64,000 bases of DNA from Methanobacteriota archaeon (GTDB taxonomy: Archaea > Halobacteriota > Methanomicrobia > Methanomicrobiales > Methanoculleaceae). This document shows, piece by piece, positions 1 through 64,000 of the stretch. A model generated the notes under the pieces. The model ran no database searches and was not told the DNA's origin. It saw only the letters and a program-made list of their open reading frames with translations. Made by a program: the position numbers and the translations under genes. The stretch lies in NCBI GenBank assembly GCA_016841955.1, contig JAENYE010000001.1:508025-572024 (forward strand), given 5' to 3'. The number at the start of each line of letters is the position of its first letter. Positions within the stretch are counted from its first letter, which is position 1.

Positions 1-309
1 CGCCCTCCTTTTCGCCCACGGATATCTTATCGGCGGTGCTCGCGAACGGTATGACCAGGTTGGAGCCGACCGCCCGGGTGATATCGTCCACCTGCCGTTC
101 GGTGAGTTTGCCGCCGCCCACACCCGTCGCCGGGGAGACGACGAGGGTGTCGCCGACGTCGGTGACCATGTCGCCGAACATGAGGCCGATGCTGTTGCCC
201 ATGATGCCGAGGGTGGCAATCGCGATCACCCCGATGACGATCCCGATGACCGCAAGGACCGACCGGAGCCAGTGGCGGCTGACGTTCCGGCGGGCGAGGT
301 CGAAGAAGG

Positions 310-313
<4 letters not shown>
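1..313 (-). CDS. MacB/FtsX-type ABC transporter permease, N-terminal part
   Basis: The gene starts at 313 and runs off the left edge, so only about 104 N-terminal codons are visible. They read as an N-terminal cytoplasmic stretch (MTFFDLARRN), a hydrophobic segment at about residues 18-40 and then the start of a periplasmic-type domain, as in MacB-like permeases. Its ATG overlaps the TGA of the upstream ATPase gene (ATGA), so the two are translationally coupled and probably form one exporter. The substrate cannot be told. Confidence 0.85.
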
Positions 314-978
<665 letters not shown>

Positions 979-983
979 CGTCG

Positions 984-2120
984 TTACGTCCGTCTCCAGG
1001 AGTAATAGATTGCCCCGGCGATCCCGAGCGCGACCAGCGCGACGACGACGATCCCGGCGACCGGGAGGCCGCCGTCCCGCTCTTCGAGGGGCGCCGCGGC
1101 GCTGTCGATCCCGACCAGCGTCGTTGCGGTGTAGCGGTTGCCGTCGTCGTCCCGGTACTCGACGACGACCGGGACCTCGGTCACGCCCGCGTCGGCCTTA
1201 AACGTCACCTCGAACGTTGAGATGTCGTCGGGGTCGAGGGTCCCGACGACGTAGACCCGGAACGGGTCGGTGGGGGTCGCGGGCGCGCCGGGGGTGACGA
1301 GCACCGACCGGGCGGACTCGAGGCCCGCGTTCATGACGTCGCCCACGATCCGGTACCCGCCGGCGATGGGCGTGACCTCGACGTTGGTGATGACGGGGTC
1401 GGCCTGCCGCTTGTCCTCGCCGAAGACGATCGGGAGCGCGAGGTCGGCGGTGTGGGTGTTGATCCCGTTGCGCCAGACCACCTGGAAGGTGGCGGTCGTC
1501 TCGGCGGTCGGGGTCAGGTTGAAGACGACGGTCCCGGACCCGTCGGCGGCGAGAGCGCCGATGAAGGCGCTGGTCGGAGTGACGGTGAAATTCGTCCCCT
1601 GCGGGATGACCTGGACGCCGGAAGCGGCGTTCGGGCGGGGGTTGCCGACCCGGACGGTGATGTCGGCCGTCCTGCCTGCGGCGAAGGCATCCGGTTTTTC
1701 GATCACCGACGCGCTGAGCGGGGTGTTCTCGACCTGGACCGGGACCGGGTAGCGGAGGCTGCCGGCACCGTCGCGGAAGTCAAGCACGAATATGGGGTAG
1801 AACGTCCCCTCGCCCCCGTCCGCCCGGACGGTGAAGGTGAACGTCTTGCTGTTCCCGGCGCCGATCTCCCCGACCGACGCGTAGGATTCGCTCAAGGGGA
1901 CGACCCCGCTGCCGTAGAGCCGGGCGCTCCGGATGGCAACGGTCTCGGCACCGTTGTTCTGGATCGCGACCGTCAGCGTCCCGGTATCCCCTTTCATCAG
2001 GACCGTGGGGTCCAGCGAGGACGAGGTCACGGTGATGTCCGCAGGGCCGGCGCTGGCCGGTGCGGCGACCGCAGCGACGGCGCAGAGTAGCGATATGATA
2101 AGAAGGTAGAATGGTTTCAT
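984..2120 (-). CDS. S-layer-like (COG1361-type) secreted membrane-anchored protein
   Basis: About 378 residues from the Met at 2120, chosen because a good signal peptide begins there (MKPFYLLIISLLCAVAAVAA). The body is a series of beta-rich modules with phrases such as VAIQNNGAETV and ITVRVGNPRPN, as in CARDB/NEW3-like archaeal surface proteins. A C-terminal transmembrane helix is followed by the basic tail YYSWRRT. It should face the outside, anchored at its C-terminus. Position directly before the ABC ATPase and permease suggests it is the extracellular partner of the exporter, comparable to the periplasmic adaptor in bacterial MacAB; this is inference. Confidence 0.8.
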   Translation of the reverse strand: MKPFYLLIISLLCAVAAVAAPASAGPADITVTSSSLDPTVLMKGDTGTLTVAIQNNGAETVAIRSARLYGSGVVPLSESYASVGEIGAGNSKTFTFTVRADGGEGTFYPIFVLDFRDGAGSLRYPVPVQVENTPLSASVIEKPDAFAAGRTADITVRVGNPRPNAASGVQVIPQGTNFTVTPTSAFIGALAADGSGTVVFNLTPTAETTATFQVVWRNGINTHTADLALPIVFGEDKRQADPVITNVEVTPIAGGYRIVGDVMNAGLESARSVLVTPGAPATPTDPFRVYVVGTLDPDDISTFEVTFKADAGVTEVPVVVEYRDDDGNRYTATTLVGIDSAAAPLEERDGGLPVAGIVVVALVALGIAGAIYYSWRRT

Positions 2121-2121
2121 G

Positions 2122-2778
2122 TTACAGCCATCCGGCAAGTGTGACGAGTGTATAAAGGATGAAGAGACCCACGGGTATCCCGACGGTGAGGGCCGCATCC
2201 CGCGTGGAGAGGTTCCGTGCGTACTTCATGCCGAAGATCCATATGTTCGCGCTCCAGATCAGGAAGAGGATGCTCGCAAGCCCGGCGATTTGTGCCAGGG
2301 GGTCGGTCACCAGAATGCTCGCCAGGTTCTCGGAGATCTCCGCAATCTGTTCTGGGCTTGTTGCAGCCGGGATCGTCAGGCCCGAGAGGATCTGGTAAGA
2401 GAAGACCGCCCCGATGATACCCCCGAAGACCTGGGGCAGGAACCCGTAACCCGTGAACTCCAGCGTCCGCTTGAGGTCTCCCTGGCCCTTAAAGACCATC
2501 GAGAAGAGGTAAAAGACGAAGCCGTAGACGATCCACGTCAGGAACCCCCCGATGACGGCCCCGACCACGGAGAAGGCCACCATGATCGGCCCGAAGGCCT
2601 GCATCTCTGCGGGGAGTATCCCGACGATCAGATTCGCCGCCAGTGCGGCCGAGACCGCGCCGATCAGCCCGATGACAAGCGCGATCAGGGCCGGTATCTT
2701 CAGGCTCGGCTCGTCCTGCATGCGCGCTTCAAAGAAACGCCCGGGATTGAGCAACACCCGGAGAAATCCAGTATCCAT
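2122..2778 (-). CDS. Yip1-family multispan membrane protein
   Basis: 218 residues with an N-terminal cytoplasmic segment (LLNPGRFFEARMQDEPSLK) and about five hydrophobic helices, a pattern typical of archaeal YIP1-domain proteins that begin with NPxxFF. The next gene starts one base beyond its stop, so it leads the ABC exporter operon. Function is unknown; in archaea these proteins recur beside ABC exporters and surface proteins. No catalytic motif is visible. Confidence 0.8.
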   Translation of the reverse strand: MDTGFLRVLLNPGRFFEARMQDEPSLKIPALIALVIGLIGAVSAALAANLIVGILPAEMQAFGPIMVAFSVVGAVIGGFLTWIVYGFVFYLFSMVFKGQGDLKRTLEFTGYGFLPQVFGGIIGAVFSYQILSGLTIPAATSPEQIAEISENLASILVTDPLAQIAGLASILFLIWSANIWIFGMKYARNLSTRDAALTVGIPVGLFILYTLVTLAGWL

Positions 2779-2853
2779 GGTAAGTAAGCCTCGCGTACTT
2801 TTGGCAGATGGGACGAGATAAACCTTTTTCAGGATCGCGGGAGTGAATATGAA

Positions 2854-2862
2854 CTTATATAT
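2854..2862 (-). promoter_or_regulatory. TATA box for the Yip1-ABC exporter operon
   Basis: On the minus strand this reads ATATATAAG, a good archaeal TATA box about 80 bases upstream of the Yip1 start, giving an expected leader of about 50 nt. RadC, upstream on the same strand, ends at 2924, so the site sits in the gap between the two genes. Confidence 0.5.
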
Positions 2863-2923
2863 GAAAATGTCCCCGGATTCTCAGGTAGGACGCTGCCCGA
2901 AGCCGGGGGTAAGCCCCACCGGG

Positions 2924-3598
2924 CTAGAGATGCCCGAGCTCTTTGAGGCTCGCGTAGCCTTTCTTCGTGACGATGATGTGGTCGAGCACCCGGATGCCGA
3001 GGATCGACCCGGCCTCGACGAGTTGCCGGGTGATGCCGATATCCTGGGTGGAGGGATCCAGGGTGCCTGACGGGTGGTTGTGGACCAGGATGACCGAGGC
3101 GGCGCGGTCGGTGATCGCCTCGGCAAAGACTTCCCGGGGGTGGACGAGGCTCTGGTTCAGGATCCCGACGGTGACGGTCCGGCGCTCGATCACCTCGCCG
3201 GCACCGTTGAGTGTTATGCAGAGGAAATACTCCTGCTTCTTGTCCCGCCACTCCGCAACAAGCGGGAGCACGTCCTCGGGAGAGGCGATCCGGTGTCCTG
3301 AGACGCCGTCGTCCCCGAGATATCGCCGCCCGAGTTCGAAGCAGGCCATGATCTCGCAGGCTTTCGCCGAGCCGATACCCTCTATCGCAAGGAGTTTGCC
3401 ATATGACGGGCCGTTTTCGGCATTCTTCAGGTAGCGTTCGACGTCGCCGGCGACCTCTCGGACGTCCCGCCCCCTTGTGCCCCGCCCGAGGAGGAGAGCA
3501 ATCAGTTCGGCATCGGTGAGCGCCTGCGGTCCCCGTGCTGCCAGTTTCTCGCGCGGGCGATCGCGGTTCGGGGTATCTCGCATCTTCTTCATGCTCAT
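2924..3598 (-). CDS. radC: RadC-like JAB/MPN-domain protein
   Basis: About 224 residues from the Met at 3598; Mets at 3592 and 3583 are alternatives. The N-terminal helical region carries a helix-hairpin-helix-like LLAIEGIGSAKACEIMA, followed by a JAMM metal site (VHNHPSG...D) in the C-terminal half. This is the full RadC architecture. Despite the name a repair role is not proven for the family; a metal-dependent protease or nuclease activity is suspected. It is monocistronic and divergent from the TPR gene. Confidence 0.88.
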   Translation of the reverse strand: MSMKKMRDTPNRDRPREKLAARGPQALTDAELIALLLGRGTRGRDVREVAGDVERYLKNAENGPSYGKLLAIEGIGSAKACEIMACFELGRRYLGDDGVSGHRIASPEDVLPLVAEWRDKKQEYFLCITLNGAGEVIERRTVTVGILNQSLVHPREVFAEAITDRAASVILVHNHPSGTLDPSTQDIGITRQLVEAGSILGIRVLDHIIVTKKGYASLKELGHL

Positions 3599-3791
3599 CC
3601 GGCCCGATCGGGGTATCCTGATTCCCGGTTTTGATTTCGAAGCATGTATACGTTGCCAATCGATCCGGCGCACCTGACGGATCCGGCTCCCGGGAGGAAG
3701 AGTTGCGGGGGGGGGTTTTCCTTCCGGCCGGAGGAATTTCCCGGGACGCAATCGAAACCCTTTTTGCCCGAGGACCGCTATCACTCACAAA

Positions 3792-5486
3792 ATGGAACTC
3801 CCCTGGAAGAGCGCCGAGGCCTGGTGCAGGAAGGGACGGGCATACGCCGAGCAGGGGCAGTATGACCGGGCCATCGAGTGCTACGACCAGGCGATCACCC
3901 TGAACGCCAACGCCGCCGCCGCCTGGTACCACAAGGGACTTGCCCTCGCTACCGCCCGGCGCCACCGCGAGGCAGCCGAGTGTTTCGACCAGGCCATCAG
4001 GATCGACCCGACCTGCGCCCGGCTCTGGCACGCCCGGGGACAGGTGCTGTACGACCTCCGGGAGTACCGGGAGGCGGCCGGCTCCTGCGGCCAGGCGGTG
4101 AAACTCGCGCCGGACTCCGTGAGCGCATGGCTCATCCGGGGCCACGCCTTCCGAAAAATCGGGCGAAACCCTGACGCGATAGCCTGCTACGACCGGGTCG
4201 TCACGCTCGAGCCGGGCCGGGTCGATGCCTGGCTCGCCCGCGGAACGGCGCTTGCTGCCGAGCGCCGGTACGACGCGGCAATTGACTGTTACGACCGGGT
4301 CATCGCGCTCGATCCCGGGAACGCAAACGCCTGGTACGCCAGGGGAACGATCCAGATCCTCCTCTCCCGCTACGAGGACGCGCTCGCCTCCTATGACCGG
4401 GCCGTCGCCATCAACCCGAACCACGCCGACACCTGGTACACCCGGGGATGCACGCTTTCGGCGCTTCAGCGCTATGACGAGGCCGTCGGATGCTTCGACC
4501 GGGCGCTCGCCCTCCGTCCCGACGACGCCGATACCTGGTACAACCGGGGCCGGGCCCTGCAGAACCTGGAACGCTACGAGGAGACGCTCGACTGCTATGA
4601 CCGGGCGTTCCGGATCAGCCCCGAGCATCCCGGGATCTGGTTCCAGAAGGCCATGGTGTTGAAGAAGCTGAAGCGCTACGACCTCTCGCTCGCCTGCTTT
4701 GACCGGGCGCTCAGGGAAAACGCTGTCGATGCGGAGATCTGGCACCAGAAAGGCCTTCTTTTCTTTGCCATGAAGCGCTACGGGGAGGCGATAGAGTGTT
4801 TCGATCAGGCGCTCAGGATCCGGCCCGACCATACGGACGCATGCTACCACCGGGGCGAGGGCTACTACGTCCTCAGGAACTACGGGGCGGCGGTCCCCTG
4901 CTACCAGGCCGCGGTTCGGGCGGCCCCCGAGAACATTGCCGCCTGGAACAACTACGGCAACGCACTCTACCAGCTCGAACGCTACGAAGAGGCGCTCGTC
5001 TGCTACGAGCGGGCGCTCGAGATCGACCCGGAGAACCGCAAGGTGTGGAACAACAAAGCGAGCGTCCTTTCCGTTCTTTCGCACTACGACAAGGCACTCG
5101 TCTGCTATGACCAGGAACTCCGGGCCCACCCGGAGAACGCGGATGCCTGGTGTAATAAAGGCCTTGCGCTCTTCATCCTCGGGCGATACGGCGAAGCCGT
5201 CACCTGCTACTCGCACGCGCTCGAGATCGACCCCGCGAGAGCCGAGGTCTGGAACACGAAGGGGAACGCTCTCGTGATCCTGGAACGCTGCGAGGAGGCT
5301 CTCGACTGCTATGACCGGGCGCTCGCCGTCAACCCCGATAACGCCGAAGCGCTCAAAGGAAAGGCAATGGCGCTCATCTACCTCGACCGCCCCGCCGAGG
5401 CGGCACAATACTACGAGAGGGCGCAACGGCTGCCGGAACGGAACCGGGCTGCGGAACCGGATTTGAGGAGAAGGGAGAGGGTCTAG
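3792..5486 (+). CDS. Tetratricopeptide repeat protein, about 16 TPRs
   Basis: A 564-residue protein that is almost entirely 34-residue TPR units (recurring AWYxKGxALxxLxRYxEAxxCYDRALxxxP). There is no signal peptide, membrane helix or catalytic domain, so it is a cytoplasmic scaffold, probably forming a long superhelix. Repeats are highly regular, with Cys-Tyr-Asp at the same place in most units. The stop TAG lies inside a CTAG palindrome shared with the stop of the convergent aminotransferase, so the two genes overlap by four bases. Partner proteins are unknown. Confidence 0.95.
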   Translation: MELPWKSAEAWCRKGRAYAEQGQYDRAIECYDQAITLNANAAAAWYHKGLALATARRHREAAECFDQAIRIDPTCARLWHARGQVLYDLREYREAAGSCGQAVKLAPDSVSAWLIRGHAFRKIGRNPDAIACYDRVVTLEPGRVDAWLARGTALAAERRYDAAIDCYDRVIALDPGNANAWYARGTIQILLSRYEDALASYDRAVAINPNHADTWYTRGCTLSALQRYDEAVGCFDRALALRPDDADTWYNRGRALQNLERYEETLDCYDRAFRISPEHPGIWFQKAMVLKKLKRYDLSLACFDRALRENAVDAEIWHQKGLLFFAMKRYGEAIECFDQALRIRPDHTDACYHRGEGYYVLRNYGAAVPCYQAAVRAAPENIAAWNNYGNALYQLERYEEALVCYERALEIDPENRKVWNNKASVLSVLSHYDKALVCYDQELRAHPENADAWCNKGLALFILGRYGEAVTCYSHALEIDPARAEVWNTKGNALVILERCEEALDCYDRALAVNPDNAEALKGKAMALIYLDRPAEAAQYYERAQRLPERNRAAEPDLRRRERV

Positions 5487-6613
5487 ACCCGCGCAATCCG
5501 CCCGACCGCTTTCTCGAGGTTCTCCATCGAGGTCGCGTAGGAGACGCGGAGCCAGCCGGGGGTGTAAAACGCGGTTCCCGGGGTGACCGCCACATGAGCG
5601 TCCCGGAGCCATGAGCGGGCAATCGCCATATCGTCGCCGTCGACCTTCACGTAGGCGTAGAAAGCGCCGTCCGCCGGGGCGGTGGCGTAGCCGAGGTCAC
5701 GGAGCGCCGGGATGAGGTAGTCGCGCCGGCGCTCGAACTCGCGGCGCATCGCTTCGACGCAGTCCTGGCTGCCTCGAAGTGCCGCGACCGCGCCGAACAT
5801 CGCAAACGTCGTCGGGTGCGATATGGTATGCTGCTGCACCTTCTCCATCTGCCGGACGATCGGCCGGGGAGCGACCGCGTAGCCGATCCGCCACCCCGTC
5901 ATCGCGTAGGCCTTCGAGAACCCGTTGACGGTGATCGTCCGCTCCGCCATCTCCGGAAGGGAGGCGAGGGATACGTGCTCCTTCCCGTAGACCAGCTTCT
6001 CGTAGATCTCGTCGGAGAGTGCAAAGATGTCGTGGTCCCGGCAGATATCGGCGATGAGCCGGAGTGAGTCCGCGTCCAGCACCGCACCGGAGGGGTTCGA
6101 GGGGGAGTTGACCACGATCATCTTCGTCCGGGGGCCGACTGTCTCAAGCAGGGTATCGTCGACCTGGAAGGTCGCGGGAGAGAGCGCGTGGTGCCGGACG
6201 CCGGCGCCAGTAAATCGGGCGCAGGGTTCGTAGGAGACCCACGCCGGATCGAGGATGAGCACCTCGTCTCCGGGGTTCAGCACGGCCTCCATCGCCTCGT
6301 AGATGGCGTCCTTCGCCCCGCAGGTGACGATCACCTCGTCCTGCTGTGCGGCAAAGCCGTTCTCCCGGGTGATCTTCTCCGCGATCGCGTCCGTCAGTGC
6401 CGGGATACCGGCGCTCGGGGCGTAATGGGTCTCCCCGCGGCGGAGAGCATCGATGCAGGCATCCTTGATGTGCTCCGGGGTATCGAAGTCCGGCTCCCCG
6501 ATGGAGAGGCTGATGACGTCGACGCCCTCCTGCGCCATCCGCTTTGCCGCGTTCGAGATCTCGATCGTCGCGGAGGGAGCTATAGCCGCAACCTTCTCCG
6601 AGAGGCTCCTCAT
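5483..6613 (-). CDS. Class I/II PLP aminotransferase (aspartate-type)
   Basis: A 376-residue fold-type I aminotransferase. Visible landmarks are the N-terminal SLSIGEPDFDTP, the NSPSNPSGAV loop, and the Schiff-base lysine in NGFSKAYAMTGWRIGYA. Family members transaminate aspartate, aromatic or related amino acids with 2-oxoglutarate; the exact substrate cannot be fixed. Its ATG overlaps the ribH stop (ATGA), so it is the last gene of the riboflavin operon. A second aminotransferase of the same superfamily lies at 44367-45527. Confidence 0.92.
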   Translation of the reverse strand: MRSLSEKVAAIAPSATIEISNAAKRMAQEGVDVISLSIGEPDFDTPEHIKDACIDALRRGETHYAPSAGIPALTDAIAEKITRENGFAAQQDEVIVTCGAKDAIYEAMEAVLNPGDEVLILDPAWVSYEPCARFTGAGVRHHALSPATFQVDDTLLETVGPRTKMIVVNSPSNPSGAVLDADSLRLIADICRDHDIFALSDEIYEKLVYGKEHVSLASLPEMAERTITVNGFSKAYAMTGWRIGYAVAPRPIVRQMEKVQQHTISHPTTFAMFGAVAALRGSQDCVEAMRREFERRRDYLIPALRDLGYATAPADGAFYAYVKVDGDDMAIARSWLRDAHVAVTPGTAFYTPGWLRVSYATSMENLEKAVGRIARV

Positions 6614-7017
6614 CCCAATCGCTGGACCATCTTCACGGCCGACTCAACGGCACGCTTGGCGTAGTCGATACGCTCGGTCGCTTCCATCCGGGTCATCCCC
6701 GGTCCGGAGATGCCTAAGGCGACGGGCTTCCCAAACTCGAGGGAGAGGTCGATGATCTTTCGCGCGGCATGCTGGACGACGATCTCGTCGTGCTGGGTGG
6801 CGCCCTCGATGACGCACCCGATGGTGACGACCGCGTCGACGTTTCCGTCTTTGAGCATCTTTTTGATGGCAAGCGGCATATCGTAGGCGCCGGGGACGTA
6901 GAACGTCTCGACAACATCCGCATCGAGGAAACCGGCGTGCTCCCGGGCCTCGATCTCCATCATGTAGGTAATGTCGCGGTTGAACTCCGCGACGACAAAT
7001 CCAAGTTTCACCGTCAT
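6610..7017 (-). CDS. ribH: 6,7-dimethyl-8-ribityllumazine synthase
   Basis: A 135-residue RibH that condenses the ribityl-pyrimidinedione with 3,4-dihydroxy-2-butanone 4-phosphate to give lumazine, the penultimate step to riboflavin. Key parts are the N-terminal VAEFNRDIT, the YVPGAYDMP substrate loop, GCVIEGATQHDEI and the C-terminal basic segment. It should assemble as a pentamer or 60-mer in the cytoplasm. It lies between ribC and an aminotransferase. Flavin supply matters here for F420 chromophore and flavoprotein synthesis. Confidence 0.95.
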   Translation of the reverse strand: MTVKLGFVVAEFNRDITYMMEIEAREHAGFLDADVVETFYVPGAYDMPLAIKKMLKDGNVDAVVTIGCVIEGATQHDEIVVQHAARKIIDLSLEFGKPVALGISGPGMTRMEATERIDYAKRAVESAVKMVQRLG

Positions 7018-7074
7018 TCCAATCCTTCCTGTGGTACTACTCGCACCGGTTATTGATAATCCTCACTTTTTGTG

Positions 7075-8663
<1,589 letters not shown>

Positions 8664-8825
8664 GAGAGATCAGTCCATATCGTCTCGTCGAGGACAGACG
8701 CTGTTCCTGCAAGGAACTTGGATGTGGATTCATATCAACCTCTCCACCGTGCGAGATCGACAGGGAGTCGTTATCAAATGATATCGACAGAGAGAAGAAG
8801 AGGCGAGGGCATACCGAAGTGAGAT

Positions 8826-9218
8826 ATGGTTGACGTCGCGGTGATCTGCGGTTCCGCCTCGGACGGCCCCGTCGCGGAGAAGGTGTTTGCAGTCCTCAAG
8901 GAACACGATGTATCCTACGACTACCGGGTGATCTCGGCGCACCGTGACCCCGACAGACTGGACGAGTACGTGAAGGGAAGCACTGCCCGGGTCTTCATCG
9001 CGATCGCCGGGCTCTCGGCAGCCCTCCCGGGAGTGGTCGCCTCGAAGACACACCGGCCGGTGATCGGCGTGCCGGTGAGCGGGAAACTGATGGGCCTCGA
9101 CGCCCTCCTCTCGATCGTCCAGATGCCCAGAGGAGTCCCCGTGGCCTGCGTCGGCCTGGATAACGGCGAGAACGCCGCCCTGCTCGCGATCCGGATCCTC
9201 AACGCAGGGCGCGCCTGA
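8826..9218 (+). CDS. purE: N5-carboxyaminoimidazole ribonucleotide mutase / AIR carboxylase PurE
   Basis: 130 residues, the compact PurE length. The phosphate-binding [10 protein letters not shown], the catalytic SAHRDPDR and the [21 protein letters not shown] loop are all present. It converts AIR or N5-CAIR to CAIR in de novo purine synthesis. It is monocistronic and followed by a T-run (7 T at about 9223) suitable for archaeal termination. Confidence 0.95.
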
Positions 9219-9343
9219 CGGAACTTTTTTAGCGGGCCGGGAGTATTCGCCGGAGCCCCTTTTACGGGCCGGAGTTTTCGGGGTGCAACGAAAGGCCCCG
9301 GGCTAAAGCCAGCGCGGCGCACCGTCGTGCTTCAGGACGTCTC

Positions 9344-9440
9344 GCGCGAAGATGGGAGTGTTTGTCACGGACTTCGCGCTCTTCGCGTGAGCTGACGGTG
9401 CGTGGGTGGTGCCCCGATCTCGCGCGAAGGCGCGAATTAA
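9344..9440. repeat. Dispersed GCGAAG-type inverted repeat, degenerate copy
   Basis: The 294-base gap between purE and the next gene contains CGCGCGAAGATGG, then CTTCGCGCTCTTCGCGTGAG, then TCGCGCGAAGGCGCGAA. These are the same building blocks as the cleaner inverted repeats at 17167, 25558, 39384 and 48823. I see no gene in this gap. Confidence 0.55.
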
Positions 9441-9512
9441 CGATCCGTGGTCCCGGGCCGGCGCCTCAAAAGTGTCGGGTAACCTTTTTGCGCCCGGCCG
9501 CGAGGGGAGGGC

Positions 9513-9998
9513 ATGAAGCAGAGAGTGCTCTTCATCGGCACGAACAACGCCGCCCGGACCCAGATGGCGGAGGGCTACCTCCGCGCCCGATACGGCGACC
9601 GCTACGAGGCCTGTTCTGCCGGAATCGCCCCCACCGCCCTCGATCCGGCGGCCGCAAGGGTAATGGACGAGATCGGGGCCGGTATCGCCGGGCAGCGGGC
9701 GAAGGATCTCGCCCTCTTCGACGGAAAAGAGATGGACTACGTGGTCGCGCTTTGTGGTGGAGGCGTCTGTCCGATGTTTCCCTGGGCGAAGGAGACGATC
9801 CACATCGACTTCCCGGACCCGGCCAGGGCCACCGGGACCACCGACAAGGTGCTTGCGGCCTACCGGCGGAGCAGGGACGCGATAGCCGCCTGGATCGACG
9901 GGCGGTTTGGGGAGCGACGGACGGGACGTCCGGAGCTTAAGAAAACGCGAAGCGTTTTCGAGGACGATGTTCGGCCCGCAGGGCCGAACGGAGTTTAA
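9513..9998 (+). CDS. Low-molecular-weight phosphatase / ArsC-like protein lacking the catalytic Cys
   Basis: A 161-residue relative of thioredoxin-type arsenate reductases and LMW protein tyrosine phosphatases. The P-loop, expected as CTHNAAR, reads GTNNAAR: the nucleophilic cysteine codon is GGC (Gly). The two later Cys positions (ALCGGGVCPMFPWAK) and the acid loop (FPDPARATG) remain. It cannot work by the normal Cys-phosphate or Cys-arsenate mechanism, so it may be a binding protein or decaying. The last 20 or so codons (KKTRSVFEDDVRP) are read through a dispersed hairpin repeat, so the native stop was probably lost. Compare the frameshifted arsC at 31027-31433. Confidence 0.85.
   Translation: MKQRVLFIGTNNAARTQMAEGYLRARYGDRYEACSAGIAPTALDPAAARVMDEIGAGIAGQRAKDLALFDGKEMDYVVALCGGGVCPMFPWAKETIHIDFPDPARATGTTDKVLAAYRRSRDAIAAWIDGRFGERRTGRPELKKTRSVFEDDVRPAGPNGV
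9941..9960. repeat. Hairpin repeat, family 1 (single copy inside a coding tail)
   Basis: GAAAACGCGAAGCGTTTTCG is the exact reverse complement of the hairpin present three times at 15011-15187. Here it is translated as part of the C-terminus of the ArsC-like protein. A second hairpin core (GGCCCGCAGGGCC) follows at about 9973. Confidence 0.85.
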
Positions 9999-10047
9999 AT
10001 ACCGTCAGGTGCGAGGGAAGCGAGAGGGGGCATTCAGCGCAACCCCT

Positions 10048-11331
10048 TCACGGATCCAGCCGCTCTTCAGGCGGTGCCTTGAGGATATCCCGCACCATCT
10101 TTACGGCGCAGAGGTCGCCGCACATCGAGCAGGTCTCGATCTCCCCGTCCCGCTCGTGGATGCGCCGCGCCTCCTCCGGGACGAGCGCCGCCTCGAACTG
10201 CTTCTCCCAGTCGAGCGCCCGGCGCGCCTCCGCCATCCGGATCTCGCGGTTCTTCGTCTTGGCGGCGGCGCGGGAGAGGCTCCCGACGTGCGCGGCAATC
10301 CTCGCCACCCTCGTCCCCTCCACGATGTCGCGGAGGTCCGGCAACGCCAGATGTTCGCTCGGGGAGACCATGCAGAGGAAGTCGGCGCCGTGCATGCAGG
10401 CGATCACGCCGCCGATCGCCCCCACCACATGGTCGTAGCCCGGCGCCACGTCGGTCACGAGCGGGCCGAGCAGGTAGAGCGGAGCGCCGTCGGTCAGCTC
10501 CTTGAGCATCCGGACGTTGTAGCCGATCTGGTCGGCCGGGATATGTCCCGGCCCCTCGATCATCCGCTGCACCCCGGCGGTGAGCGCCCGTTTCGCCAGG
10601 TGCCCGAGCGTCAAATACTCGGTCGTCTTCGCGAGGCGGCCGGCATCCACGAACGCGCCCGGTCGCATCCCGTCGCCGAGGCTCACGACCACGTCGTGCT
10701 CGGCGAGGATCTCGAGCAGGTAGTCGTACTCGGCATAGAGCGGGTTCTCTTCGCCGGTCGCGGCCATCATCGCCACGTGGAATGCCCCGCCCCGGCTGAC
10801 GACGCCCATCGTCCGGGGGTCGGCCTGGAGCGACGCGAGAGCGTCCCGGTTCACGCCGCAGTGCAGGGTCAGGAAGTCCACGCCCTGCCGGCAGTGCTCC
10901 CGGATCACCTTAAACAGCAGGTCGGCGTCGACGTCCGCGGCAGCCCCCGCCCGCCGGACCGCTTCATAAACCGGGACCGTGCCGACGGGCGCATCGAGTT
11001 CGAGGATCCGGCGTCGGATGCGGGCGAGATCGCCCCCTGTCGAGAGGTCCATCAGCGCGTCCGCCCCCTCCCGGAGGGCCGCCTTCGCCTTCTCGACCTC
11101 GAGGTCCTCGTCGCACCGGGTACCCGACGTCCCGACGTTCACGTTGACCCGCACCCTGCAGCCCTCCCCGATGGCGCAGAGTCGGTGCGGCCGCACGGGG
11201 TTCGCTGGAACGACAATCCGGCCTCGGGCGACGGCTCGCGCGGCACGGTGTCCGACGAGATCCTCCTCCCGGGCGATCGTCTCCACCTCCGGGGGAACCC
11301 CGCGCAGGCACGCAGAGATCAGGGTATGCAT
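10048..11331 (-). CDS. thiC: Phosphomethylpyrimidine synthase ThiC
   Basis: Radical SAM enzyme that converts AIR to HMP-P for thiamine. About 427 residues from the Met at 11331; Mets at 11340, 11355 and 11367 are upstream alternatives, the last of which would overlap the start of the divergent gene. Conserved blocks include NVNVGTSG, EGPGHIPADQIGYNV and a C-terminal cluster motif CSMCGDLC. That motif is CX2CX3C as read here, one residue shorter than the CX2CX4C of bacterial ThiC. It lies alone and divergent from the metallo-hydrolase; no TPP riboswitch was recognised. Confidence 0.93.
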   Translation of the reverse strand: MHTLISACLRGVPPEVETIAREEDLVGHRAARAVARGRIVVPANPVRPHRLCAIGEGCRVRVNVNVGTSGTRCDEDLEVEKAKAALREGADALMDLSTGGDLARIRRRILELDAPVGTVPVYEAVRRAGAAADVDADLLFKVIREHCRQGVDFLTLHCGVNRDALASLQADPRTMGVVSRGGAFHVAMMAATGEENPLYAEYDYLLEILAEHDVVVSLGDGMRPGAFVDAGRLAKTTEYLTLGHLAKRALTAGVQRMIEGPGHIPADQIGYNVRMLKELTDGAPLYLLGPLVTDVAPGYDHVVGAIGGVIACMHGADFLCMVSPSEHLALPDLRDIVEGTRVARIAAHVGSLSRAAAKTKNREIRMAEARRALDWEKQFEAALVPEEARRIHERDGEIETCSMCGDLCAVKMVRDILKAPPEERLDP

Positions 11332-11365
11332 AAGAACCATTTGCCCGGAAGCCATATTAGTCTGC

Positions 11366-11968
11366 ATGCCAGTCCGGTGGATCGCGAGCGGCACGATCTA
11401 CGCCAATTCGTTCGTTTACGGAAACATCCTTGTCGACGCGGGCGTTCTTCCGGTGGCGGTGGAACCGTATGCCCCGACGATCGAGACGATCGTCATCACC
11501 CACGCCCACTACGATCATATCGCCCATATCAGGGAGATTGCCCGGATCTGCGATGATGCGGCCGTCTGCATCCACGAGGCGGACGCGCCCGGGCTTGCCG
11601 ACGACACCCGGAGCCTCGCCATGTTCTTCGGCGCCCGGTCGCCCGGGGTCGTCCCCGACGTCTTCCTCCATGACGGCGACCGGATAGGGAGCCTTCGCGT
11701 GATCCACACCCCGGGGCACACGCCGGGCGGGATCTGCCTTCATGACCCGGAGACAAAACTGCTCTTCTCGGGGGACACCGTCTTTTCCGGCGGATCCTTC
11801 GGCCGGTACGACTTCCCGGGCGGGGACCGGACGGCGCTCGCGGCATCCATCGAGCGCCTCAGCACGCTGGAGGTAGAGGGGCTCTACCCCGGGCACGGCG
11901 AGCCCGTCGCCCGCGACGGCGGGAGGCATATCGCGGCCGCCCGGGAGGCGCTCCGGTTCTATGGATAG
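11366..11968 (+). CDS. MBL-fold metallo-hydrolase (glyoxalase II-like)
   Basis: About 200 residues with the metal-binding THAHYDH, then GHTPGG, a DTVFSGGSFGRYD segment and GHGEP, all standard for the metallo-beta-lactamase fold. Glyoxalase II or a related thioester hydrolase is possible, but the substrate is not determined. The Met at 11366 is chosen because homology starts there (PVRWIASGTIYANSFVYGN). Its 3' end overlaps the DUF123 gene by eight bases, so it leads a three-gene unit. Confidence 0.9.
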   Translation: MPVRWIASGTIYANSFVYGNILVDAGVLPVAVEPYAPTIETIVITHAHYDHIAHIREIARICDDAAVCIHEADAPGLADDTRSLAMFFGARSPGVVPDVFLHDGDRIGSLRVIHTPGHTPGGICLHDPETKLLFSGDTVFSGGSFGRYDFPGGDRTALAASIERLSTLEVEGLYPGHGEPVARDGGRHIAAAREALRFYG

Positions 11969-12416
11969 AGGGATCTACGCCCTCGTCCTCGAAAACTCCC
12001 ATTGCGTAGTCCGTATCGGCGCCCTCGGTGTGCGGGAGTTCGCCGCGGGACGGCACGTCTACGTCGGTTCGGCGCAGGGGAGCGGGGGCCTTGCCCGGGC
12101 AAGGCGGCACGTGAGGCTCGCCCTCCACCGTGATCGTCCTCCGCGGTGGCACATCGACTACCTCCTCCTCGACCCGCACTTCACCCCCGCCGCCGTCGTC
12201 ACCGCCGCCACGGACCGGGACTGCGAGTGCGACCTCGCCCGCGCCGTCGGCGGGGCATACGTCCCCGGGTTCGGGTGCAGCGACTGCGCCTGTCCTTCGC
12301 ACCTCTTCTACCGTTCCGGCGACCCGGTCCCCGAGGTCCTCGCTCTCTTCCGGAGTCTGGACCTTGATGCCCGGATCACAAGAATCAAGAACGAGGGGAG
12401 CGAGCATAGGGTATGA
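11961..12416 (+). CDS. DUF123 / GIY-YIG-like protein
   Basis: 151 residues opening with GIYALVLE and continuing with RHVYVGSAQGSGGLARARRH, the pattern of DUF123 proteins, distant GIY-YIG nuclease relatives. A Cys cluster (GFGCSDCACPSHLFY) is also typical of this family. In some archaea DUF123 is fused to an endonuclease III-like domain, so a DNA-related role is possible but unproven. It overlaps both neighbours by a few bases. Confidence 0.85.
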   Translation: MDRGIYALVLENSHCVVRIGALGVREFAAGRHVYVGSAQGSGGLARARRHVRLALHRDRPPRWHIDYLLLDPHFTPAAVVTAATDRDCECDLARAVGGAYVPGFGCSDCACPSHLFYRSGDPVPEVLALFRSLDLDARITRIKNEGSEHRV

Positions 12417-12964
12417 ATGTTCTCGGTATCTCCGGAAGCATGCGGAAGAACGGCAACACCGCACTGCTGGTCACCACCATCCTCGACCGGGTGCGGGAGG
12501 CGGGCATCGAGACCGAGTACCTGACGCTCGCCGGTATGGACATCCGGCCCTGCACAGGCTGCGAAGCCTGCCGGGAGGCGAAGTGGTGCGTAACGGAGGA
12601 TGACGACTGGGGCCGTGTGGCGGAGAAGATGATCGACTGCGAGGTGCTGGTAATCGGCGCCCCGACCTACTACTACGATATCAACGGTCAGACGAAGAAC
12701 CTGATCGACCGGACCTACTCCCTCTTCCACGACAGGAGGCTTTCAGGGAGGAGGGCCGTGGCCGTCGCCGTCTGCGCCGACAGGGGGGGCGAGCGCTCCC
12801 TCGAGACCATAGAGGGGTTCCTAAACGCCCACGAGTTTTCGTACCTCGGCTACGTCTGCGGCAGGGGCTATGCACCGGGGGACGTCCGAAAGGACGAGCA
12901 GGCGATGAAGAAGGCCACGGAGGTTGCGGACACGATCGTCAGGTACCTCCGGCCGGAGGACTGA
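12413..12964 (+). CDS. Iron-sulfur flavoprotein, NADPH-dependent FMN reductase family
   Basis: 183 residues. The flavodoxin-like phosphate loop is GISGSMRKNGNT at the N-terminus, and a compact CX2CX2CX5C motif (CTGCEACREAKWC, about residues 44-56) would bind a 4Fe-4S cluster as in methanogen Isf. APTYYYDINGQTKNLIDRT is the FMN-stacking loop. Isf family members pass electrons between ferredoxin and acceptors such as O2 or H2O2. The start overlaps the DUF123 stop (ATGA). Confidence 0.9.
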   Translation: MNVLGISGSMRKNGNTALLVTTILDRVREAGIETEYLTLAGMDIRPCTGCEACREAKWCVTEDDDWGRVAEKMIDCEVLVIGAPTYYYDINGQTKNLIDRTYSLFHDRRLSGRRAVAVAVCADRGGERSLETIEGFLNAHEFSYLGYVCGRGYAPGDVRKDEQAMKKATEVADTIVRYLRPED

Positions 12965-13148
12965 GAGCCGGATATAGCGGTACCGGAGAGGTTCGCCCGC
13001 TGCTTTCTCGTGCTCATGGGGCTGGGGGCGGGCGGGGGGCTCCTCGGAAGAAGAGGTCCCGTCGTCGTTGCAAAAGACCCTGTTTCCTCCGCACCGCCCG
13101 GATACCGGACTCATCAGCCGGAGAACGGCCCACGAGCCCGGCCGGCGG

Positions 13149-13307
13149 TCAGAGCAGCAGCGATATTATCGCGAGGACGATGAAGATGATGACCAGCCAT
13201 TTCGCGATCGACATCGACACCCCCGCAATGCCCCGTGCCCCGAGTATGGCGAAGATGAGTGCCAGTACAAAGAAGAGGATTGCAAGGCCTACAAGACCAT
13301 TTACCAT
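13149..13307 (-). CDS. Small DUF1328-like membrane protein
   Basis: A 52-residue protein of two hydrophobic helices ([19 protein letters not shown] and [18 protein letters not shown]) separated by RGIAGVS, the hallmark of DUF1328/YtjA proteins. The Met at 13307 follows a GGGGGAG ribosome binding site. A minus-strand TATA box (AAATATAAAT, 13371-13380) lies 64 bases upstream. The function is unknown; bacterial relatives are stress induced. Confidence 0.85.
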
Positions 13308-13370
13308 CTTTTTCTCCCCCCAATCGCCGGCATCCGGCCGGCATTGAGGAGGCACCATCTATTTTTGGAT

Positions 13371-13380
13371 ATTTATATTT
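13371..13380 (-). promoter_or_regulatory. TATA box for the DUF1328-like gene
   Basis: Minus strand AAATATAAATATCC is a strong archaeal TATA box in an AT-rich pocket between cofH and the small membrane gene. Expected transcription start is near 13347. Confidence 0.55.
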
Positions 13381-13431
13381 TTCCAGAAATCTGGTGAGGG
13401 CCGGGCGAAACGGTCCGGTCCTTCCCGGAGA

Positions 13432-14526
13432 TCAGCCTGGAAGGAGAGTATAGGTCGTTGTCCGCTGCCGGAGCGTCCGCCCGAGGTCCGCGGCCATCCG
13501 CCGCATCTCGGCCGGGTCAAGGTAATCGGTATCCCGGGCGCCTGCCTCCCGGGAGATACTCTCCTCAAAAAGCGTTCCCCCGAGGTCGTCTGCGCCCGAA
13601 AGAAGCGCCATCCCCGCCATCTTCGTCCCCAGCTTTACCCAGGAGGCCTGGATGTGGTCGAAGTTGTCCAGGAAGAGCCTCGATACCGCAAACATCAGGA
13701 GATCCTCCCTGCCGGTCGCCCCGGGCCGGGCGAGCCCCGCGCGGTAGAGGGGGGTGTTCGGGTGGATGAACGAGAGGGGGACGAACTCGGTGAACCCCCC
13801 GGTCTCGTCCTGGATCTCCCGGAGGACCGCGAGGTGCCGGGCGCGGTCCGCCTCGTTCTCGCAGTGGCCGTACATGATCGTCGCCGTCGAGCGGATGCCG
13901 AGGCTGTGCGCCTCCTTGATGATCCGTACCCATGTGGCGGTGTCGACCTTGTCCGGGCAGATCACCGCGCGGACGCTGTCCACCAGGATCTCGGCCGCAG
14001 TCCCGCAGAGGGTTCCGAGTCCTGCGGCCTGCATCTCGATGAGCACCTCGCGGGTGGAGATGCCGCTTTTTTTTGCGGCATAGGCCACCTCCATCGGGTT
14101 GCTCGCATGGATATGGACCCCGGGAGCCTCGTCCCGTATCCAGGAATAGATATCGACGTAGGATTGTGCGTCGAACTCCGGGTGGAGGCCGCTTACCGTG
14201 CAGATCTCGGTCACGTTCCGGGCCGCGGCCTGCCGTGCCTTCTCCCGCACCGTGGCCTCGCCGTGGAAGAAGAGATCGGCGTCGCCCGGTTTCCGGGAGA
14301 ACCCACAGAATCCGCAGGCGTTCACGCAGAGGTTGGTCACGTTGATGTTCTGGTTCCGGACGTAGGTGACGACATCCCCTACGTTCCGTTCGCGGAGCTC
14401 GTCCGCGGCGGCGGCGATCTCCCAGACACCCCGGTCACGCGTCGAAAGGAGGCGGACAGCCTCCTCCTCCGTGAGCCGGTGGCCGGCGAGCACGTCTTTG
14501 AGCACCTGTCGCAGTGGCGGCGTCAT
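13432..14526 (-). CDS. cofH: FO synthase subunit 2 (CofH), copy 1
   Basis: Radical SAM enzyme that joins tyrosine to the ribityl-pyrimidine, the first half of F420 chromophore (FO) synthesis. 364 residues; the cluster motif is CVNACGFC (CX3CX2C) after VTYVRNQNINVTNL, and HPEFDAQSYVDIYSWIRD and HIHASNP follow as in CofH. No CofG is in the window. The paralog at 15218-16306 is adjacent and parallel. An 84-bp block (14344-14427) is identical in both genes although flanking sequence has diverged, which suggests gene conversion. Confidence 0.92.
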   Translation of the reverse strand: MTPPLRQVLKDVLAGHRLTEEEAVRLLSTRDRGVWEIAAAADELRERNVGDVVTYVRNQNINVTNLCVNACGFCGFSRKPGDADLFFHGEATVREKARQAAARNVTEICTVSGLHPEFDAQSYVDIYSWIRDEAPGVHIHASNPMEVAYAAKKSGISTREVLIEMQAAGLGTLCGTAAEILVDSVRAVICPDKVDTATWVRIIKEAHSLGIRSTATIMYGHCENEADRARHLAVLREIQDETGGFTEFVPLSFIHPNTPLYRAGLARPGATGREDLLMFAVSRLFLDNFDHIQASWVKLGTKMAGMALLSGADDLGGTLFEESISREAGARDTDYLDPAEMRRMAADLGRTLRQRTTTYTLLPG

Positions 14527-14642
14527 GCACCTTATCCCTCCCCGATGCGATAAGTTGATCTGGCACGGCCAGGACAAGAACCTTCGGGCGCGCCCGATGG
14601 TGGTGCATACACTTATCAGTTCCCGGGGTTACTCCGCAGACC

Positions 14643-14954
14643 ATGGCTGAACAGATACTGTGCCACCAGCGGACGCGGCTGAGCTACAAGGACGCATACG
14701 GATACGTCATCCCGGTCGGGAGCACCAGCCTGATGGCCTGGGTGACCGATGAGGGGATGATCGGGACCGCCGGGTTCGATATCGAGGCGCTGGCAAACGT
14801 CGGGGTTCCCGCAGCGATTGTCGGTGCCTCGGAGTCAACCCTCGATAACCTCGACGGCCTGATGGACGCAGAGGTGAGGGCGGCAAACCTCCCGGCGGTG
14901 CAGCGCCGCGTCGAGATCGGTATGCCGGGGAGGGAAGCCTTGAACCGGATGTGA
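14643..14954 (+). CDS. DUF1805 domain protein
   Basis: 103 residues with GYVIPVGSTSLMAWVTDEGMIGTAGFDIEAL, matching DUF1805/YunC-like proteins that are common in methanogens. No catalytic residues can be assigned. It stands alone between the two cofH genes, on the opposite strand, and is followed by a repeat-filled gap. Confidence 0.8.
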   Translation: MAEQILCHQRTRLSYKDAYGYVIPVGSTSLMAWVTDEGMIGTAGFDIEALANVGVPAAIVGASESTLDNLDGLMDAEVRAANLPAVQRRVEIGMPGREALNRM

Positions 14955-15010
14955 CGCGGTCTCAGTAGTTCACCGATTCCGGCGTCCGGCAACGACGGAG
15001 CGTCGCTGCT

Positions 15011-15187
15011 CGAAAACGCTTCGCGTTTTCTCATGCTCCGGCTCGAAGGCCTTCGGCCTTCTCAAGCTCCTGCCTTCGGCCCGCCACCAGTCGCAACTCG
15101 AAAACGCTTCGCGTTTTCTCATGCTCCGGCCTTTCGGCCCGTCGCACCCTACGGGGAAGTCGCTGCTCGAAAACGCTTCGCGTTTTC
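15011..15187. repeat. Cluster of three family-1 hairpin repeats
   Basis: CGAAAACGCTTCGCGTTTTC occurs exactly at 15011-15030, 15099-15118 and 15168-15187, each followed by TC and an ATGCTCCGG or GAGCTCCGG link into a second hairpin (GGCCTTCGGCC, CCTTTCGGCC or CCCTTCGGCC types) and GTCGCA. Both hairpins carry TTCG loops. The cluster fills the gap between DUF1805 and cofH copy 2 and contains no gene. Centre spacings of 88 and 69 bases and self-complementary repeats rule out CRISPR. Confidence 0.9.
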
Positions 15188-15217
15188 TCGAGCTCCGGCC
15201 CTTCGGCCCGTCGCACC

Positions 15218-16306
15218 TCACACCATCTCGTAGGTCGTCGTCCGCTGCCTGAGGATCCGGCCGACATCTCCGGCGATCCGCCGCATCTCGCCCGGGTCCA
15301 GGTAGTCGGCCCCTTCGCCGCCGGCGTCGACCGAGACGTCGTCGCAGAACATCGTCCCGCCGAGGTCGTCGCCGCCCGCCAATAGCCCCAGCTGCGCCAT
15401 CTTCTTCCCGACCTTACCCCAGGAGATCTGGATGTGGTCGAAGTTGTCCAGGAAGAGACGCGCGACCGCAAAGAGCAGGTGGTCCTCACGGCCGGTGGCA
15501 CCCGCAGGCGCAAGCCCCTTCCTGTAGAGGGCGGTATTCTCATGGAGGTATGAGAGCGGCACCAGTTCGGTGAACCCGCCGGTCTCGTCCTGGATCTCCC
15601 GGAGGATGCCGAGGTGCCGGACCCGGTCTTCAGGCCTCTCGCAGGAGCCGTACATGATCGTCGCCGTCGACCGGACGCCCATTCCATGCGCCTCTTTGAT
15701 GATCCGGACCCACGTGGCGGTGTCGCACTTGGCCGGGCAGATCACCCGCCTGACATCGTCGACCAGGATCTCCGCCGCAGTGCCCTGCAGAGTGCCGAGG
15801 CCCGCATCTCGCAGGCGATCGATCGCCTCCTTCGTCGAGAGACCGCTCCGTTTCGCCGCCCAGGCGATCTCGTCCGGGCTCGCCGTGTGAATGTCCACCC
15901 CGGGCGCGACCTCCCGCACGCACGAGATGAGGTCTGCGTAGGAGTCGAGCGTGTAGTCGGGGTGCACCCCCGAGAGCAGGCAGATCTCGGTGACGTTCCG
16001 GGCCACGGCCTGGCGCGCCTTTTCCCGGATAGCGTCCCTCCCGTCGCAGAACGCCTCCGGGTCATCCGCCCGCCGCCCGAACCCGCAGAACCCGCAGAGG
16101 TTCTTGCAGACGTTGGTGACGTGGATGTTCTGGTTCCGGACGTAGGTGACGACATCCCCTACGTTCCGTTCGCGGAGCTCGTCCGCGGCGGCGGCGATCT
16201 CCCAGACGCCGCGGTCGCGCGTCTTAAGGAGGAAGACGGCCTCCTCCTCCGTGAGCCGGTGGCCGGCGAGCGTATCATCGAGCAGGTCATGCAGCGAAAA
16301 CGGCAT
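15218..16306 (-). CDS. cofH: FO synthase subunit 2 (CofH), copy 2
   Basis: 362 residues, parallel paralog of 13432-14526. The cluster motif is CKNLCGFC (CX3CX2C); LSGVHPDYTLDSYADLIS and DIHTASPDEI are CofH signatures. The Met at 16306 aligns with the start of copy 1. It shares with copy 1 an identical 84-bp block (16124-16207) and a 33-bp block a little upstream in the reading direction. Signal peptidase lies just upstream on the same strand, 28 bases away. Whether both copies act in FO synthesis or one has changed substrate cannot be seen. Confidence 0.9.
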   Translation of the reverse strand: MPFSLHDLLDDTLAGHRLTEEEAVFLLKTRDRGVWEIAAAADELRERNVGDVVTYVRNQNIHVTNVCKNLCGFCGFGRRADDPEAFCDGRDAIREKARQAVARNVTEICLLSGVHPDYTLDSYADLISCVREVAPGVDIHTASPDEIAWAAKRSGLSTKEAIDRLRDAGLGTLQGTAAEILVDDVRRVICPAKCDTATWVRIIKEAHGMGVRSTATIMYGSCERPEDRVRHLGILREIQDETGGFTELVPLSYLHENTALYRKGLAPAGATGREDHLLFAVARLFLDNFDHIQISWGKVGKKMAQLGLLAGGDDLGGTMFCDDVSVDAGGEGADYLDPGEMRRIAGDVGRILRQRTTTYEMV

Positions 16307-16334
16307 CGTAAACAACTCTTTTGTAATTCCGGAT

Positions 16335-17003
16335 TTATTCCTCTTTCTCTTTTCGACGCGCAAGAACGAAGTCGTGGATGATGATGACGACGATGACGAC
16401 GGCGGCAAACTCCGCGAGGTGCAGGGGCAGGTAGCCGATGAGCGGCACCGTGACGAGGGCTTTGCCGACGATCCACTCCTCCTTTACCGGCTCGACCACC
16501 CCGACGCCGGAGATCCGGAGGTTCCCCTGGTCGATGTAGGGGTTGTTGTCCCCTTTGGTGATGTAGCCGCCGTGCGGGTCTTCGTAGAACTGCGCGAGCC
16601 CCGACTCCTCCACGGCAGCGGTATCGACGTAGGTCATCGCCCGGTGGATGATCGGGTGGACTGAGTCGGCGCCGTTGGGGCGGTAGACGATCACGTCGCC
16701 GTAGTTCCCGAAGGACGAATACCCTGTCCGCTGCCCCTCGGCCCAGGTCGTCAACCCGCCGAACCGGTCCTCGTCGACGACGAGCACAAGGTCGCCGACG
16801 TTCATGTTCGGGACCATGCTCTCCGACTCGATCGTGACCACCGCCGGCCAGGTGCCGGCGAAGAGGTAGAGAATAAGGGCAATGCCGCCCACGACCGCGA
16901 CGACCCAGAGGAGGTCCCGGGCGAGCGAGACGGCCGGGTGGTCGCTCTCCCGGAACGCCGCGAGGGTCGATGCTGCACGCTGCAGCCAGTTGGTATCCGA
17001 CAT
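16335..17003 (-). CDS. Signal peptidase I, archaeal (S26B) type
   Basis: 222 residues with an N-terminal transmembrane helix (LLWVVAVVGGIALILYLFAG), the serine box ESESMVPNM, then HPIIHR and TKGDNNPYID, and a C-terminal membrane helix. The catalytic set is Ser-His-Asp as in ER/archaeal signal peptidases, not the bacterial Ser-Lys dyad. It removes signal peptides outside the membrane. A minus-strand TATA box at 17031-17040 places transcription start within a few bases of the ATG, so the message is probably leaderless. Confidence 0.92.
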   Translation of the reverse strand: MSDTNWLQRAASTLAAFRESDHPAVSLARDLLWVVAVVGGIALILYLFAGTWPAVVTIESESMVPNMNVGDLVLVVDEDRFGGLTTWAEGQRTGYSSFGNYGDVIVYRPNGADSVHPIIHRAMTYVDTAAVEESGLAQFYEDPHGGYITKGDNNPYIDQGNLRISGVGVVEPVKEEWIVGKALVTVPLIGYLPLHLAEFAAVVIVVIIIHDFVLARRKEKEE

Positions 17004-17166
17004 TTGCTCTAAAGAGAATGCTATCCCTTCATATACATAGGTTGTCCGGGTATCCCGGACCGGGGACGGAACGCGAAAAAGGGCTCTGTAGAATACTTCC
17101 CCCTCTGAGGCCGTGACACTACCATTTTCATCGACAGCAGGGGAACCTCCGGGAGGTCTCGCTGCT

Positions 17167-17246
17167 TCACGCGAAGCCGCGAAGAACGCGAAGGGAACTG
17201 CCAACAACTCCCCAGATTTCGCGCCTTCGCGGCTTCGCGCGAGACC
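17167..17246. repeat. Dispersed GCGAAG-type inverted repeat
   Basis: Left arm CACGCGAAGCCGCGAAG..., spacer of about 25 bases, right arm ...CCTTCGCGGCTTCGCGCGAG. It sits in the 312-base divergent gap between signal peptidase and DP1. Besides the repeat this gap holds the signal peptidase TATA box, and I see nothing else in it. Confidence 0.75.
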
Positions 17247-17315
17247 CCGGAATTGTGTGGAGTGTTTTTACGGAGCGCGAAAAAGATAAACCCATATTGC
17301 CGGGGGGAGAATAAC

Positions 17316-18728
17316 ATGAAGTCCATGCTCGCCAACGCCGAGATCGTACGCCGGTTCCTTGAGCTGAAACATCAGGTCCATCCCGACGTAGTGAGTTACA
17401 TCCGCGAGCAGAACGACACGACGCTCATCGACCGGATAGCGGCGGGGGTCCCCGGCGGCACCCTCGTCATCTCCGCGGAGCATATCCCGGGGCTGAAGAA
17501 GGTCCGGGACGGAACCCGGTTCCTCGTCGACCCGGAACTCGAGGTGATCACGGGGAGCGCCGGGACCACGGGGAGCGTCAGCGGTCACGAGGACGCCGTC
17601 CACTACTTCCGTGACCGCTACAACAGCCTCTCCTCGATGATCCGGAGCCGGATGACCACGATGCCCATCGAGGCGCTGGTCAAGTCCCCCCACCGCTACC
17701 GGGACGAGGAGTGCAGCGTCATCGGGATGGTGGCCGACGTGCGGACGACCGCCAAGGGGCACCGGCTCGTCGAGGTGGAGGACCCCACCGGGGCCATCCG
17801 GGTGCTCTTCAATAAAGGAAGGGACGACTCCTTCGCGGAGGCGGAGCGGATCCTCCCCGACGAGGTGATCGGGGTCAAGGGAAAACTCTCAAACGACGGG
17901 GGGCTCTTCTTTGCCGAGCAGCTCTCCCGCCCGGACGTCCCCATCAACAACGCCCCGTTCAAGAGCGACCGCCCGGGGAAGGCGGTCCTGATCTCCGACG
18001 TCCATGTCGGGAGCGACACCTTCCTCGAAGAGGGGTGGAACCGGTTCGCCGACTGGCTCCAGGACTCCGATGCCGGCTACCTCCTGATCGCGGGCGACCT
18101 CGTCGACGGTATCGGCATCTACCCCGGGCAGGAGAACGAACTGACGATCAAGAACATCTACGAGCAGTATGACGTCTTTGCAGAGATGCTCCGCGACCTG
18201 CCCTCAAGGGTCCGGATCGTTGCCGCCCCGGGAAACCACGATGTCGTCAGGATGGCCGAGCCGCAGCCTGCGATCCCACCGGAGTTCACCTCAAAGTTCC
18301 CGGCAAACTGCACCCTCGTCGAGAACCCCTGCCTGCTGAACCTCCAGGGCGTCCGGGTCCTGATGTACCACGGGCGATCGATCGACGATATGATCGGGCT
18401 CATCCCCGGAGCGAGTTACGAGCGGCCCGCCGAGATCATGGAGGAGATGCTCAAACGCCGGCTGCTGGCCTCTCCGTACGGTATGCGGACCCCGATAGCC
18501 GCGATGAAGACCGACCGGCTCGTCATCGACCCGCTCCCCGAGATCCTCCTCACGGGGCACGTCCACATCTGCGGCATCACCCGCTACCGGGGCGTCCTCG
18601 GGGTGAACACCGGCACCTGGCAGTCCCAGACTGCGTTTCAGAAACAGATGAACATCCACCCTACCCCCGCGCGGGCGTTCGTCGTCGATCTCCAGACACT
18701 CCAGCCCGAAGTGATGGATTTTAGCTGA
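17316..18728 (+). CDS. polB: DNA polymerase D small subunit DP1
   Basis: 470 residues, the exonuclease subunit of the euryarchaeal replicative polymerase. An OB-fold segment (SVIGMVADVRTTAKGHRLVEVEDPTG) precedes a calcineurin-like phosphoesterase domain with all metal motifs: DVHVGSD, GDLVDGIG, GNHD, YHGRS and GHVH. So 3'-5' proofreading should be intact. The ATG at 17316 follows a GGGGGGAG ribosome binding site. The large subunit DP2 is not in this window. Some archaeal annotations use the symbol polB for this subunit; it is unrelated to family B polymerase. Confidence 0.95.
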   Translation: MKSMLANAEIVRRFLELKHQVHPDVVSYIREQNDTTLIDRIAAGVPGGTLVISAEHIPGLKKVRDGTRFLVDPELEVITGSAGTTGSVSGHEDAVHYFRDRYNSLSSMIRSRMTTMPIEALVKSPHRYRDEECSVIGMVADVRTTAKGHRLVEVEDPTGAIRVLFNKGRDDSFAEAERILPDEVIGVKGKLSNDGGLFFAEQLSRPDVPINNAPFKSDRPGKAVLISDVHVGSDTFLEEGWNRFADWLQDSDAGYLLIAGDLVDGIGIYPGQENELTIKNIYEQYDVFAEMLRDLPSRVRIVAAPGNHDVVRMAEPQPAIPPEFTSKFPANCTLVENPCLLNLQGVRVLMYHGRSIDDMIGLIPGASYERPAEIMEEMLKRRLLASPYGMRTPIAAMKTDRLVIDPLPEILLTGHVHICGITRYRGVLGVNTGTWQSQTAFQKQMNIHPTPARAFVVDLQTLQPEVMDFS

Positions 18729-18760
18729 ATTTCCACCAGATTTCCCTGGATCTTTTCCAC

Positions 18761-18770
18761 ATATTTAAAA
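18761..18770 (+). promoter_or_regulatory. TATA box for the pyrophosphatase gene
   Basis: ATATTTAAAA lies 49 bases before the ribosome-binding-site-supported ATG at 18819 and just after the DP1 stop, so the pyrophosphatase has its own promoter. Confidence 0.6.
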
Positions 18771-18818
18771 ATGTTGAATCCCTCTGTATATGGTACTCAA
18801 TCGGAGGAATGCAGAGAG

Positions 18819-20843
<2,025 letters not shown>

Positions 20844-20946
20844 TTTCACCTATTTTTTAGCCCGGTGCCCGCCGGAAGTCCATACCTTCTTCCCGCCTGC
20901 AGACAACCTTATCGTGTAAACTCCGGATCAGGAGGGGGCGGATCGC

Positions 20947-21888
20947 ATGCTTCGCATCTATCGCACGGTTGAAACGGCCCCGGCGCCACGGACAGAGGAG
21001 ACCGGGCGGTTCGAACCCGGGTCCTGGATCTGCTTGATCAATCCGTCGAGAGAGGAGATCGAGGAGGTCTCGGAGAGGCTCTCCGTTCAGGGGGACTACC
21101 TCCGGGCGGCGCTCGACGAGGAGGAGCGCCCGCGGACGGAGACCGAGAACGGCATCACCCTGATCGTCATCGATATCCCGATACCCTACCCCGAGCAGAC
21201 GATCATCTACACGACGATGCCGCTCGGGATCATCGTTGCGCCCGATACCATCGTCACCGTCTGCCTCCGCGACAACCCGATCATCCAGGACTTCGCGAAG
21301 GGTCGGGTGAAATCGTTCTACACCTTTAAAAAGACCCGATTCGTGCTGCAGATCCTCTTTTTGAACGCATCCTACTTCCTTCAGTACCTGCGCCAGATCG
21401 AGCGGGTATCCGACCGGATCGGGGCCGAACTGAACCAGTCAATGCGGAACCGGGAACTGATCCAGTTGATGAACCTGAAAAAGAGCCTGGTCTACTTCTC
21501 GACATCGCTTCGGAGCAACCAGATCGTCCTCGACAAGACCCTGACGTTCCAGCCGCTCCGGATGTACGAGGATGACACCGACCTCCTCGAGGACGTCATC
21601 ATCGAGAACAAGCAGGCGATCGAGATGGCGAACACCTACTCGACGATCCTCACCGAGACGATGGACGCCTTCGCCTCGATCATATCGAACAACTTCAACA
21701 ACATCTTAAAACTCCTCACCTCGATAACCATCATACTCGCGATCCCCACGATGATCGCGAGTTTCCTCGGGATGAACGTCCCGGTTCCCCTCCAGGGCGA
21801 CCCGAACGGGTTCCTTATCATCCTCGTCCTCTCCCTGATCGTCTCCTCGCTCCTCGCGGTGGCCATCAACCGGAAAGGGTGGCTGTAG
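20947..21888 (+). CDS. corA: CorA-type Mg2+/Co2+ transporter
   Basis: 313 residues: a long cytoplasmic N-terminal domain followed by two C-terminal transmembrane helices. The first helix ends in the selectivity motif GMN (FLGMNVP, about residue 276). A charged C-terminus (NRKGWL) follows the second helix, as in the CorA/Mrs2 family. It is monocistronic between hppA and the acs leader. Confidence 0.94.
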   Translation: MLRIYRTVETAPAPRTEETGRFEPGSWICLINPSREEIEEVSERLSVQGDYLRAALDEEERPRTETENGITLIVIDIPIPYPEQTIIYTTMPLGIIVAPDTIVTVCLRDNPIIQDFAKGRVKSFYTFKKTRFVLQILFLNASYFLQYLRQIERVSDRIGAELNQSMRNRELIQLMNLKKSLVYFSTSLRSNQIVLDKTLTFQPLRMYEDDTDLLEDVIIENKQAIEMANTYSTILTETMDAFASIISNNFNNILKLLTSITIILAIPTMIASFLGMNVPVPLQGDPNGFLIILVLSLIVSSLLAVAINRKGWL

Positions 21889-22064
21889 GCGGCTTTTCCG
21901 GGTGCCGCGATTCTGTCCGGGCACCCCGTCCCTTCCCCGCCGACCCTCCCGGCTGCGCGAAAACCTCGGAAAATCCGTTTTCTCTGACATTCTCCGAATT
22001 TACACGAATTCCGGCCCCCTGTTCCAGCCGATCAAAACATTTATAAGCATAATATACATCATTG
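21889..22064. other. Left part of the acs upstream gap, with TATA box
   Basis: The gap between corA and acs is 432 bases. This first part holds no gene; it contains an archaeal TATA box (TTTATAAGC at about 22040-22048) in an AT-rich pocket that leads into the palindromes described next. Confidence 0.6.
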
Positions 22065-22097
22065 ATCATGTTAAATTATACATGATCTATCATGTAT
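22065..22097. promoter_or_regulatory. CATGAT palindromes at the acs promoter (candidate operator)
   Basis: ATCATGT..ACATGAT (22065-22086) overlaps a perfect 9-bp inverted repeat ATACATGAT-CT-ATCATGTAT (22078-22097). The sites lie about 20-50 bases downstream of the TATA box, where transcription start would fall, and also contain a second TATA-like TTAAATTA. A repressor bound here would block initiation of acs. The regulator is unknown. Confidence 0.55.
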
Positions 22098-22099
22098 AA

Positions 22100-22290
22100 T
22101 CAGGGGGCGACCACGCGGGGGAGAGTCCCCGAGATGGTTACGCTCCCGGCGGAGACCGGCAACGAGTGCCGGCGACCGATATGGACGGCAGCACGACCAC
22201 GGGCCGACCGATCGGAAAGACGACGGACCCGGAGATTAGCCGCTTTTGCACGGTTTCGGAACCCGCACGGGGAACGACCGGAGCAATCCG
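22100..22290 (+). ncRNA. Candidate structured leader RNA upstream of acs
   Basis: About 190 GC-rich bases lie between the promoter palindromes and acs, with no plausible gene. Read as + strand RNA they form successive hairpins: GGGG-AGAG-TCCCC near 22117, CCGG-CGGAGA-CCGG near 22146, CCGGCA-ACGAG-TGCCGG near 22157, GGTT-TCGG-AACC near 22252 and CCGGA-GCAA-TCCGG near 22279 with a GNRA loop. No known riboswitch class was recognised. It could be a regulatory leader, or an independent small RNA. The call rests on hairpins I found by eye. Confidence 0.4.
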
Positions 22291-22291
22291 G

Positions 22292-22305
22292 CATGATTAA
22301 TCATG
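22292..22305. promoter_or_regulatory. CATGATTAATCATG palindrome before acs
   Basis: A perfect 14-bp palindrome 15 bases before the acs ATG, sharing the CATGAT half-site with the two inverted repeats at 22065-22097. It may be a second operator or, in RNA, a switchable element beside the GNRA hairpin. Confidence 0.5.
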
Positions 22306-22320
22306 TAAGAGTGTGGGAAG

Positions 22321-24210
22321 ATGGCAGAAACGTTTGCCGTGAAACTCGAAGAGAAACGCTACCTCCCCGACCCCCGGTATAAGGCAACCGCCTGGACGCC
22401 GGATTACACCCTGGCGTACCAGGAGTTCGCACGCGACCCGGAGGCCTTCTGGGACCGGATAGCCAGTGAACTGGTCTGGTTCGAGCCGTGGGAGCGGGTC
22501 AGGGAGTGGAACTATCCCTACGCGAAGTGGTTCGTCAACGCTAAGCTGAACATCACCTACAACTGCCTGGACCGCCACGTCACCAGCGACCGGAAGGATA
22601 AGCCGGCGATCATCTGGCGCGGCGAGCAGGGAGAGGAGCGGGTCTTCACCTACGACGGCCTCTACCGCGAGGTGATGCGGTTTGCCAACGGGCTCGCGCG
22701 CCTCGGCGTCGGGAAGGGCGACCGGGTCTGCATCTACATGCCCCTCGTCCCCGAGCAGATCGTCGCGATGCTCGCCTGTGCCCGGATCGGGGCCGTCCAC
22801 TCGGTCGTCTTCGGGGGGTTCGGGCCCGACGCGCTCGCGATGCGGATCAACGACGCGGAGGCAAAGGTCCTCATCACCGCGGACGTCGGCTACCGGCGCG
22901 GAAAAACCGTCCCGCTCCGGGAGATCGCGGGCGTTGCGCTCACCCAGACGCCGTGCGTCGAACGGGTCGTCGTCCTCCGGCGCGGGACACCTGCCGTCGA
23001 CCTCGACCCCGCCCGGGAGGTCGACTACGGCGACCTCATGGCCCACGCCGCACCGGACTGCCCGGCGGAGGCGATGGACTCGGAGGACCCGCTCTTCATC
23101 CTCTACACGAGCGGCTCGACCGGCGCGCCGAAAGGCATCGTGCATACCTGCGGCGGTTACATGGTCGGGACCTACTACACCACCCGCCACGTCTTCGACA
23201 TCAAGGAGAACGATGTCTACTGGTGCACCGCCGACACCGGCTGGATCACCGGTCACAGCTACATCGTCTACGGCCCGCTCGCGGTCGGCACGACTGTCGT
23301 CATGGCCGAAGGGACCCCCGACTACCCGGACCCGGGCGCTTACTGGCGGCTGGTCCAGGATCTCGGGGTGACGATCTTCTACACCGCCCCGACCGCCATC
23401 CGGATGTTCATGCGTTACGGCGACGAGTGGCCGGCGAAGTACGACCTCTCCTCGCTCCGGGTGCTCGGCTCCGTCGGCGAGCCCCTCAACCCCGAGGCGT
23501 TCGAGTGGTACTATCACACGATCGGCGGCGGGCGGTGCCCGATCGTGGACACCTGGTGGCAGACCGAGACCGGGATGCAGATGCTGACCACGATGATCGG
23601 CGAGGCGATGAAACCGGGGTTTGCCGGAAAGCCCATCCCGGGCGCCGTCGTGGACGTGGTCGACAGGGCCGGCAAGCCGGTCCCGCCCGGCACCGGCGGG
23701 TTCCTGGTCATCAAGGAGCCCTGGCCCGCCATGCTCCGGACGGTCCACCGCAACGACGAGCGCTACTGCGCCTACTGGAATACCATACCGGGATGCTACA
23801 CGGCAGGCGATCTCGCGGTGAAGGACGAGGACGGCTACATCATGGTCATCGGGCGTGCCGACGACCTGATTGTCGTCTCCGGGCACAACATCGGGACTGC
23901 GGAGGTCGAGAGCGCGCTCGTCTCCCACGAGGCAGTGGCGGAGGCCGCCGTCATCGGGAAGCCCGATCCCCTGAAAGGCAACGTCATCAAGGCCTTCGTC
24001 ACCCTCCGCGTGGGTGCGAACCGCGGCGACGGTCTCTCCGCCGAACTCGCCCGCCACGTCAGGAAGAGCCTCGGGCCCATCGCGGTGCCGGCCGAGATCG
24101 AGTATATGGACCGGCTCCCAAAGACCCGGAGCGGCAAGATCATGCGCCGGGTCCTGAAAGCCCGGGAGCTCGGCATGGACCCGGGAGACATCTCCACCCT
24201 GGAGGAGTAA
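22321..24210 (+). CDS. acs: AMP-forming acetyl-CoA synthetase
   Basis: 629 residues, normal Acs length. Adenylate-forming motifs are YTSGSTGAPKGIVHT, TGWITGHSYIVYGPLAVG, DTWWQTETG, and a C-terminal catalytic lysine in KTRSGKIMRR, the site of regulatory acetylation in other organisms. It turns acetate, CoA and ATP into acetyl-CoA, AMP and PPi; a hydrogenotrophic methanogen would use it to assimilate acetate. Eight bases separate it from the OFA transporter, so the two form an operon with a shared palindromic promoter and long leader. Confidence 0.95.
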   Translation: MAETFAVKLEEKRYLPDPRYKATAWTPDYTLAYQEFARDPEAFWDRIASELVWFEPWERVREWNYPYAKWFVNAKLNITYNCLDRHVTSDRKDKPAIIWRGEQGEERVFTYDGLYREVMRFANGLARLGVGKGDRVCIYMPLVPEQIVAMLACARIGAVHSVVFGGFGPDALAMRINDAEAKVLITADVGYRRGKTVPLREIAGVALTQTPCVERVVVLRRGTPAVDLDPAREVDYGDLMAHAAPDCPAEAMDSEDPLFILYTSGSTGAPKGIVHTCGGYMVGTYYTTRHVFDIKENDVYWCTADTGWITGHSYIVYGPLAVGTTVVMAEGTPDYPDPGAYWRLVQDLGVTIFYTAPTAIRMFMRYGDEWPAKYDLSSLRVLGSVGEPLNPEAFEWYYHTIGGGRCPIVDTWWQTETGMQMLTTMIGEAMKPGFAGKPIPGAVVDVVDRAGKPVPPGTGGFLVIKEPWPAMLRTVHRNDERYCAYWNTIPGCYTAGDLAVKDEDGYIMVIGRADDLIVVSGHNIGTAEVESALVSHEAVAEAAVIGKPDPLKGNVIKAFVTLRVGANRGDGLSAELARHVRKSLGPIAVPAEIEYMDRLPKTRSGKIMRRVLKARELGMDPGDISTLEE

Positions 24211-24217
24211 ACCCCCT

Positions 24218-25516
24218 ATGCCCGACACACCGACGATCTTTCGCATGCCTGCAGAGAAGGGGCGATGGGGGCTCGTGGCCCTCGGCCTCGTCATCAACCT
24301 CTGCCTCGGGAGCATCTACGCCTGGAGCGTCTTCGTGACGCCGCTAGCGACACACTTCACCGCGACGCTCGGCCGGGAGGTGACGGCAGGAGAGGTGCTC
24401 CTTCCGTTCTCGGTCTTCCTCGCTTTCTTCGCCGTCGCGATGCCGCTCGCCGGGAAGTATATCGAGCGCTACGGCCCCCGAAAGGTGACGATCGTCGGCG
24501 GGTTCCTCACCGGCCTCGGGTGGCTCCTCGCCTCGACGGCGACGTCGGTCGAGGCCCTCTACATCGTCTACGGAGTGATCGGGGGGCTCGGGGTCGGTAT
24601 CGCCTACGGGGCGCCGGTCGCCGTGGCGGCCCGGTGGTTCCCGGACCGGCGGGGGCTCGCGGTGGGGCTTGCCCTCCTCGGGTTCGGGTTCTCGGCATTT
24701 GTCACCGCAAACGCAGCCGGGGCGCTGATCGCCGCGTACGGGGTGATGGCGACGTTCCGGATATTCGGGGCCGCGCTCATCGTCGTCCTGGTTCTTTCGG
24801 CCCTGCCGCTCCGGTTCCCGCCGCAGGGCTGGCAGCCGCCGGGGTGGTCCCCTCCCGCGCCCGGCACGGGTACCGCGCCGGTCTGCGAGTGCGACCGGAA
24901 GGCGATGCTCCGGACGGGGACCTTCTACGGTCTCTTCGCCTGCTACTTCGTCGGGTGCCTCGCGGGGCTTGCCGCGATCTCGATCGCAAAACCGGTCGGG
25001 ACCGAGGTGGCGGCGATCGATGCGGGGCTCGCGACGGTCCTCGTCGGGTTCTTCGCCGTCTTCAACGGCATAGGAAGACCGGCGTTCGGCAGCCTCGCCG
25101 ACCGGATATCCCCGCAGAAGACGGCGATGCTGACGTTCGCCCTGATTGCGGGAGCATCGGTCCTGATGTGGCTCGCGCCGGGTGTGCCCGCCTACATCGT
25201 CTCGTTCGCCGTCCTCTGGGGGTGCCTCGGGGGCTGGCTCGCCATCGCGCCGACGGCGACGGCATCCTACTTCGGGACGTGCGACTACCCGCGCTGCTAC
25301 GGGGTCGTCTTCCTCGCTTACGGCGCCGGGGCCATAGCCGGACCGCAACTCGCGGGGTTCGTCAGGACGGCGACCGGGACCTATCTCGGGGTCTTCCCGT
25401 GGGTCGCGGCCCTCGCGGCGGCGGGGTTCGCCGTCGCCTGGCTCCTGATGCGGCCGCCGGCCGGGGTTCCGGTGAGAGAGCCACTGCCGGCGACCGCGGT
25501 GGAAGAACAAAAGTGA
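24218..25516 (+). CDS. OFA-family major facilitator transporter
   Basis: 432 residues with about 12 hydrophobic helices. The opening WGLVALGLVINLCLGSIYAWSVFVTPL is the OFA (oxalate/formate antiporter) signature, and GxLADRISPQKTA is an MFS loop. A Cys-containing central loop (VCECDRKAML) is also seen in archaeal relatives. Directly behind acs, it most likely carries acetate or another small monocarboxylate; this is inferred from context only. Confidence 0.9.
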   Translation: MPDTPTIFRMPAEKGRWGLVALGLVINLCLGSIYAWSVFVTPLATHFTATLGREVTAGEVLLPFSVFLAFFAVAMPLAGKYIERYGPRKVTIVGGFLTGLGWLLASTATSVEALYIVYGVIGGLGVGIAYGAPVAVAARWFPDRRGLAVGLALLGFGFSAFVTANAAGALIAAYGVMATFRIFGAALIVVLVLSALPLRFPPQGWQPPGWSPPAPGTGTAPVCECDRKAMLRTGTFYGLFACYFVGCLAGLAAISIAKPVGTEVAAIDAGLATVLVGFFAVFNGIGRPAFGSLADRISPQKTAMLTFALIAGASVLMWLAPGVPAYIVSFAVLWGCLGGWLAIAPTATASYFGTCDYPRCYGVVFLAYGAGAIAGPQLAGFVRTATGTYLGVFPWVAALAAAGFAVAWLLMRPPAGVPVREPLPATAVEEQK

Positions 25517-25557
25517 TTGACTTTGGAGAACCTCTCCCCCACATCCTCCATCATTGA

Positions 25558-25735
25558 CTCACGCGAAGAGCGCGAAGCCGCGAAGAGAACTATCAATGAC
25601 AACCAACCGATCTTCGCGTCCTTCGCGGCTTCGCGTGAGGTCGTACCGCCATCTGCACCAGGCAACCTCACGGGAAGAACTTCGTTCTTCTCATCCTCTG
25701 GTCCCGTGGAACGTCGCATTCGCGTGAGGCCACAC
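25558..25735. repeat. GCGAAG-type inverted repeat followed by a modular hairpin variant
   Basis: 25558-25640 has arms CTCACGCGAAG...GCGAAGCCGCGAAG and CTTCGCGTCCTTCGCGGC... around a short AT-richer spacer. It is followed at about 25671-25690 by GGAAGAACTTCGTTCTTCTC, the same hairpin layout as family 1 but with a different stem, then a second stem (GGTCCCGTGG) and CGTCGCA. The 284-base gap between the OFA gene and the RNase III-like gene contains these repeats and no gene. Confidence 0.7.
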
Positions 25736-25800
25736 CACCCTCTATTGAGAACCGGGTGTTCTCCGGAGGGTGTGTGAAGCATTCCAACGGGGCAGAAGGG

Positions 25801-26271
25801 TTATCCCCTTTCCGTGAGCCCGAGCCGACGGAGCACTCCCGCGGCCGCATCCATTCCGCCGTCCAGGTAGACGGCGCCGACGAGCGCTTCCAGGCACTCG
25901 GCGAGAACCCGGCCGGAGGTCCAGACCGCCTGGGCGGCCTCGCCCTTCCCCCAGCGGACGTAGTCCCCGAGATCGAGGTCTTCCGCGAGCCCGCGGAGCC
26001 GGGTCATGTTCACCAGGTTCATCTTCCGGTTGGTGATAGCACCCTTGTCGTGCGCCCCGCCCGCGACCACTGCTTCCACGACGACGACGTTGATGACCGC
26101 ATCGCCGAGGGTGGCGAGGGCGTCCATGTGGGCGTCCTGGGGAAGGCCCGCCTCCAGGGCGTACGCGAGGCGGGTGAGCGCCCGCTCGAGAAGTGCGCGG
26201 TCCTTGAAGGTGTAGCCGATCCGCTCCTGGACCGCGCCCGGGTCCCGGCGGCCGGCGCCGCTGCGGTTCAT
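25801..26271 (-). CDS. Stand-alone RNase III-like domain protein
   Basis: 156 residues. TLGDAVINVVVVEAVV corresponds to the RNase III signature helix and ECLEALVGAVYLDGG to the second acidic helix. There is no double-stranded RNA-binding domain, as in Mini-III-type proteins. The signature reads MDALATLGD where canonical enzymes have NERLEFLGD: the first Glu becomes Asp and the second becomes Ala, so catalysis may be altered. A run of seven T precedes the start on the coding strand (26272-26278). The substrate is unknown; RNase III is rare in archaea. Confidence 0.8.
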   Translation of the reverse strand: MNRSGAGRRDPGAVQERIGYTFKDRALLERALTRLAYALEAGLPQDAHMDALATLGDAVINVVVVEAVVAGGAHDKGAITNRKMNLVNMTRLRGLAEDLDLGDYVRWGKGEAAQAVWTSGRVLAECLEALVGAVYLDGGMDAAAGVLRRLGLTERG

Positions 26272-26281
26272 AAAAAAAGGG

Positions 26282-26767
26282 TTACTCCACGACTTCGGCC
26301 TTCTCGATCCGGACGGGGACCTTTGGTTTATCGGCGGAGTTCGTCGTTACCTTCCCGATCTTATCGACGACATCCATCCCCTCCACCACCTCTCCAAAGA
26401 CCGGGTGAGCGCTCGGCGTCCTGGGGTTGTCCCAGTCGAGGAAGTCGTTGTTCACCAGGTTGATGAAGAACTGGCTGCCGCCGGTGTTCGGGCGTCCGGT
26501 GTTCGCCATGGCGATCGTTCCCCGGACGTTCGAGTGGCCCTTCACGAACTCGTCGGTGATGGTGTAGCCCGGCCCGCCCGTCCCGGTGCCGGTCGGGTCG
26601 CCGCCCTGGATCATGAACCCGGCGATGACCCGGTGGAAGATCGTGCCGTCGTAGAACCCGGATCCCGCCAGTTTTGCAAAGTTTCCTGCGGTCACCGGCA
26701 TATCGTCGTAGAGGCGAATCGTGATGTCACCCATGGTCGTGTGGAGCACGACTTTCGTTCCTGCCAT
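26282..26767 (-). CDS. Cyclophilin-type peptidyl-prolyl isomerase
   Basis: 161 residues, cytoplasmic (no signal peptide). Active-site segments FHRVIAGFMIQGGDPTGTG, GTIAMANTGRPNTGGSQFFI and HPVFGEVVEGMDVVDKI are all present, with catalytic Arg in FHRV. It catalyses proline isomerisation during folding. The Met at 26767 is preferred over 26773, with GGAG nine bases upstream. A single-gene unit upstream of the RNase III-like gene. Confidence 0.94.
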   Translation of the reverse strand: MAGTKVVLHTTMGDITIRLYDDMPVTAGNFAKLAGSGFYDGTIFHRVIAGFMIQGGDPTGTGTGGPGYTITDEFVKGHSNVRGTIAMANTGRPNTGGSQFFINLVNNDFLDWDNPRTPSAHPVFGEVVEGMDVVDKIGKVTTNSADKPKVPVRIEKAEVVE

Positions 26768-26835
26768 AACCATTAACTCCGTAAGGTATTGTTCCCCGTT
26801 GTTACTTATACTGATATGGAAGGGGACACGCCCCC

Positions 26836-27429
26836 TCACGCGCCGGCGTCCTCGCCGGGGTAGAACGGGCATTCATACCCCGTGCAGTCGCGGTTCACGA
26901 TCGCGTACTCGCACGCGATATGCTCCGTCACCGGCAGGCTGACGCCGCACTTTTCATCGAGGAACTTCACCGCTTCACCGATTGCAAGCCAGGAGTCCCG
27001 CTTGCAGCAGCGCGGCCCGCCGCTCGCGGCAATCGCCGTCAGGCTCCGCGCCGTCACCTGGTTCGAGAGCGACCACTCCTCCTTCTTCAGCGGGCCGGAA
27101 TGCGTGATCAGGCTCATGAAGATCCCGGTGCCGATCGCCGCACCGCAGGTCCCGTGCGTGCCGCAGAAGGCCGGCTGGACGGCTTCGGCCCGCTTCCTCG
27201 CCTGCCGGAGGGCCGGTTCCTTCTTCTCCGGGCTCCCCCGGTGGTTGTAGTAGGCCGCAAGCAGGACGGCCGGCACGAGGAAGTGATGCTCCGGGCCATG
27301 AAGGCTGATCTGCGGACTGCGCATGATCCTGCAGGCGATCTCAAGCGGGTCTGTCAGCGTCGTCGTCCTGCAGACCTGCTCGATCAGGTCGAGATTCGAG
27401 AGCTCGTGGTAGGCCTTCTCCTGGTCCAT
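26836..27429 (-). CDS. DUF5714-like cysteine-rich protein
   Basis: 197 residues from the Met at 27429. Conserved-looking elements are GPEHHFLVPAVLLAAYYN, FCGTHGTCGAAIGTGIF, GGPRCCKRDSWLAI and a C-terminal HIACEYAIVNRDCTGYECPFYP. The Cys pairs suggest a metal or Fe-S site. The layout resembles DUF5714 proteins of methanogens. The function is unknown, and neither neighbour helps. Confidence 0.65.
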   Translation of the reverse strand: MDQEKAYHELSNLDLIEQVCRTTTLTDPLEIACRIMRSPQISLHGPEHHFLVPAVLLAAYYNHRGSPEKKEPALRQARKRAEAVQPAFCGTHGTCGAAIGTGIFMSLITHSGPLKKEEWSLSNQVTARSLTAIAASGGPRCCKRDSWLAIGEAVKFLDEKCGVSLPVTEHIACEYAIVNRDCTGYECPFYPGEDAGA

Positions 27430-27609
27430 GGGCGTCCCTGGCACCGGACCTCGCATAAGGGTTGCGGGGCCGGCTTCCATTCACGCCGTAAATCAATTTT
27501 TTTTAACAAAACCTAGAAGTAAAAATGTTTTATACCGCCAGCCGCAATGTATACGCATGTACTCCGGAGCGAACGTCTCCCGGGTTATCCGCCCGGGCCC
27601 CGGCCGGGA

Positions 27610-27621
27610 TATACTCGTATA
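27610..27621. promoter_or_regulatory. TATAC-TC-GTATA inverted repeat upstream of the NTPase gene
   Basis: A perfect 5-bp inverted repeat with flanking GGG and CCC, 37 bases before the NTPase start. A stronger TATA-like TTTTATA is at about 27528. It could be an operator or simply a promoter palindrome. Confidence 0.3.
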
Positions 27622-27657
27622 CCCATATTCGGTCTTCACGAGCGGAGGTTTTCCCGG

Positions 27658-28350
27658 ATGAACCCCGAGACGCCGGTCTTCATCATCACCGGCGGGCAGG
27701 GCCAGTGCAAGACGACGTTCCTGCATCTGGTTCTCGGGCTCATCGTCGGGCTGAACGTACGGGTCCGGGGCGTGATCGCTCCCGGCCATACGCGGGACGG
27801 GCGGAGGTCCGGGTTCACCCTCGTCGACCTCGCCACCGGCGGGCACGAGGAACTCTGTTCGATCGACCCCGACCCACGGTGCGAGGTTCACGGCCGATTC
27901 TACTTCCGCCCCGTTGGGCTCGCGTTCGGCCGCCGGGCGCTCGCGCCGCCGGACCCCCGGGAGACCGATCTGGTGGTCGTCGATGAGGTGGGAAGGTTCG
28001 AGCTCCAGGGTGCGGTATGGGCGGAGCAGCTGGATCAACTGCTCGCGCACCCGCACCCCCCGATAGTCTGGACGGTCCGGCGCCGGCTCCTCGACACCGT
28101 CGTCGAGCGCTGGAATATAACAAACCCCGTCGTGGTGGACGTCGGGACCGCGAGCGTCATGGCGACGGCAGACGACGTGATGGAGGCCGTCTGGGAGTGG
28201 CGGGAGGCGCAGACGTCCTTAATGGCCCCGGCGCCTTCGCTCCCGGGGGACCGCATCGCCGGCGATCCTCCCCTGCTTGCGAATGCGGCCGCCGGGGCGC
28301 CACGGAGCGCCCCGGTGATCCTCCGGCGATGTTACGGCCCGGAGGACTGA
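27658..28350 (+). CDS. THEP1-like nucleoside triphosphatase
   Basis: 230 residues. The P-loop reads GGQGQCKTT (GxxGxxKTT) and the Walker B region is LVVVDEVGRFEL, the DEVGxxE signature of the THEP1/NTPase-1 family. PGHTRDGRRSGFTLVDL fits the same family. It probably hydrolyses NTPs; the biological role is unclear. A GGAGG site precedes the ATG. The last 19 bases overlap the 3' end of the convergent DGC gene. Confidence 0.8.
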   Translation: MNPETPVFIITGGQGQCKTTFLHLVLGLIVGLNVRVRGVIAPGHTRDGRRSGFTLVDLATGGHEELCSIDPDPRCEVHGRFYFRPVGLAFGRRALAPPDPRETDLVVVDEVGRFELQGAVWAEQLDQLLAHPHPPIVWTVRRRLLDTVVERWNITNPVVVDVGTASVMATADDVMEAVWEWREAQTSLMAPAPSLPGDRIAGDPPLLANAAAGAPRSAPVILRRCYGPED

Positions 28351-28727
28351 TGCGCTCCGGGGTTGCTGCCCGACCGGAGAACCTCGAGCACAGCCCCCGC
28401 GAGCCGCTCGATCTCGTCAAACCGCGGCTCCGCCATACCGTTCTTCACGATCCCGCACTCGGTCGCGACGACGTGCAGGTCCGGCTCAACCCCGATCTCC
28501 CGGAGCTTTTTGAGCGCGCAGGTGTCTTCACACCCGTCCAGCGCGAGGACCCGACCGGCAGAGCGTGCCGCCTCTTCAAGCGACGCCGGCGGGCGGCTTG
28601 CCGGGAGCGAGATCTCCACGGTTTCCGGATACCGCTGGAGGATCACCATGCCCGCCCGGCCGGTCAGCTTTCCGGTGTTCGAGAGGCCGGAGCAGGTGAC
28701 GAGGGTGACGGGCTCGGACACGGCCAT
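28332..28727 (-). CDS. DGC-type putative zinc-binding protein, island copy 1
   Basis: 131 residues. The family signature LALDGCEDTCALKKL (DGC) and the N-terminal TCSGLSNTGKLTGRAG are clear; ECGIVKNGMAEPRFDEIERL is nearly identical to the copy at 30679-31026. DGC proteins have conserved cysteines thought to bind metal. It is the last gene of the arsenic-type island and its ATG overlaps the last base of the DUF2703 stop. It may bind As, Zn or act in redox; unproven. Confidence 0.82.
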   Translation of the reverse strand: MAVSEPVTLVTCSGLSNTGKLTGRAGMVILQRYPETVEISLPASRPPASLEEAARSAGRVLALDGCEDTCALKKLREIGVEPDLHVVATECGIVKNGMAEPRFDEIERLAGAVLEVLRSGSNPGAHQSSGP

Positions 28728-29119
28728 CACTCCAGCTCGAGGGCTTTTGCGGCAGCCCGCCCGATCAGTTCCGGCGGAATCGCCTCGTACTCCTCGCCGT
28801 TGTAGCGGAGCGCCCGGCACTCCGTATCTTCCTCGCAGGTGATGCAGGAGCAGGAGCAGCAGGGCGTGGTGGTCACCTCGACCCCCTCGAGGAGGTCCTC
28901 GATCGGCACCCCGTTGAAGAGGAGGCTGTTCGATTCCGCGACCGCGTCGTTTTCGAGCACCGTCTCGACCATCCGCACGGTGATCCCCTCCATCTCGAGG
29001 AGCGTTCTGATCTCCGCGAGAACGGCCGCAAGCGTCATCCCGGTCTCCTGGCATCGCTCGCAGGTGTTCTCGACGTCTCTTCCGATGTGTTTCCATTCGA
29101 TGACGAGTTCCGTCTTCAT
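28727..29119 (-). CDS. DUF2703 cysteine-rich protein, island copy 1
   Basis: 130 residues from the Met at 29119, which follows a very strong site (GGAGGAGGT). WKHIGRDVENTCERCQETG at the N-terminus and TTTPCCSCSCITCEEDTECRALRYNGEEYE in the middle give at least eight Cys, suggesting metal or metalloid binding. DUF2703 proteins occur in methanogen and bacterial metal-resistance clusters; the role is unknown. Its ATG overlaps the TGA of the acr3 remnant, showing it was once translationally coupled to that gene. Paralog at 32231-32638. Confidence 0.82.
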   Translation of the reverse strand: MKTELVIEWKHIGRDVENTCERCQETGMTLAAVLAEIRTLLEMEGITVRMVETVLENDAVAESNSLLFNGVPIEDLLEGVEVTTTPCCSCSCITCEEDTECRALRYNGEEYEAIPPELIGRAAAKALELE

Positions 29120-29261
29120 GGTATACCTCCTCCATTGGAATCGACGGGACATCTTCCTGTCGCCTCCCCGTCGTACCACCGATCCCGGAGCCGGAGCGCC
29201 ACGTTCACGAGCGATATCAGCATCGGCACCTCGATCAGCGGGCCGACGACGGCAGCCGACC
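29116..29261 (-). pseudogene. 3' remnant of an Acr3-type arsenite permease gene
   Basis: The minus-strand frame ending in TGA at 29116 encodes SAAVVGPLIEVPMLISLVN and then VALRLRDRW and a polar tail. This is the characteristic last transmembrane segment of Acr3 arsenite exporters; the intact Acr3 at 33531 ends [18 protein letters not shown]. Nothing upstream of the SAA continues the protein: the sequence passes straight into the stop of arsG. So about 45 C-terminal codons of a second acr3 survive, with the rest replaced by arsF-arsG. Confidence 0.75.
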
Positions 29262-29978
29262 TCACGCGAACAGCATTGCCGCGAGGAGGTAGACCCCGAT
29301 CCCGATGAAGAGCACCCCGACGACCCGTCTCGTCCAGTACTCGAACTTCTCCGCCGCCTTCATCGCGCTCCCCACTTTGGCAACCCCGGTCACCAGGATC
29401 AGCGAGAAGACTATCACCGGCAGGGCGGTAGCGACGGCAAAGACCGCCGGGACGCCGAGCGGATCAGAGGTCCGGAGTGCCAGCGGGACGAGCATGGCAA
29501 AGAAGAGCACCGCGCTGAACGGGCAGAAGGCCAACGCAAAGGCCGCCCCGAGGAAAAAACTCCCTGCAACACCTCTATCGGCGAGCCGCTCTTTGAACGC
29601 GGCAAACCGCCTGCTGCCGCCCTCCCAGGAGGGGAGCGGAATGAGATCGAGCATCACGACCCCGATCCCGATCAGCAGCGGGCCGACGATCACCTCGCTC
29701 CAGGTTTGCAGGGAGAGCGAGATCGCCTGGACGGAGAGTCCCAGGGTCACGATCGCTGCAGCGATGCCGATGTAGACGACCATCCTCCCCACGCTGTAGA
29801 GCGCCCCGGCAAGGAGGGTCTGCCCCGGGTTGCCGATCCGGCGGGAGAGGTAGCCGATCGCGGCGATGTTTGTCGCCAGCGGGCAGGGGGAGAGGGCCAT
29901 CATCAACCCGATGAAGAACGCGGCGACGAGGGGGATGCTGCTCGTCCCCATCGTCTCCATGAACCCCATCAGGCTCAT
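29262..29978 (-). CDS. arsG: ArsG-family aromatic arsenical efflux permease (CcdA/DsbD-like)
   Basis: 238 residues, six or seven hydrophobic helices of the cytochrome c biogenesis/DsbD fold, with conserved Cys-Pro motifs in ALSPCPLATN and LAFCPFSAV. Paired directly with the ArsF-like protein (4-base overlap), it matches ArsG, described in Shewanella as exporter of amino-aromatic arsenicals. A CcdA-type thiol electron carrier passing reductant to ArsF is the main alternative, and would fit the neighbouring thioredoxins. Confidence 0.75.
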   Translation of the reverse strand: MSLMGFMETMGTSSIPLVAAFFIGLMMALSPCPLATNIAAIGYLSRRIGNPGQTLLAGALYSVGRMVVYIGIAAAIVTLGLSVQAISLSLQTWSEVIVGPLLIGIGVVMLDLIPLPSWEGGSRRFAAFKERLADRGVAGSFFLGAAFALAFCPFSAVLFFAMLVPLALRTSDPLGVPAVFAVATALPVIVFSLILVTGVAKVGSAMKAAEKFEYWTRRVVGVLFIGIGVYLLAAMLFA

Positions 29979-30514
29979 TGCGAGAAGTCCCCGTTAAGAC
30001 GCATCCCGATCAGCGTCTTGAGATACTGCATGTACCCGGGTTTGTCGTTGAGTTTGTACCAGACCCGGATATCCTCCTCGGCATAGAACGCGCCCTGGTC
30101 GTCGTAGGTGCCGATCCAGAGCGACGAGCCGGTAGCGCCGTAACGCTCGACGATCTCCTTCTTCGCCGGGGCGGCAACGTCGATGTGGTCGAAGACCAGC
30201 TTCCCGGAACCGAGCTCTTCGGGGAAGTGTGTCTTCACGGTCTCTTCGGCGTAGTTGCCGAGCACCACGCAGGAGGTGCACTGGTTCGGCGCGGTGAAGT
30301 GGATGACCTCAACTTTGGTAACGGTGCCGTTGATCGGCGGGGCGGTGGCGGCATCCGCTCCGCCGGGTTCTGTCGTGCATCCTGCGAAGAGGGTAGCGAA
30401 GGTCAGGAGAACCGACAACGCAACTAACGGCAGGATCTTTCGTCCGGTTATGTTGCAGGCAAGCCCCCGGCGCACGCGCGGGGCCTCAGGACTGCATGGT
30501 TGTTTCGTTTTCAT
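29975..30514 (-). CDS. arsF: ArsF-family thioredoxin-fold lipoprotein
   Basis: 179 residues from the Met at 30514, behind AGGAGTG. A hydrophobic leader ends in the lipobox LFAGC, so it is probably an exported lipoprotein. The mature part contains NQCTSCVVLGNYAEETV, a CxxC thioredoxin-like site, as in ArsF proteins associated with nitroaromatic arsenical reduction. It overlaps arsG by four bases. A minus-strand TATA box (GCATATATG, near 30590) and a TTTCAAA half-site precede it, so arsFG may have their own ArsR-controlled promoter. Confidence 0.75.
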   Translation of the reverse strand: MKTKQPCSPEAPRVRRGLACNITGRKILPLVALSVLLTFATLFAGCTTEPGGADAATAPPINGTVTKVEVIHFTAPNQCTSCVVLGNYAEETVKTHFPEELGSGKLVFDHIDVAAPAKKEIVERYGATGSSLWIGTYDDQGAFYAEEDIRVWYKLNDKPGYMQYLKTLIGMRLNGDFSQ

Positions 30515-30678
30515 CAAGGACACTCCTGTCGCTGGATTGGCTATTACAATCCTGTTTGAAATGATTCGACTTCTTGTGCAGGCAGACATATATGCTTTCT
30601 CCAGGGGTGCTTCATCATCACATTTCCCTGCCGAAAATATCGGCTTTCCTCCACTGCGTATCGGGGGCGAACCGCAGT

Positions 30679-31026
30679 TCACCGCCTGATCGCCTCCAGC
30701 ACGGCGGCTGAAAGGCGCTCAATCTCGTCGAATCGGGGCTCTGCCATCCCGTTCTTCACGATGCCGCAGTCAGTTGCGGCAAGATGCAGGTGCGGCTCGA
30801 TTCCGAGCGCCAGCACCTTCTTCTTCCCGCAACAGTCGCCGCACCCGTCCAGCACCAGGATGCGATCCGCGTGCCGGACCGCAGCCTCCAGCGACGCCGT
30901 CGGCCGGGTGGCCGCGATGCAGGCCTCGACCTTCCCGCCGCAACGGCACATGAGCGTAGTCCCTGCCCGGGCGGTCAGCTTCCCGGTGTTCGAGATCCCC
31001 GAACAGGTGATGACGGTGACCGCCAT
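30679..31026 (-). CDS. DGC-type putative zinc-binding protein, island copy 2
   Basis: 115 residues. TCSGISNTGKLTARAG, LVLDGCGDCCGKKKVLALG and DCGIVKNGMAEPRFDEIERL align with copy 1 at 28332; the central CGDCC has more cysteines than copy 1. Metal or metalloid binding is likely. It begins one base after the arsC pseudogene stop, so it is in the same operon. Confidence 0.82.
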   Translation of the reverse strand: MAVTVITCSGISNTGKLTARAGTTLMCRCGGKVEACIAATRPTASLEAAVRHADRILVLDGCGDCCGKKKVLALGIEPHLHLAATDCGIVKNGMAEPRFDEIERLSAAVLEAIRR

Positions 31027-31433
31027 TCAGATCGCCCCGAACGTCGTATCGATCCAGGCGGTGATCGCGTCCCGGATCCGCCGGATGCTGGCCATGATCT
31101 CCTCGTCGGTGCCGGTGAGTCTCGACGGGTCGGGAAACTCCCGGTGTATCTCCTCCTTCGCCCAGGGGAAGAGGGGGCAGACGCCCCCTTCGCAGACGGC
31201 GACCAGGTAATCAATCTCCTGCTCGTCGAACTCTGCAAGATCCTTGATCCGGTGGCCGGAGATGTCGATCCCGATCTCGGCCATCGCCCGGACCGCATAG
31301 GGGTCAGGGTTCCAGGTACCGTGCCGGCCGAGAAGGCCTCGTAGCGGTCGCCGTAGCGGGCGTTCATGTACCCTTCCGCCATCTGCGAGCGGGCGGCGTT
31401 ATGGGTGCAGACGAAGAGGACTCTCTTCTCCAC
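31027..31433 (-). pseudogene. arsC: Thioredoxin-type arsenate reductase, frameshifted
   Basis: From a GTG at 31433 the frame gives EKRVLFVCTHNAARSQMAEG, the intact ArsC P-loop with its catalytic Cys, and continues to EAFSAGT. The rest of the protein (NPDPYAVRAMAEIGIDISGH to CEGGVCPLFPWAKEEI and a normal C-terminus) is in another frame. The switch lies at about 31300-31325 and amounts to one missing base (407 bases instead of 408). Everything else looks conserved, so the lesion is recent or a sequencing error. If real, the island lacks a working ArsC. Confidence 0.82.
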
Positions 31434-31449
31434 GCCGTCACACCCCTCT

Positions 31450-32229
31450 TCAGAGCGACGAGCAGGAACCCTGCTCGCTGGCACTCCGCTGTTTCGTGAG
31501 CGCGGCAAGTGCGTGTTTGCCCCGGGAATGCGGGAGCGCCTTTTTGTTCAGGTACTCGAGGTGCCGGACAATCTCGGGGAGGTAATGCGCCGGGAACCCG
31601 AGGATCGCCTCGCCCTGCTCCATGTCGGTCGCGTCCCGGCAGCCGTAGCAGCCGAGCCCGTAGTTGAGCCGGTCCTCGACGTAGGGGATGATCGTGGAGT
31701 CCACGCAGGTCGCCTGCAGGACGGCGGTCGAACCGGAGACCCGTTCTCCCCCGCGGGCATGCATGTAGGCGAGAACGATCCACATCAGTTTCTCGACCTC
31801 GTCCTCCACGACCACGATGTCGGGTTCGCTCCCGGCGGCATCCAGCGGGAAGACGTCGAGCTGGACGATCTCGCCCGGCTTAAACGTCGTCATCCCGGCG
31901 AACATCTGCTGCCCGACCGCTTCTTGTGCGGTGATCCCGAATCCGACCAGACCCTTCCCCGACTTCAGCGCCTCAGGGAGCGGCCTGAACCCGAAGGCAC
32001 GGGCAGCCGCCGGGCACGCGATCGTCTCGGCTGTCACGACGACGTGGTCGCCGCGCCTCCCCCGCATCAGCGCCTGGCAGAACCGGTGCCCTCCTGCGGG
32101 TTCGGCCTCTGCGATCTCATCGCCCTGCTTCACGATCCGCACACCGACGGGCGACCCGGAAAGTCCGAGGATCTCCTTCATCGTCGATCCCATCGCTTGA
32201 ATGTCTTTGATTGCCGTCACTCTCATCAC
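31450..32229 (-). CDS. DUF169 family protein
   Basis: 259 residues. SGSPVGVRIV, RFCQALMRGRRGDHVVVTAETIACPAAARAFGF and LNYGLGCYGCRDATDMEQGEAILGFPA are standard for DUF169, which is common in methanogens and has conserved Cys. The function is unknown. The start is GTG at 32229 or ATG at 32226, one or a few bases after the DUF2703 stop. The C-terminus ends EQGSCSSL. Confidence 0.85.
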   Translation of the reverse strand: MMRVTAIKDIQAMGSTMKEILGLSGSPVGVRIVKQGDEIAEAEPAGGHRFCQALMRGRRGDHVVVTAETIACPAAARAFGFRPLPEALKSGKGLVGFGITAQEAVGQQMFAGMTTFKPGEIVQLDVFPLDAAGSEPDIVVVEDEVEKLMWIVLAYMHARGGERVSGSTAVLQATCVDSTIIPYVEDRLNYGLGCYGCRDATDMEQGEAILGFPAHYLPEIVRHLEYLNKKALPHSRGKHALAALTKQRSASEQGSCSSL

Positions 32230-32230
32230 G

Positions 32231-32638
32231 TTATTCTGCTGTAGTCTCTATCCCGAGCGCTTTGAGCGCCGCCCGGGCGATCAGCTCCGGCGGGATCGAC
32301 TCGTAACGCTCGCCGTCGTACTCGACCGCACGGCACGCTGCATCGTCCTGCCCGGTGAGGCAGGCGCAGGAGGCGCAGGGAGTGGCGGTAACTTCCATAC
32401 CCTCGATCAGGTCCTCGAGCGGCACGCCGTTGAAGAGGATGCTGTTCGACTCTCCGATCGCCTCGTTCTCGAGGACGGTCTCGACAACCCGGATCGTGAT
32501 GCCCTCCTCCTCGAGGATGGGGCGTATCTCTTCGATGACGCCCATTACCGCCCGTCCCGTCTCGCCGCACCGCTCGCAGGTGTCCTCGATGTCTCTTCCG
32601 ATATGCCGCCATTCGACGACGAGTTCCTGTTCTGCCAT
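32231..32638 (-). CDS. DUF2703 cysteine-rich protein, island copy 2
   Basis: 135 residues. WRHIGRDIEDTCERCGETG and TATPCASCACLTGQDDAACRAVEYDGERYE match the copy at 28727-29119, with somewhat fewer cysteines in the middle block. It lies between the universal stress protein and DUF169. A metalloid-binding or chaperone role is a guess from the Cys content and the arsenic context. Confidence 0.82.
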   Translation of the reverse strand: MAEQELVVEWRHIGRDIEDTCERCGETGRAVMGVIEEIRPILEEEGITIRVVETVLENEAIGESNSILFNGVPLEDLIEGMEVTATPCASCACLTGQDDAACRAVEYDGERYESIPPELIARAALKALGIETTAE

Positions 32639-32655
32639 ATCAATCTCTCCTGAAT

Positions 32656-33534
32656 CTACCGTACCACCAGCACGTGGCTCCCCGACCGGTGTACGACCGC
32701 CTCGGCCACTCCGCCGAAGATCTGTTCTGCAATCCCGTGCCGCCCCTTCGCCCCCAGAACAATAAGTGTTGCGCCGCGCTCCTCTGCGAGAGCGAGCACC
32801 TCGTCGATCGCGTTTCCCGTCCGGAGGACGGTGCCGACGTTTTCGAACCCGGCCTCCTCGAACTGCCGCTTCAGAGCCGCCAGCCGCCCTTCGTCGCGCC
32901 GGTTGAACTCCGCCATCTCTTCGGGCGAGGCGTACGCGAGGTGCCGGAGGTCCTGGATATGGGCGACGATCACCTCATCGGGGTACGCCCCGGCCATCCA
33001 TGAGAGGCAGGGGATGCACCGCTCTGCATACGCCGAGAAGTCCGTCGCGTACAGGATGCGCTTAAACAGCCGGTCGGCCGCGAGCCGGCAGGTCGCTTCA
33101 TCGCCCGTCTCGATGATCCGCAGCCGGACGAGGAGGACCGGGTCGTTCACATTCCGGAGGACATCTTCCGTGGTGCTGCCGAGGAGCACTCGTGAGAGAA
33201 GGTTCCTCCCGTGCGATCCGAGAACGATGAGAGAGTAGTCGTCCTGCTCCGACCGCTCGACGATCTCGATCGAGGGGATGCCGCTGACCACTTCCGCGGT
33301 CACGGACGCTGCGCCGCACGCGACCAGCCGCTCCCGCCATGCCTCGAGCACCTCCCGGTCGTGGTCGAGGATCTCCGGAGCCGCAAGGGTGTCCCGCACG
33401 TTCGCCACGTGGAGGAGCCGGATCTCTTGAACGCCGGTACGTGCGATCTCCTCCACCGCCGAGAGGATCTTCTCGCTGCTCTCCGCCACCTCGAGCGGTA
33501 CGAGCACGTTTACGAGCTTTCTGCTATTCGTCAT
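32656..33534 (-). CDS. Tandem universal stress protein
   Basis: 292 residues made of two UspA domains. Each ends in the ATP-binding style loop: [25 protein letters not shown] and [25 protein letters not shown], followed by HVLVVR. Cytoplasmic. Its ATG overlaps the acr3 stop (ATGA), tying it to the permease; Usp proteins often sit beside transporters that they may regulate. Confidence 0.9.
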
Positions 33535-34622
33535 TCTGCCTCACCCCCGAACATGCCCTGCGTCCCGAGACAGATCCGCACGAGCATCAGCATCACCGGC
33601 ACCTCGATCAGCACCCCGACGACCGTCGCCAGCGCCGCCCCCGATCCGAGGCCGAAGAGGATTGTCGCGGTCGCGATCGCCACCTCGAAGTGGTTCGAGG
33701 CCCCGATCATCCCGGCAGGCGCCGCGTCGCGGTATGCGAGTTTCAGCCTCCGGGCGAGGACGAAGTAGCCCAGGGTGAAGATGAAGACCGTCTGGATGAA
33801 GAGCGGGATCGCGATCCAGAGGATCGTGAGCGGATTTGCGATGATGACGTCGCCCTTGAAGGTGAAGAGGAGCACGAGTGTCCCGAGGAGGGCGGCGATG
33901 CTCACCGGGGTCAGGTAGTGCAGGAACCTCGTCTCGAACCAGGCCATGCCCTTCCGGACGATGATCCACTTCCTCGTCACGTAGCCGGCGGCGAGCGGAA
34001 GGCCGACGTAGACCGCGACCGAGAGGAGGATCGTCTCCCAGGGGATCGGTATCGCGGCGACGCCGAGGAGGAAGCCGCCGAGCGGGGCGTAGAGGACGAG
34101 CATGGTGAGCGAGTTGATCGCGACCATCACGAGCGTCAGGCCGTCGTTGCCCCGCGCAAGGTAACTCCACATCAGCACCATCGCCGTGCAGGGAGCTATG
34201 CCGAGCAGGATGCACCCGGCGACGTAACTCCGCCAGAGCTCGACCTCGACGCCGCTCGGGAGGATCTCGGTGCCGGGGAGGAAGTCGACGAAGAGGTAGC
34301 CGAGGAAGAAGGTGGCGATGAGGTACATCGTGAAGGGCTTGATCGCCCAGTTCACGAAGAGCGTCAGGGCGACGGGCTTTGGCGTCTTCGCAGCGCGAAG
34401 CACTTCGGCAAAGTCGATCTTCACCATGATCGGGTAGATCATGAAGAAGAGGGCGATCGCTATCGGTATCGAGATTTGGTAGACCGAGAAGGCGTCGAGC
34501 GCGACCGCGACACCGGGGAAGGTGCTGCCGAGGAGGATGCCCGCAATGATGCAGAGCGCCACCCAGAGCGTGAGGTACTTCTCAAAGGTGGAGAGGCGCC
34601 GCTCGGGTTTCGGTGCCGCCAT
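33531..34622 (-). CDS. acr3: Acr3-type arsenite efflux permease
   Basis: 363 residues with about 10 hydrophobic helices. Landmarks are [49 protein letters not shown] containing the conserved Cys, and the C-terminal [13 protein letters not shown]. It exports arsenite or antimonite using the proton gradient. It lies between the long Cys-rich DGC protein and the Usp gene. This is the only intact acr3 in the window. Confidence 0.92.
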
Positions 34623-34631
34623 TGCCTCACC

Positions 34632-35102
34632 CTAGCAGCATCCCCCGCCGCCGCACCCGCACCCGCCGGACGGCCTGAGCTCCTTCTCTTCCTCTGCTCT
34701 CCCTTTCCCCTCCCAGGCGGCAGAGACGACCGTCTCGATGTCCTCTTCGGAGAGGTCGAGGCTCCCGCCTTTCTCGATCCCGAGGTCCATGACCACGAGC
34801 TCCTGGTCGGGCGCAACCCCGGCCCGCTCGGCGATCTGCCTGGCGCAGCCGACCGGGCAGCCGTCGATGACGACCACCTCGTCGGCCTCTTCGACTTTCC
34901 TGGTTATCGAGGGTGTCTCGATGGCGAGGGACGCCGTGCAGGCGATATTCCCGTATCCTTCCTTCGTCAACTGAACAGCAGCCTCGTTCGAGATCTGTCC
35001 GGCCTTCGATGCGCCGGCGCAGGCGAAGATGATCCGTTTCGTTCCGCCTGCCGGCTCCGCGCCATCCCCGCAGGTACACTGCGGTACTGTCTGTTCTGCC
35101 AT
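34632..35102 (-). CDS. DGC-type zinc-binding protein with Cys-rich tail
   Basis: 156 residues from the Met at 35102. An N-terminal QCTCGDG precedes the DGC core (FACAGASKAGQISNEAAV, VVVIDGCPVGCARQIAERAG). The C-terminus is GGCGCGGGGCC, a metal-binding tail like that of metallochaperones. The gene starts one base after the thioredoxin stop. It is diverged from the other two DGC genes. A metalloid chaperone for Acr3 is plausible but unproven. Confidence 0.78.
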   Translation of the reverse strand: MAEQTVPQCTCGDGAEPAGGTKRIIFACAGASKAGQISNEAAVQLTKEGYGNIACTASLAIETPSITRKVEEADEVVVIDGCPVGCARQIAERAGVAPDQELVVMDLGIEKGGSLDLSEEDIETVVSAAWEGKGRAEEEKELRPSGGCGCGGGGCC

Positions 35103-35103
35103 G

Positions 35104-35346
35104 TCACTTCTCTCCGAGCAGTATCTGTTTGATGTCCTCAACGCAGGGGACGTGGCCGACGACTTTAGCCTCGCCGTCGACGTAGAGCGCCGGCGTCAGC
35201 ATCACCCCCCGTTCGATCATCTCATCGAGGCTCTCGATCTTGTGGACGTCCGCATCGATCTCGAGGTCCCTGACCGCGATCTCGACATTCTTCAACATCC
35301 GCTTGCACTTGACGCAGCCGGTCCCGAAGACTTCGATCAGCACCAT
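35104..35346 (-). CDS. Small CxxC thioredoxin, copy 1
   Basis: 80 residues: IEVFGTGCVKCKRMLKNVEIA carries the CxxC active site, followed by RGVMLTPALYVDGEAKVVGH with the cis-Pro. These minimal thioredoxin/glutaredoxin-like proteins of methanogens reduce partner disulfides. Related to 35381-35614. In this island it may reduce ArsC, ArsF or the permeases. Confidence 0.88.
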   Translation of the reverse strand: MVLIEVFGTGCVKCKRMLKNVEIAVRDLEIDADVHKIESLDEMIERGVMLTPALYVDGEAKVVGHVPCVEDIKQILLGEK

Positions 35347-35380
35347 CTCTCCTCTTCCTCCACGGGGGCGAAAGGGTATC

Positions 35381-35614
35381 TCACCCCTGCAGGATCTCCT
35401 TGATCTCCTTGACGTCCGCCACCCGGCCCGAGACCTTCAGCTCCCCGTCGACGGCGAGCGCCGGCGTCAGCATCACGCCGCGGTCCATGATCTCGGTGAT
35501 GTCGTCGACCTTGACGAGTTCGGCCTCGATGCCGAGATCCTTGATTGCCGTCTCTACGTTCTTTGTGAGCCGCTTGCATTTGGCGCAGCCGGTTCCGAGC
35601 ACTTCTACCTTCAT
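35381..35614 (-). CDS. Small CxxC thioredoxin, copy 2
   Basis: 77 residues: VEVLGTGCAKCKRLTKNVETA and RGVMLTPALAVDGELKVSGR. Same layout as its neighbour copy 1, so a tandem duplication that has diverged. Its start overlaps the stop of the small unknown gene upstream (ATGA). With the FTR subunit at the head of the operon it suggests a ferredoxin-linked thiol relay. Confidence 0.88.
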   Translation of the reverse strand: MKVEVLGTGCAKCKRLTKNVETAIKDLGIEAELVKVDDITEIMDRGVMLTPALAVDGELKVSGRVADVKEIKEILQG

Positions 35615-35883
35615 CGTTTCTTCACCTCGTTCTGATACGCTCGAAGGAGCGCCGCCCGGTAGAGCGGTTCCGCTCCCTTCGGGATGTAGTTGTAGATCTT
35701 TACCTGTTTGAGCAGTTCATCGCCGATAGCGGTTTCGCCCGCGATGCCGCGATCGATGACGTCGGCCAGAATGTCGTCGAGCATCGCGAGCCCGACGACG
35801 ACCCCGCCGACCTCGATCCGCCGGATCCGGCGCATGGCTTCGGCGGCGCAGCAGGGTTTCTCTCGCTTCTTCTTGGTCTCCAT
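35611..35883 (-). CDS. Small conserved protein of the permease-thioredoxin cluster
   Basis: 90 residues, basic N-terminus with a CC pair (REKPCCAAEAMRRIRRIEVGG) and VVVGLAMLDDILADVIDRG. There is no membrane helix. I do not recognise a named domain. Placement between a DUF318 permease and thioredoxins, with short overlaps, suggests a permease accessory protein that could deliver a thiol-bound ion. Confidence 0.6.
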   Translation of the reverse strand: METKKKREKPCCAAEAMRRIRRIEVGGVVVGLAMLDDILADVIDRGIAGETAIGDELLKQVKIYNYIPKGAEPLYRAALLRAYQNEVKKR

Positions 35884-35893
35884 ACGTTCTCTC

Positions 35894-36973
35894 CTAGATA
35901 AGCAGCATGCCGTTCCCGTACAGGAACCCGGCGACGGTCGCGAAGACGACCACCAGCGCCACGTAGGCCGCCGTCTTCTTCGCCCCGATAATCCGCGAGA
36001 TGACGAGGATGGAGGGGAGGCTGATCGTTGGCCCGGCCAGCAGGAGGGCGAGCGCCGGGCCGCTGGCCATGAGCCCCGAAGAGTAGCCGAAGGTCGTGCC
36101 GATGATCGGGACCTCGAGCAGCGTCGGCATGTAAAGGATCATCCCGACGATTGCCGCAAGGAAGTTTGCCGCGAGCGAGTTGTTCCCGAAGAAGGGCTGG
36201 AAGGTCTCCGGCGGGAGGAAGAAGGCGATGATCCCGACGAGGAACGTTCCCCCGATCAGGATGGGAAAGATCTTCTTCGTGAGATCCCAGGTCTCGAGCC
36301 CCCAGTCGGTCACCTCGTCCTTATCGAAGTAGTAGATGAGCAGGACGGCGATCGCGAGCGTGAGAATGTAGACGATGCCGAGCCGGAGCGCCCACTCGAG
36401 CTGCGACGCCCCGAAGACCAGCACCCCGACGAGGAGGGCGAAGAAGGCGGGCGTGACCCAGCGCGGCTTCTCCTCCTCGCACGCTCCGGCAACGCTCGGC
36501 GCCATCTCCCTCCTCTTGAGCGTCTCGACGTCCGTCGAACGGAAGATCAGCGCCATGGCAAGCCCGATGACGATCGCGAGCACGACCGCAGAGACCGCCC
36601 GTGCCGCACCGAGGTCGAACCCGAGCACTCTCGCGGTGTAGATGATCGCGAGGATGTTGATGGCGGGACCTGCGAAGAGGAACGTCGTCGCCGGGCCGAT
36701 GCCGCTCCCCTTCTTGAGGATACCGGCAAAGATCGGGAGGATCGTGCAGCTGCAGACGGCGAGGATCGTCCCCGAGACCGATGCGATTCCGTAGGAGATG
36801 TGTTTTGGCGTGTCCGGGCTGAAGTACTTCAGTATCGCGTCCTTCTTGACGAAGGCCGCGATGGCGCCGGCGATGAAGAACGCCGGGACCAGGCAGGTAA
36901 GGACATGTGCCGAGAGGTAATCGAGCACTGCCGCGAGCCCCGACGCAAGAGCGCCGATGAGTAGGTCAATCAT
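35894..36973 (-). CDS. DUF318/ArsP-type permease, 359 residues
   Basis: About ten hydrophobic helices. SGTILAVCSCTILPIFAGILKKGSGIGPATTFLFAGPAINIL contains the CSC motif of this permease family (PF03773), and a duplicated half appears in VPIIGTTFGYSSGLMASGPALALLLAGP. Family members include ArsP, which exports methylated trivalent arsenicals. The substrate here is inferred from the arsenic context. The second permease at 37021 is a distant paralog. Confidence 0.82.
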   Translation of the reverse strand: MIDLLIGALASGLAAVLDYLSAHVLTCLVPAFFIAGAIAAFVKKDAILKYFSPDTPKHISYGIASVSGTILAVCSCTILPIFAGILKKGSGIGPATTFLFAGPAINILAIIYTARVLGFDLGAARAVSAVVLAIVIGLAMALIFRSTDVETLKRREMAPSVAGACEEEKPRWVTPAFFALLVGVLVFGASQLEWALRLGIVYILTLAIAVLLIYYFDKDEVTDWGLETWDLTKKIFPILIGGTFLVGIIAFFLPPETFQPFFGNNSLAANFLAAIVGMILYMPTLLEVPIIGTTFGYSSGLMASGPALALLLAGPTISLPSILVISRIIGAKKTAAYVALVVVFATVAGFLYGNGMLLI

Positions 36974-37020
36974 GGTCTGTTCCTTGTTTGTAGTAGGGTG
37001 TTCTCATGCAAAATGCTCAT

Positions 37021-37926
37021 TCAGATGACGGCAAGGACCTGGAACGCCACGCCGGCGAGGACGGCGACCCCGAGGATGACCGCCACGAAGGCGGCGAGAA
37101 GGCGCCGCTCGAAGATCGCGGCAAGCAGCGTCACCTCAGGGATGCTCGCTCCCGCACCGCCGATGATCAGCGCCATCACGGCGCCGATACCCATCCCTTT
37201 CTCGAGGAGGACGGCGCTGATCGGGATGATCGTCTCGGCCCGGATGTACATCGGCACCCCGATCACCGCCGCCAGCGGGATGGCGAGGGGATTCTCGGGT
37301 CCTGCGACCGCGACGATGAGGTCCTCGGGGATAAACCCGTAGATGAACGCCCCGATCCCGGCGCCGAGCAGCAGGTAAGGGAGCACCTGCCGGAACAGGG
37401 CGACGGCGAAGGAGAACGCCCCGCGGATCCGTGTGCCGTGGCTGCTGTTACAGTCGCACGGCTCCGGCCGCCCGGCGACCGTGACGTCCTTCACATATCG
37501 ATCGTACCCGAGCCTCCCGAGGAGCGCCCCGAGTCCGACCGCCGCGGCAAAGGTGATGCCTGCGTAGATAGCGGTCGGGACGATGCCCACCAGTGCCGCG
37601 AGGAGCGAGAGGATCACCGGGTTTAAGAGCGGGGATGCGAGCAGGAAGGACATGCAGACGCCGAACGGGACTCCGGCGTCTAAGAGGCCGAGGAGGATGG
37701 GGATGGTCGAGCAGGAGCAGAACGGGGTGAGGGCGCCGAACCCCGCCCCGAGAACGTTCCCGACGCCCTGCCGCTTCCCGGCGAGCACGCCCCGTATCCG
37801 CTCTTCCGGCACGTAGGCATGGAGGAGTCCGACGAGGAAGGTGATCCCGATGAAGAGCAGGATCAGTTCCGCGGCGATAACGACGAAGAACTGTCCGGCG
37901 ATAAGTATGCTGGTGACTATATCCAT
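37021..37926 (-). CDS. DUF318/ArsP-type permease, 301 residues
   Basis: Eight or so hydrophobic helices with GFGALTPFCSCSTIPILLGLLDAGVPFGVCMSFLLASPLLNPVI, the CSCST signature, and EVTLLAAIFERRL near the C-terminus. A cytoplasmic loop PEPCDCNSSHG adds Cys residues. Ion or metalloid efflux is likely. Separated by 47 bases from the next permease gene and by ten from the small membrane protein upstream. Confidence 0.82.
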   Translation of the reverse strand: MDIVTSILIAGQFFVVIAAELILLFIGITFLVGLLHAYVPEERIRGVLAGKRQGVGNVLGAGFGALTPFCSCSTIPILLGLLDAGVPFGVCMSFLLASPLLNPVILSLLAALVGIVPTAIYAGITFAAAVGLGALLGRLGYDRYVKDVTVAGRPEPCDCNSSHGTRIRGAFSFAVALFRQVLPYLLLGAGIGAFIYGFIPEDLIVAVAGPENPLAIPLAAVIGVPMYIRAETIIPISAVLLEKGMGIGAVMALIIGGAGASIPEVTLLAAIFERRLLAAFVAVILGVAVLAGVAFQVLAVI

Positions 37927-37936
37927 TTCGAACCTC

Positions 37937-38128
37937 TTATCGCTTCTCTCCGGGTGATTCGTGCTCCGCCGCCGACATGCAGTGGCAGCCGTACTCCATT
38001 ATAGCCGCCAGACGCCCCCGCATCAGGAAGACCATCCCGATAAGAAAGGCGATCGCGACGATGACGACCGCCAGCAGCACCCACAGGAGTTCCGCTCCGA
38101 TCTCAATCGTCAGTGCAGGGTCGGCCAT
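37937..38128 (-). CDS. Small single-span membrane protein
   Basis: 63 residues with one long hydrophobic helix (LLWVLLAVVIVAIAFLIGMVFLM) and a tail containing MEYGCHCMSAAEHE. The Cys-His-Cys tail next to metal permeases suggests a small metal-binding partner. I do not recognise a family. The start is close behind the FTR stop. Confidence 0.6.
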   Translation of the reverse strand: MADPALTIEIGAELLWVLLAVVIVAIAFLIGMVFLMRGRLAAIMEYGCHCMSAAEHESPGEKR

Positions 38129-38131
38129 TCG

Positions 38132-38449
38132 TTACTCCTCCGGCCCAACCGCATCCTTCCGGAAGAAGATGTTGCAGTGGCATTTTCCTTCGCTGGCGAT
38201 CTCGTCCAGATGGTAGACGCAGGGGCAGGCAATCTTCGCATCTTCTTCCGGCACGCCTTTCCGGATACGGCAGGGGCAGTAGCGTCTGCCGTAGCGGAGC
38301 TGGTTCCGGGCGAGCCCCCGGAGAAGGGCGTTTCGCACCCGTTCGTCCGGGTTGAGCACGAGATCGTGCTCGTGGGCTTACTTCTCCGCCCAGGCACGGA
38401 TCTCTTCGACCAGTTCGTCCTCGGTCAGGGTCGTCGGTTCGTCTGCCAT
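38132..38449 (-). pseudogene. Ferredoxin-thioredoxin reductase catalytic subunit with in-frame TAA
   Basis: From the ATG at 38449 the frame reads MADEPTTLTEDELVEEIRAW, AEK, then TAA (38380-38378), then AHEHDLVLNPDERVRNALL to the end with all FTR cysteines: RYCPCR, ACPCVYH and KCHCNIF. Both halves are in one frame, so a single nonsense codon interrupts it. TAA is not recoded in archaea. Translation might restart at the GTG at 38359, leaving the whole Fe-S domain; otherwise it is a recent pseudogene or a sequence error. FTR passes electrons from ferredoxin to thioredoxins, such as the two encoded downstream. Confidence 0.78.
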
Positions 38450-38462
38450 GCTCCGCTTCCGG

Positions 38463-38603
38463 TCACTCCTTCTTCTCGTCCGTCTTCTTCGGCACAACCT
38501 TCACACCGCCGCAGCAGCAGCCGCAGTCGCTCTCCGGCGCAAGAAGTCTCTTGATCCGTCCGGCGATGCTTTCCTTCTGGTCTTTGTCGGTGTCGTCTGT
38601 CAT
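38463..38603 (-). CDS. Small Cys-rich protein heading the island operon
   Basis: 46 residues, hydrophilic: MTDDTDKDQKESIAGRIKRL followed by LAPESDCGCCCGGVKVVPKK. The CGCCCGG cluster suggests metalloid binding. It is the first gene after the ArsR-like operator at 38620-38641. No family is recognised. It could be a small arsenic-sequestering peptide, by analogy only. Confidence 0.6.
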   Translation of the reverse strand: MTDDTDKDQKESIAGRIKRLLAPESDCGCCCGGVKVVPKKTDEKKE

Positions 38604-38619
38604 GGTATACTCTCCACAC

Positions 38620-38641
38620 TGTTTCAACATTATTTGAAACA
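38620..38641. promoter_or_regulatory. ArsR-like operator of the island operon
   Basis: TGTTTCAA-CATTAT-TTGAAACA is a perfect 8-bp inverted repeat. A minus-strand TATA-like CCTTTATG is near 38660, so transcription start would fall inside the palindrome. A similar TTCAA..TTGAA pair is at 38673-38690, and a TATTTCA..TGAAATA pair precedes arsR. Confidence 0.65.
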
Positions 38642-38691
38642 ATGTGGGCAACGTCACCACATAAAGGTTCTGGTTTCAAAAAGAGTTGAAG

Positions 38692-38950
38692 GAGATGTAA
38701 GCAGGCACGGCGGCATTCGGTGTGTCACCGGGGGGTGGCAGGGCATTCCCTGTTGAGCCTGCGGGCTTGCCCTCTGTGCCGTCCACACCCGCGCGATCTG
38801 GTTTTCGGCGTAGGACGTATGGGGATGTATCGCTGAACCCCTGTCGCCATCGATTGTTTCGACGGTGCTTGGTTCCATGCTGGTTGCCACGCTGCTGCCA
38901 GAGCATTCCCCGACACAATCTGCTTTGATACGCAAGGTTTAAGTCACTTA
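38692..38950. other. Divergent gap between arsR and the island operon
   Basis: The gap from 38604 to 38989 is 386 bases. Apart from the operators described separately, this part has no convincing gene in either direction: short open frames exist but without ribosome binding sites or recognisable content. It may hold a decayed gene. GGTTTAAG near 38936 may be the arsR TATA box. Confidence 0.5.
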
Positions 38951-38951
38951 C

Positions 38952-38973
38952 TATTTCATAAAATATTGAAATA
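38952..38973. promoter_or_regulatory. ArsR-like operator upstream of arsR
   Basis: TATTTCA-TAAAATAT-TGAAATA is an inverted repeat 17 bases before the arsR start. It shares the TTTCA..TGAAA core with 38620-38641, consistent with autoregulation. Confidence 0.6.
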
Positions 38974-38989
38974 CTGAGGCGGTGTCCGG

Positions 38990-39376
38990 TTGAATACGAA
39001 CAGGGATGATGCTATACCTCTGACGCTGCCCCTCCCGCCGGAGGTCGAGGAGTCGCTCTGCCGGTGCGGGGGGATTGCGGGCTTGGTGGAGCAGTTGCCA
39101 GGCGATGCGACACTCGAACGGGAGAGCGGCGTCCACCGCGCACTCGCCGACCCCCTCCGCCTCAAGATCCTCGCGATGCTCGCCGTGCAGCCGCTCTGCG
39201 TCTGCGTCATCAAGGCGGTGCTCGGCATCGCAGACTCGAAGTTATCCTATCACCTCTCTGTCCTGAAGAAGGTAGGGTTGATCGTCGGCGAGGCGCAGGG
39301 CAACTGGATCATCTACCGGCTGACCGCCGATGGTGAGACGTGGGCACGGCGGATACTAAGCGACGCCGCGAACTGA
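38990..39376 (+). CDS. arsR: ArsR/SmtB-family metalloid-responsive repressor
   Basis: 128 residues. ALADPLRLKILAMLAVQPLCVCVIKAVLG is the wing-helix core with the LCVC metal-binding cysteines of the ArsR alpha-3 site; DSKLSYHLSVLKKVGLI is the recognition helix. The start is TTG: an in-frame TGA lies 15 bases upstream and there is no ATG before the domain. It faces the island operon and has a matching operator in front of each, so it very probably controls the island in response to As(III) or Sb(III). Confidence 0.9.
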   Translation: MNTNRDDAIPLTLPLPPEVEESLCRCGGIAGLVEQLPGDATLERESGVHRALADPLRLKILAMLAVQPLCVCVIKAVLGIADSKLSYHLSVLKKVGLIVGEAQGNWIIYRLTADGETWARRILSDAAN

Positions 39377-39383
39377 GAATTTG

Positions 39384-39512
39384 CTTCACGCGAAGTGCGA
39401 TGGCCCGAAGGGCCGGAGCTCGAGAAGACCGGAGGTCTTCGAAGTGCGAGCGTGAGAAGAATGGTAGGCGGGTGTTTTAATCTCCTTCGCGGTCTTCGCG
39501 TCTTCGCGCGAG
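39384..39512. repeat. Nested repeat: modular hairpins inside a GCGAAG-type inverted repeat
   Basis: Outer arms TTCACGCGAAG (39383) and CTTCGCGTCTTCGCGCGAG (39494-39512) belong to the GCGAAG family. Between them is GTGCGATGGCCCGAAGGGCC, GGAGCTCGAGAAG, then the stem GAAGACCGGAGGTCTTC, the family-1 layout with a different stem from the copies at 9941 and 15011. The gap between arsR and pdxT contains no gene. Confidence 0.7.
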
Positions 39513-39576
39513 ATCGGATATCTGATAGGAGGACTCACCGGGCCAGAAATTCATCCAAAAAGTAAGATCTTGGGGC

Positions 39577-40155
39577 CTAGAGCCCGAGCCCCTTAAGAAA
39601 CATCCGGTGCAGGCGGAGGTCCCCACCGAGCTCCGGATGAAACGCGAACGCCATGTGCCGGCCGCTCCTGACCGCCACGATCCCCTCCGGGATGCGGGCG
39701 AGCACCTCCGTGCCGGGGCCGACCTCCGTTGCCACCGGCGCCCGGATGAAGACCGCCCGGAAGGGATCGGCGAGGCCCGCCACGTCTAAAAAGGCCTCGC
39801 GGGAATCGACCTGCCGCCCGAAGGCGTTCCTCGCCACGTGCATCGGGATGAGGTTCAGGGTCCGCACCCGCGGATCGTCCACCCGGTCCGCTGCGAGGAC
39901 CATCCCCGCGCAGGTGGCGAATACCCCGCCCCCGAACTCCGCGAGCGGCTCATGGAGCCCGTTCTTCCCGATCAGCCGGGAGATGGTGGTGGACTCCCCG
40001 CCCGGTATCGCGAGCGCGTCGAGGTCCGCGAGGTCGCGCGCCTGCCGGACCGGGACGACAAAAGAGCCCGGCCGGCCCGCAAGGCTCTCGCGGAACGCCG
40101 CGATATGCTCGGCGACGTCGCCCTGGAGCGCGAGAACGCCGACCTTAACGCCCAC
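39577..40155 (-). CDS. pdxT: Pyridoxal 5'-phosphate synthase glutaminase subunit
   Basis: 192 residues. Class I glutaminase features: [10 protein letters not shown], the nucleophile in FATCAGMVL and the His of FAFHPEL. It feeds ammonia to PdxS for PLP synthesis. It overlaps the end of pdxS by 11 bases, an obligate pair. Confidence 0.95.
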
Positions 40156-41041
40156 GGGTCTGTAACACCTCTTCCTGGCGGAGAAGATGGACGTCGAGGC
40201 CCTTCATCGCCTCGCCGAGCCCCTTGCTCACCTCGGCGATGACCTTCGGGTCGTCGTAGTGGTTCACCGCCTCCACGATCGCCCGGGCGGTCGTCTCGGG
40301 ATCTGTGGACTTGAAGATCCCCGACCCGACGAAGACCCCGTCGGCCCCGAGCTGCATCATCAAAGCCGCGTCGGCCGGCGTCGCGATGCCGCCGGCGGAG
40401 AAGTTCACCACGGGAAGGCGGCCGAGGTTTGCGCACTCGATGACGAGTTCCGCCGGCGCCTCGATCTCGCGGGCCCGGTCGATGAGCTCCTGGCTGTCCA
40501 TTCCTTTCAGCGCCCGGATTCCGCCCATGATCGCCCGCATGTGACGGACCGCCTCCACGACGTTGCCGGTGCCGGCCTCGCCCTTCGTCCGGATCATCGC
40601 CGCACCCTCGTTGACCCGGCGCAGCGCCTCCCCGAGGTTCCGGGCGCCGCAGACGAACGGGACACCAAACCCGGTCTTATCGATATGGAACTGCTCGTCC
40701 GCCGGGGTCAGCACCTCACTCTCGTCGACCATGTCCACACCGAGCGCTTCCAGGATCTGCGCCTCGACGAAATGGCCGATCCGGGCCTTCCCCATCACGG
40801 GGATGGAGACCGCATCGATGATCTCGACGATCTTCTGCGGGTCGGCCATGCGGGCCACGCCCCCGGCCGTTCTGATATCGGCAGGGACTCTTTCAAGCGC
40901 CATGACGGCGACGGCCCCGGCCTCCTCGGCGAGCTGCGCCTGCTCCGCGTTGACCACGTCCATGATGACGCCGCCCTTCTGCATCGACGCAAAGCCGCGC
41001 TTGATCAGCTCGGTGCCAAATCTCAGTTCCTCGAGTTTCAT
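40145..41041 (-). CDS. pdxS: Pyridoxal 5'-phosphate synthase lyase subunit
   Basis: 298 residues. [20 protein letters not shown], the Schiff-base and phosphate regions ([31 protein letters not shown]) and the [13 protein letters not shown] loop are all clear. It makes PLP from ribose 5-phosphate, glyceraldehyde 3-phosphate and ammonia. PLP serves the three aminotransferases in this window. Confidence 0.96.
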
Positions 41042-41046
41042 TACTC

Positions 41047-41967
41047 TTACGTATAGCTCATGAACCCCAATAAAAATAGTGCGGCGATCTCGGCGAGGGC
41101 GAAGATGATCGTCGCTGCCCGGACCGCACGGACGATCTCGTCGCCCGCCTCCGCAAGCGTCCGCTCCTGGTCCCCGATGGCGTAAATGCCGGGCTTTTCG
41201 AGCCTCACCCCGACGCCGCCGGCGATGACGGCCATCGGGATCCCGCCGTTGAACCCCGGGCGCTTCTTTCTATCCCGGCGAAGCGCCGCATACCCCGGGG
41301 CGAACCGGCCTTTCGCCGCAAAGTAGGCGAGCAGGACAAGGCCGGTGAGCCGGGCCGGGATGAAGTTTGCGACGTCGTCGGCGCGTGCCGGGAACCAGCC
41401 GATCCGGAGCCGCTCGTCCCGGTAGCCGAGCATCGCGTCCAGGGTGTTGACCGCCCGGAAGACCGCGGCCCCGGCGAGGCCGAAGAGCCCGAAGTAGAAG
41501 AGCGGAGAGACGATGCTGTCCACCAGGTTCTCGGTCATCGATTCAAAGGCGGCCGAGAGGACGTGTTCGCGCTCGAGGCGCGCCGTATCCCGGCTCACCA
41601 TCATCCCGACCTCGAGGCGGCCCGCATCGATGCCGCCGTCCTCGAGCGCCTGGACCACGGCAGCGGTATGCTCCTCGAGCGCCCGCCAGGCCAGGCAGGT
41701 CTTGAGGAGGAAGGGCGCGAGAAGGAGGTAGAGGTACCAGGGGGCCGCGAACTGAACGAGAGCGAAGGGGACGGCAAAGAGCGATGCGGTCGCGATGGTT
41801 CCGGCGACCCCGGCCGCCCGCTGGATGCGGGCCGGGTAGCGGCCCGGGACCCCCCACCACCCGATGAACCGGCCGAGGACCGCCACCGGGTGGTACCGGG
41901 ACTGGGGGTCGCCGACCAGCCGATCCACCAGCAGCGACGCGGCGACTACGACCGCTGCCGCAGCCAT
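41047..41967 (-). CDS. cbiB: Adenosylcobinamide-phosphate synthase CbiB/CobD
   Basis: 306 residues, membrane protein. [22 protein letters not shown] at the N-terminus and [42 protein letters not shown] are the family signatures; [22 protein letters not shown] is near the C-terminus. It attaches the aminopropanol arm to adenosylcobyric acid. Corrinoids serve methanogenic methyl transfer. It overlaps the next gene upstream by 22 bases. Confidence 0.94.
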
Positions 41968-42470
41968 GTGAGGATGACCCCGATGAGCAGCGCCGCAAAC
42001 GCAGCGGCGTTCAGGAGATCAACCCGGTAGGCCAGCCACAGCCCGTAGAGAACCAGGGCGGCGGCGACGAGGGCGAGGGCCGGGATGGAAGACTGCCACC
42101 GGAACGAGACCGCCGGGGCGGCCGGTGTCGCCGGGACCTCGACAGGCCCGGGTTCCGGTGCCGCCCGCTCCCTGACGACGACCCGGAACTCTGCCTTCCG
42201 GGCGCCGTACCCGGCGATCACCTCAACGTTGAAGACCCCGGGGTAGGCGTTCTCCCGGATGGGGATGCGGAACTCCTCATCCCCGTTCACGTAGAGGTTC
42301 TCGTGGAAGAAGCCGGTGAAGGTCGATGAGTTCGTCGAGGCGAGGGTGATGTGGAGCGGCGAGCCGTGGTTGACGATATGGAGGACAAGGTCGCTCCCCG
42401 GCATCGCCTCGACTTCGTCCGGAGCCTCGATGGAGTTGATCCCCCGGCGGTTGAGATGAATCTCCGACAT
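41946..42470 (-). CDS. Archaeal membrane protein, DUF7524-like
   Basis: 174 residues: an N-terminal beta-rich domain (DLVLHIVNHGSPLHITLASTNSS), a Pro-rich linker (PEPGPVEVPATPAAP) and two C-terminal transmembrane helices. I assign it loosely to a DUF7524-type family common near CbiB in methanogens; the role is unknown. A tight overlap with cbiB and nine bases to the upstream stop indicate one operon from purA. Confidence 0.6.
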   Translation of the reverse strand: MSEIHLNRRGINSIEAPDEVEAMPGSDLVLHIVNHGSPLHITLASTNSSTFTGFFHENLYVNGDEEFRIPIRENAYPGVFNVEVIAGYGARKAEFRVVVRERAAPEPGPVEVPATPAAPAVSFRWQSSIPALALVAAALVLYGLWLAYRVDLLNAAAFAALLIGVILTWLRQRS

Positions 42471-42478
42471 CGACGAGA

Positions 42479-42664
42479 TCAGTCCTCACAGGCGGTCTGC
42501 GGGAGGAGGTTCGGGATGCCCTCGCTGATGGGGTAGTCGACGCTGCACGCCGCGCACCGGAGGGTGCCTTCCAGCACCTCCTCACCGCTCTCTTCGGTCA
42601 CGGTCAGCGAAAGATCGCCCTTGCAGACCGGGCAGCAGAGGATCTCCATCAGGTTTCTTCTCAT
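42479..42664 (-). CDS. Trm112-like small zinc protein
   Basis: 61 residues with CPVCKGDL, an Glu-rich middle and LRCAACSVDYPISEGIPNLLP, the Trm112/YcaR zinc-ribbon layout. Trm112 proteins activate tRNA and rRNA methyltransferases by direct binding. The start overlaps the purA stop (ATGA). Confidence 0.88.
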   Translation of the reverse strand: MRRNLMEILCCPVCKGDLSLTVTEESGEEVLEGTLRCAACSVDYPISEGIPNLLPQTACED

Positions 42665-43671
42665 CGTTCGGCCCTCAGATCGATGATCTGGGACATCTCG
42701 GGGCCCGTAGAGATCAGGGTGACTGGTTTGCCGATGTCCTTTTCGGCCTGCGCGATGAAGTCCTTCGCCTTCCCGGTCAGCCGGTCGTAGTCCGTGACCC
42801 CGAAACAGGCCGGGTCGATCCGGTCGATGCCGGTGATCGCCGCCTGGGTGCACCCGTTGATCATTGCCGAGTAGCGGGCCATCTTCCCGTCCCAGGTGCC
42901 GATGCGGCGCTGGCGATGGGTGACGGTGCCGAACTCCTCGATCCCGAGCTCGTGCGACCGCTCCGCCGACATCTCGGTGGAGAAGGGACCCTCGCCGACC
43001 CGGGTCGGGTAGGCCTTGAAGACGACGATGACGTCGTCGATCCGGGTCGGGCCGACGCCGTTGTCGGCGGCGATCTGCGAGGCGGAGGTGTCTTTGCTGG
43101 TCACGAACGGGTAGGTCCCGAAGTAGAGCGAGATCCCGAAGCCCTGGGTCCCCTCGAGGAGGACCACCTCATCCCGGTCCAGGGCGCTGTTGACGTCTTC
43201 GGCCACGTCGGTTATGTAATCCGCGAGCTCGGGGACGTCTTTCGCCTGCCGGGACGTCCGGAGGACGCGATCCGCGTTGGCCGGGCCGCACCCGGTGCCG
43301 GTGCTCCCGATCTTATCCCTGAGGTGACCGCTCGCCCTGTCCCGGGCGATATGTTCCTCTTCGATGATGCCGCACCGCCCGTCGACAAAGATCCTGCCCC
43401 GGACGCCGAGCAGGTCGACTTCCCGCATGAATACCCGTGGATCGACGAGCACGCCGCTTCCGACCATGAGGGCCGCTTCCTGGTAGACGAACCCCGAAGG
43501 GACCATCCTGACACCGTACTCCTTCTCTCCGACACAGACGGTATGCCCTGCGTTCGGGCCGACGCCGCCCCGGGAGATGATGGATGGTCTGTCCTGATGA
43601 GCGATGTGGGCTACTATCTTTCCTTTTCCCTCGTCACCAAAGAACCCGCCGACGATAATAGTACAACTCAT
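42661..43671 (-). CDS. purA: Adenylosuccinate synthetase
   Basis: 336 residues, the shorter archaeal form. The GTP-binding P-loop region is GGFFGDEGKGKIVAHIA; GGVGPNAGHTV, GTQGFGISLYFGTYPFVTSKDTS and RVGEGPFSTEM follow. It converts IMP and aspartate to adenylosuccinate. The Met at 43671 is chosen because homology starts there. The long non-coding region upstream begins directly at this gene. Confidence 0.95.
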   Translation of the reverse strand: MSCTIIVGGFFGDEGKGKIVAHIAHQDRPSIISRGGVGPNAGHTVCVGEKEYGVRMVPSGFVYQEAALMVGSGVLVDPRVFMREVDLLGVRGRIFVDGRCGIIEEEHIARDRASGHLRDKIGSTGTGCGPANADRVLRTSRQAKDVPELADYITDVAEDVNSALDRDEVVLLEGTQGFGISLYFGTYPFVTSKDTSASQIAADNGVGPTRIDDVIVVFKAYPTRVGEGPFSTEMSAERSHELGIEEFGTVTHRQRRIGTWDGKMARYSAMINGCTQAAITGIDRIDPACFGVTDYDRLTGKAKDFIAQAEKDIGKPVTLISTGPEMSQIIDLRAER

Positions 43672-44022
43672 TGTTCTATCAAGTAGGATGGAGCGATACT
43701 GGGTGATAAACGTTACAATGTGACACCGGGAAGGCGGCCACTCTGCTTGAAGGCAACCGGGTTCTGACAAAACCCGCACCGCCCGCTCCACGCCGTTTCG
43801 CGCCCGGGAAGGGAGCGCCGAGCCGGGGTCCCCCGGGGCGCGGGCACCAGAAGGACTCCTTCCGGTCGGACGGTCTCCCGGCAGGCGCGGGGTTCCGGGG
43901 AGGCGACTCCGACGGTGCGCCACGATACTGCATATATCCCACGTTTCCGGCGACGGCGGTCATCATATATCAATCCTGATCCCCGCGGATCATCTCCGGC
44001 GCGGTTGCCGTCGGGATCTGGA

Positions 44023-44042
44023 CCCCTTCGTTTCCAGTGGAA
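44023..44042 (-). promoter_or_regulatory. ORB-like motif A
   Basis: Minus strand TTCCACTGGAAACGAAGGGG. This is identical over 20 bases to motif C upstream of cdc6. It has the dyad core TTCCA-GTGGAA and the G-tract of archaeal origin recognition boxes. Confidence 0.7.
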
Positions 44043-44239
44043 ATTTAATTTCATGGATATTCCAGACCGTCACATCGAGTTTTTCCTCCGGAGCGGCATG
44101 ATGATCTGCAATCAGATCGCTTACCGGAGCGCGGATGCGAACCCGAAGATCTGCCCGGGGTTTTGGGGACCGGATGCATATTTCCGATAAGAGTACGACA
44201 GGATCCCAACCGGCCAAAATCCCAGAATAAATCCACATC

Positions 44240-44258
44240 TCCAGTGGAAATAAAGGGG
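44240..44258 (+). promoter_or_regulatory. ORB-like motif B
   Basis: TCCAGTGGAAATAAAGGGG, plus strand; inverted relative to motif A, 197 bases away, with both G-tracts pointing outward. Confidence 0.65.
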
Positions 44259-44366
44259 TTGTCCGCCCGTCGTTCTTCTGTCGGACACCAAACTATCAGT
44301 TGCCCGGTCAGAGATTTGTCATAAAAGAGTTTCGATTTTCTTTTGAAGATATTTATGGGGATATTT

Positions 44367-45527
44367 TTATTTTATCGATTCCAGAAAGGTCCCCATCCGG
44401 GAGAGTGCCTCCTTGAGATCGTCCCGCGAGACCGCGTAGGCGCACCGTACGTGCCCGGCTCCGGAGGGCCCGAGGACGCTCCCGGGGACGACCGCCACGT
44501 GCTGCTCGCGGAGGAGCGCCTCCGCAAACCCGGTATCGGTCATGCCGGTGCTCTCCACCGAGGGGAAGGCGTAGAACGCACCCTTCGGGACGTGGCAGGA
44601 AAGACCGAGCTTGTTCAACCCGTCGACGAAGAGGTTCCGCCGGAGCCGGTACTCGCGGACCATGGCATCCTTCTCGGCTTCTCCGATCCGGAGCGCCTCG
44701 TAGGCCGCGATCTGCCCCATGACGGGGGCGCAGAGCGCGACGTACTGGTGGATCTTCAAGGCCGCCGCGGTGATCTCCGGCGGGGCGCAGAGGTAGCCGA
44801 TCCGCCACCCGGTCATGGCGAAGGCCTTCGAGAACCCGTTCAGGGTGATCGTGCGGTCGCGGAGTTCCGGGATCTTCGCCGGCGAGAAGTGGTCGCCGTC
44901 GTAGGTGAGCTCGGCGTAGACCTCGTCGCTGATGAGGAGAAGGTCGTGGTCGACCAGGAGATCGACGATTCCGCGCCAGTCCGCCTCCTGCATCACCCCC
45001 CCGGTTGGGTTATTCGGGAAGTTTGCGATCAGGACCTTCGTCCGCGGGGTGATCCGTTCCGCGAGCGCGTCGGCCGTCAGCCGGAACTCGTCCTCCGCCC
45101 GGCAGGGGACGGACACCGGGACCCCGCCGGCGAGGGAGACGCAGGGGGTGTAGGAGACGTAGCAGGGCTCCGCCACCAGCACCTCGTCGCCCGGGTCCAC
45201 GACGGCCCGGATGGCGATATCGGCCGCTTCCGAGACGCCGCAGGTCACGATGATCTCTTCTTCGGCGTCGTAGCGGGTGTTAAACCGGGTATCGAGGTAG
45301 CGGCTGACGGCGCCCCGGAGCTGGGGCGTCCCCTTGTTCGAGGTATAGGCAGTCGACCCCTGCTCGATGGAGTAGATGGATGCCTCGCAGACGCACCAGG
45401 GGGTCACGAAGTCCGGTTCACCGACACCCAGGGATATGACGTCCTCCATCGTCTGGGCGATATCAAAGAACCGCCTGATGCCCGAAGGGGGTATGGCACG
45501 GGCCCGTTCCGAGACGAAATCCCTCAC
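44367..45527 (-). CDS. Class I/II PLP aminotransferase (methanogen aspartate/aromatic type)
   Basis: 386 residues. The GTG at 45527 is chosen because GAGGTGAG lies a few bases upstream and the family begins RDFVSERARAIPPSGIRRFF. Also present are SLGVGEPDFVTPW, NFPNNPTGGV and the PLP lysine in NGFSKAFAMTGWRIGYL. The substrate is not fixed; archaeal relatives use aspartate, aromatic or 2-aminoadipate-like acids. It is read through from the Lrp gene 10 bases upstream, so Lrp may regulate it. Confidence 0.9.
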   Translation of the reverse strand: MRDFVSERARAIPPSGIRRFFDIAQTMEDVISLGVGEPDFVTPWCVCEASIYSIEQGSTAYTSNKGTPQLRGAVSRYLDTRFNTRYDAEEEIIVTCGVSEAADIAIRAVVDPGDEVLVAEPCYVSYTPCVSLAGGVPVSVPCRAEDEFRLTADALAERITPRTKVLIANFPNNPTGGVMQEADWRGIVDLLVDHDLLLISDEVYAELTYDGDHFSPAKIPELRDRTITLNGFSKAFAMTGWRIGYLCAPPEITAAALKIHQYVALCAPVMGQIAAYEALRIGEAEKDAMVREYRLRRNLFVDGLNKLGLSCHVPKGAFYAFPSVESTGMTDTGFAEALLREQHVAVVPGSVLGPSGAGHVRCAYAVSRDDLKEALSRMGTFLESIK

Positions 45528-45537
45528 GCACCTCACC

Positions 45538-46029
45538 TCAGAACGAGTAGGGGAGACGCTCAACCTCTTCGCGCTCGGCGAAGGTGGTGCCGTTCTCCTT
45601 GTAGGTCTTCATGATGATGTGCGTCGCCGTCTCCCGGATCCGGTCCATCGGAGCGATCTGCTCGGATACGAACCGCGCGATCTCGTGCATGCTCGGCCCG
45701 GCGACCAGGAGCTGGAGGTCGTAGATCCCGGTCATGAGCCGGAGCGACCGGACCTGCGGGAACCGGGTGAGCCGTTCTGCGATCCGGTCGTAGCCGAAGT
45801 CCCGCTCTGGCGAAACCTTCAGCTCGATCACCGCGGTGACCTTGCCGTCGCCGGCCCGCTCCCAGTCGACGACAGCGCCGTAGCGGCGGATGGCGCCGGC
45901 AGCTTCCAGACGGCCGATCCGGTCTCTTACATCCTCTTCACTCACCTCGGCCAGCACCGCGAGCTCGCTTAACGGGGTGCGGCAGTTCTCCTCCAGGAGC
46001 TGGAGGAGGATACGGTCCTTTTCGCCCAT
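45538..46029 (-). CDS. Lrp/AsnC-family transcription regulator
   Basis: 163 residues: an N-terminal helix-turn-helix (LLQLLEENCRTPLSELAVLAEVSEEDVRDRIGRLEAAGAI) and a C-terminal RAM ligand domain (VTAVIELKVSPERDFGYDRIAERL). Methanogen Lrp proteins sense amino acids. The pairing with the downstream aminotransferase suggests local control of amino acid metabolism. It begins four bases after the cdc6 stop. Confidence 0.92.
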   Translation of the reverse strand: MGEKDRILLQLLEENCRTPLSELAVLAEVSEEDVRDRIGRLEAAGAIRRYGAVVDWERAGDGKVTAVIELKVSPERDFGYDRIAERLTRFPQVRSLRLMTGIYDLQLLVAGPSMHEIARFVSEQIAPMDRIRETATHIIMKTYKENGTTFAEREEVERLPYSF

Positions 46030-46033
46030 AGTT

Positions 46034-47317
46034 TCACCTGAACATTGCTCTTAAACGGTTGATGTCGAGCTCTTTAAGCCTCTGGTCGTCGAGCCTCGGG
46101 TCGCGCGTGACGACCTCTTCGATCTTGCTCGTCGTTGCGTCGAACCACATCTCCTTCGTCCGGCCGTAGCGGCCCCGCGAGATGACCCGGGTGTTGATGA
46201 CACCGAGCATGTTGAGCTCGGAGATGAGATCCGTGATCCGCCGGTGCGTCAGGACGTCGAGGTCGATGATCCGGGCGATCTCACGGTAGACCACCGTGAC
46301 CTCGCCGCTCGTGAAGATCCGTTTGCCCATCTGCTCGAGGATCAGCATCGCGTAGAGGACCGCCTTGCTCTGGGTCGGAAGGGTGGAGATGCACTCCACC
46401 ATGCTGTCGGTCTCGATCTTCTCCTGGGCCATCCGAACATGCCTCTCATCCACGCCCGCGGCGTTCTCGCGGTCCGCGAGTTCGCCCGAGACGCGGAGGA
46501 GGTCGAGCGCCCGCCGGGCGTCGCCGTGCTCCTGCGCCGCAAGCGCCGCACAGAGCGGGATGACCGTCTCGCCGAGCGCTCCCTCGACGAACGCCAGCTC
46601 GGCCCTCTGCTGGAGGATGTCGCAGAGCTGCGGGGCGTTGTAGGGGGGGAAGACGATCTCCTCTTCAGAAAGCGAGGAGAGGACACGAGGGTCCAGGAAG
46701 TCGGTGAAGCGGAGGTCGTTGGAGATCCCGATGATGCTGACCTTGGCGAACTTGAGGTCGGAGTTGATCCGGGTGAGGTTGTAGAGGGTGTCGTCGCCGC
46801 TCTTCTTGACGAGTTTATCGATCTCGTCGAGGATGATGACCATGACCCCGCCGCTGCTCTCGAGCTGGTTCTTCAGCTCCGCGTAGACCTGGTCGGTCGG
46901 CCACCCGGTCATGGGGATGTGGTTCCTCGTACTGTCGCTCGGGTGCTCGTCGGCGTCGTCGAGGCCGTTCGCTATCTGGGCGAGGACCCGGTACTGGGTA
47001 TCGATCACTTCGCAGTTGAGGTGGACGATCCTGCACCTCGTCCCGGCGAGCGCGCTGGCGTTCTCGAGCTCTGTTCCCACATACCGGGCCGACGCCGTCT
47101 TCCCGGTCCCGGTCTTGCCGTAGATGAGGATATTTGAAGGGGTCTCGTTCGTGAGAGCCGGCGCAAGGATGGAGGCGAGTTCGTCGATCTGCGGTTTCCG
47201 GTGAGGAAGGATCTGGGGACGATAGCTGTGTCGGAGCACTTCCCTGTTCTTAAATATACGCCTGTTGGTCAGGTATTTTTTGAATAATCCCATTGGGTTT
47301 GTCTTATCGTCCGACAT
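46034..47317 (-). CDS. cdc6: Cdc6/Orc1 replication initiator
   Basis: 427 residues: an AAA+ domain with Walker A GKTGTGKT (about residues 67-74), Walker B IILDEID (about 173) and sensor 1 GISNDLRF, followed by a C-terminal winged helix (REIARIIDLDVLTHRRITDLISELNMLGVI). It binds origin recognition boxes and loads MCM. Its start lies 81 bases from ORB-like motif C and the adjacent intergenic region has further ORBs, the usual linkage of an archaeal initiator and its origin. Confidence 0.96.
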   Translation of the reverse strand: MSDDKTNPMGLFKKYLTNRRIFKNREVLRHSYRPQILPHRKPQIDELASILAPALTNETPSNILIYGKTGTGKTASARYVGTELENASALAGTRCRIVHLNCEVIDTQYRVLAQIANGLDDADEHPSDSTRNHIPMTGWPTDQVYAELKNQLESSGGVMVIILDEIDKLVKKSGDDTLYNLTRINSDLKFAKVSIIGISNDLRFTDFLDPRVLSSLSEEEIVFPPYNAPQLCDILQQRAELAFVEGALGETVIPLCAALAAQEHGDARRALDLLRVSGELADRENAAGVDERHVRMAQEKIETDSMVECISTLPTQSKAVLYAMLILEQMGKRIFTSGEVTVVYREIARIIDLDVLTHRRITDLISELNMLGVINTRVISRGRYGRTKEMWFDATTSKIEEVVTRDPRLDDQRLKELDINRLRAMFR

Positions 47318-47397
47318 GGTGTCACCGGAGGGGGTTGCCAGGACAGGAAATTTTCGTGTCGAGGACTCTTAAGATGATCGTTTTCAGGACAGATAAC

Positions 47398-47417
47398 CCC
47401 TTCGTTTCCAGTGGAAC
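47398..47417 (-). promoter_or_regulatory. ORB-like motif C
   Basis: Minus strand TTCCACTGGAAACGAAGGGG. It extends on the other side into GAACGAAGG, so CTTCGTT...AACGAAG flank the core and the site is nearly symmetrical; it might bind two initiator molecules. Confidence 0.75.
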
Positions 47418-47512
47418 GAAGGAACTTTGATTGCTGGTGGAATGCCGATGAACTGCTCGGGATGATGATGGTACCGGGGAGCATACCAGGAGGAAATCCG
47501 GGATCGCCCCCA

Positions 47513-47532
47513 CCCCTTTGTTTCGTGTGGAA
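47513..47532 (-). promoter_or_regulatory. ORB-like motif D
   Basis: Minus strand TTCCACACGAAACAAAGGGG: core degenerate at two positions, G-tract intact and followed by a further GTGGGGG run. Confidence 0.6.
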
Positions 47533-47725
47533 GGTGATGATGATACGACCCGTATCATTCAATCAAAAAGTGATGACGATAGTCATGTGTACCTCTGCAA
47601 CTCAAGATATAAAGTTTTATGGAAAATGTACAGGACGAGAAGAGAAGAGTGCAGAGCAGGCAAACAGAAGCATAGGACAAGGAAAGAGGAGTATCAACTG
47701 AGAAAGGAAGAGTCCGAAGAGGTAA

Positions 47726-47832
47726 GAAGGGGGGTACAGGACAGGAAGAGAAAGCGCAGGATGGGGAGAAGGGGGGTACAGGACAGGAAGAGAAAGCGCA
47801 GGATGGGGAGAAGAGGGTACAGGACAGGAAGA
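47726..47832 (+). repeat. 42-bp purine-rich tandem repeat in the origin
   Basis: Two perfect 42-bp units start at 47726 and 47768 (each begins GAAGGGGGGTACAGGACAGG), followed by a third partial unit from 47810. The + strand is almost entirely purine from about 47627. A short open frame crosses it (14 codons per unit) but has no other sign of coding. Confidence 0.85.
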
Positions 47833-48148
47833 ATGATACAGCGCCCATCCTCGATCATCCTATCACCGGACCTGTCAGTCGTCGGCCGGGGTCCCATTTA
47901 CCCTCCCGGGTGGATCGGATCGTTACTCCTCCGGGACCAGATTCCTATCCCGGTGAATCGGGTTGTTGCTCCGGGTGGGTTGCATCTCCTCTCCCGAACG
48001 GGATCGGCGGATCGGGTCGAAAAGTTCTTCTGCCGTCCCGGATCCTGTCAACTACCTTCCATGAACCGGATTTGCTCATTGGGGATCCGGGGAATCCCTC
48101 CCTCTTCCTGCATCGTCGCTCCCTCCAGCCCGGGGCGAACCGTCATAG

Positions 48149-48168
48149 TTCCAGTCGAAACAAAGGGG
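48149..48168 (+). promoter_or_regulatory. ORB-like motif E
   Basis: Plus strand TTCCAGTCGAAACAAAGGGG, inverted relative to motifs C and D, 76 bases before moaB. Confidence 0.7.
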
Positions 48169-48244
48169 TCGGGGATTGCATCCCGCTTCGCGGGGGGATA
48201 CAAAGAAGTAAAATACGCGGTACAGGGGTACTGGAAGATTCCAT

Positions 48245-48742
48245 ATGGAAAGTAACCACCTAAAACCCCTCACCGTGACGGGTGCCGTCATCACCGTCTC
48301 CTCGAGCCGGAAACCCGAGACCGACACCAGCGGAAAGGCGCTCATCGACCTCCTCTCCGCCGCCGGCATCGAGGTGACCCACTACGCCGTGATCCCCGAC
48401 GATCTCGCGCGGATCCGCTCCGAGGTCCCCGTGGCGCTCTCGCGTGCCAACTGTGTCATCGTCACCGGGGGCACCGGGCTCACCCCAGACGACGTGACCA
48501 TCGAGGCGGTCGCGCCGCTGCTCGAAAAGACCATCGACGGGTTCGGGGAACTCTTCCGGCTGAAGAGCTACGAAGAGATCGGGACCGCCGCGATCCTCTC
48601 GCGGGCGATCGCGGGCGTCGTCGACGGTCGGGCGGTCTTCTGCATCCCGGGATCCACGAAGGCCGTCACGCTCGCCGCCCGGAAGATCATCATCCCCGAG
48701 ATCCGGCACATCCTCACCCACGCGTCGTCGGGTCGTCGGTAG
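48245..48742 (+). CDS. moaB: Molybdenum cofactor biosynthesis protein MoaB
   Basis: 165 residues. ITVSSSRKPETDTSGKAL, IVTGGTGLTPDDVTIEAV and CIPGSTKAV are the MPT-adenylyltransferase (MoaB/Mog) motifs. It activates molybdopterin for insertion of Mo or W into formylmethanofuran and formate dehydrogenases. Likely monocistronic, transcribed away from the origin. Confidence 0.94.
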   Translation: MESNHLKPLTVTGAVITVSSSRKPETDTSGKALIDLLSAAGIEVTHYAVIPDDLARIRSEVPVALSRANCVIVTGGTGLTPDDVTIEAVAPLLEKTIDGFGELFRLKSYEEIGTAAILSRAIAGVVDGRAVFCIPGSTKAVTLAARKIIIPEIRHILTHASSGRR

Positions 48743-48822
48743 TGCGCCGTTTCACCTGTGGATGCGGAGGATCGCCACCTCATGTGAAGCCGGGAATCAC
48801 GATTAACAAGTAGGGTAACTTC

Positions 48823-48896
48823 CCTTCGCGATCTTCGCGGCTTCGCGTGAGACTTTGTTGCTATCTCTATGACAACCTCACGCGAAGCCGCGAAGA
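48823..48896. repeat. Dispersed GCGAAG-type inverted repeat, reversed arms
   Basis: CCTTCGCGATCTTCGCGG..CGTGAG, 25-base AT-rich spacer, then CTCACGCGAAGCCGCGAAG. Same family as 17167 and 25558 but with the arms in the opposite order. It separates moaB and the convergent cgi121. Confidence 0.75.
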
Positions 48897-48911
48897 TGGA
48901 ATTCATCGGGG

Positions 48912-49430
48912 TCAGCGGTAGACGTCGAGGAGCGCTACCCGCTCGAGGACCAGGTCGCGGAACCGCGCCTCCCCGACCACCGCGACCTCCTCGGGCGTGA
49001 TCGAGAAGAGGTCCGCGAGGCGCGCCCGCTTCGCGGGGTCGATCTCCTCCTCCGGGTCGTCGTCGACGAACCTCACGAGACCGGCAAGGCGGTCCCGGAT
49101 ACCCGGCGCCGGCGGGCAAACGGCGATGTAGGAACGGTTCTCTCCCGGGTGAATCCCGAAGGACGAGGCCGTCTGGCACTGCCGGGTTCCCGCGGCGTAG
49201 AGGAGCGCCTCCATCTCGATCGAGTTCGCTATCGGCTCGCCGCCGGCCCACGACCGCCAGGCGTGCCGGAGCGCCGCTTCCACGTGGTCGCGTCCCGTGA
49301 GGCGATCGGCGTCGAAGAGGATGATGTGGGTCCCATACTCGTCGGCTACCTTGCGGATCTTCCGGAGGAAAACGACGTTCTCATCGACCGCAAAGACCGC
49401 CCGGTAGATATCGCATGCTATCTCTCTCAT
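48912..49430 (-). CDS. KEOPS complex subunit Cgi121
   Basis: 172 residues. HIILFDADRLTGRDHVEAALRHAWRSW and NSIEMEALLYAAGTRQCQTASSFGI are Cgi121 signatures. KEOPS makes the t6A modification of ANN-decoding tRNAs; Cgi121 binds the tRNA 3' end. The ATG at 49430 follows GGTGAAAGG five bases after the hel308 stop, so it is in the hel308 operon. Confidence 0.92.
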   Translation of the reverse strand: MREIACDIYRAVFAVDENVVFLRKIRKVADEYGTHIILFDADRLTGRDHVEAALRHAWRSWAGGEPIANSIEMEALLYAAGTRQCQTASSFGIHPGENRSYIAVCPPAPGIRDRLAGLVRFVDDDPEEEIDPAKRARLADLFSITPEEVAVVGEARFRDLVLERVALLDVYR

Positions 49431-49435
49431 TCCTT

Positions 49436-51574
49436 TCACCCGAACCGGGAGAGGGTCGACTGCGCTTCGCCGACATCCTCGATCTCGTCCCGCGTCCCCT
49501 CGAGCTGCTCGAACACCTGGGCGGCGATCCCCTGCCCGAGAATCTTCCCGATCTTCTCCGGTCCCGCCGCCCGGAGCGCCTCGATCGAGGCGATACCGCT
49601 GTTGAAGAGCCGGCGGGCCCGGACCCGGCCGATCCCGCGGAGCCTGATGAGGGGCAGGAGTTCCTTCTTGATACCGTGCTTGGTCCGGAGCTCCATCTCC
49701 GCGATCGGGCCGGCGAGTTGCGGGGCGAAGAGCCCGGCGAGTTGCCGGCTCGCGTGGACCAGCCAGGCGACGCTCTCCACCATCCCGTAGACGTCGCCCG
49801 GGCCGACGCTGTAGCGCTCGCAGATCACGTCTTCGCCCACCTCATCGGCCCAGTCGCCGAGGAGGAGCGCGGTCTTGAGGCTCCGGTCGAACCCCTCGCC
49901 CGCGTCCCAGGGGATCTCCATCCAGAGGTCGTCCCGGTGGTCGGCGAGGAACCGGTCGAGGACGTACATGTCGTTCCTCCTGACATAGAGCGTCGGCATG
50001 TCGGGCGTCGTGCAGAGGAGGTGCAGGAGACCGATATCGGTGTACTCCTTCCGGCCGGTCATCGCCGTCACGATCACCTCGGCGCTCCGGGGGTCGATGT
50101 AGAGCCGGGAGACGAGCGACCCGTATTCGGTGGCCTCGAGCCACTCCCCCACTTCGGTGATCATCTCCGCCTCCCGCAGGAACTCGATCACCCGGTTGAC
50201 CGCCCGCGAGAGCGCGAGCGGGCTCTCGCCCTGGTGGGCATAGAACGTCCCGTCCATGAACCCCAGGACCTCGTCGCGCTCTCGGACGAACCCGGTGGCG
50301 ATGAGCGAGAGGATGTGGGTGCAGAGGACCGCCTCGTTCGCGCACCGGCTCCGGACGTCCTCGGCGGGCGCCCCGATGTAGCAGTCGAAGAGCTCCTCGA
50401 CCATCTCCTCGGACTTTGCGATCAGGACGGCCTCGCCGTAGGGGTCAAGGTGCGGCCGCCCGGCCCGCCCGGCCATCTGCCGGTACTCCCGGACCGGGAT
50501 CGGGACCATCCCCTCCCCGGCGTTGAACCGGAGGTAGTCGCGGACGATCACCCGCCGGGCAGGGAGGTTCAGGCCGGCCGCGAGCGTCGGGGTCGAGGAT
50601 ATCGCTTTGATATGCCCCTCCCGGAACCCCGCTTCAACGATCTGCCGCTCCTCCCGCGAGAGGCCTGCATGGTGGAACGCCGCTCCCTGCGCGACGCATG
50701 CGGCGAGCGTCCTCCCCATATCGGTCCCGGCGTTCGAGCGGAGCTTGTCGGCGTAGCCGGCGAGGGCCGGGTTTGCGATCTTCAGGCCTGATGCGGCGCG
50801 TTTTGCAAACGCCTCGGCGTTTTTGCGGGAACTGACGAAGACCAGGCACTGTCCCCCCTCGCCCACCGTGTCGAGGACGAGGTCCAGGTCCTCGTACTTG
50901 CTCCGGCGCCCGATCTGGCGGGTGTTGTCGGCAAACCGGATCCCGTCCTCAAAGAAGACCCCCTCCCGGAGGTCGACCGGCCGCCAGTCGCTCTCGACGA
51001 GTTCCGCATCCAGCCACCCGGCCAGGTCCTGCGGGTTGCCGATGGTTGCCGAGAGGGCGATGATCTGCATATTCGGGTTTTTATGCCGGAGTTTTGCTAC
51101 CACCATCTCGAGCGTCGCTCCCCGGGAGGGGTCGTCGATCAGGTGGACCTCGTCGAGGACCAGCAGGGTGATCTCGGCGAGCCACGGCGTCCGGTTTCGC
51201 AGGAGCGAGTCGACCTTCTCGCTCGTCGCCACGATGATGTCGTTTCTCCCCAGGTAGTCGTCTCGCCGGTCGAAGTCGCCGGTGGCGATCCCGACCCGGA
51301 GACCCTTCCCCGAGAATTCCTCGAACTTCTCGCTCGCGAGCGCCCGCAAAGGAACGATGTAGAGACACTTGCCGCTCCTCCCCACCTGGTGGTGCATCGC
51401 CATCTCGGCGACCAGGGTTTTGCCGCTCGCGGTCGGAATGGCGATCAGGAGATTCTGCCCCGAAAAAAGGCCTGCTTCGACGCATGCGGCCTGCGGCGGG
51501 TAGAGTTCCGTGATCCCGCCGTCAGTGTAGCGGCGAGCGAGATCCGGCGGGATCGGCAGACCGGCTATCTCCAT
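49436..51574 (-). CDS. hel308: Ski2-type DNA helicase Hel308
   Basis: 712 residues. Motif I is IPTASGKT, motif II is DEVH in [12 protein letters not shown], motif III LSATIGN, motif [14 protein letters not shown]. The C-terminal helical module includes [18 protein letters not shown] (helix-hairpin-helix). Hel308 unwinds lagging strands at stalled forks. The Met at 51574 is the family start; an ORB-like motif lies right at its 5' end. The operon continues into cgi121. Confidence 0.95.
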
Positions 51575-51579
51575 GTATA

Positions 51580-51599
51580 CCCCTTCATTTCCACTGCAA
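51580..51599 (-). promoter_or_regulatory. ORB-like motif F
   Basis: Minus strand TTGCAGTGGAAATGAAGGGG, six bases upstream of the hel308 ATG. One core mismatch; the G-tract is kept. It is outside the main origin, about 3.4 kb from motif E, and may act as a distant initiator site or as a Cdc6-responsive promoter element. Confidence 0.45.
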
Positions 51600-51656
51600 G
51601 CCGCATATTCCACGTATTGTCACGGCCGTAGGCAGCGTCGGTCCTTCCTGCCCGCA

Positions 51657-52199
51657 TTACGAGTAATACTCCAGCATCGCCTGTTTGGCTTCCTTCTTCT
51701 TCCGGTCGAGGAACCCGTAGACGTGCTCGTGGGGCACGCCCTGGATCAGCATCTCCACCGCCTTTCTCGCGGTCTCGGCCTGGTCCGGGAGGCCGATGAT
51801 CGCGACGGTCTTGCCGTGGACCGAGATCTCCGTGCTGGTCATATCCTCGATCTGGGCACGGGACGTCCCCGCCTTGCCGATGATCCGGCCCCGGAGCCGC
51901 TCGAGCTGCCGGGTCGTCCCCGAGAGGTCGGCGAGGTCGATGATGTCAAGCATCATATCCTCGTCCTCGAGAAGCCGGAACGCACGCTCCGGTGAGAATC
52001 CGCGGTTGATCGCCTGGACGACGTTCGTCGCCGTCATGACGCCGATGGGGTCCTCCCCCTCGATCGTCACTATCCCCTCCTCGCTGTCGATCCAGAGAGT
52101 TATCCCGGTCTTCTCCTCAATCTCGCGCTTCGTGGACCCGCTCTTGCCGATGAGTACACCGATCCTGGCTGTTGAAACTTTCATCTCCTGTGTGGTCAT
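51657..52199 (-). CDS. KH-domain ribosome biogenesis protein (Dim2/Pno1-like)
   Basis: 180 residues with two KH domains: the first holds GVLIGKSGSTKREIEEKTG, the second GRIIGKAGTSRAQIEDMTS (both with the GxxG loop). Archaeal Dim2/Pno1 homologs bind the 16S rRNA 3' end. The adjacent rio1 is a well-known functional partner in small-subunit maturation; the two genes are 23 bases apart. Confidence 0.92.
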   Translation of the reverse strand: MTTQEMKVSTARIGVLIGKSGSTKREIEEKTGITLWIDSEEGIVTIEGEDPIGVMTATNVVQAINRGFSPERAFRLLEDEDMMLDIIDLADLSGTTRQLERLRGRIIGKAGTSRAQIEDMTSTEISVHGKTVAIIGLPDQAETARKAVEMLIQGVPHEHVYGFLDRKKKEAKQAMLEYYS

Positions 52200-52222
52200 G
52201 GTTGCATCCCTTCTCCCGGTGT

Positions 52223-52999
52223 TCAGGGCTCCCGGCGTTCGGTGCCGACGAGCGTTCCGATGATCTCCTGCTCGTCCCGCACGTCACAGTAGCGGGAGAA
52301 ATATCTGTTGAGGTTCTTTATATCCCGGATCAGAAACACGGGCGCTCGCGGGTGATCCAGGGTGACCGCCTGTCCCATATCGATCAGGTATGGTTTCTCG
52401 TGGTAGAGGATATTGTATTCGGAGAGGTCGGCGTGGATCAGGCGCGCCTCCCGGTAGAGCCGTTCCACGTAACCGAGGACCTGCCGGTATACCGCCCCGT
52501 AATCCTCGATCTCGGCGTTGCGGAGCTGGGGATACGGCACCTCGCCCTCGCCGAGGAACGTCATTAAGAGGATGTTGCGGTCGAACGCGAGGGGTTCGGG
52601 GGCCGGGATCCCCGCGTCGTGCGTCCGGGCGAGGTTGCTGAACTCCTTCCTCGTCCAGGCGAAGATGAGGCCCTTGCGCGTCCCCCGGACGCTCGAGAAC
52701 CGGCGGTCCCCTGCGAGGTACTCGGTCATCGCCTTGAAGTTCGCGGTCTGGATGCGATAGATCTTGATGGCGATCCCCTGCCCGTCGCGCTCGCCGTAGA
52801 AGACGTTCGCCTCCTTCCCGGTGCTGATCGGCCCGCCGATGACCGAGATCAATTTTTTGTGGACGAGCTTGTAGAGCGCCATGAGGGTGACCTCATCAAA
52901 GACGTCGTCCCGTACCTTCACCGTATCGGCGTCTTTTATCCTGACGCCCATCGCCTCGATCTTGCGGTCGAACCGCTCATACTCTTCACCGCGGCTCAT
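52223..52999 (-). CDS. rio1: Rio1-type protein kinase/ATPase
   Basis: 258 residues. STGKEANVFYG is the RIO1 nucleotide loop, LIHADLSEYNILYH the catalytic loop with Asp and Asn, and LIDMGQAV the metal-binding segment. It acts in late 30S subunit maturation. It is between tyrS and the KH gene, all closely spaced and parallel. Confidence 0.94.
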   Translation of the reverse strand: MSRGEEYERFDRKIEAMGVRIKDADTVKVRDDVFDEVTLMALYKLVHKKLISVIGGPISTGKEANVFYGERDGQGIAIKIYRIQTANFKAMTEYLAGDRRFSSVRGTRKGLIFAWTRKEFSNLARTHDAGIPAPEPLAFDRNILLMTFLGEGEVPYPQLRNAEIEDYGAVYRQVLGYVERLYREARLIHADLSEYNILYHEKPYLIDMGQAVTLDHPRAPVFLIRDIKNLNRYFSRYCDVRDEQEIIGTLVGTERREP

Positions 53000-53006
53000 G
53001 GCCGGT

Positions 53007-53954
53007 TCACCTGCTGCAGACGTAATCGTGTACGGGGGCGAGGATATCGATGAGATGGTCGGCGGCCGCAGATTTCAGGTCCAGCGGGTGAACCTCGCCG
53101 GCGGCGTAGGCCCGCTCGAGGTCTGCGTAGGCGGCAAACTCGCGGTCCCCGCCGAACTTCGCGGGCCGGCGGATGACGACCGCCCCGGTCCGGGGGAAGA
53201 CGTGGTACTGCAGGATCTGGAGCACCGGGTTGTTCTCGACCTCCGGCGGGCAGAATGCCTTCTTCATCTTCCGCCGGATATCCTCCTCGGAGTCGGCGAC
53301 CGATATGACGTTTCCGGCCGACGACGACATCTTCTTCCCGTCGAGGCCGTTGATGATCGGCGTATGGATGCAGACCGGTGCCGGATATCCGATCGAGGGG
53401 AGGTGTTCTCTCGCCAGCATGTGAATCTTTCGCTGGTCGATCCCCCCGACGGCGGCGTCCACCTTGAGGGTCGCGATATCGACCATCTGCATGATCGGGT
53501 AGATCATCTGGGAGACCGTCGGGTTCTCCATCTGCCGCCCGACCTCGTCCATGCTCCTCTTCGCCCGGTTGAGGGTGATCGCCTGGGAGAGCTCAAGGAC
53601 ACGGAGCTCGTACTCCGGCGTGAGCTGCACGTCCGAGCCGAGGACGTAGTTTGCGCCACGAAGTCCGAGCCCCTCGAAGCAGCGGCAGTTGTACCCGGCT
53701 GTCTCCCGGATCTCCTCCATGGTCCCTTTGCGGTTCAGGAATGCGTGGAGGTCGGCGATGAGCACGGTCACCTCGAACCCTGCCTGCTGCAGGTCCATCA
53801 GCTTGTTCACCGTCACCATGTGGCCGAGGTGGATCTCCCCGCTCGGCTCGTAGCCGGTGTAGACCCGCTTGACCGGACGGTCGATGAGCGCACGCAGTTC
53901 CTCGTCGGTGACGACCTCTACGGTATTTCGCGTCACCAGTTCGTACGGATCCAT
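53007..53954 (-). CDS. tyrS: Tyrosyl-tRNA synthetase
   Basis: 315 residues, archaeal/eukaryal type. The HIGH-equivalent is HLGH in YTGYEPSGEIHLGHMV, the KMSKS-equivalent is KMSSS in DGKKMSSSAGN. It charges tRNA-Tyr. It is the first gene of the translation and repair cluster. Confidence 0.95.
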   Translation of the reverse strand: MDPYELVTRNTVEVVTDEELRALIDRPVKRVYTGYEPSGEIHLGHMVTVNKLMDLQQAGFEVTVLIADLHAFLNRKGTMEEIRETAGYNCRCFEGLGLRGANYVLGSDVQLTPEYELRVLELSQAITLNRAKRSMDEVGRQMENPTVSQMIYPIMQMVDIATLKVDAAVGGIDQRKIHMLAREHLPSIGYPAPVCIHTPIINGLDGKKMSSSAGNVISVADSEEDIRRKMKKAFCPPEVENNPVLQILQYHVFPRTGAVVIRRPAKFGGDREFAAYADLERAYAAGEVHPLDLKSAAADHLIDILAPVHDYVCSR

Positions 53955-54018
53955 TGAAAAGAATGGGTTTGCCGGGGAGTTAATCCTTCTTCCTCCTCCG
54001 GCTCCCCTGCCCGGCCGT

Positions 54019-55044
54019 TCACCCGATGGCGACGAGGCCGAGCGCTTTGTCGGTCATCCGGATGGACTCTTGTGGATCCTTCACGGTTCCCATCAGGGCG
54101 CGGATGCAGTCGATGTTCTCGGGGATGACGTCGGCCTCCTGGTGAATGGCCTGGAAGCAGTAGAACTCCTTGCCGTTCAGCACCGAGACCGACTCCTCGA
54201 AGACCCCGTTCTCCCAGAGGTCCGTCCTCGGCCGGCCGAGGTCCTGGGTGTACTCACGGAGCTGGGCGTTGCTCTTGATCCCGGTGGCTTTGCGGACGAG
54301 GCCGATCCGGCTGTGGTCCTCAAAGACCTTCAGCACCTCCTCCCGGGTGGTCTCCTTCTTCAAGTCCATCTGGATCGAGTGCATGTGCATAAACGTCGTC
54401 GGGACGATCATCGCGAGGGTGACGATGTCGATCTGCGGGAGGACGGTCTTGACGTCGGGGCCGTGGTGGCTCGGGATCGTGGCCGGGTTGAGGACGATGG
54501 CGTCGATCGGTCCCCGCTTGATGTCGTCGGGGTCCGCTCCGCGCCGGACCATCACCGCCCGGACCCGCGCGACGCCGAAGGCCTGGTCCAGAGCGTGGAT
54601 GACCCGGACGAGCCCGGTAGAGTTGCACGAGACGACCCGGGCGAACTGCTTTCCTGCAGCCTCGTTGTAGTTCGCGTGGGCGTTGAAGGAGAACCCGGCG
54701 ACCTCGTGATCCTCGCCGCCCTGGAAGATTGCCTTTTTGCCGAGGCGCTCATAGATCGGCCGGTTCTTCTCCCCGACGCCGCCGGGGGTGGCGTCCACGA
54801 TGATATCGGCGGCCTTCAGCATCGCGTCGACGTCGCCGGCGACCTCGATGCCGGCCTTCTCGAACGCCGGCTTTTTGCTGAGATCTGCGATGTAAAGGGG
54901 ATACCCGCGCTCTTTTGCGATGTACGCCTCGGCAGAGACACTGGTCTTTGAGACCCCTATCACTTCCATATCGGGCTGTGCGGCGACTGCATCGGCGACT
55001 CGTTTGCCGATGGTGCCGTACCCGTTGATCGCGACTTTGATCAT
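54019..55044 (-). CDS. gap: Type II glyceraldehyde-3-phosphate dehydrogenase
   Basis: 341 residues. INGYGTIGKRVADAV is the NAD(P)-binding start; the catalytic Cys lies in VSCNSTGLVR. This is the archaeal GAPDH type, working mostly in gluconeogenesis in methanogens. The Met at 55044 is preferred over 55065. A minus-strand TATA (TTTATTAATT, about 55069-55076) puts transcription start within a few bases of the ATG, so the message is probably leaderless. Confidence 0.95.
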   Translation of the reverse strand: MIKVAINGYGTIGKRVADAVAAQPDMEVIGVSKTSVSAEAYIAKERGYPLYIADLSKKPAFEKAGIEVAGDVDAMLKAADIIVDATPGGVGEKNRPIYERLGKKAIFQGGEDHEVAGFSFNAHANYNEAAGKQFARVVSCNSTGLVRVIHALDQAFGVARVRAVMVRRGADPDDIKRGPIDAIVLNPATIPSHHGPDVKTVLPQIDIVTLAMIVPTTFMHMHSIQMDLKKETTREEVLKVFEDHSRIGLVRKATGIKSNAQLREYTQDLGRPRTDLWENGVFEESVSVLNGKEFYCFQAIHQEADVIPENIDCIRALMGTVKDPQESIRMTDKALGLVAIG

Positions 55045-55290
55045 GCATGTTGGAATACAGAACAAAAATTAATAAAGGTTGCTGGTTTGGGAATAGCGGA
55101 GATATCGGGCGCTCTTATCCCTAACGGGGATTCTGGAGTGCTTTTTATCTCCATCAGGCCGATTAAGTCGCGAGAAAGAGAACTCAAGCTATTAATGGGT
55201 TTTTTCACGCAGGCAGCCGGCCCGGGGAGAGAGTCTCCTGCCGGAGGTCTTCGGGCCGCCCCCTCCTGCGGGGCCGGAGAGTGCGGCAGG

Positions 55291-55298
55291 ATTTATAA
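55291..55298 (+). promoter_or_regulatory. TATA box for the GNAT pair
   Basis: ATTTATAA, 34 bases before the first acetyltransferase ATG, so expected transcription start is only about 5 bases before it (leaderless or nearly so). The remaining divergent gap (55045-55290) has no gene. Confidence 0.6.
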
Positions 55299-55324
55299 CC
55301 GGCCGGTGCCATGAGCATATATCC

Positions 55325-55894
55325 ATGGAGAAACAGCCCATCCTCGCAACCGGCCGCCTGCTCCTGCGGCCGTTCGACCTTGCGGACGCCCGTGCGGTTC
55401 AGCGGCTCTGCGGAGACTACGCCGTTGCCGCGACGACTCTTCTTCCCCACCCGTACCCGGACGGCCTCGCCGAGGCATGGATCGCCTCCCTCCGCGAGGG
55501 TATCGAGCGCGGCGACGCCGCGGCCTTCGCCGTCACGCTCGCTGGAGAGGGGGCCCTCATCGGTGGCGTCCGCCTGCGGATCGACCTGGCTCACGCCCGC
55601 GGGGAGCTCGGGTTCTGGGTTGCGCAGCACTGCTGGGGCCGAGGATATGCCACCGAGGCGGTCCGGGCGATGATCGAGTACGGGTTCTCCGTGCTCGGGC
55701 TGCACCGGGTCCATGCCATGCACTTCTCCCGGAACCCGGCATCGGGCCGGGTGATGGAGAAGTGCGGGATGATCCGCGAGGGCCGCTTCCGGGAGCATGT
55801 CCGGAAGTGGGGCGTCTATGAGGATGTCGACGTCTGGGGGGTTCTCCGGGAGCCGGCCGGCCGTCCCGGGACGTATACCCCTTCGCCGCTGTGA
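55325..55894 (+). CDS. GNAT acetyltransferase (RimJ/RimL type), copy 1
   Basis: 189 residues. ILATGRLLLRPFDLADARAV is the RimJ-like start; ELGFWVAQHCWGRGYATEAVRAM is the acetyl-CoA-binding motif A, and HAMHFSRNPASGRVMEKCGM motif B. Targets may be protein N-termini or small amines. A tandem paralog follows immediately. Confidence 0.9.
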   Translation: MEKQPILATGRLLLRPFDLADARAVQRLCGDYAVAATTLLPHPYPDGLAEAWIASLREGIERGDAAAFAVTLAGEGALIGGVRLRIDLAHARGELGFWVAQHCWGRGYATEAVRAMIEYGFSVLGLHRVHAMHFSRNPASGRVMEKCGMIREGRFREHVRKWGVYEDVDVWGVLREPAGRPGTYTPSPL

Positions 55895-55905
55895 AGAGCG
55901 CCTCT

Positions 55906-56493
55906 ATGACCGGACCGCCCATTCTCGTAACCGACCGCCTGCTCCTGCGGCCGTTCACCCTCGCGGATGCCCCGGAGGTGCAGCGGCTTGCCGGCGACTA
56001 CGAGGTCGCGTCGCGTACGCTCGAGATTCCCTACCCCTATCCCGATGGGGCGGCTGAGAACTGGATTGCCACCCACCGCTCGGGGTTTGAGCAGGGGATG
56101 CACGTCGTCTACGCCGTCACCCGCGCCCGGGACGGCGATCTCGTGGGCGCGGTCGGGCTCGTGGAGGTGAACCGCCGTCACGGGCGGGCGGAACTCGGCT
56201 ACTGGGTCGCGAGGCCGTGCTGGGGCCGGGGGTATGCCACCGAGGCCGCCCGGGCGATGATCGAGTACGGGTTCTCTATCCTCGAGCTGCACCGGATTTA
56301 CGCCATGCATCTCTCCAGGAATCCGGCGTCGGGCCGGGTGATGGAGAAGTGCGGGATGGTGCACGAGGCGCATCTCCGGGAACATGGCCGGAAGTGGGGC
56401 GTCTTTGAGGACGTCGACGTATGGGGTGTTCTCCACGACGAGTGGCGGGAGCAGTGCGCGGTCCTGGCAATCCGGGAGTGCCGGATGCCCTGA
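55906..56493 (+). CDS. GNAT acetyltransferase (RimJ/RimL type), copy 2
   Basis: 195 residues from the ATG at 55906, which aligns with copy 1's start; a GTG at 55891 overlapping the upstream stop is the alternative. CWGRGYATEAARAMIEYGFSI and NPASGRVMEKCGM are the same as in copy 1, so this is a tandem duplication. Substrate unknown. Confidence 0.9.
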   Translation: MTGPPILVTDRLLLRPFTLADAPEVQRLAGDYEVASRTLEIPYPYPDGAAENWIATHRSGFEQGMHVVYAVTRARDGDLVGAVGLVEVNRRHGRAELGYWVARPCWGRGYATEAARAMIEYGFSILELHRIYAMHLSRNPASGRVMEKCGMVHEAHLREHGRKWGVFEDVDVWGVLHDEWREQCAVLAIRECRMP

Positions 56494-56754
56494 ACCGGCC
56501 GGTTCAACCCTCTTACCCCTGCCGTACGGGGAATATATCACTCCTCGATGCGACGGTGTAATGGGGAATGTGGACGGGGTTCACCCCACCACTCTGTTAC
56601 TGCCCCCCGCCGAAGGCACCCGCCCGCACTGAATCAGATCTCCACCGGACAGACAGTCGGGCAGCTGCCTCTGCGGCGTAACCCCGGTGTCCGCCCCACT
56701 CCCACCGGCCACAAAGCATTTCTCATCACGGTGCCCTTTCCGGTGCCGGTGTCT

Positions 56755-57120
56755 ATGACCTGCAGAGTTACCCCTCCGGTTACCGTTGAACCAAAAAATC
56801 CAGGGTTTTCCGCCCTCCTCTCGCTCGTCTTCGTCGGGCTCGGCCAGGCGTACAACGGACAGTTCCTGCGAGGTGTGCTGATCCTCGTCGGGACACTGAT
56901 CGGGGGTCTCTACTTCGCTCCCGCCGGGGCGGCCGTCTGGCTCTGTGGTGCCTGCGACGCCTACGTCACCGCACGGCGGATGAACGGCGGCACGGTGCCG
57001 TACCGCGAGAGCAGCATTGCGGCCGTAATCCTCTTCCTCGCGGTCTGGCTGGTCGGCCATCTCCTCCTGCCGGTCGCCCCTGAGGCGGTATCGGCCGTCG
57101 CGGCGGGGACGTCGTGGTGA
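56755..57120 (+). CDS. TM2-like small membrane protein, copy 1
   Basis: 121 residues: a short polar N-terminus, then NPGFSALLSLVFVGLGQAYNGQFLRGVL, a TM2-type GxGQxYNGxxxRG motif, and about three hydrophobic segments with CDAYVTARRMNGG between. Related to 57521-57919. The function is unknown. The 261-base gap before it holds a TATA-like GAATATATC near 56530 and no gene. Confidence 0.7.
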   Translation: MTCRVTPPVTVEPKNPGFSALLSLVFVGLGQAYNGQFLRGVLILVGTLIGGLYFAPAGAAVWLCGACDAYVTARRMNGGTVPYRESSIAAVILFLAVWLVGHLLLPVAPEAVSAVAAGTSW

Positions 57121-57125
57121 CCTGC

Positions 57126-57407
57126 TCAGCCCTGCGCCTTCCGCTCCGCCCAGTATGCCTCCGCCTCTTCCTCCATCTTCTCGAGCCGGTCGTAGTAGTC
57201 CGGGAACTCGTTGAGGTGCGCAAGCGCAATCTTTGCCGTCAGGAAGAGGTCGTCGTCGGTGACGTTTGTTGCCGGGTCGTGGAGGCCGTGCTCGAGTTCT
57301 ACGATCATGCCGCGCCGGAACTGCTCGACGTCGAACTCCTTCCAGGTGATACCGAGCTGCTCGCCCATCGCCTCTGCTTCTTGTGGGGTTACGTCTCTTC
57401 GTGCCAT
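57126..57407 (-). CDS. DUF5661-like protein
   Basis: 93 residues: EFDVEQFRRGMIVELEHGLHDPATNVTDDD and TAKIALAHLNEFPDYYDRLEKMEEEAE. This matches the DUF5661 pattern; no enzyme motif is visible. It is convergent with the TM2-like copy 1 and divergent from copy 2. Confidence 0.75.
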   Translation of the reverse strand: MARRDVTPQEAEAMGEQLGITWKEFDVEQFRRGMIVELEHGLHDPATNVTDDDLFLTAKIALAHLNEFPDYYDRLEKMEEEAEAYWAERKAQG

Positions 57408-57520
57408 GCAGGTTCCTCAGCGAGGGATAGCTTCTCGGGGTTATGAGCCTGTCGGCATTGCGATGCGGGTGAGCCGGAACCTCTTTCCTCCCCCGGAGAG
57501 CAGTACACGTACGGAAAACC

Positions 57521-57919
57521 ATGACGGAACCGGTTGAACTCCACAAAACGGGCATCCACGGTGCGGAAGGAGATGCCCCCGGGCGGGAGGAGAAGAACCC
57601 GGTGTTTGCAGCGGGGCTCTCCCTGCTCTTCCCGGGGCTCGGTCAGGTCTGCAACGGAGAGACGGGTAAGGGTATCCTGGTGCTTTTTTTGGTGCTCGCA
57701 GGGATTCTCGTGATGCTCATCCCCGGGGTGGCCGTCTGGCTCTTCGGGATTTACGACGCCTGGGCCACGGCACGGCGAATGAACGCAGGTGTCGTCCCGT
57801 TCCGGGAGGTGCGTCTGTTGACGATCGTCCTCTTCATGGTCGTCTGGACGGTCGGGGTGCTTGCACTTCTCACGCTCGCGGCGCTCGCGGCTTTTGCGGC
57901 CTTCACCGTGGGGATGTGA
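57521..57919 (+). CDS. TM2-like small membrane protein, copy 2
   Basis: 132 residues: polar N-terminus, NPVFAAGLSLLFPGLGQVCNGETGKGI and two to three hydrophobic segments, with YDAWATARRMNAGVVPFRE as in copy 1. Its TGA stop (57917-57919) lies at the very end of the TnpB element, whose right end reads GTGAAC on this strand, so the insertion may have supplied the stop. Length is close to that of copy 1, so little if anything was lost. Confidence 0.7.
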   Translation: MTEPVELHKTGIHGAEGDAPGREEKNPVFAAGLSLLFPGLGQVCNGETGKGILVLFLVLAGILVMLIPGVAVWLFGIYDAWATARRMNAGVVPFREVRLLTIVLFMVVWTVGVLALLTLAALAAFAAFTVGM

Positions 57920-57920
57920 A

Positions 57921-59162
57921 CTACCCCACCCTTACGGATGGGGCTTCCTGCTTCATTCCCCTCCCCGGCGGGAGCGAGTCCACAGGCTCTTCGGCGCGTC
58001 CCGCGCCTGTAAGTGCGAATTGTTTGATGTTGATCGCGGCGTTCAAGTCCCGGTCGTGGTGCGTCCCGCACGCGGGGCAGGTCCACTCCCGATCCTTGAG
58101 GGTCAGGTCGGCCTTCCGGGAGCCGCAGACAGAACAGGTCTTCGAGGACGGCTCGAAGACCCCGATCGCGAGAAGCGTCTTCCCGGCAGTCTGACACTTG
58201 TATCCCAGCATCGAGAGGAACGTCCCCCACCCGGCATCGCTGATCGCCCGGGCCAACTTGGGGTTCAGCGTGACAACGCGCTGTGGTGCGTTGTCAGCAA
58301 GCGGTGCCTGGCGCTTTGCGCCACGCCCGCTTTTCACCATGCCGTCCACGTTCAGGGACTCCACAGCCAGTGCTTGGTTTTCGCGGACCAGTCGAGAAGA
58401 GAGCTGGTGCTGGAAGTCCCGCCGCTGATCGGCAATCGTCTGGTGGCACCGGGCCACCTTGAGCCGGGCCTTGGTCCGGTTCTTCGACCCCTTCTGCTTG
58501 CGGTCGAGCCGGCGCTGGAGCACGGTCAACCGCTTCTGGGCGTTCTGGAGATACCCCGGGTTCTCCACCCTCTCCCCGGTCGAGAGGACAGCGTAGTGCG
58601 AGAGCCCCATGTCGATCCCGACCGTCTGGTTTGGGATCGGTTCTTCGGGCGTCGGGGGCTTCTGCCCGTCCTCGACCAGGATGCTGATGGTGTACCGGCC
58701 CGCCGAGGATCGGCTGACCGTCGCGGATTTCACCTTCCCGGTGAAGGTGCGGTGGAAGACTGTCTTGATCGCCCCGATCTTTGGCAGCCGGACGGTGCCG
58801 TGCTTGAAGTCCACGGTGTAACTCTGCGGCACCGTGAACGACTGTTCGGGGGTGTGCTTCGTCTTGAAGGTCGGTTCTTCGGCCCGGCTCTCGAAGAAGT
58901 TCGTGAACGCACGAGAAAGGTGGTGGATCGACTGCTGCAGCGACTGAGCGTTGACCTCCTTCAGCCAGGGGTACTCGGCCTTGAGCGGCACGAGGTCCTT
59001 CATGAGATCGTACCCGGACAGGCTGATCCCCTCGTCCCGGTACGCCCGGTTCTTGCGGGCGAGCGCCCAGTTGTACGCGAACCGGCAGCACCCGAGGTGC
59101 TTGGCGATCAGGACTTTCTGGTCCTGCGTCGGATACAGCCGGTACCGGTAGCCCCGCAGCAT
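57921..59162 (-). CDS. tnpB: TnpB (IS605 OrfB) RNA-guided nuclease
   Basis: 413 residues. RuvC-like acidic residues are in VGIDMGLSHYAVLS, LAVESLNVDGM and HDRDLNAAINI; a zinc ribbon CSVCG..CPACG lies between the last two. All catalytic residues are present, so it should be active. TnpB proteins use an RNA from the element's right end (reRNA) to cut DNA at the empty donor site. The stop codon TAG is three bases from the right-end hairpin's outer edge. Confidence 0.94.
   Translation of the reverse strand: MLRGYRYRLYPTQDQKVLIAKHLGCCRFAYNWALARKNRAYRDEGISLSGYDLMKDLVPLKAEYPWLKEVNAQSLQQSIHHLSRAFTNFFESRAEEPTFKTKHTPEQSFTVPQSYTVDFKHGTVRLPKIGAIKTVFHRTFTGKVKSATVSRSSAGRYTISILVEDGQKPPTPEEPIPNQTVGIDMGLSHYAVLSTGERVENPGYLQNAQKRLTVLQRRLDRKQKGSKNRTKARLKVARCHQTIADQRRDFQHQLSSRLVRENQALAVESLNVDGMVKSGRGAKRQAPLADNAPQRVVTLNPKLARAISDAGWGTFLSMLGYKCQTAGKTLLAIGVFEPSSKTCSVCGSRKADLTLKDREWTCPACGTHHDRDLNAAINIKQFALTGAGRAEEPVDSLPPGRGMKQEAPSVRVG
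57924..57943 (-). ncRNA. Right-end hairpin, 3' part of the predicted reRNA of TnpB
   Basis: Minus strand CCCCATCC-GTAA-GGGTGGGG, 8-bp stem (one G-T pair) with a GNRA-type GTAA loop, inside the last tnpB codons. In IS605-family elements the guide RNA ends with such a hairpin and the guide is the adjacent flank, here starting about 57915 and reading into the TM2-like gene (ACATCCCCACGG...). Confidence 0.55.
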
Positions 59163-59381
59163 ACGATACCATCATACGAGACCCCTCCGGCATAATGAAT
59201 ACCCACGTGGGGTGAAAGTGAACCAGACGTTGGGGCGCCGCCCCCACCTCCCCCCTTGCGGAGGGAGCCCTCCCGCGCGTGCCGCGAGCCCCGCAGAGGT
59301 AGATCTCCCGGCCGATCGCCGTTGACCGTTGAGCCCCATCCCCCGCAACTCTTATCCCCACAACCCCCTCTACTTCCGCCC

Positions 59382-59594
59382 ATGCAACGCCAGACCGTCG
59401 AGTCCACCAGCATCAAATCGGTCGGCTACGACCCGGAAGACGAGGTCCTGGAAGTCGAGTTCCACGGCGGCGGGGTCTACAATTACGTCGGCGTGCCGCC
59501 CGCGGTCTACGAGGGAATGCTCGCGGCCCGGTCGAAGGGCCGCTACTTCGGGGAGTTCATCAGGCTGCGCTACCCCTACGAGAAGGTCCGGTGA
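59382..59594 (+). CDS. KTSC-domain protein, copy 1
   Basis: 70 residues: STSIKSVGYDPEDEVLEVEFHGGGVYNYVGVPPAVYEGMLAARSKGRYF is the KTSC domain. These small proteins may bind RNA or act with Lys-tRNA synthetase relatives; the function is unproven. It precedes a tandem paralog. Confidence 0.82.
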   Translation: MQRQTVESTSIKSVGYDPEDEVLEVEFHGGGVYNYVGVPPAVYEGMLAARSKGRYFGEFIRLRYPYEKVR

Positions 59595-59654
59595 GGGACC
59601 TCCGGCGGTCCCCGCCGCAACCGCTATCACCACCGTCGACCACAACCCACCCCT

Positions 59655-59894
59655 ATGTCTCAACAGTCAACCGGACGCGCCGGCGGCATACGGTCCATCG
59701 GCTACGACCCCGTAACGAAGGCGCTTCTCATCATCTGCGAGAGCGCCGACGCCTACCGCTACGCCGGCGTTCCGAAAGAGGTCTACGAGGCCCTCCTCGC
59801 GGCCGCATCAAGGGAGCAGTTCGTCCGCGAGTCCGTCCAGGGCAGGTATCCCCGGGAGAAGTATCCCTGCATGGCGGTGGGGGAGGACGTCTGA
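59655..59894 (+). CDS. KTSC-domain protein, copy 2
   Basis: 79 residues: GGIRSIGYDPVTKALLIICESADAYRYAGVPKEVYEALLAAASREQF. Same fold as copy 1, 60 bases downstream, diverged. Convergent with the dtxR gene, 14 bases away. Confidence 0.8.
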   Translation: MSQQSTGRAGGIRSIGYDPVTKALLIICESADAYRYAGVPKEVYEALLAAASREQFVRESVQGRYPREKYPCMAVGEDV

Positions 59895-59908
59895 CCCGGG
59901 AGCGGCCC

Positions 59909-60334
59909 TCATCCTCGCCGCTTCCGGAACTCCCCGAACGCCTCCAGGCACCGCCGACCGTCCGGGCTCTCTTTGAGGAACGCTAAGAAGACCCTGAGGT
60001 GCTCCAGCGTCTCCGGGCTCACGTGGTGCTCGAACTGGCAGGCGTCGGCCTCTGCGGTCTCCCCTCCGACGCCCAGGAGTTCCAGCAGGTCTGCGAACGT
60101 CCGGTGCCGCTTCCGGAGGTCCCGGGCCATCTCCTCCCCCGCCGGGGTCAGCGTTGCGCCCGCATAGGACTCGTAGACGATGAACCCCTCGTGTTCCAAT
60201 TTCCGGAGCATCTCCGTGACCGAAGGAGGTTTCACGTCGATTGCCTCCGCGATCCTGCCGGTCTGCGCCCGCCCCTCCTGTTTCTCGAGCAGGCATATGA
60301 TCTCGATGTATTCCTCCGTAGTCTTCTTCCGCAT
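59909..60334 (-). CDS. DtxR/MntR-family metal-dependent repressor
   Basis: 141 residues: winged helix (EYIEIICLLEKQEGRAQTGRIAEAIDVKPPSVTEMLRKLEHEGFI) and dimerisation domain with metal ligands (RHRTFADLLELLGV, DACQFEHHVSPETLEHL). There is no SH3-like third domain. It is the last gene of the feoA-feoB operon, and a DtxR-type palindrome precedes feoA, so it most likely represses this operon when Fe(II) or Mn(II) is sufficient. Confidence 0.92.
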   Translation of the reverse strand: MRKKTTEEYIEIICLLEKQEGRAQTGRIAEAIDVKPPSVTEMLRKLEHEGFIVYESYAGATLTPAGEEMARDLRKRHRTFADLLELLGVGGETAEADACQFEHHVSPETLEHLRVFLAFLKESPDGRRCLEAFGEFRKRRG

Positions 60335-60347
60335 CTCTCCTTCCTCC

Positions 60348-62063
60348 CTAAAACCCGATCAGGACCACCCGGAGCGCACCCCCGACGAGGAGCGCCGTCG
60401 TCACCATCACGCCTGCGGCGGCGAGCATCCCCCGCATCCCGAGTTCCCGCAAGAGCACCACGAACGTCGCCACGCACGGAAAGTAGACCGACAGAATCGT
60501 CACCGCGATCACGAGCTGTTCCGGCGACATTCCCAGGGGCACCAGCATCCCCACCGCCAGGTCCTTCCGGAGGAACCCGACCAGAAGGGCGACGGCCGCT
60601 CCGGCGGGAAGCCCGAGCCAGGTCTCCATCACCGGGGCGAAGACTGCCGCGAGCAGGTCGAGGAACCCGACCGCGTAGAGCAGGTTCACGAGCAGGATGC
60701 CGAGGAAGAGGTAGGGGATCGCCTCGCCGATGAACCCCCGCACCCGCATCCAGGTCTTCGTGACGGTGGCCCGGAGGTCCGGCATCCGGTAGGGCGGGAT
60801 CTCCAGGAATATCTCCGGGCACTCCCCCGGCACCACCCTGTTCAGGACCAGGCCCACGGCGACGTAGACGAGCGCGAGGGTTGCAAAGACCATCACCACG
60901 TACTGCAGGCCGAACGGCCCGAGCACCCCGAAGATCATCGCGATCTGGGCCATGCACGGGATCGCAAGCGACATGAGGGTAGCGGCGACGAACCGCTGCT
61001 TCTTCGTCTCCAGTACCCGGGTGGCCAGCGCCCCCGGCACGTTGCACCCGAACCCGAGGAAGACCGGGATGATCCCGTAGCCGTGCATCCCGAGCCGGTG
61101 AAAGAAGGTATCGGTCAGCGTCGCCAGCCGCGGGAGGTAGCCGGTATCCTCAAGGATCGAGAGTACGAGATAAAACGCCACGATGTAGGGGAGGATCATG
61201 GCAAGCGGGACATACAGCCCTGTCGTGAGGAGACCCATCGACTGGACGTAGTCGATCTCGCCGTCGAAGAGGCGCCCGATCAGGATCTCGTGCAGGACCC
61301 CCGGCCCGAGGAGGTCGCTGAGCCTCATGACGATCGGGGTATAGAGGTCGAAGAGCGGTTCGAAGACGAGCGATATGAGCCCTTCGCCGATCCACCTGAC
61401 CGCCAGAAACGCGGCGGCGATGACCGCGAGCGCTATGAAGAGGCCGGTGATCGGCCGGATGCTCGCCTCCGCGACCCGGTCCCGGAGGGTGTGGTGCCGG
61501 TGGGTGATCGTCTGCACCGATCCGGTGATCCGGCCGACCGCCACCCACCGCTCCTCTTCGCTCATGGGCCGGATCGTCTCCGAGGGGTGCGCCTCGCCGA
61601 GCCGTTCAACGAGTTCCCGTATCCCCTGGCCGGCGAGACCCACGGTCGGGACGACCGGCACCCCGAGGAGCGCCTCAAGTCCGGCGACGTCGATCGTGAT
61701 TCCGCTGTGGCCGGCCTCGTCCCAGAGATTGAGCGCGACGGCCGCCGGGACCCCGCGCTCCAGGGTCTCGAGGGTCAGGTAGAGGTTCCTCTCCAGGTTG
61801 GTCGCATCGACGACGTTGACGACAAGGTCCGCCTGCGCGAAGATCCCGGCGGCGACCTCTTCGGCAGGGTTCGTGGGGGTGAGGGAGTAGGTGCCGGGAG
61901 CGTCGATCACTTCGGCCGGCGTATCTAGAAGACGCATCTTCCCGCGGGAGACGTCGACCGTGGTCCCGGGATAGTTCGAGGTGATGACCCGGGTGCCGGT
62001 CAGCCGCGAGAAGATCCCACTCTTCCCGACGTTCGGGTTGCCCATCAGGACGACGGTCTTCAT
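60348..62063 (-). CDS. feoB: Ferrous iron transporter FeoB
   Basis: 571 residues. G domain: GNPNVGKS, SNYPGTT, DAPGTYS and NLWD; then gate-type membrane domains with two Cys-containing helices (FLGFGCNVPGALATRVLETKKQRF and VYFPCVATFVVLLRELG). It imports Fe(II). It overlaps feoA by four bases, and dtxR starts 13 bases after its stop. Confidence 0.95.
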   Translation of the reverse strand: MKTVVLMGNPNVGKSGIFSRLTGTRVITSNYPGTTVDVSRGKMRLLDTPAEVIDAPGTYSLTPTNPAEEVAAGIFAQADLVVNVVDATNLERNLYLTLETLERGVPAAVALNLWDEAGHSGITIDVAGLEALLGVPVVPTVGLAGQGIRELVERLGEAHPSETIRPMSEEERWVAVGRITGSVQTITHRHHTLRDRVAEASIRPITGLFIALAVIAAAFLAVRWIGEGLISLVFEPLFDLYTPIVMRLSDLLGPGVLHEILIGRLFDGEIDYVQSMGLLTTGLYVPLAMILPYIVAFYLVLSILEDTGYLPRLATLTDTFFHRLGMHGYGIIPVFLGFGCNVPGALATRVLETKKQRFVAATLMSLAIPCMAQIAMIFGVLGPFGLQYVVMVFATLALVYVAVGLVLNRVVPGECPEIFLEIPPYRMPDLRATVTKTWMRVRGFIGEAIPYLFLGILLVNLLYAVGFLDLLAAVFAPVMETWLGLPAGAAVALLVGFLRKDLAVGMLVPLGMSPEQLVIAVTILSVYFPCVATFVVLLRELGMRGMLAAAGVMVTTALLVGGALRVVLIGF

Positions 62064-62293
62064 GCGGCCACGTCCACGATGACTTTTCGGGCCATTCCCC
62101 GGCCGAGCGTCACTTCCCGCCCGTCTACTTCGACCACCACCGGACCGCCGAGGGGGTGTCTGGCGACGACGGTAAGGGTCTTGCCCTCCCTGATACCGAT
62201 GGTCCTGAGTTTCCGGACAAAGCCCGGATTTCCCGCAAACCGGGTGAGGGTTCCCCGCATGCCCGGTTCCAGATCAAGCAGCGTCTTTTCCAT
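62060..62293 (-). CDS. feoA: FeoA domain protein
   Basis: About 77 residues from the Met at 62293; 62302 is an alternative start nine bases upstream. TLLDLEPGMRGTLTRF, REGKTLTVVARHPLGGPVVVEVDGREVTLGRGMARKV is the SH3-like FeoA fold, a regulator of FeoB. No ribosome binding site is seen; a TATA (minus strand TTTATGG at 62337-62343) suggests a very short leader. Confidence 0.92.
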   Translation of the reverse strand: MEKTLLDLEPGMRGTLTRFAGNPGFVRKLRTIGIREGKTLTVVARHPLGGPVVVEVDGREVTLGRGMARKVIVDVAA

Positions 62294-62303
62294 GGCGATC
62301 ATT

Positions 62304-62319
62304 TTTAGGTATACCTAAA
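62304..62319. promoter_or_regulatory. DtxR/MntR-type operator before feoA
   Basis: TTTAGGTATACCTAAA, a perfect 16-bp palindrome that overlaps the expected transcription start. TTAGG..CCTAA is the core of DtxR-family boxes. The cognate regulator is probably the dtxR gene at the end of the operon. Confidence 0.8.
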
Positions 62320-62487
62320 TCTGGGTGCGGGAAGTCCATAAATCTTGCTCCGCGCCCGGCGGCACCTGTCCCGGCTCCGCCCCTCCCGGGTTTCCGGCCG
62401 GAGGCGTAGGTTTATAGGCGTAGGTTTATGCCGGTGATCCGCGTAATTCGAGAGAAGAAGCACCTGCCACCGAAAGGAATGATCCGC

Positions 62488-63414
62488 ATGACGACCGTGA
62501 TTGCCGTCGACCTCGGCGGGACCAACCTCCGCGCTGCCCTGGTAGGCTCCGAAGCGACCGTACTGGCCCACGACGCCGTCCCGACGCCGACTACGGGGCC
62601 TTCCGGGGAGGTGATCACCGCCGCGATCACGGCCCGGGTAGAGGCCCTCCTCGCGTCACCGGGGGGCAGGGACGTCACGGCCATCGGCGTCGCATCGGCC
62701 GGCCCCCTGGACCTCGGCCGCGGGTGGGTCACGAACTCCCCGAACATCGCTTTCCCGGTCGTGGAGATCACCGGCCCGCTCCGGGAGCGGTTCGGGCTGC
62801 CGGTGGCCCTGATCAACGACGCACGGGCCGGCGTCCTCGGCGAGCGGTGGGCAGGCGCCGCCCGCGGCTCCGATAACGTCGTATACATAACCCTCTCGAC
62901 CGGCATCGGCGGCGGCGCGGTAGTGAACGGTTGTCTCCTCCTCGGGATGAACGGGAACGCCGGGGAGATCGGGCACATCCCCGTCGATACCCGTTACAAC
63001 CTCGTCTGCGGGTGCGGGTTTGCCGGCCACTGGGAGGGCTACGCCTCGGCGAAGTACGTCCCCCGATTCTTCGCGATTTGGCGGGAGGAGGCCGACGTCC
63101 GGCGGGTAGCCTTCGACGCCGGCTCCACCCGGGCGATCTTCGAGGCGGCCCGGGCGGAGGACCCGGTCGCCCTCGCCTTCATGGAGGCGCTCGGGGAGGT
63201 GAACGCCCGGGGCGTCTCGAGCGTCATCGTCGCCTACAACCCCGAGGTGATCGTGCTCGACGGGCCGCTCGCCCGCTACTACGGCGATATCGTGATCCGG
63301 CACATGGAGCCTTTCATCGACCGTTACCTCGCCCTCCCCCGGATCGTCGTCTCCGGCCTTGCAGGACAGGCACCGCTCCTCGGGGCGGCGGCGTACGCGC
63401 TCGAGACGCGGTGA
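62488..63414 (+). CDS. ROK-family sugar kinase (glucokinase-like)
   Basis: 308 residues. AVDLGGTNLRAALV is the ATP phosphate loop; STGIGGGAVVNG and GNAGEIGHIPVD with the zinc-type CGCGFAGHWEGYAS follow, where ROK kinases usually have CxCGxxGCxE. The spacing CGCGFAGHWE lacks the last Cys (His here). It phosphorylates glucose or another hexose. The ATG at 62488 lies behind AAAGGA; 62479 is an alternative. Confidence 0.88.
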   Translation: MTTVIAVDLGGTNLRAALVGSEATVLAHDAVPTPTTGPSGEVITAAITARVEALLASPGGRDVTAIGVASAGPLDLGRGWVTNSPNIAFPVVEITGPLRERFGLPVALINDARAGVLGERWAGAARGSDNVVYITLSTGIGGGAVVNGCLLLGMNGNAGEIGHIPVDTRYNLVCGCGFAGHWEGYASAKYVPRFFAIWREEADVRRVAFDAGSTRAIFEAARAEDPVALAFMEALGEVNARGVSSVIVAYNPEVIVLDGPLARYYGDIVIRHMEPFIDRYLALPRIVVSGLAGQAPLLGAAAYALETR

Positions 63415-63430
63415 GGAGGGGACTGGAAGC

Positions 63431-63940
63431 ATGATCGAGATCTACCAGAACCTGTATATCGGGACGCAGGAGGACTACGAGGTCGCGGTGGAGGCCCACG
63501 AGACCTGGTGCGTGGTGCACGCCTGCCGGAGCCCCTACCACTGCCTGGCGGTCACCTACTCGCCCCTCGGCACGGTGCCGCCGGATCACCCCGAGCACCT
63601 GGTCGCCCGGCGGGGGAACCGGCTGATGCTCAACCTGGTCGACTCGAGGGATCCTGCCGACGTCCCGAAGGAGGCCGTCGATGCCGCCCTGCGCTTCATC
63701 CACCGGTGCCTCGGGGAGGGCCGGCAGGTGCTGGTCCACTGCGGCTTCGGGGTCTCCCGGTCGGCCGCGATCGGGCTCCTCTACCTTGCGGCTTACACCG
63801 ACGTCCTGCCGACGGAGAGCCTTGCCGATGCCGAGGCGGCCTATCGCCGCATATACCCCCCGTACAAACCCGGCCGGGGGATCCGGGGATTCCTCGAAGC
63901 GCACTGGGACGAGTACGCGAGGAGGCGGGTGACGGCATGA
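63431..63940 (+). CDS. Dual-specificity protein phosphatase
   Basis: 169 residues. The active site is VLVHCGFGVSRSAAIGLLYL (CX5R: HCGFGVSRS). MIEIYQNLYIGTQEDYE at the start is typical of archaeal DSP-like proteins. It would remove phosphate from Ser/Thr/Tyr. It follows the ROK kinase by 16 bases and its stop overlaps the next ATG, so the three genes form an operon. Confidence 0.88.
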   Translation: MIEIYQNLYIGTQEDYEVAVEAHETWCVVHACRSPYHCLAVTYSPLGTVPPDHPEHLVARRGNRLMLNLVDSRDPADVPKEAVDAALRFIHRCLGEGRQVLVHCGFGVSRSAAIGLLYLAAYTDVLPTESLADAEAAYRRIYPPYKPGRGIRGFLEAHWDEYARRRVTA

Positions 63941-64000
63941 CCGCGGAACCCCTCGGCGCCGCCGTGACCGAGGTCCGGCGGTCCCGGTTCTATGCCCATC
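63937..64000 (+). CDS. Partial gene at the right edge
   Basis: The ATG at 63937 overlaps the phosphatase stop (ATGA), and 21 codons follow to the window end (MTAEPLGAAVTEVRRSRFYAH). It resembles the start of an IMPACT/YigZ-type protein (RRSRFYA), but the visible part is too short for a firm call. Confidence 0.5.
   Translation, partial: MTAEPLGAAVTEVRRSRFYAH

Follow-up and report, generated by a model that had tools for sequence, protein, structure and literature searches.

A mobile double-hairpin DNA unit of about 45 nucleotides, largely confined to Methanoculleus

What is the modular hairpin repeat at 15,011 to 15,187 of this stretch, whose stems change while loops and layout stay, and how did it come to be there? 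The window (the whole stretch of DNA analysed, 64,000 nt) belongs to an archaeal genome of 2.43 Mb (9 contigs), which the unit scan and genus-level searches place in Methanoculleus by inference. The initial annotation had listed four places of similar layout (9941, 15011-15187, 25671 and 39400) and had tentatively attributed the changing stems either to selection for structure or to a hairpin-targeting mobility enzyme.

Layout, stems and loops of the unit

The repeats are copies of a ~45-nt double-hairpin DNA unit, with two tiny, very stable hairpins each, and all four places hold copies of this single unit (Table 1). On the strand showing GCGAAGC, the grammar is NGCGA[C-stem A-G]GAGnnnGA[G-stem B-C]GA; linkers are nearly fixed and stems variable yet complementary. 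Hairpins of class A and class B follow one another in alternation, head to tail; GA borders both sides of each hairpin, and after the final GA comes another unit or unrelated DNA. A stems are drawn from one set (GTTCC, GGACG, TGTCC, TGCCG, GGTTC, GGCCC and others), and B stems from a second (AAAACGC, AAGACC, AAACCC, AAGCC, CACC, AAAATTGC). The GA borders of the A and B hairpins could form tandem G.A mismatches, and pairing appears to extend beyond them, as linker base n3 and the base following the second GA covary (C-G, T.G, T-A, G-C), with pairing in 107 of 136 distinct units. The unit ends are NGCGA and the C of hairpin B, without a GTAG tag, and reading of the ends by eye revealed no clear terminal inverted repeats (5' NGCGAC against GCACC or GAAAAC as the reverse complement of the 3' end); a MITE of a DDE transposon was rejected for want of such repeats. 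The reverse complement of the A flank is CGTCGC, but A belongs to an A+B unit, not to a single tagged palindrome. Since GA-flanked hairpins of any kind were just weakly above a Markov null in the window (11, against a null mean of ~4 and range of 1-7), the linker grammar is required.

Table 1. Units and flanking repeats in the window (positions in nt of the 64-kb stretch).
Feature	Position	Strand	Composition	Basis
Second unit of pair	9963..10012	+	A = GTTCGGCCCGCAGGGCCGAAC (9969-9989), B degenerate = TACCGTCAGGTGC	Absent in L167, L169
Complete unit	9913..9959	+	A = GGACG GGA CGTCC (9918-9932 with closing C-G), linker GGAGCTTAAG, B = 9941-9959	Absent in L167, L169
Nested part	15012..15095	-	Unit with B = GAAGGCC GAA GGCCTTC (15045-15061) inside A hairpin of older unit (B = 15012-15030)	Comparison with G012 (L175/L176), L176 flanks
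Complete unit	15100..15146	-	A = GGGCCGAAAGGCC, linker GGAGCATGAG, B = GAAAACGCGAAGCGTTTTC	Sequence
Complete unit	15169..15215	-	A = GGGCC GAA GGGCC, linker GGAGCTCGAG, B = GAAAACGC GAA GCGTTTTC	Sequence, covariance-model match C3:523184-523239
Unit	25674..25718	-	Imperfect A (GTTCCACGGGACC), linker AGAGGATGAG, B = GAAGAAC GAA GTTCTTC	Sequence, hairpin
Left flanking repeat GAAG	39392..39395	.		One copy (AAAG) at unit-free G003 site, L187
Complete 45-nt unit	39396..39440	+	A = GGCCC GAA GGGCC, linker GGAGCTCGAG, B = GAAGACC GGA GGTCTTC	Empty site in G003 (L187), covariance-model match C3:547420-547473
Right flanking repeat GAAG	39441..39444	.		Sequence, orthologue comparison

Within the window, an identical hairpin (GAAAACGCTTCGCGTTTTC) lies at 15012-15030, 15100-15118 and 15169-15187, with further hairpins at 15045-15061, 9941-9959, 9969-9989, 25674-25690 and 39424-39440. 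The interval 15011-15187 does hold hairpins but cuts off the array, which extends to 15215, and the copy placed at 25671 is real, though it is a full minus-strand unit with an imperfect A stem and slightly different coordinates (Table 1), flanked by the two arms of a separate hairpin, CCTCACGCGAA and CCGTGAGG. Before the unit at 15100..15146 stand the left half and the loop of a different A hairpin (CTTCCCCGTAGGG). The inserted unit of 15012-15095 has lost part of its own A hairpin, which G012 retains whole. The unit at 9913..9959 is read through by a coding frame that extends the upstream gene. This gene (9513-9998) has a short C-terminus in G008 (GKFGK-stop), replaced here by an element-encoded 24-residue tail. 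A second intergenic repeat, of GCGAAG-type octamers (CTCACGCGAAGCCGCGAAGAACGCGAAG...), occurs at 25560-25645, 39385-39395 and 39485-39512, and units are often inserted directly after its GCGAAG. An unrelated A+T-rich perfect hairpin (ATTATACATGATCTATCATGTATAAT) was seen at 22075-22100.

Stem complementarity was measured on segments picked by linkers alone, a fairer test than a hand-chosen set of 28 units because that set leaned towards well-paired units. The 49 distinct 15-nt A segments were 82% Watson-Crick paired, against 59% with 3' halves shuffled (maximum 66% in 1000 shuffles); the 17-nt B class was paired at 73% against a shuffled mean of 61%, and the 19-nt B class at 91% against 75%, while the 13- and 14-nt CACC classes of B vary little and hence test pairing weakly. 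In the hand-chosen set, changes on both stem sides were found in 40 cells, against 12.6 shuffled. Stems that differ yet stay complementary, as first described, are thus confirmed among genome copies and also across species. The step from compensatory change to selection for structure fared less well: the one stem change noticed between orthologues at the reported locus is an uncompensated mismatch (G005, L177), and the intergenic copies of L029 and L035 diverge too much between species for a stem change to be traced in place. Complementarity may be kept either by selection or by hairpin-templated repair.

The GCGAAGC-type mini-hairpin pointed out at the start is the key feature of the unit, whereas the supposed TTCG tetraloop is a triloop, TTC on one strand and GAA on the other. 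GNA/GNNA loops account for 79 of 86 loops in own-genome loci (B 58/60, A 21/26), against 35 of 486 (7%) other hairpins of the window, and the listed B stems have a C-G closing pair. Triloops of the d(GNA) type are a known stable DNA family that prefers a C-G closing pair, the melting temperature being 68.9 °C for d(C-GCA-G) and 48.9 °C when the closing pair is G-C (PMC5815330), and the unit loops fit this ultra-stable family. Tetraloops are mostly GNYA (20, against 3 GNRA) and are therefore a poor fit to selection for RNA GNRA loops. Folding of the 15003-15219 array beat shuffles with a z of -3.96 for DNA and of -3.35 for RNA, and folding energy alone therefore cannot separate the two. The window gave no Rfam match and no tRNA.

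Copy number, polymorphic sites and nesting

A stem-independent linker pattern gave 61 matches in the genome, against 4 for a reversed-pattern control, and the genome-wide structural motif search that had been proposed, run as a covariance model built from 28 units, found at least 139 places at E ≤0.001. Methanoculleus genomes carry well over a hundred copies each, and copy numbers in draft genomes are underestimated because N runs and contig ends fall inside arrays (N runs or contig ends at L016 and L026/L060, and at the ends of C22 and C28 of G012). One unit type (fixed layout, one hairpin B, free linker bases), searched across 84,980 prokaryote species, was found in at least 78 stretches; among the matches listed, all were labelled Methanoculleus or unclassified Euryarchaeota/Methanomicrobiales MAGs, and viral contigs gave no match for the one unit type searched. 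Among 150 genomes of the order, most element matches were in Methanoculleus, with 1 to 7 in a few genomes elsewhere, and a DNA search agreed. The family is therefore largely confined to Methanoculleus. The 1.6-Mb genome G119, from a different genus of the family to which Methanoculleus belongs, gave 34 model matches, which may reflect wider ancestry or else transfer. In G020, units that are nearly identical form long tandem arrays with periods of 45 and 46 nt (C1:1923558-1923967, C1:1429830-1430435), a satellite-like growth of single copies.

Comparison of orthologous sites in sister genomes, which yielded two single-unit filled/empty pairs, shows that the units are mobile. At 39396-39440, the own genome and G008 read CTTCACGCGAAG[TGCGATGGCCC...GGTCTTC]GAAGTGCGAGCGTGAG, and the sister species G003 (L187) reads CTTCACGCAAAGTGCGAGCGTAAG without the unit; the two versions differ by the entire 45-nt unit, which has GAAG on either side. 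An extra unit interrupts hairpin CTGCCGGAACGGCAG in G008 (L179) at the reported locus; this hairpin is continuous in G012 (L175, L176). As 15012-15095 already holds a unit nested in hairpin A of another, G008 shows three nesting levels. The reported array is missing at the orthologous sites of G004 (L178) and G013 (L181), and the pair at 9913-10012 is missing at those of G008 (L167) and G005 (L169). Slippage alone, which had been named as a possible refutation, is insufficient for the dispersed copies, because solitary whole-unit insertions exist with no source nearby. Two or three in-frame units were also seen within a long ORF (829-2652) at L076 1310-1490 (own genome C8, ~275300-275490), between two conserved-looking stretches; the protein seems ~65 residues longer, and L159, from another genome, is arranged similarly.

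When units were removed in silico and their flanks joined, a GA-bounded hairpin was restored for 21 of 154 units, against 5.7 with right flanks shuffled (maximum 11 of 100), and for 12 against 1.8 (maximum 6 of 40) in a stricter test; an earlier version without end-repeat handling gave a weaker result (11 against 3.6 at stems ≥6). All 12 strict nested cases were in host orientation and none reversed, with junctions in the loop as scored in 6, 3' of the loop in 6, and in the 5' arm in none. Examples are L035 (CGTTCC GAAG[unit]GAAG GAACG), L029 (CTGTCCGCA GGA[unit]GGA CAG) and L016 (CGGACG GAA[unit]GAA CGTCCG). Insertion sites are purine-rich, of GAAG/GGG/GGA type, and often repeated at both ends, while insert ends are nearly always alike (NGCGA ... 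hairpin-B C). Matching end repeats exceeded shuffles among 134 units (3-nt, 22 against 9.5, maximum 17; 4-nt, 23 against 8.2, maximum 17), a match that is partly composition because flanks are purine-rich (GAAG, GGG, GGA) and repeats short; the repeat is clear at 39392-39444.

By gap type, clusters lie in 26 tandem, 19 convergent and 5 divergent gaps (n=50), against 21, 7 and 10 gaps of the window (n=38), approximate counts from a simple home-made gene caller that omit matches lying within predicted genes or at the edge of a locus. In the tandem gaps, orientation relative to the genes was the same in 12 and opposite in 14. Placement and orientation are as expected of tolerated mobile DNA, and argue against a transcript role tied to a neighbouring gene.

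Proposed movement and its alternatives

We think it probable that the units are non-autonomous ~45-nt mobile DNA that moves in an ssDNA-like or cruciform manner, by means of a structure-reading enzyme and with hairpin loops as targets. The element would adopt a single-stranded or cruciform form, and a putative enzyme would recognise the GNA-loop hairpin, probably with the GA.GA mismatch pair, open a target hairpin 3' of its loop and join in another unit. Arrays would grow by repeated insertion into earlier copies and by tandem duplication, and stems would be free to drift while pairing, because structure and linkers, and not stem sequence, would be read. A more specific proposal is made tentatively, as a possibility that we do not favour: an archaeal transposition system whose trans-acting enzyme would recognise DNA shape (GNA-loop hairpin plus GA.GA internal pair), not stem sequence, and insert 45-nt units directionally 3' of hairpin loops, the element being its own preferred target. 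Hairpin-targeted mobility, raised in the initial annotation, is supported by empty sites and junction tests. Against the enzyme reading, neither Y1_Tnp nor RVT_1 consistently accompanies the element in the genus genomes checked; terminal inverted repeats are not clear, end repeats are short in purine-rich flanks, and the single-unit filled/empty pairs number just two.

The main rival is enzyme-free template switching, in which a replication fork halted by a hairpin would switch to another copy through GAAG/GGG microhomology, copy one unit and return, and hairpin-templated repair would keep stems perfect without selection. The purine-rich microhomology at unit ends, insertion in host orientation, the G020 arrays of identical units and the searches for Y1_Tnp and RVT_1, which found no enzyme, agree with this account, but the nearly constant ends of the insert, and solitary insertions with no neighbouring source (39396-39440 for one), count against it, and we regard it as rather unlikely. 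A structure kept for an RNA role, as transcript terminators or 3'-end stabilisers, would suit the enrichment of clusters in convergent gaps (19/50 against 7/38) and their depletion in divergent ones, as well as RNA folds that beat shuffles; it is made improbable by the unbiased orientation to tandem genes, with no fixed orientation to the upstream gene, by GNYA in place of GNRA tetraloops, by the absence of an Rfam match, and by orthologous genes that manage without units.

Two enzyme-based routes seem very improbable. In the first, the units would be REP elements mobilised by the tyrosine (Y1) transposase associated with REPs, the partner first suggested; REPs are likewise short intergenic palindromes with variable complementary stems (PMC3733652). 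PF01797 (Y1_Tnp), however, is missing from the own genome and from almost every element-rich genome of Methanoculleus; the 7 of 35 genus genomes that have it mostly contain few elements or none (G002, G014, G021, G023, G024; exception G010). Nor is the A+B pair a single GTAG- or CGTC-tagged palindrome; the REP/RAYT candidate was rejected on the absence of Y1_Tnp where elements abound. Retro-mobility, in which an RNA version of the unit would enter target hairpins by reverse transcription, is a route suggested for Allomyces mitochondrial double-hairpin elements (PMC2800124), but was rejected since RVT_1 (PF00078) is found in just 1 of 12 Methanoculleus genomes and is missing from nine element-rich ones. 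A single reverse-transcriptase-like gene was seen in the own genome (G000:C9:10365-10934, 583-codon frame), and not in the 11 other genus genomes checked.

Relation to known elements and significance

Mitochondrial DHEs (Allomyces, Schizosaccharomyces) and sponge RHEs resemble the unit in being tens of nucleotides long with two hairpins, mainly intergenic and occasionally in genes, patchy between close relatives and without a known enzyme (PMC2800124, PMC10085805). The unit differs from them in its archaeal chromosome, well over 100 copies, fixed linkers, d(GNA) loops and insertion 3' of loops, and it has short end repeats, whereas Allomyces elements lack flanking duplications (PMC2800124). 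Yeast mitochondrial GC clusters (GC42) are also mobile hairpin units, of ~42 nt, with short target-site nucleotides (AG), merging and shuffling (PMC4478555), but in GC42 loops vary and stems are conserved, whereas in the archaeal unit loops are fixed and stems vary. The unit may be said to work like the mitochondrial double-hairpin and GC-cluster elements, a likeness that implies no kinship, and it is not filed as a member of those families because it lies on an archaeal chromosome and not in mitochondrial DNA. REP/BIME/REPIN elements with RAYT share short modular intergenic palindromes and alternative complementary stems (PMC3733652); the archaeal unit is set apart by the missing GTAG tag, the absence of a Y1 transposase from element-rich genomes and the head-to-tail alternation of A and B. 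These features, too, separate it from a REP-type palindrome.

IS200/IS605 ends have a hairpin at each end and no obvious inverted repeats, with oriented insertion beside a short target. The unit shares the hairpin at each end, the lack of obvious inverted repeats and the oriented insertion, but has no Y1 transposase, short repeats at both ends and a hairpin target. The recurrent potential G-quadruplex repeat of Methanomicrobiaceae, which is intergenic, multi-copy and present in Methanoculleus (PMC8044849), is a different, G-run sequence, and from unit flanks it appears to host some units. No description of the unit family was found in the open-licence papers searched, where bacterial REPs and the mitochondrial double-hairpin elements and GC clusters were the nearest kinds.

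In mitochondria, very small mobile elements that consist of hairpins alone and have no obvious enzyme have long been a puzzle, and here the case is a chromosomal, archaeal one, in an element that nests in itself and can lengthen proteins. Each genome has well over 100 copies, many sister species have been sequenced, insertions are polymorphic, and ends and targets follow an explicit structural code. How such elements move therefore becomes testable by comparative genomics and simple biochemistry.

Follow-up and report, generated by a model that had tools for sequence, protein, structure and literature searches.

A conserved folded leader before acs in Methanoculleus, a candidate cis-acting control element

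Long 5' leaders have been described for mtaA and mtaC of Methanolobus psychrophilus, an organism for which the published account gives a median 5' leader of 55 nt, with 24% exceeding 150 nt (PMC5378194); by these figures the first-pass annotation of the present locus was, for methanogens, only partly right in calling archaeal leaders usually short. The acs leader of Methanoculleus likewise is a long leader on a methanogen carbon-metabolism gene; it forms a conserved gene-specific family with operator-like boxes of its own. The structured cis-regulatory RNA motifs of Weinberg et al. 2010, a product of comparative genomics, are likewise conserved folds upstream of homologous genes, and the main text of that paper contains none of the terms Methanomicrob, Methanoculleus, acetyl-CoA and methanogen (PMC2864571). 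The acs2 promoter of Methanomicrobiales shares with acs a related box ACATTATTAATAATGT behind a TATA-like box, but there its distance to the start codon is about 33 bp, so that no long leader exists. Rfam 15 at gathering cut-offs gave no match in the 64,000-base window, the whole stretch of DNA that was analysed, and a permissive search of 21890-22330 gave three matches, all far below cut-off, so that the Rfam scan proposed earlier returned no family. A published description of the element was not found in the open-access literature. The comparison points to an element that was previously undescribed and that belongs to a known kind, the structured cis-acting mRNA leader. To our knowledge, few cis-regulatory RNAs are known in archaea.

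The acs locus and its operator-like boxes

The genome is Methanoculleus-like, as its close relatives by acs carry the name Methanoculleus. A CorA-like gene upstream ends at 21888, and the gap between it and acs is gene-free. Two short frames were considered as upstream open reading frames and rejected. The overlapping 96-aa frame 22092-22382 matches no NCBIfam family, and few gaps in the leader alignment have a length divisible by three (26/172, as opposed to 146/172 that do not), which together argue that it is not coding. The frame from ATG 22181 to TAA was discarded because its ATG is missing in some genomes and because of the same gap lengths.

The features of the region are collected in Table 1. 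The predicted promoter contains the intergenic region's only TTTATA, with the hairpin-rich stretch lying between it and acs, and a TATA-like box stands at a constant distance before O1 in 26 loci. From the position of this box and the usual archaeal distance from TATA box to start site, transcription of acs is predicted to begin about 25 nt past the box, at 22066-22072 and near 22068, which would give a leader of about 250 nt. The whole element would then span about 22068-22320, longer than the roughly 190 bases first proposed, although that stretch itself is real.

Table 1. Positions of promoter, operator-like, RNA and coding features at the acs locus
Feature	Position	Strand	Remark
TATA box (TTTATA), predicted acs promoter	22040-22045	+	sole TTTATA in 3281 bases around (L001)
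Operator-like box O1, ACATCATTGATCATGT	22056-22071	.	overlaps predicted transcription start
Operator-like box O2, ACATGATCTATCATGT	22080-22095	.	perfect palindrome except two centre bases
P1, GGGGGCG:CGCTCCC stem with inner hairpin	22103-22147	+	fold; pair counts on 8 short-type leaders
P2, CCGGCA:TGCCGG hairpin with GA/CGA internal loop	22151-22177	+	absent from several genomes
Conserved junction AGCACGAYNACGG, 13 bases	22190-22202	+	between P2 and P4
P4, hairpin CGGGCC...GACCCG	22200-22231	+	letters vary, fold stays
P5, imperfect hairpin of about 65 nt	22234-22298	+	directly upstream of ribosome-binding region; 3' strand runs into O3
Operator-like palindrome O3, GCATGATTAATCATGT	22291-22306	.	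30 bp before acs
Ribosome-binding region of acs, AAGAGTGTGGGAAG	22307-22320	+
acs, AMP-forming acetate--CoA ligase, 629 aa	22321-24210	+	TIGR02188 854.5 bits, cut-off 725

The palindromic box sequence ACATGATNNATCATGT was searched in this genome. It occurred at eight places with up to two mismatches and at three with up to one, and these three are O1, O2 and O3, all at acs. O3 is also found at -30 in both genomes of the sister genus g20 (L179, L180). Its left half is at the same time the 3' strand of the P5 base (22291-22298), and its right half is conserved though it lies outside P5, which speaks for a genuine DNA site too. O1, O2 and O3 are probably the sites of a dedicated repressor.

The genes around acs gave some further observations. 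The gene following acs (24218-25516, +) encodes an L-lactate-type MFS carrier (NF049980, scoring over the cut-off), perhaps a monocarboxylate importer forming one unit with acs. A membrane pyrophosphatase is encoded a short way upstream (18771-20843, +); since acs produces pyrophosphate, this neighbourhood may be functional. A small protein with similarity to RNase III (TIGR02191, 91.2 bits, short of the 166.25 required) is encoded at 25801-26271 (-); RNase III is unusual in archaea.

Conservation and fold of the leader

With 22040-22320 as the query, a DNA search gave matches in 26 of 61 genomes, comprising 26 of the 35 same-genus genomes (Methanoculleus, own genome counted) and none of the 26 others, and in 26/26 the match lay directly before acs. 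Among the nine unmatched same-genus genomes, G002, G019, G021 and G023 carry the acs orthologue with a recognisable or diverged leader, only a 70-71% acs paralogue was found in G014, G018, G026 and G034, and G027 has the paralogue together with an acs fragment lacking its start. Within the genus the leader comes in two types. The long type extends up to about 225 nt after O2; the short type (G024, G020, G006, G015, G004, G031, G011, G002) extends about 150 nt after O1 and has neither P5 nor O3.

The shapes of the domains P1, P2, P4 and P5 persist while their sequence drifts. For P4, 13 of 13 segments folded to one unbranched hairpin with differing letters, for example GGCC-AUCGAUC-AGGA-GAUCGAU-GGCC in G009, unlike the form in G010. 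The UUUUGCACGG strand and the 13-base junction are kept nearly letter by letter within the genus, and the junction was found with 0-2 mismatches in 25 of 28 leaders, compared with 49 of 1400 shuffles. P5 ends at most about 25 nt before the acs start codon. When it was folded alone, UUGC:GCAA and CGG:CCG (or equivalents) formed in 18 of the long-type leaders that make up A3 (19 in all); the exception is G021, and G030 has the pairs without the outer part.

The hairpins named in the first-pass annotation are present in the letters: CGGGG/CCCCG (22116-22131), CCGGCA/TGCCGG (22156-22172), CCGATCGG (22208-22215), GGTT-TCGG-AACC (22252-22263) and CCGGA-GCAA-TCCGG (22278-22291). A repeat finder requiring arms of at least 6 listed only CCGGCA/TGCCGG and CCGATCGG within that stretch. 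The two loops singled out there did not hold up, since the TCGG loop is not conserved and the GCAA, read as a GNRA loop, sits in the P5 helix, paired with UUGC in 18/19. ACCGG can pair either in P5 or in the CCGGA-GCAA-TCCGG hairpin, and both of these exclusive pairings are largely conserved; together with CCC:GGG, the local hairpin is 92.4% paired overall. It was rejected as the true fold, being broken in G010, G003, G030 and G021, while P5 stands in G010, G003 and, in its upper part, G030. The local hairpin is retained only as an alternative state. A pairing against the ribosome site, CCCGCAC:GTGTGGG, is part of this genome's predicted fold but was dropped, as other leaders do not keep it. 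The ribosome-binding region is neither steadily hidden nor free, with a mean unpaired value of 0.33-0.89 in 28 leaders.

We determined the strength of the fold next to shuffled sequences. The stretch 22098-22320 folded at -91.4 kcal/mol (z = -2.98), and 2 of 200 shuffles were as low; with no coding region found, the description of a gene-free, hairpin-rich stretch before acs was borne out. All 28 aligned leaders had negative z values (mean -1.98, 40 shuffles each), compared with -0.99 for length-matched pieces of acs coding sequence as a control. The antisense strand of the leaders reached -2.22, equally low, so folding energy alone gives no strand. G-U cells outnumbered A-C cells in the pairs, 37 to 13 (A5) and 21 to 13 (A2), which favours the acs strand.

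Covariation was counted on structures derived from the same alignments and sequences, so the paired shares given here are inflated: 87.4% of cells for P4 and P5 together in 19 sequences (slid controls at most 49.8%), 90.1% for P5 alone (at most 47.6%) and 90.7% for the short type in 8 sequences. In P4 and P5 together, 9 cells were changed on both sides compared with 3.8 by shuffling (1/500), and further pair types were no better than shuffles (194/500). For P5 alone, the covariation score was reached in 5/500 shuffles and the count of 4 both-side pairs in 39/500. The short type had 11 both-side cells compared with 4.1 by shuffling (0/500), with at most 3 in slid controls. Conservation and covariation in relatives, whose absence had been set as the refuting outcome, were thus both seen, the former in 26/35 same-genus genomes and the latter, within the genus, above slid controls but at moderate strength against shuffles. 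The evidence for an RNA fold is good for P4 and P5 and moderate for the rest of the leader. In Methanoculleus, the acs message very probably has a folded 5' leader, about 250 nt long, that starts, as predicted from the promoter, near 22068.

These data bear on a reading in which the region acts as DNA, O1/O2 and O3 holding a repressor loop with a spacer between them and the hairpins being incidental. The confinement of boxes with up to one mismatch to acs in this genome and the recurrence of O3 at -30 in g20 would fit such a loop. But the distance from O2 to O3 differs widely (211, 179, 192 and 170 bp), O3 is missing from short-type leaders, the junction and the hairpin shapes would not be preserved in a spacer, and the fold energy of the leader is below that of the coding control. 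We regard this reading as unlikely.

A metabolite-sensing riboswitch for acetate, acetyl-CoA, CoA, AMP or PPi was also considered, in which the junction and the GCTTTTGCACGG strand would form the pocket and P5 the switch, ACCGG pairing upstream in P5 or downstream in the CCGGA-GCAA-TCCGG hairpin. The metabolic fit of acs to a leader standing before it in 26/26 (transcription being predicted), the conserved junction among variable helices and the two mutually exclusive, largely conserved pairings all speak for it. Yet the junction does not depend on P5, a helix missing from short-type leaders; some genomes in which P5 holds (G010, G003) have a broken alternative hairpin; and neither a conserved hiding of the ribosome-binding region nor, by a bacterial-type rule, a terminator was found. 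Riboswitch pockets are usually conserved across long distances, and no core was recognisable outside the genus among 100 genomes with models R1 and R3, so the lack of any aptamer surviving there disfavours this reading too, and a riboswitch proper appears distinctly unlikely.

Model searches and the evolution of the leader

To look for copies elsewhere, 100 genomes were searched with R1, a model of the 3' half built from 19 leaders, and with R3, built from 8 short-type leaders only and including the operator. R1 matched 21 genomes and R3 36, and matches outside the genus were weak or not above operator-only scores. Within the genus R1 matched 20/35 genomes, each at acs, 19 of which were in the model; the held-out G019 was recovered right before acs (E 0.001). 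Matches of R1 away from acs, in G068 (E 0.016) and as a second match in G008 (E 0.06), were taken as chance. Because R3 includes the operator, it also matches paralogue operator boxes, the best at 30.6 bits. Among the genus's other acs leaders, 18 of 22 scored above this best operator-only match and 12 above 40 bits. In g20, R3 gave matches of 28.5 and 28.8 bits, which fall below the operator-only best and were discounted as copies of the element. G023 was missed by R1 and R3, and G013 by R3. In the window, model R2 matched 22231-22301 (E 1.9e-23) and one other site, a chance match (E 0.93); it also gave weak matches to L180 of g20 (E 0.45) and to L070 of the held-out G019 (E 0.065).

These searches also speak to the suggestion that the stretch encodes a small RNA of its own, ending before acs. 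An upstream promoter of its own and compact folds would suit such an RNA. Against this, the element adjoins acs in 26/26, the model searches of 100 genomes found no leader copy apart from acs, and no terminator-like site was found in 21890-22400 by a bacterial-type rule. A separate small RNA is hardly credible, and what is supported of the original proposal is a conserved structured acs-linked element with some compensatory change.

The acs paralogue of this genome (acs2, C5:217708) has the box ACATTATTAATAATGT at -33 (G000:C5:217675-217690, L193), directly behind TTGATATA, without a long leader. Across the order, this kind of box, preceded by a TATA-like box, stands at about -33 in many paralogue-type acs genes, which by this arrangement would have almost no leader. 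The recurrence of the box in these promoter sequences suggests that one acs regulator may be common to Methanomicrobiales. In another acs lineage (L042, L044, L049, L050, L085, L189, L190, L200) we noted ATGCAGTGCAT-type upstream boxes and an apparent divergent upstream gene, which together probably mean a different regulator there. In genus g7 (13 genomes; L203-L212, L037), GGCTGATTGAATGAGTCCAAACGGAAAGGTGCGAT is almost unchanged within the final 40 nt upstream of acs; a short frame that precedes acs in g7 is not conserved, its stop codon being absent in several genomes.

We labelled 100 acs loci, two of them manually, by the position of the farthest box, and computed a tree from 98. In it, a clade of 49 rows, whose SH-aLRT of 87 falls short of the 95 mark, contains 48 long-leader genes with a box 150-290 bp upstream. 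These genes belong to Methanoculleus, to three further genera in its family and, 16 of them, to another family, f5, where one is named Methanoregulaceae; five long-labelled rows (L083, L086, L185, L188, L194) fall outside. Between genera the leader sequence is unrecognised by R1 and R3, apart from an ACGGAA-type, purine-rich run ahead of the start codon. Length and place are thus kept while the sequence turns over. The f5 leaders as a group folded no better than shuffles (individual z from -4.59 to +0.39), and the mean z of all 16 sister leaders from both families was -1.14. Given that f5 as a group has no folding signal, we claim structure for Methanoculleus only. In g20 a P5-like hairpin with other letters precedes O3 in single-sequence folds, a hint that its leader may be structured too.

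Quick sequence turnover at a kept length would fit a generic role, in which a structured leader with no switch only protects or primes the mRNA, like the long 5' UTRs of mtaA/mtaC; in the published account of that cold-adapted methanogen, long 5' UTRs aid transcript stability (PMC5378194). But the junction and the UUUUGCACGG strand are kept near-identically, beyond what bulk structure needs, and we find a purely generic leader very doubtful.

Proposed role of the acs leader

By a little better than even judgement, we favour the leader as a cis-acting control element of one old acs lineage, with a repressor acting on transcription and the fold on translation or mRNA lifetime. The conservation, position and consistent fold of the leader are observed, as are the operator-like boxes, which in this genome are nearly confined to the acs genes; the start site, the repressor and the control of translation or stability are what we infer from them. 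A repressor would set transcription by binding O1 and O2, the palindromes located at the predicted start site, and also O3 upstream of acs. The stacked hairpins P1, P2, P4 and P5 would shape the translation and lifetime of the message, P5 near the start codon would fix how the ribosome-binding region is presented, and the junction would be the likeliest docking place for a protein or another RNA.

A bolder version, which we hold to be quite improbable, is an acs riboswitch fused to a DNA operator. Since 22291-22298 doubles as the left half of O3 and as P5's 3' strand, one sequence would be read as DNA by the repressor and as RNA by the switch. If true, a ligand- or protein-driven switch would control acetate activation in methanogens.

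For the favoured control element, the defined operator-like box is a handle for finding the regulator, and the long-leader acs clade beside a leaderless paralogue sharing its box offers a natural test of the contribution of a long leader. Acetate is a required carbon source for hydrogenotrophic methanogens such as Methanoculleus, so control of acs would set their carbon supply.
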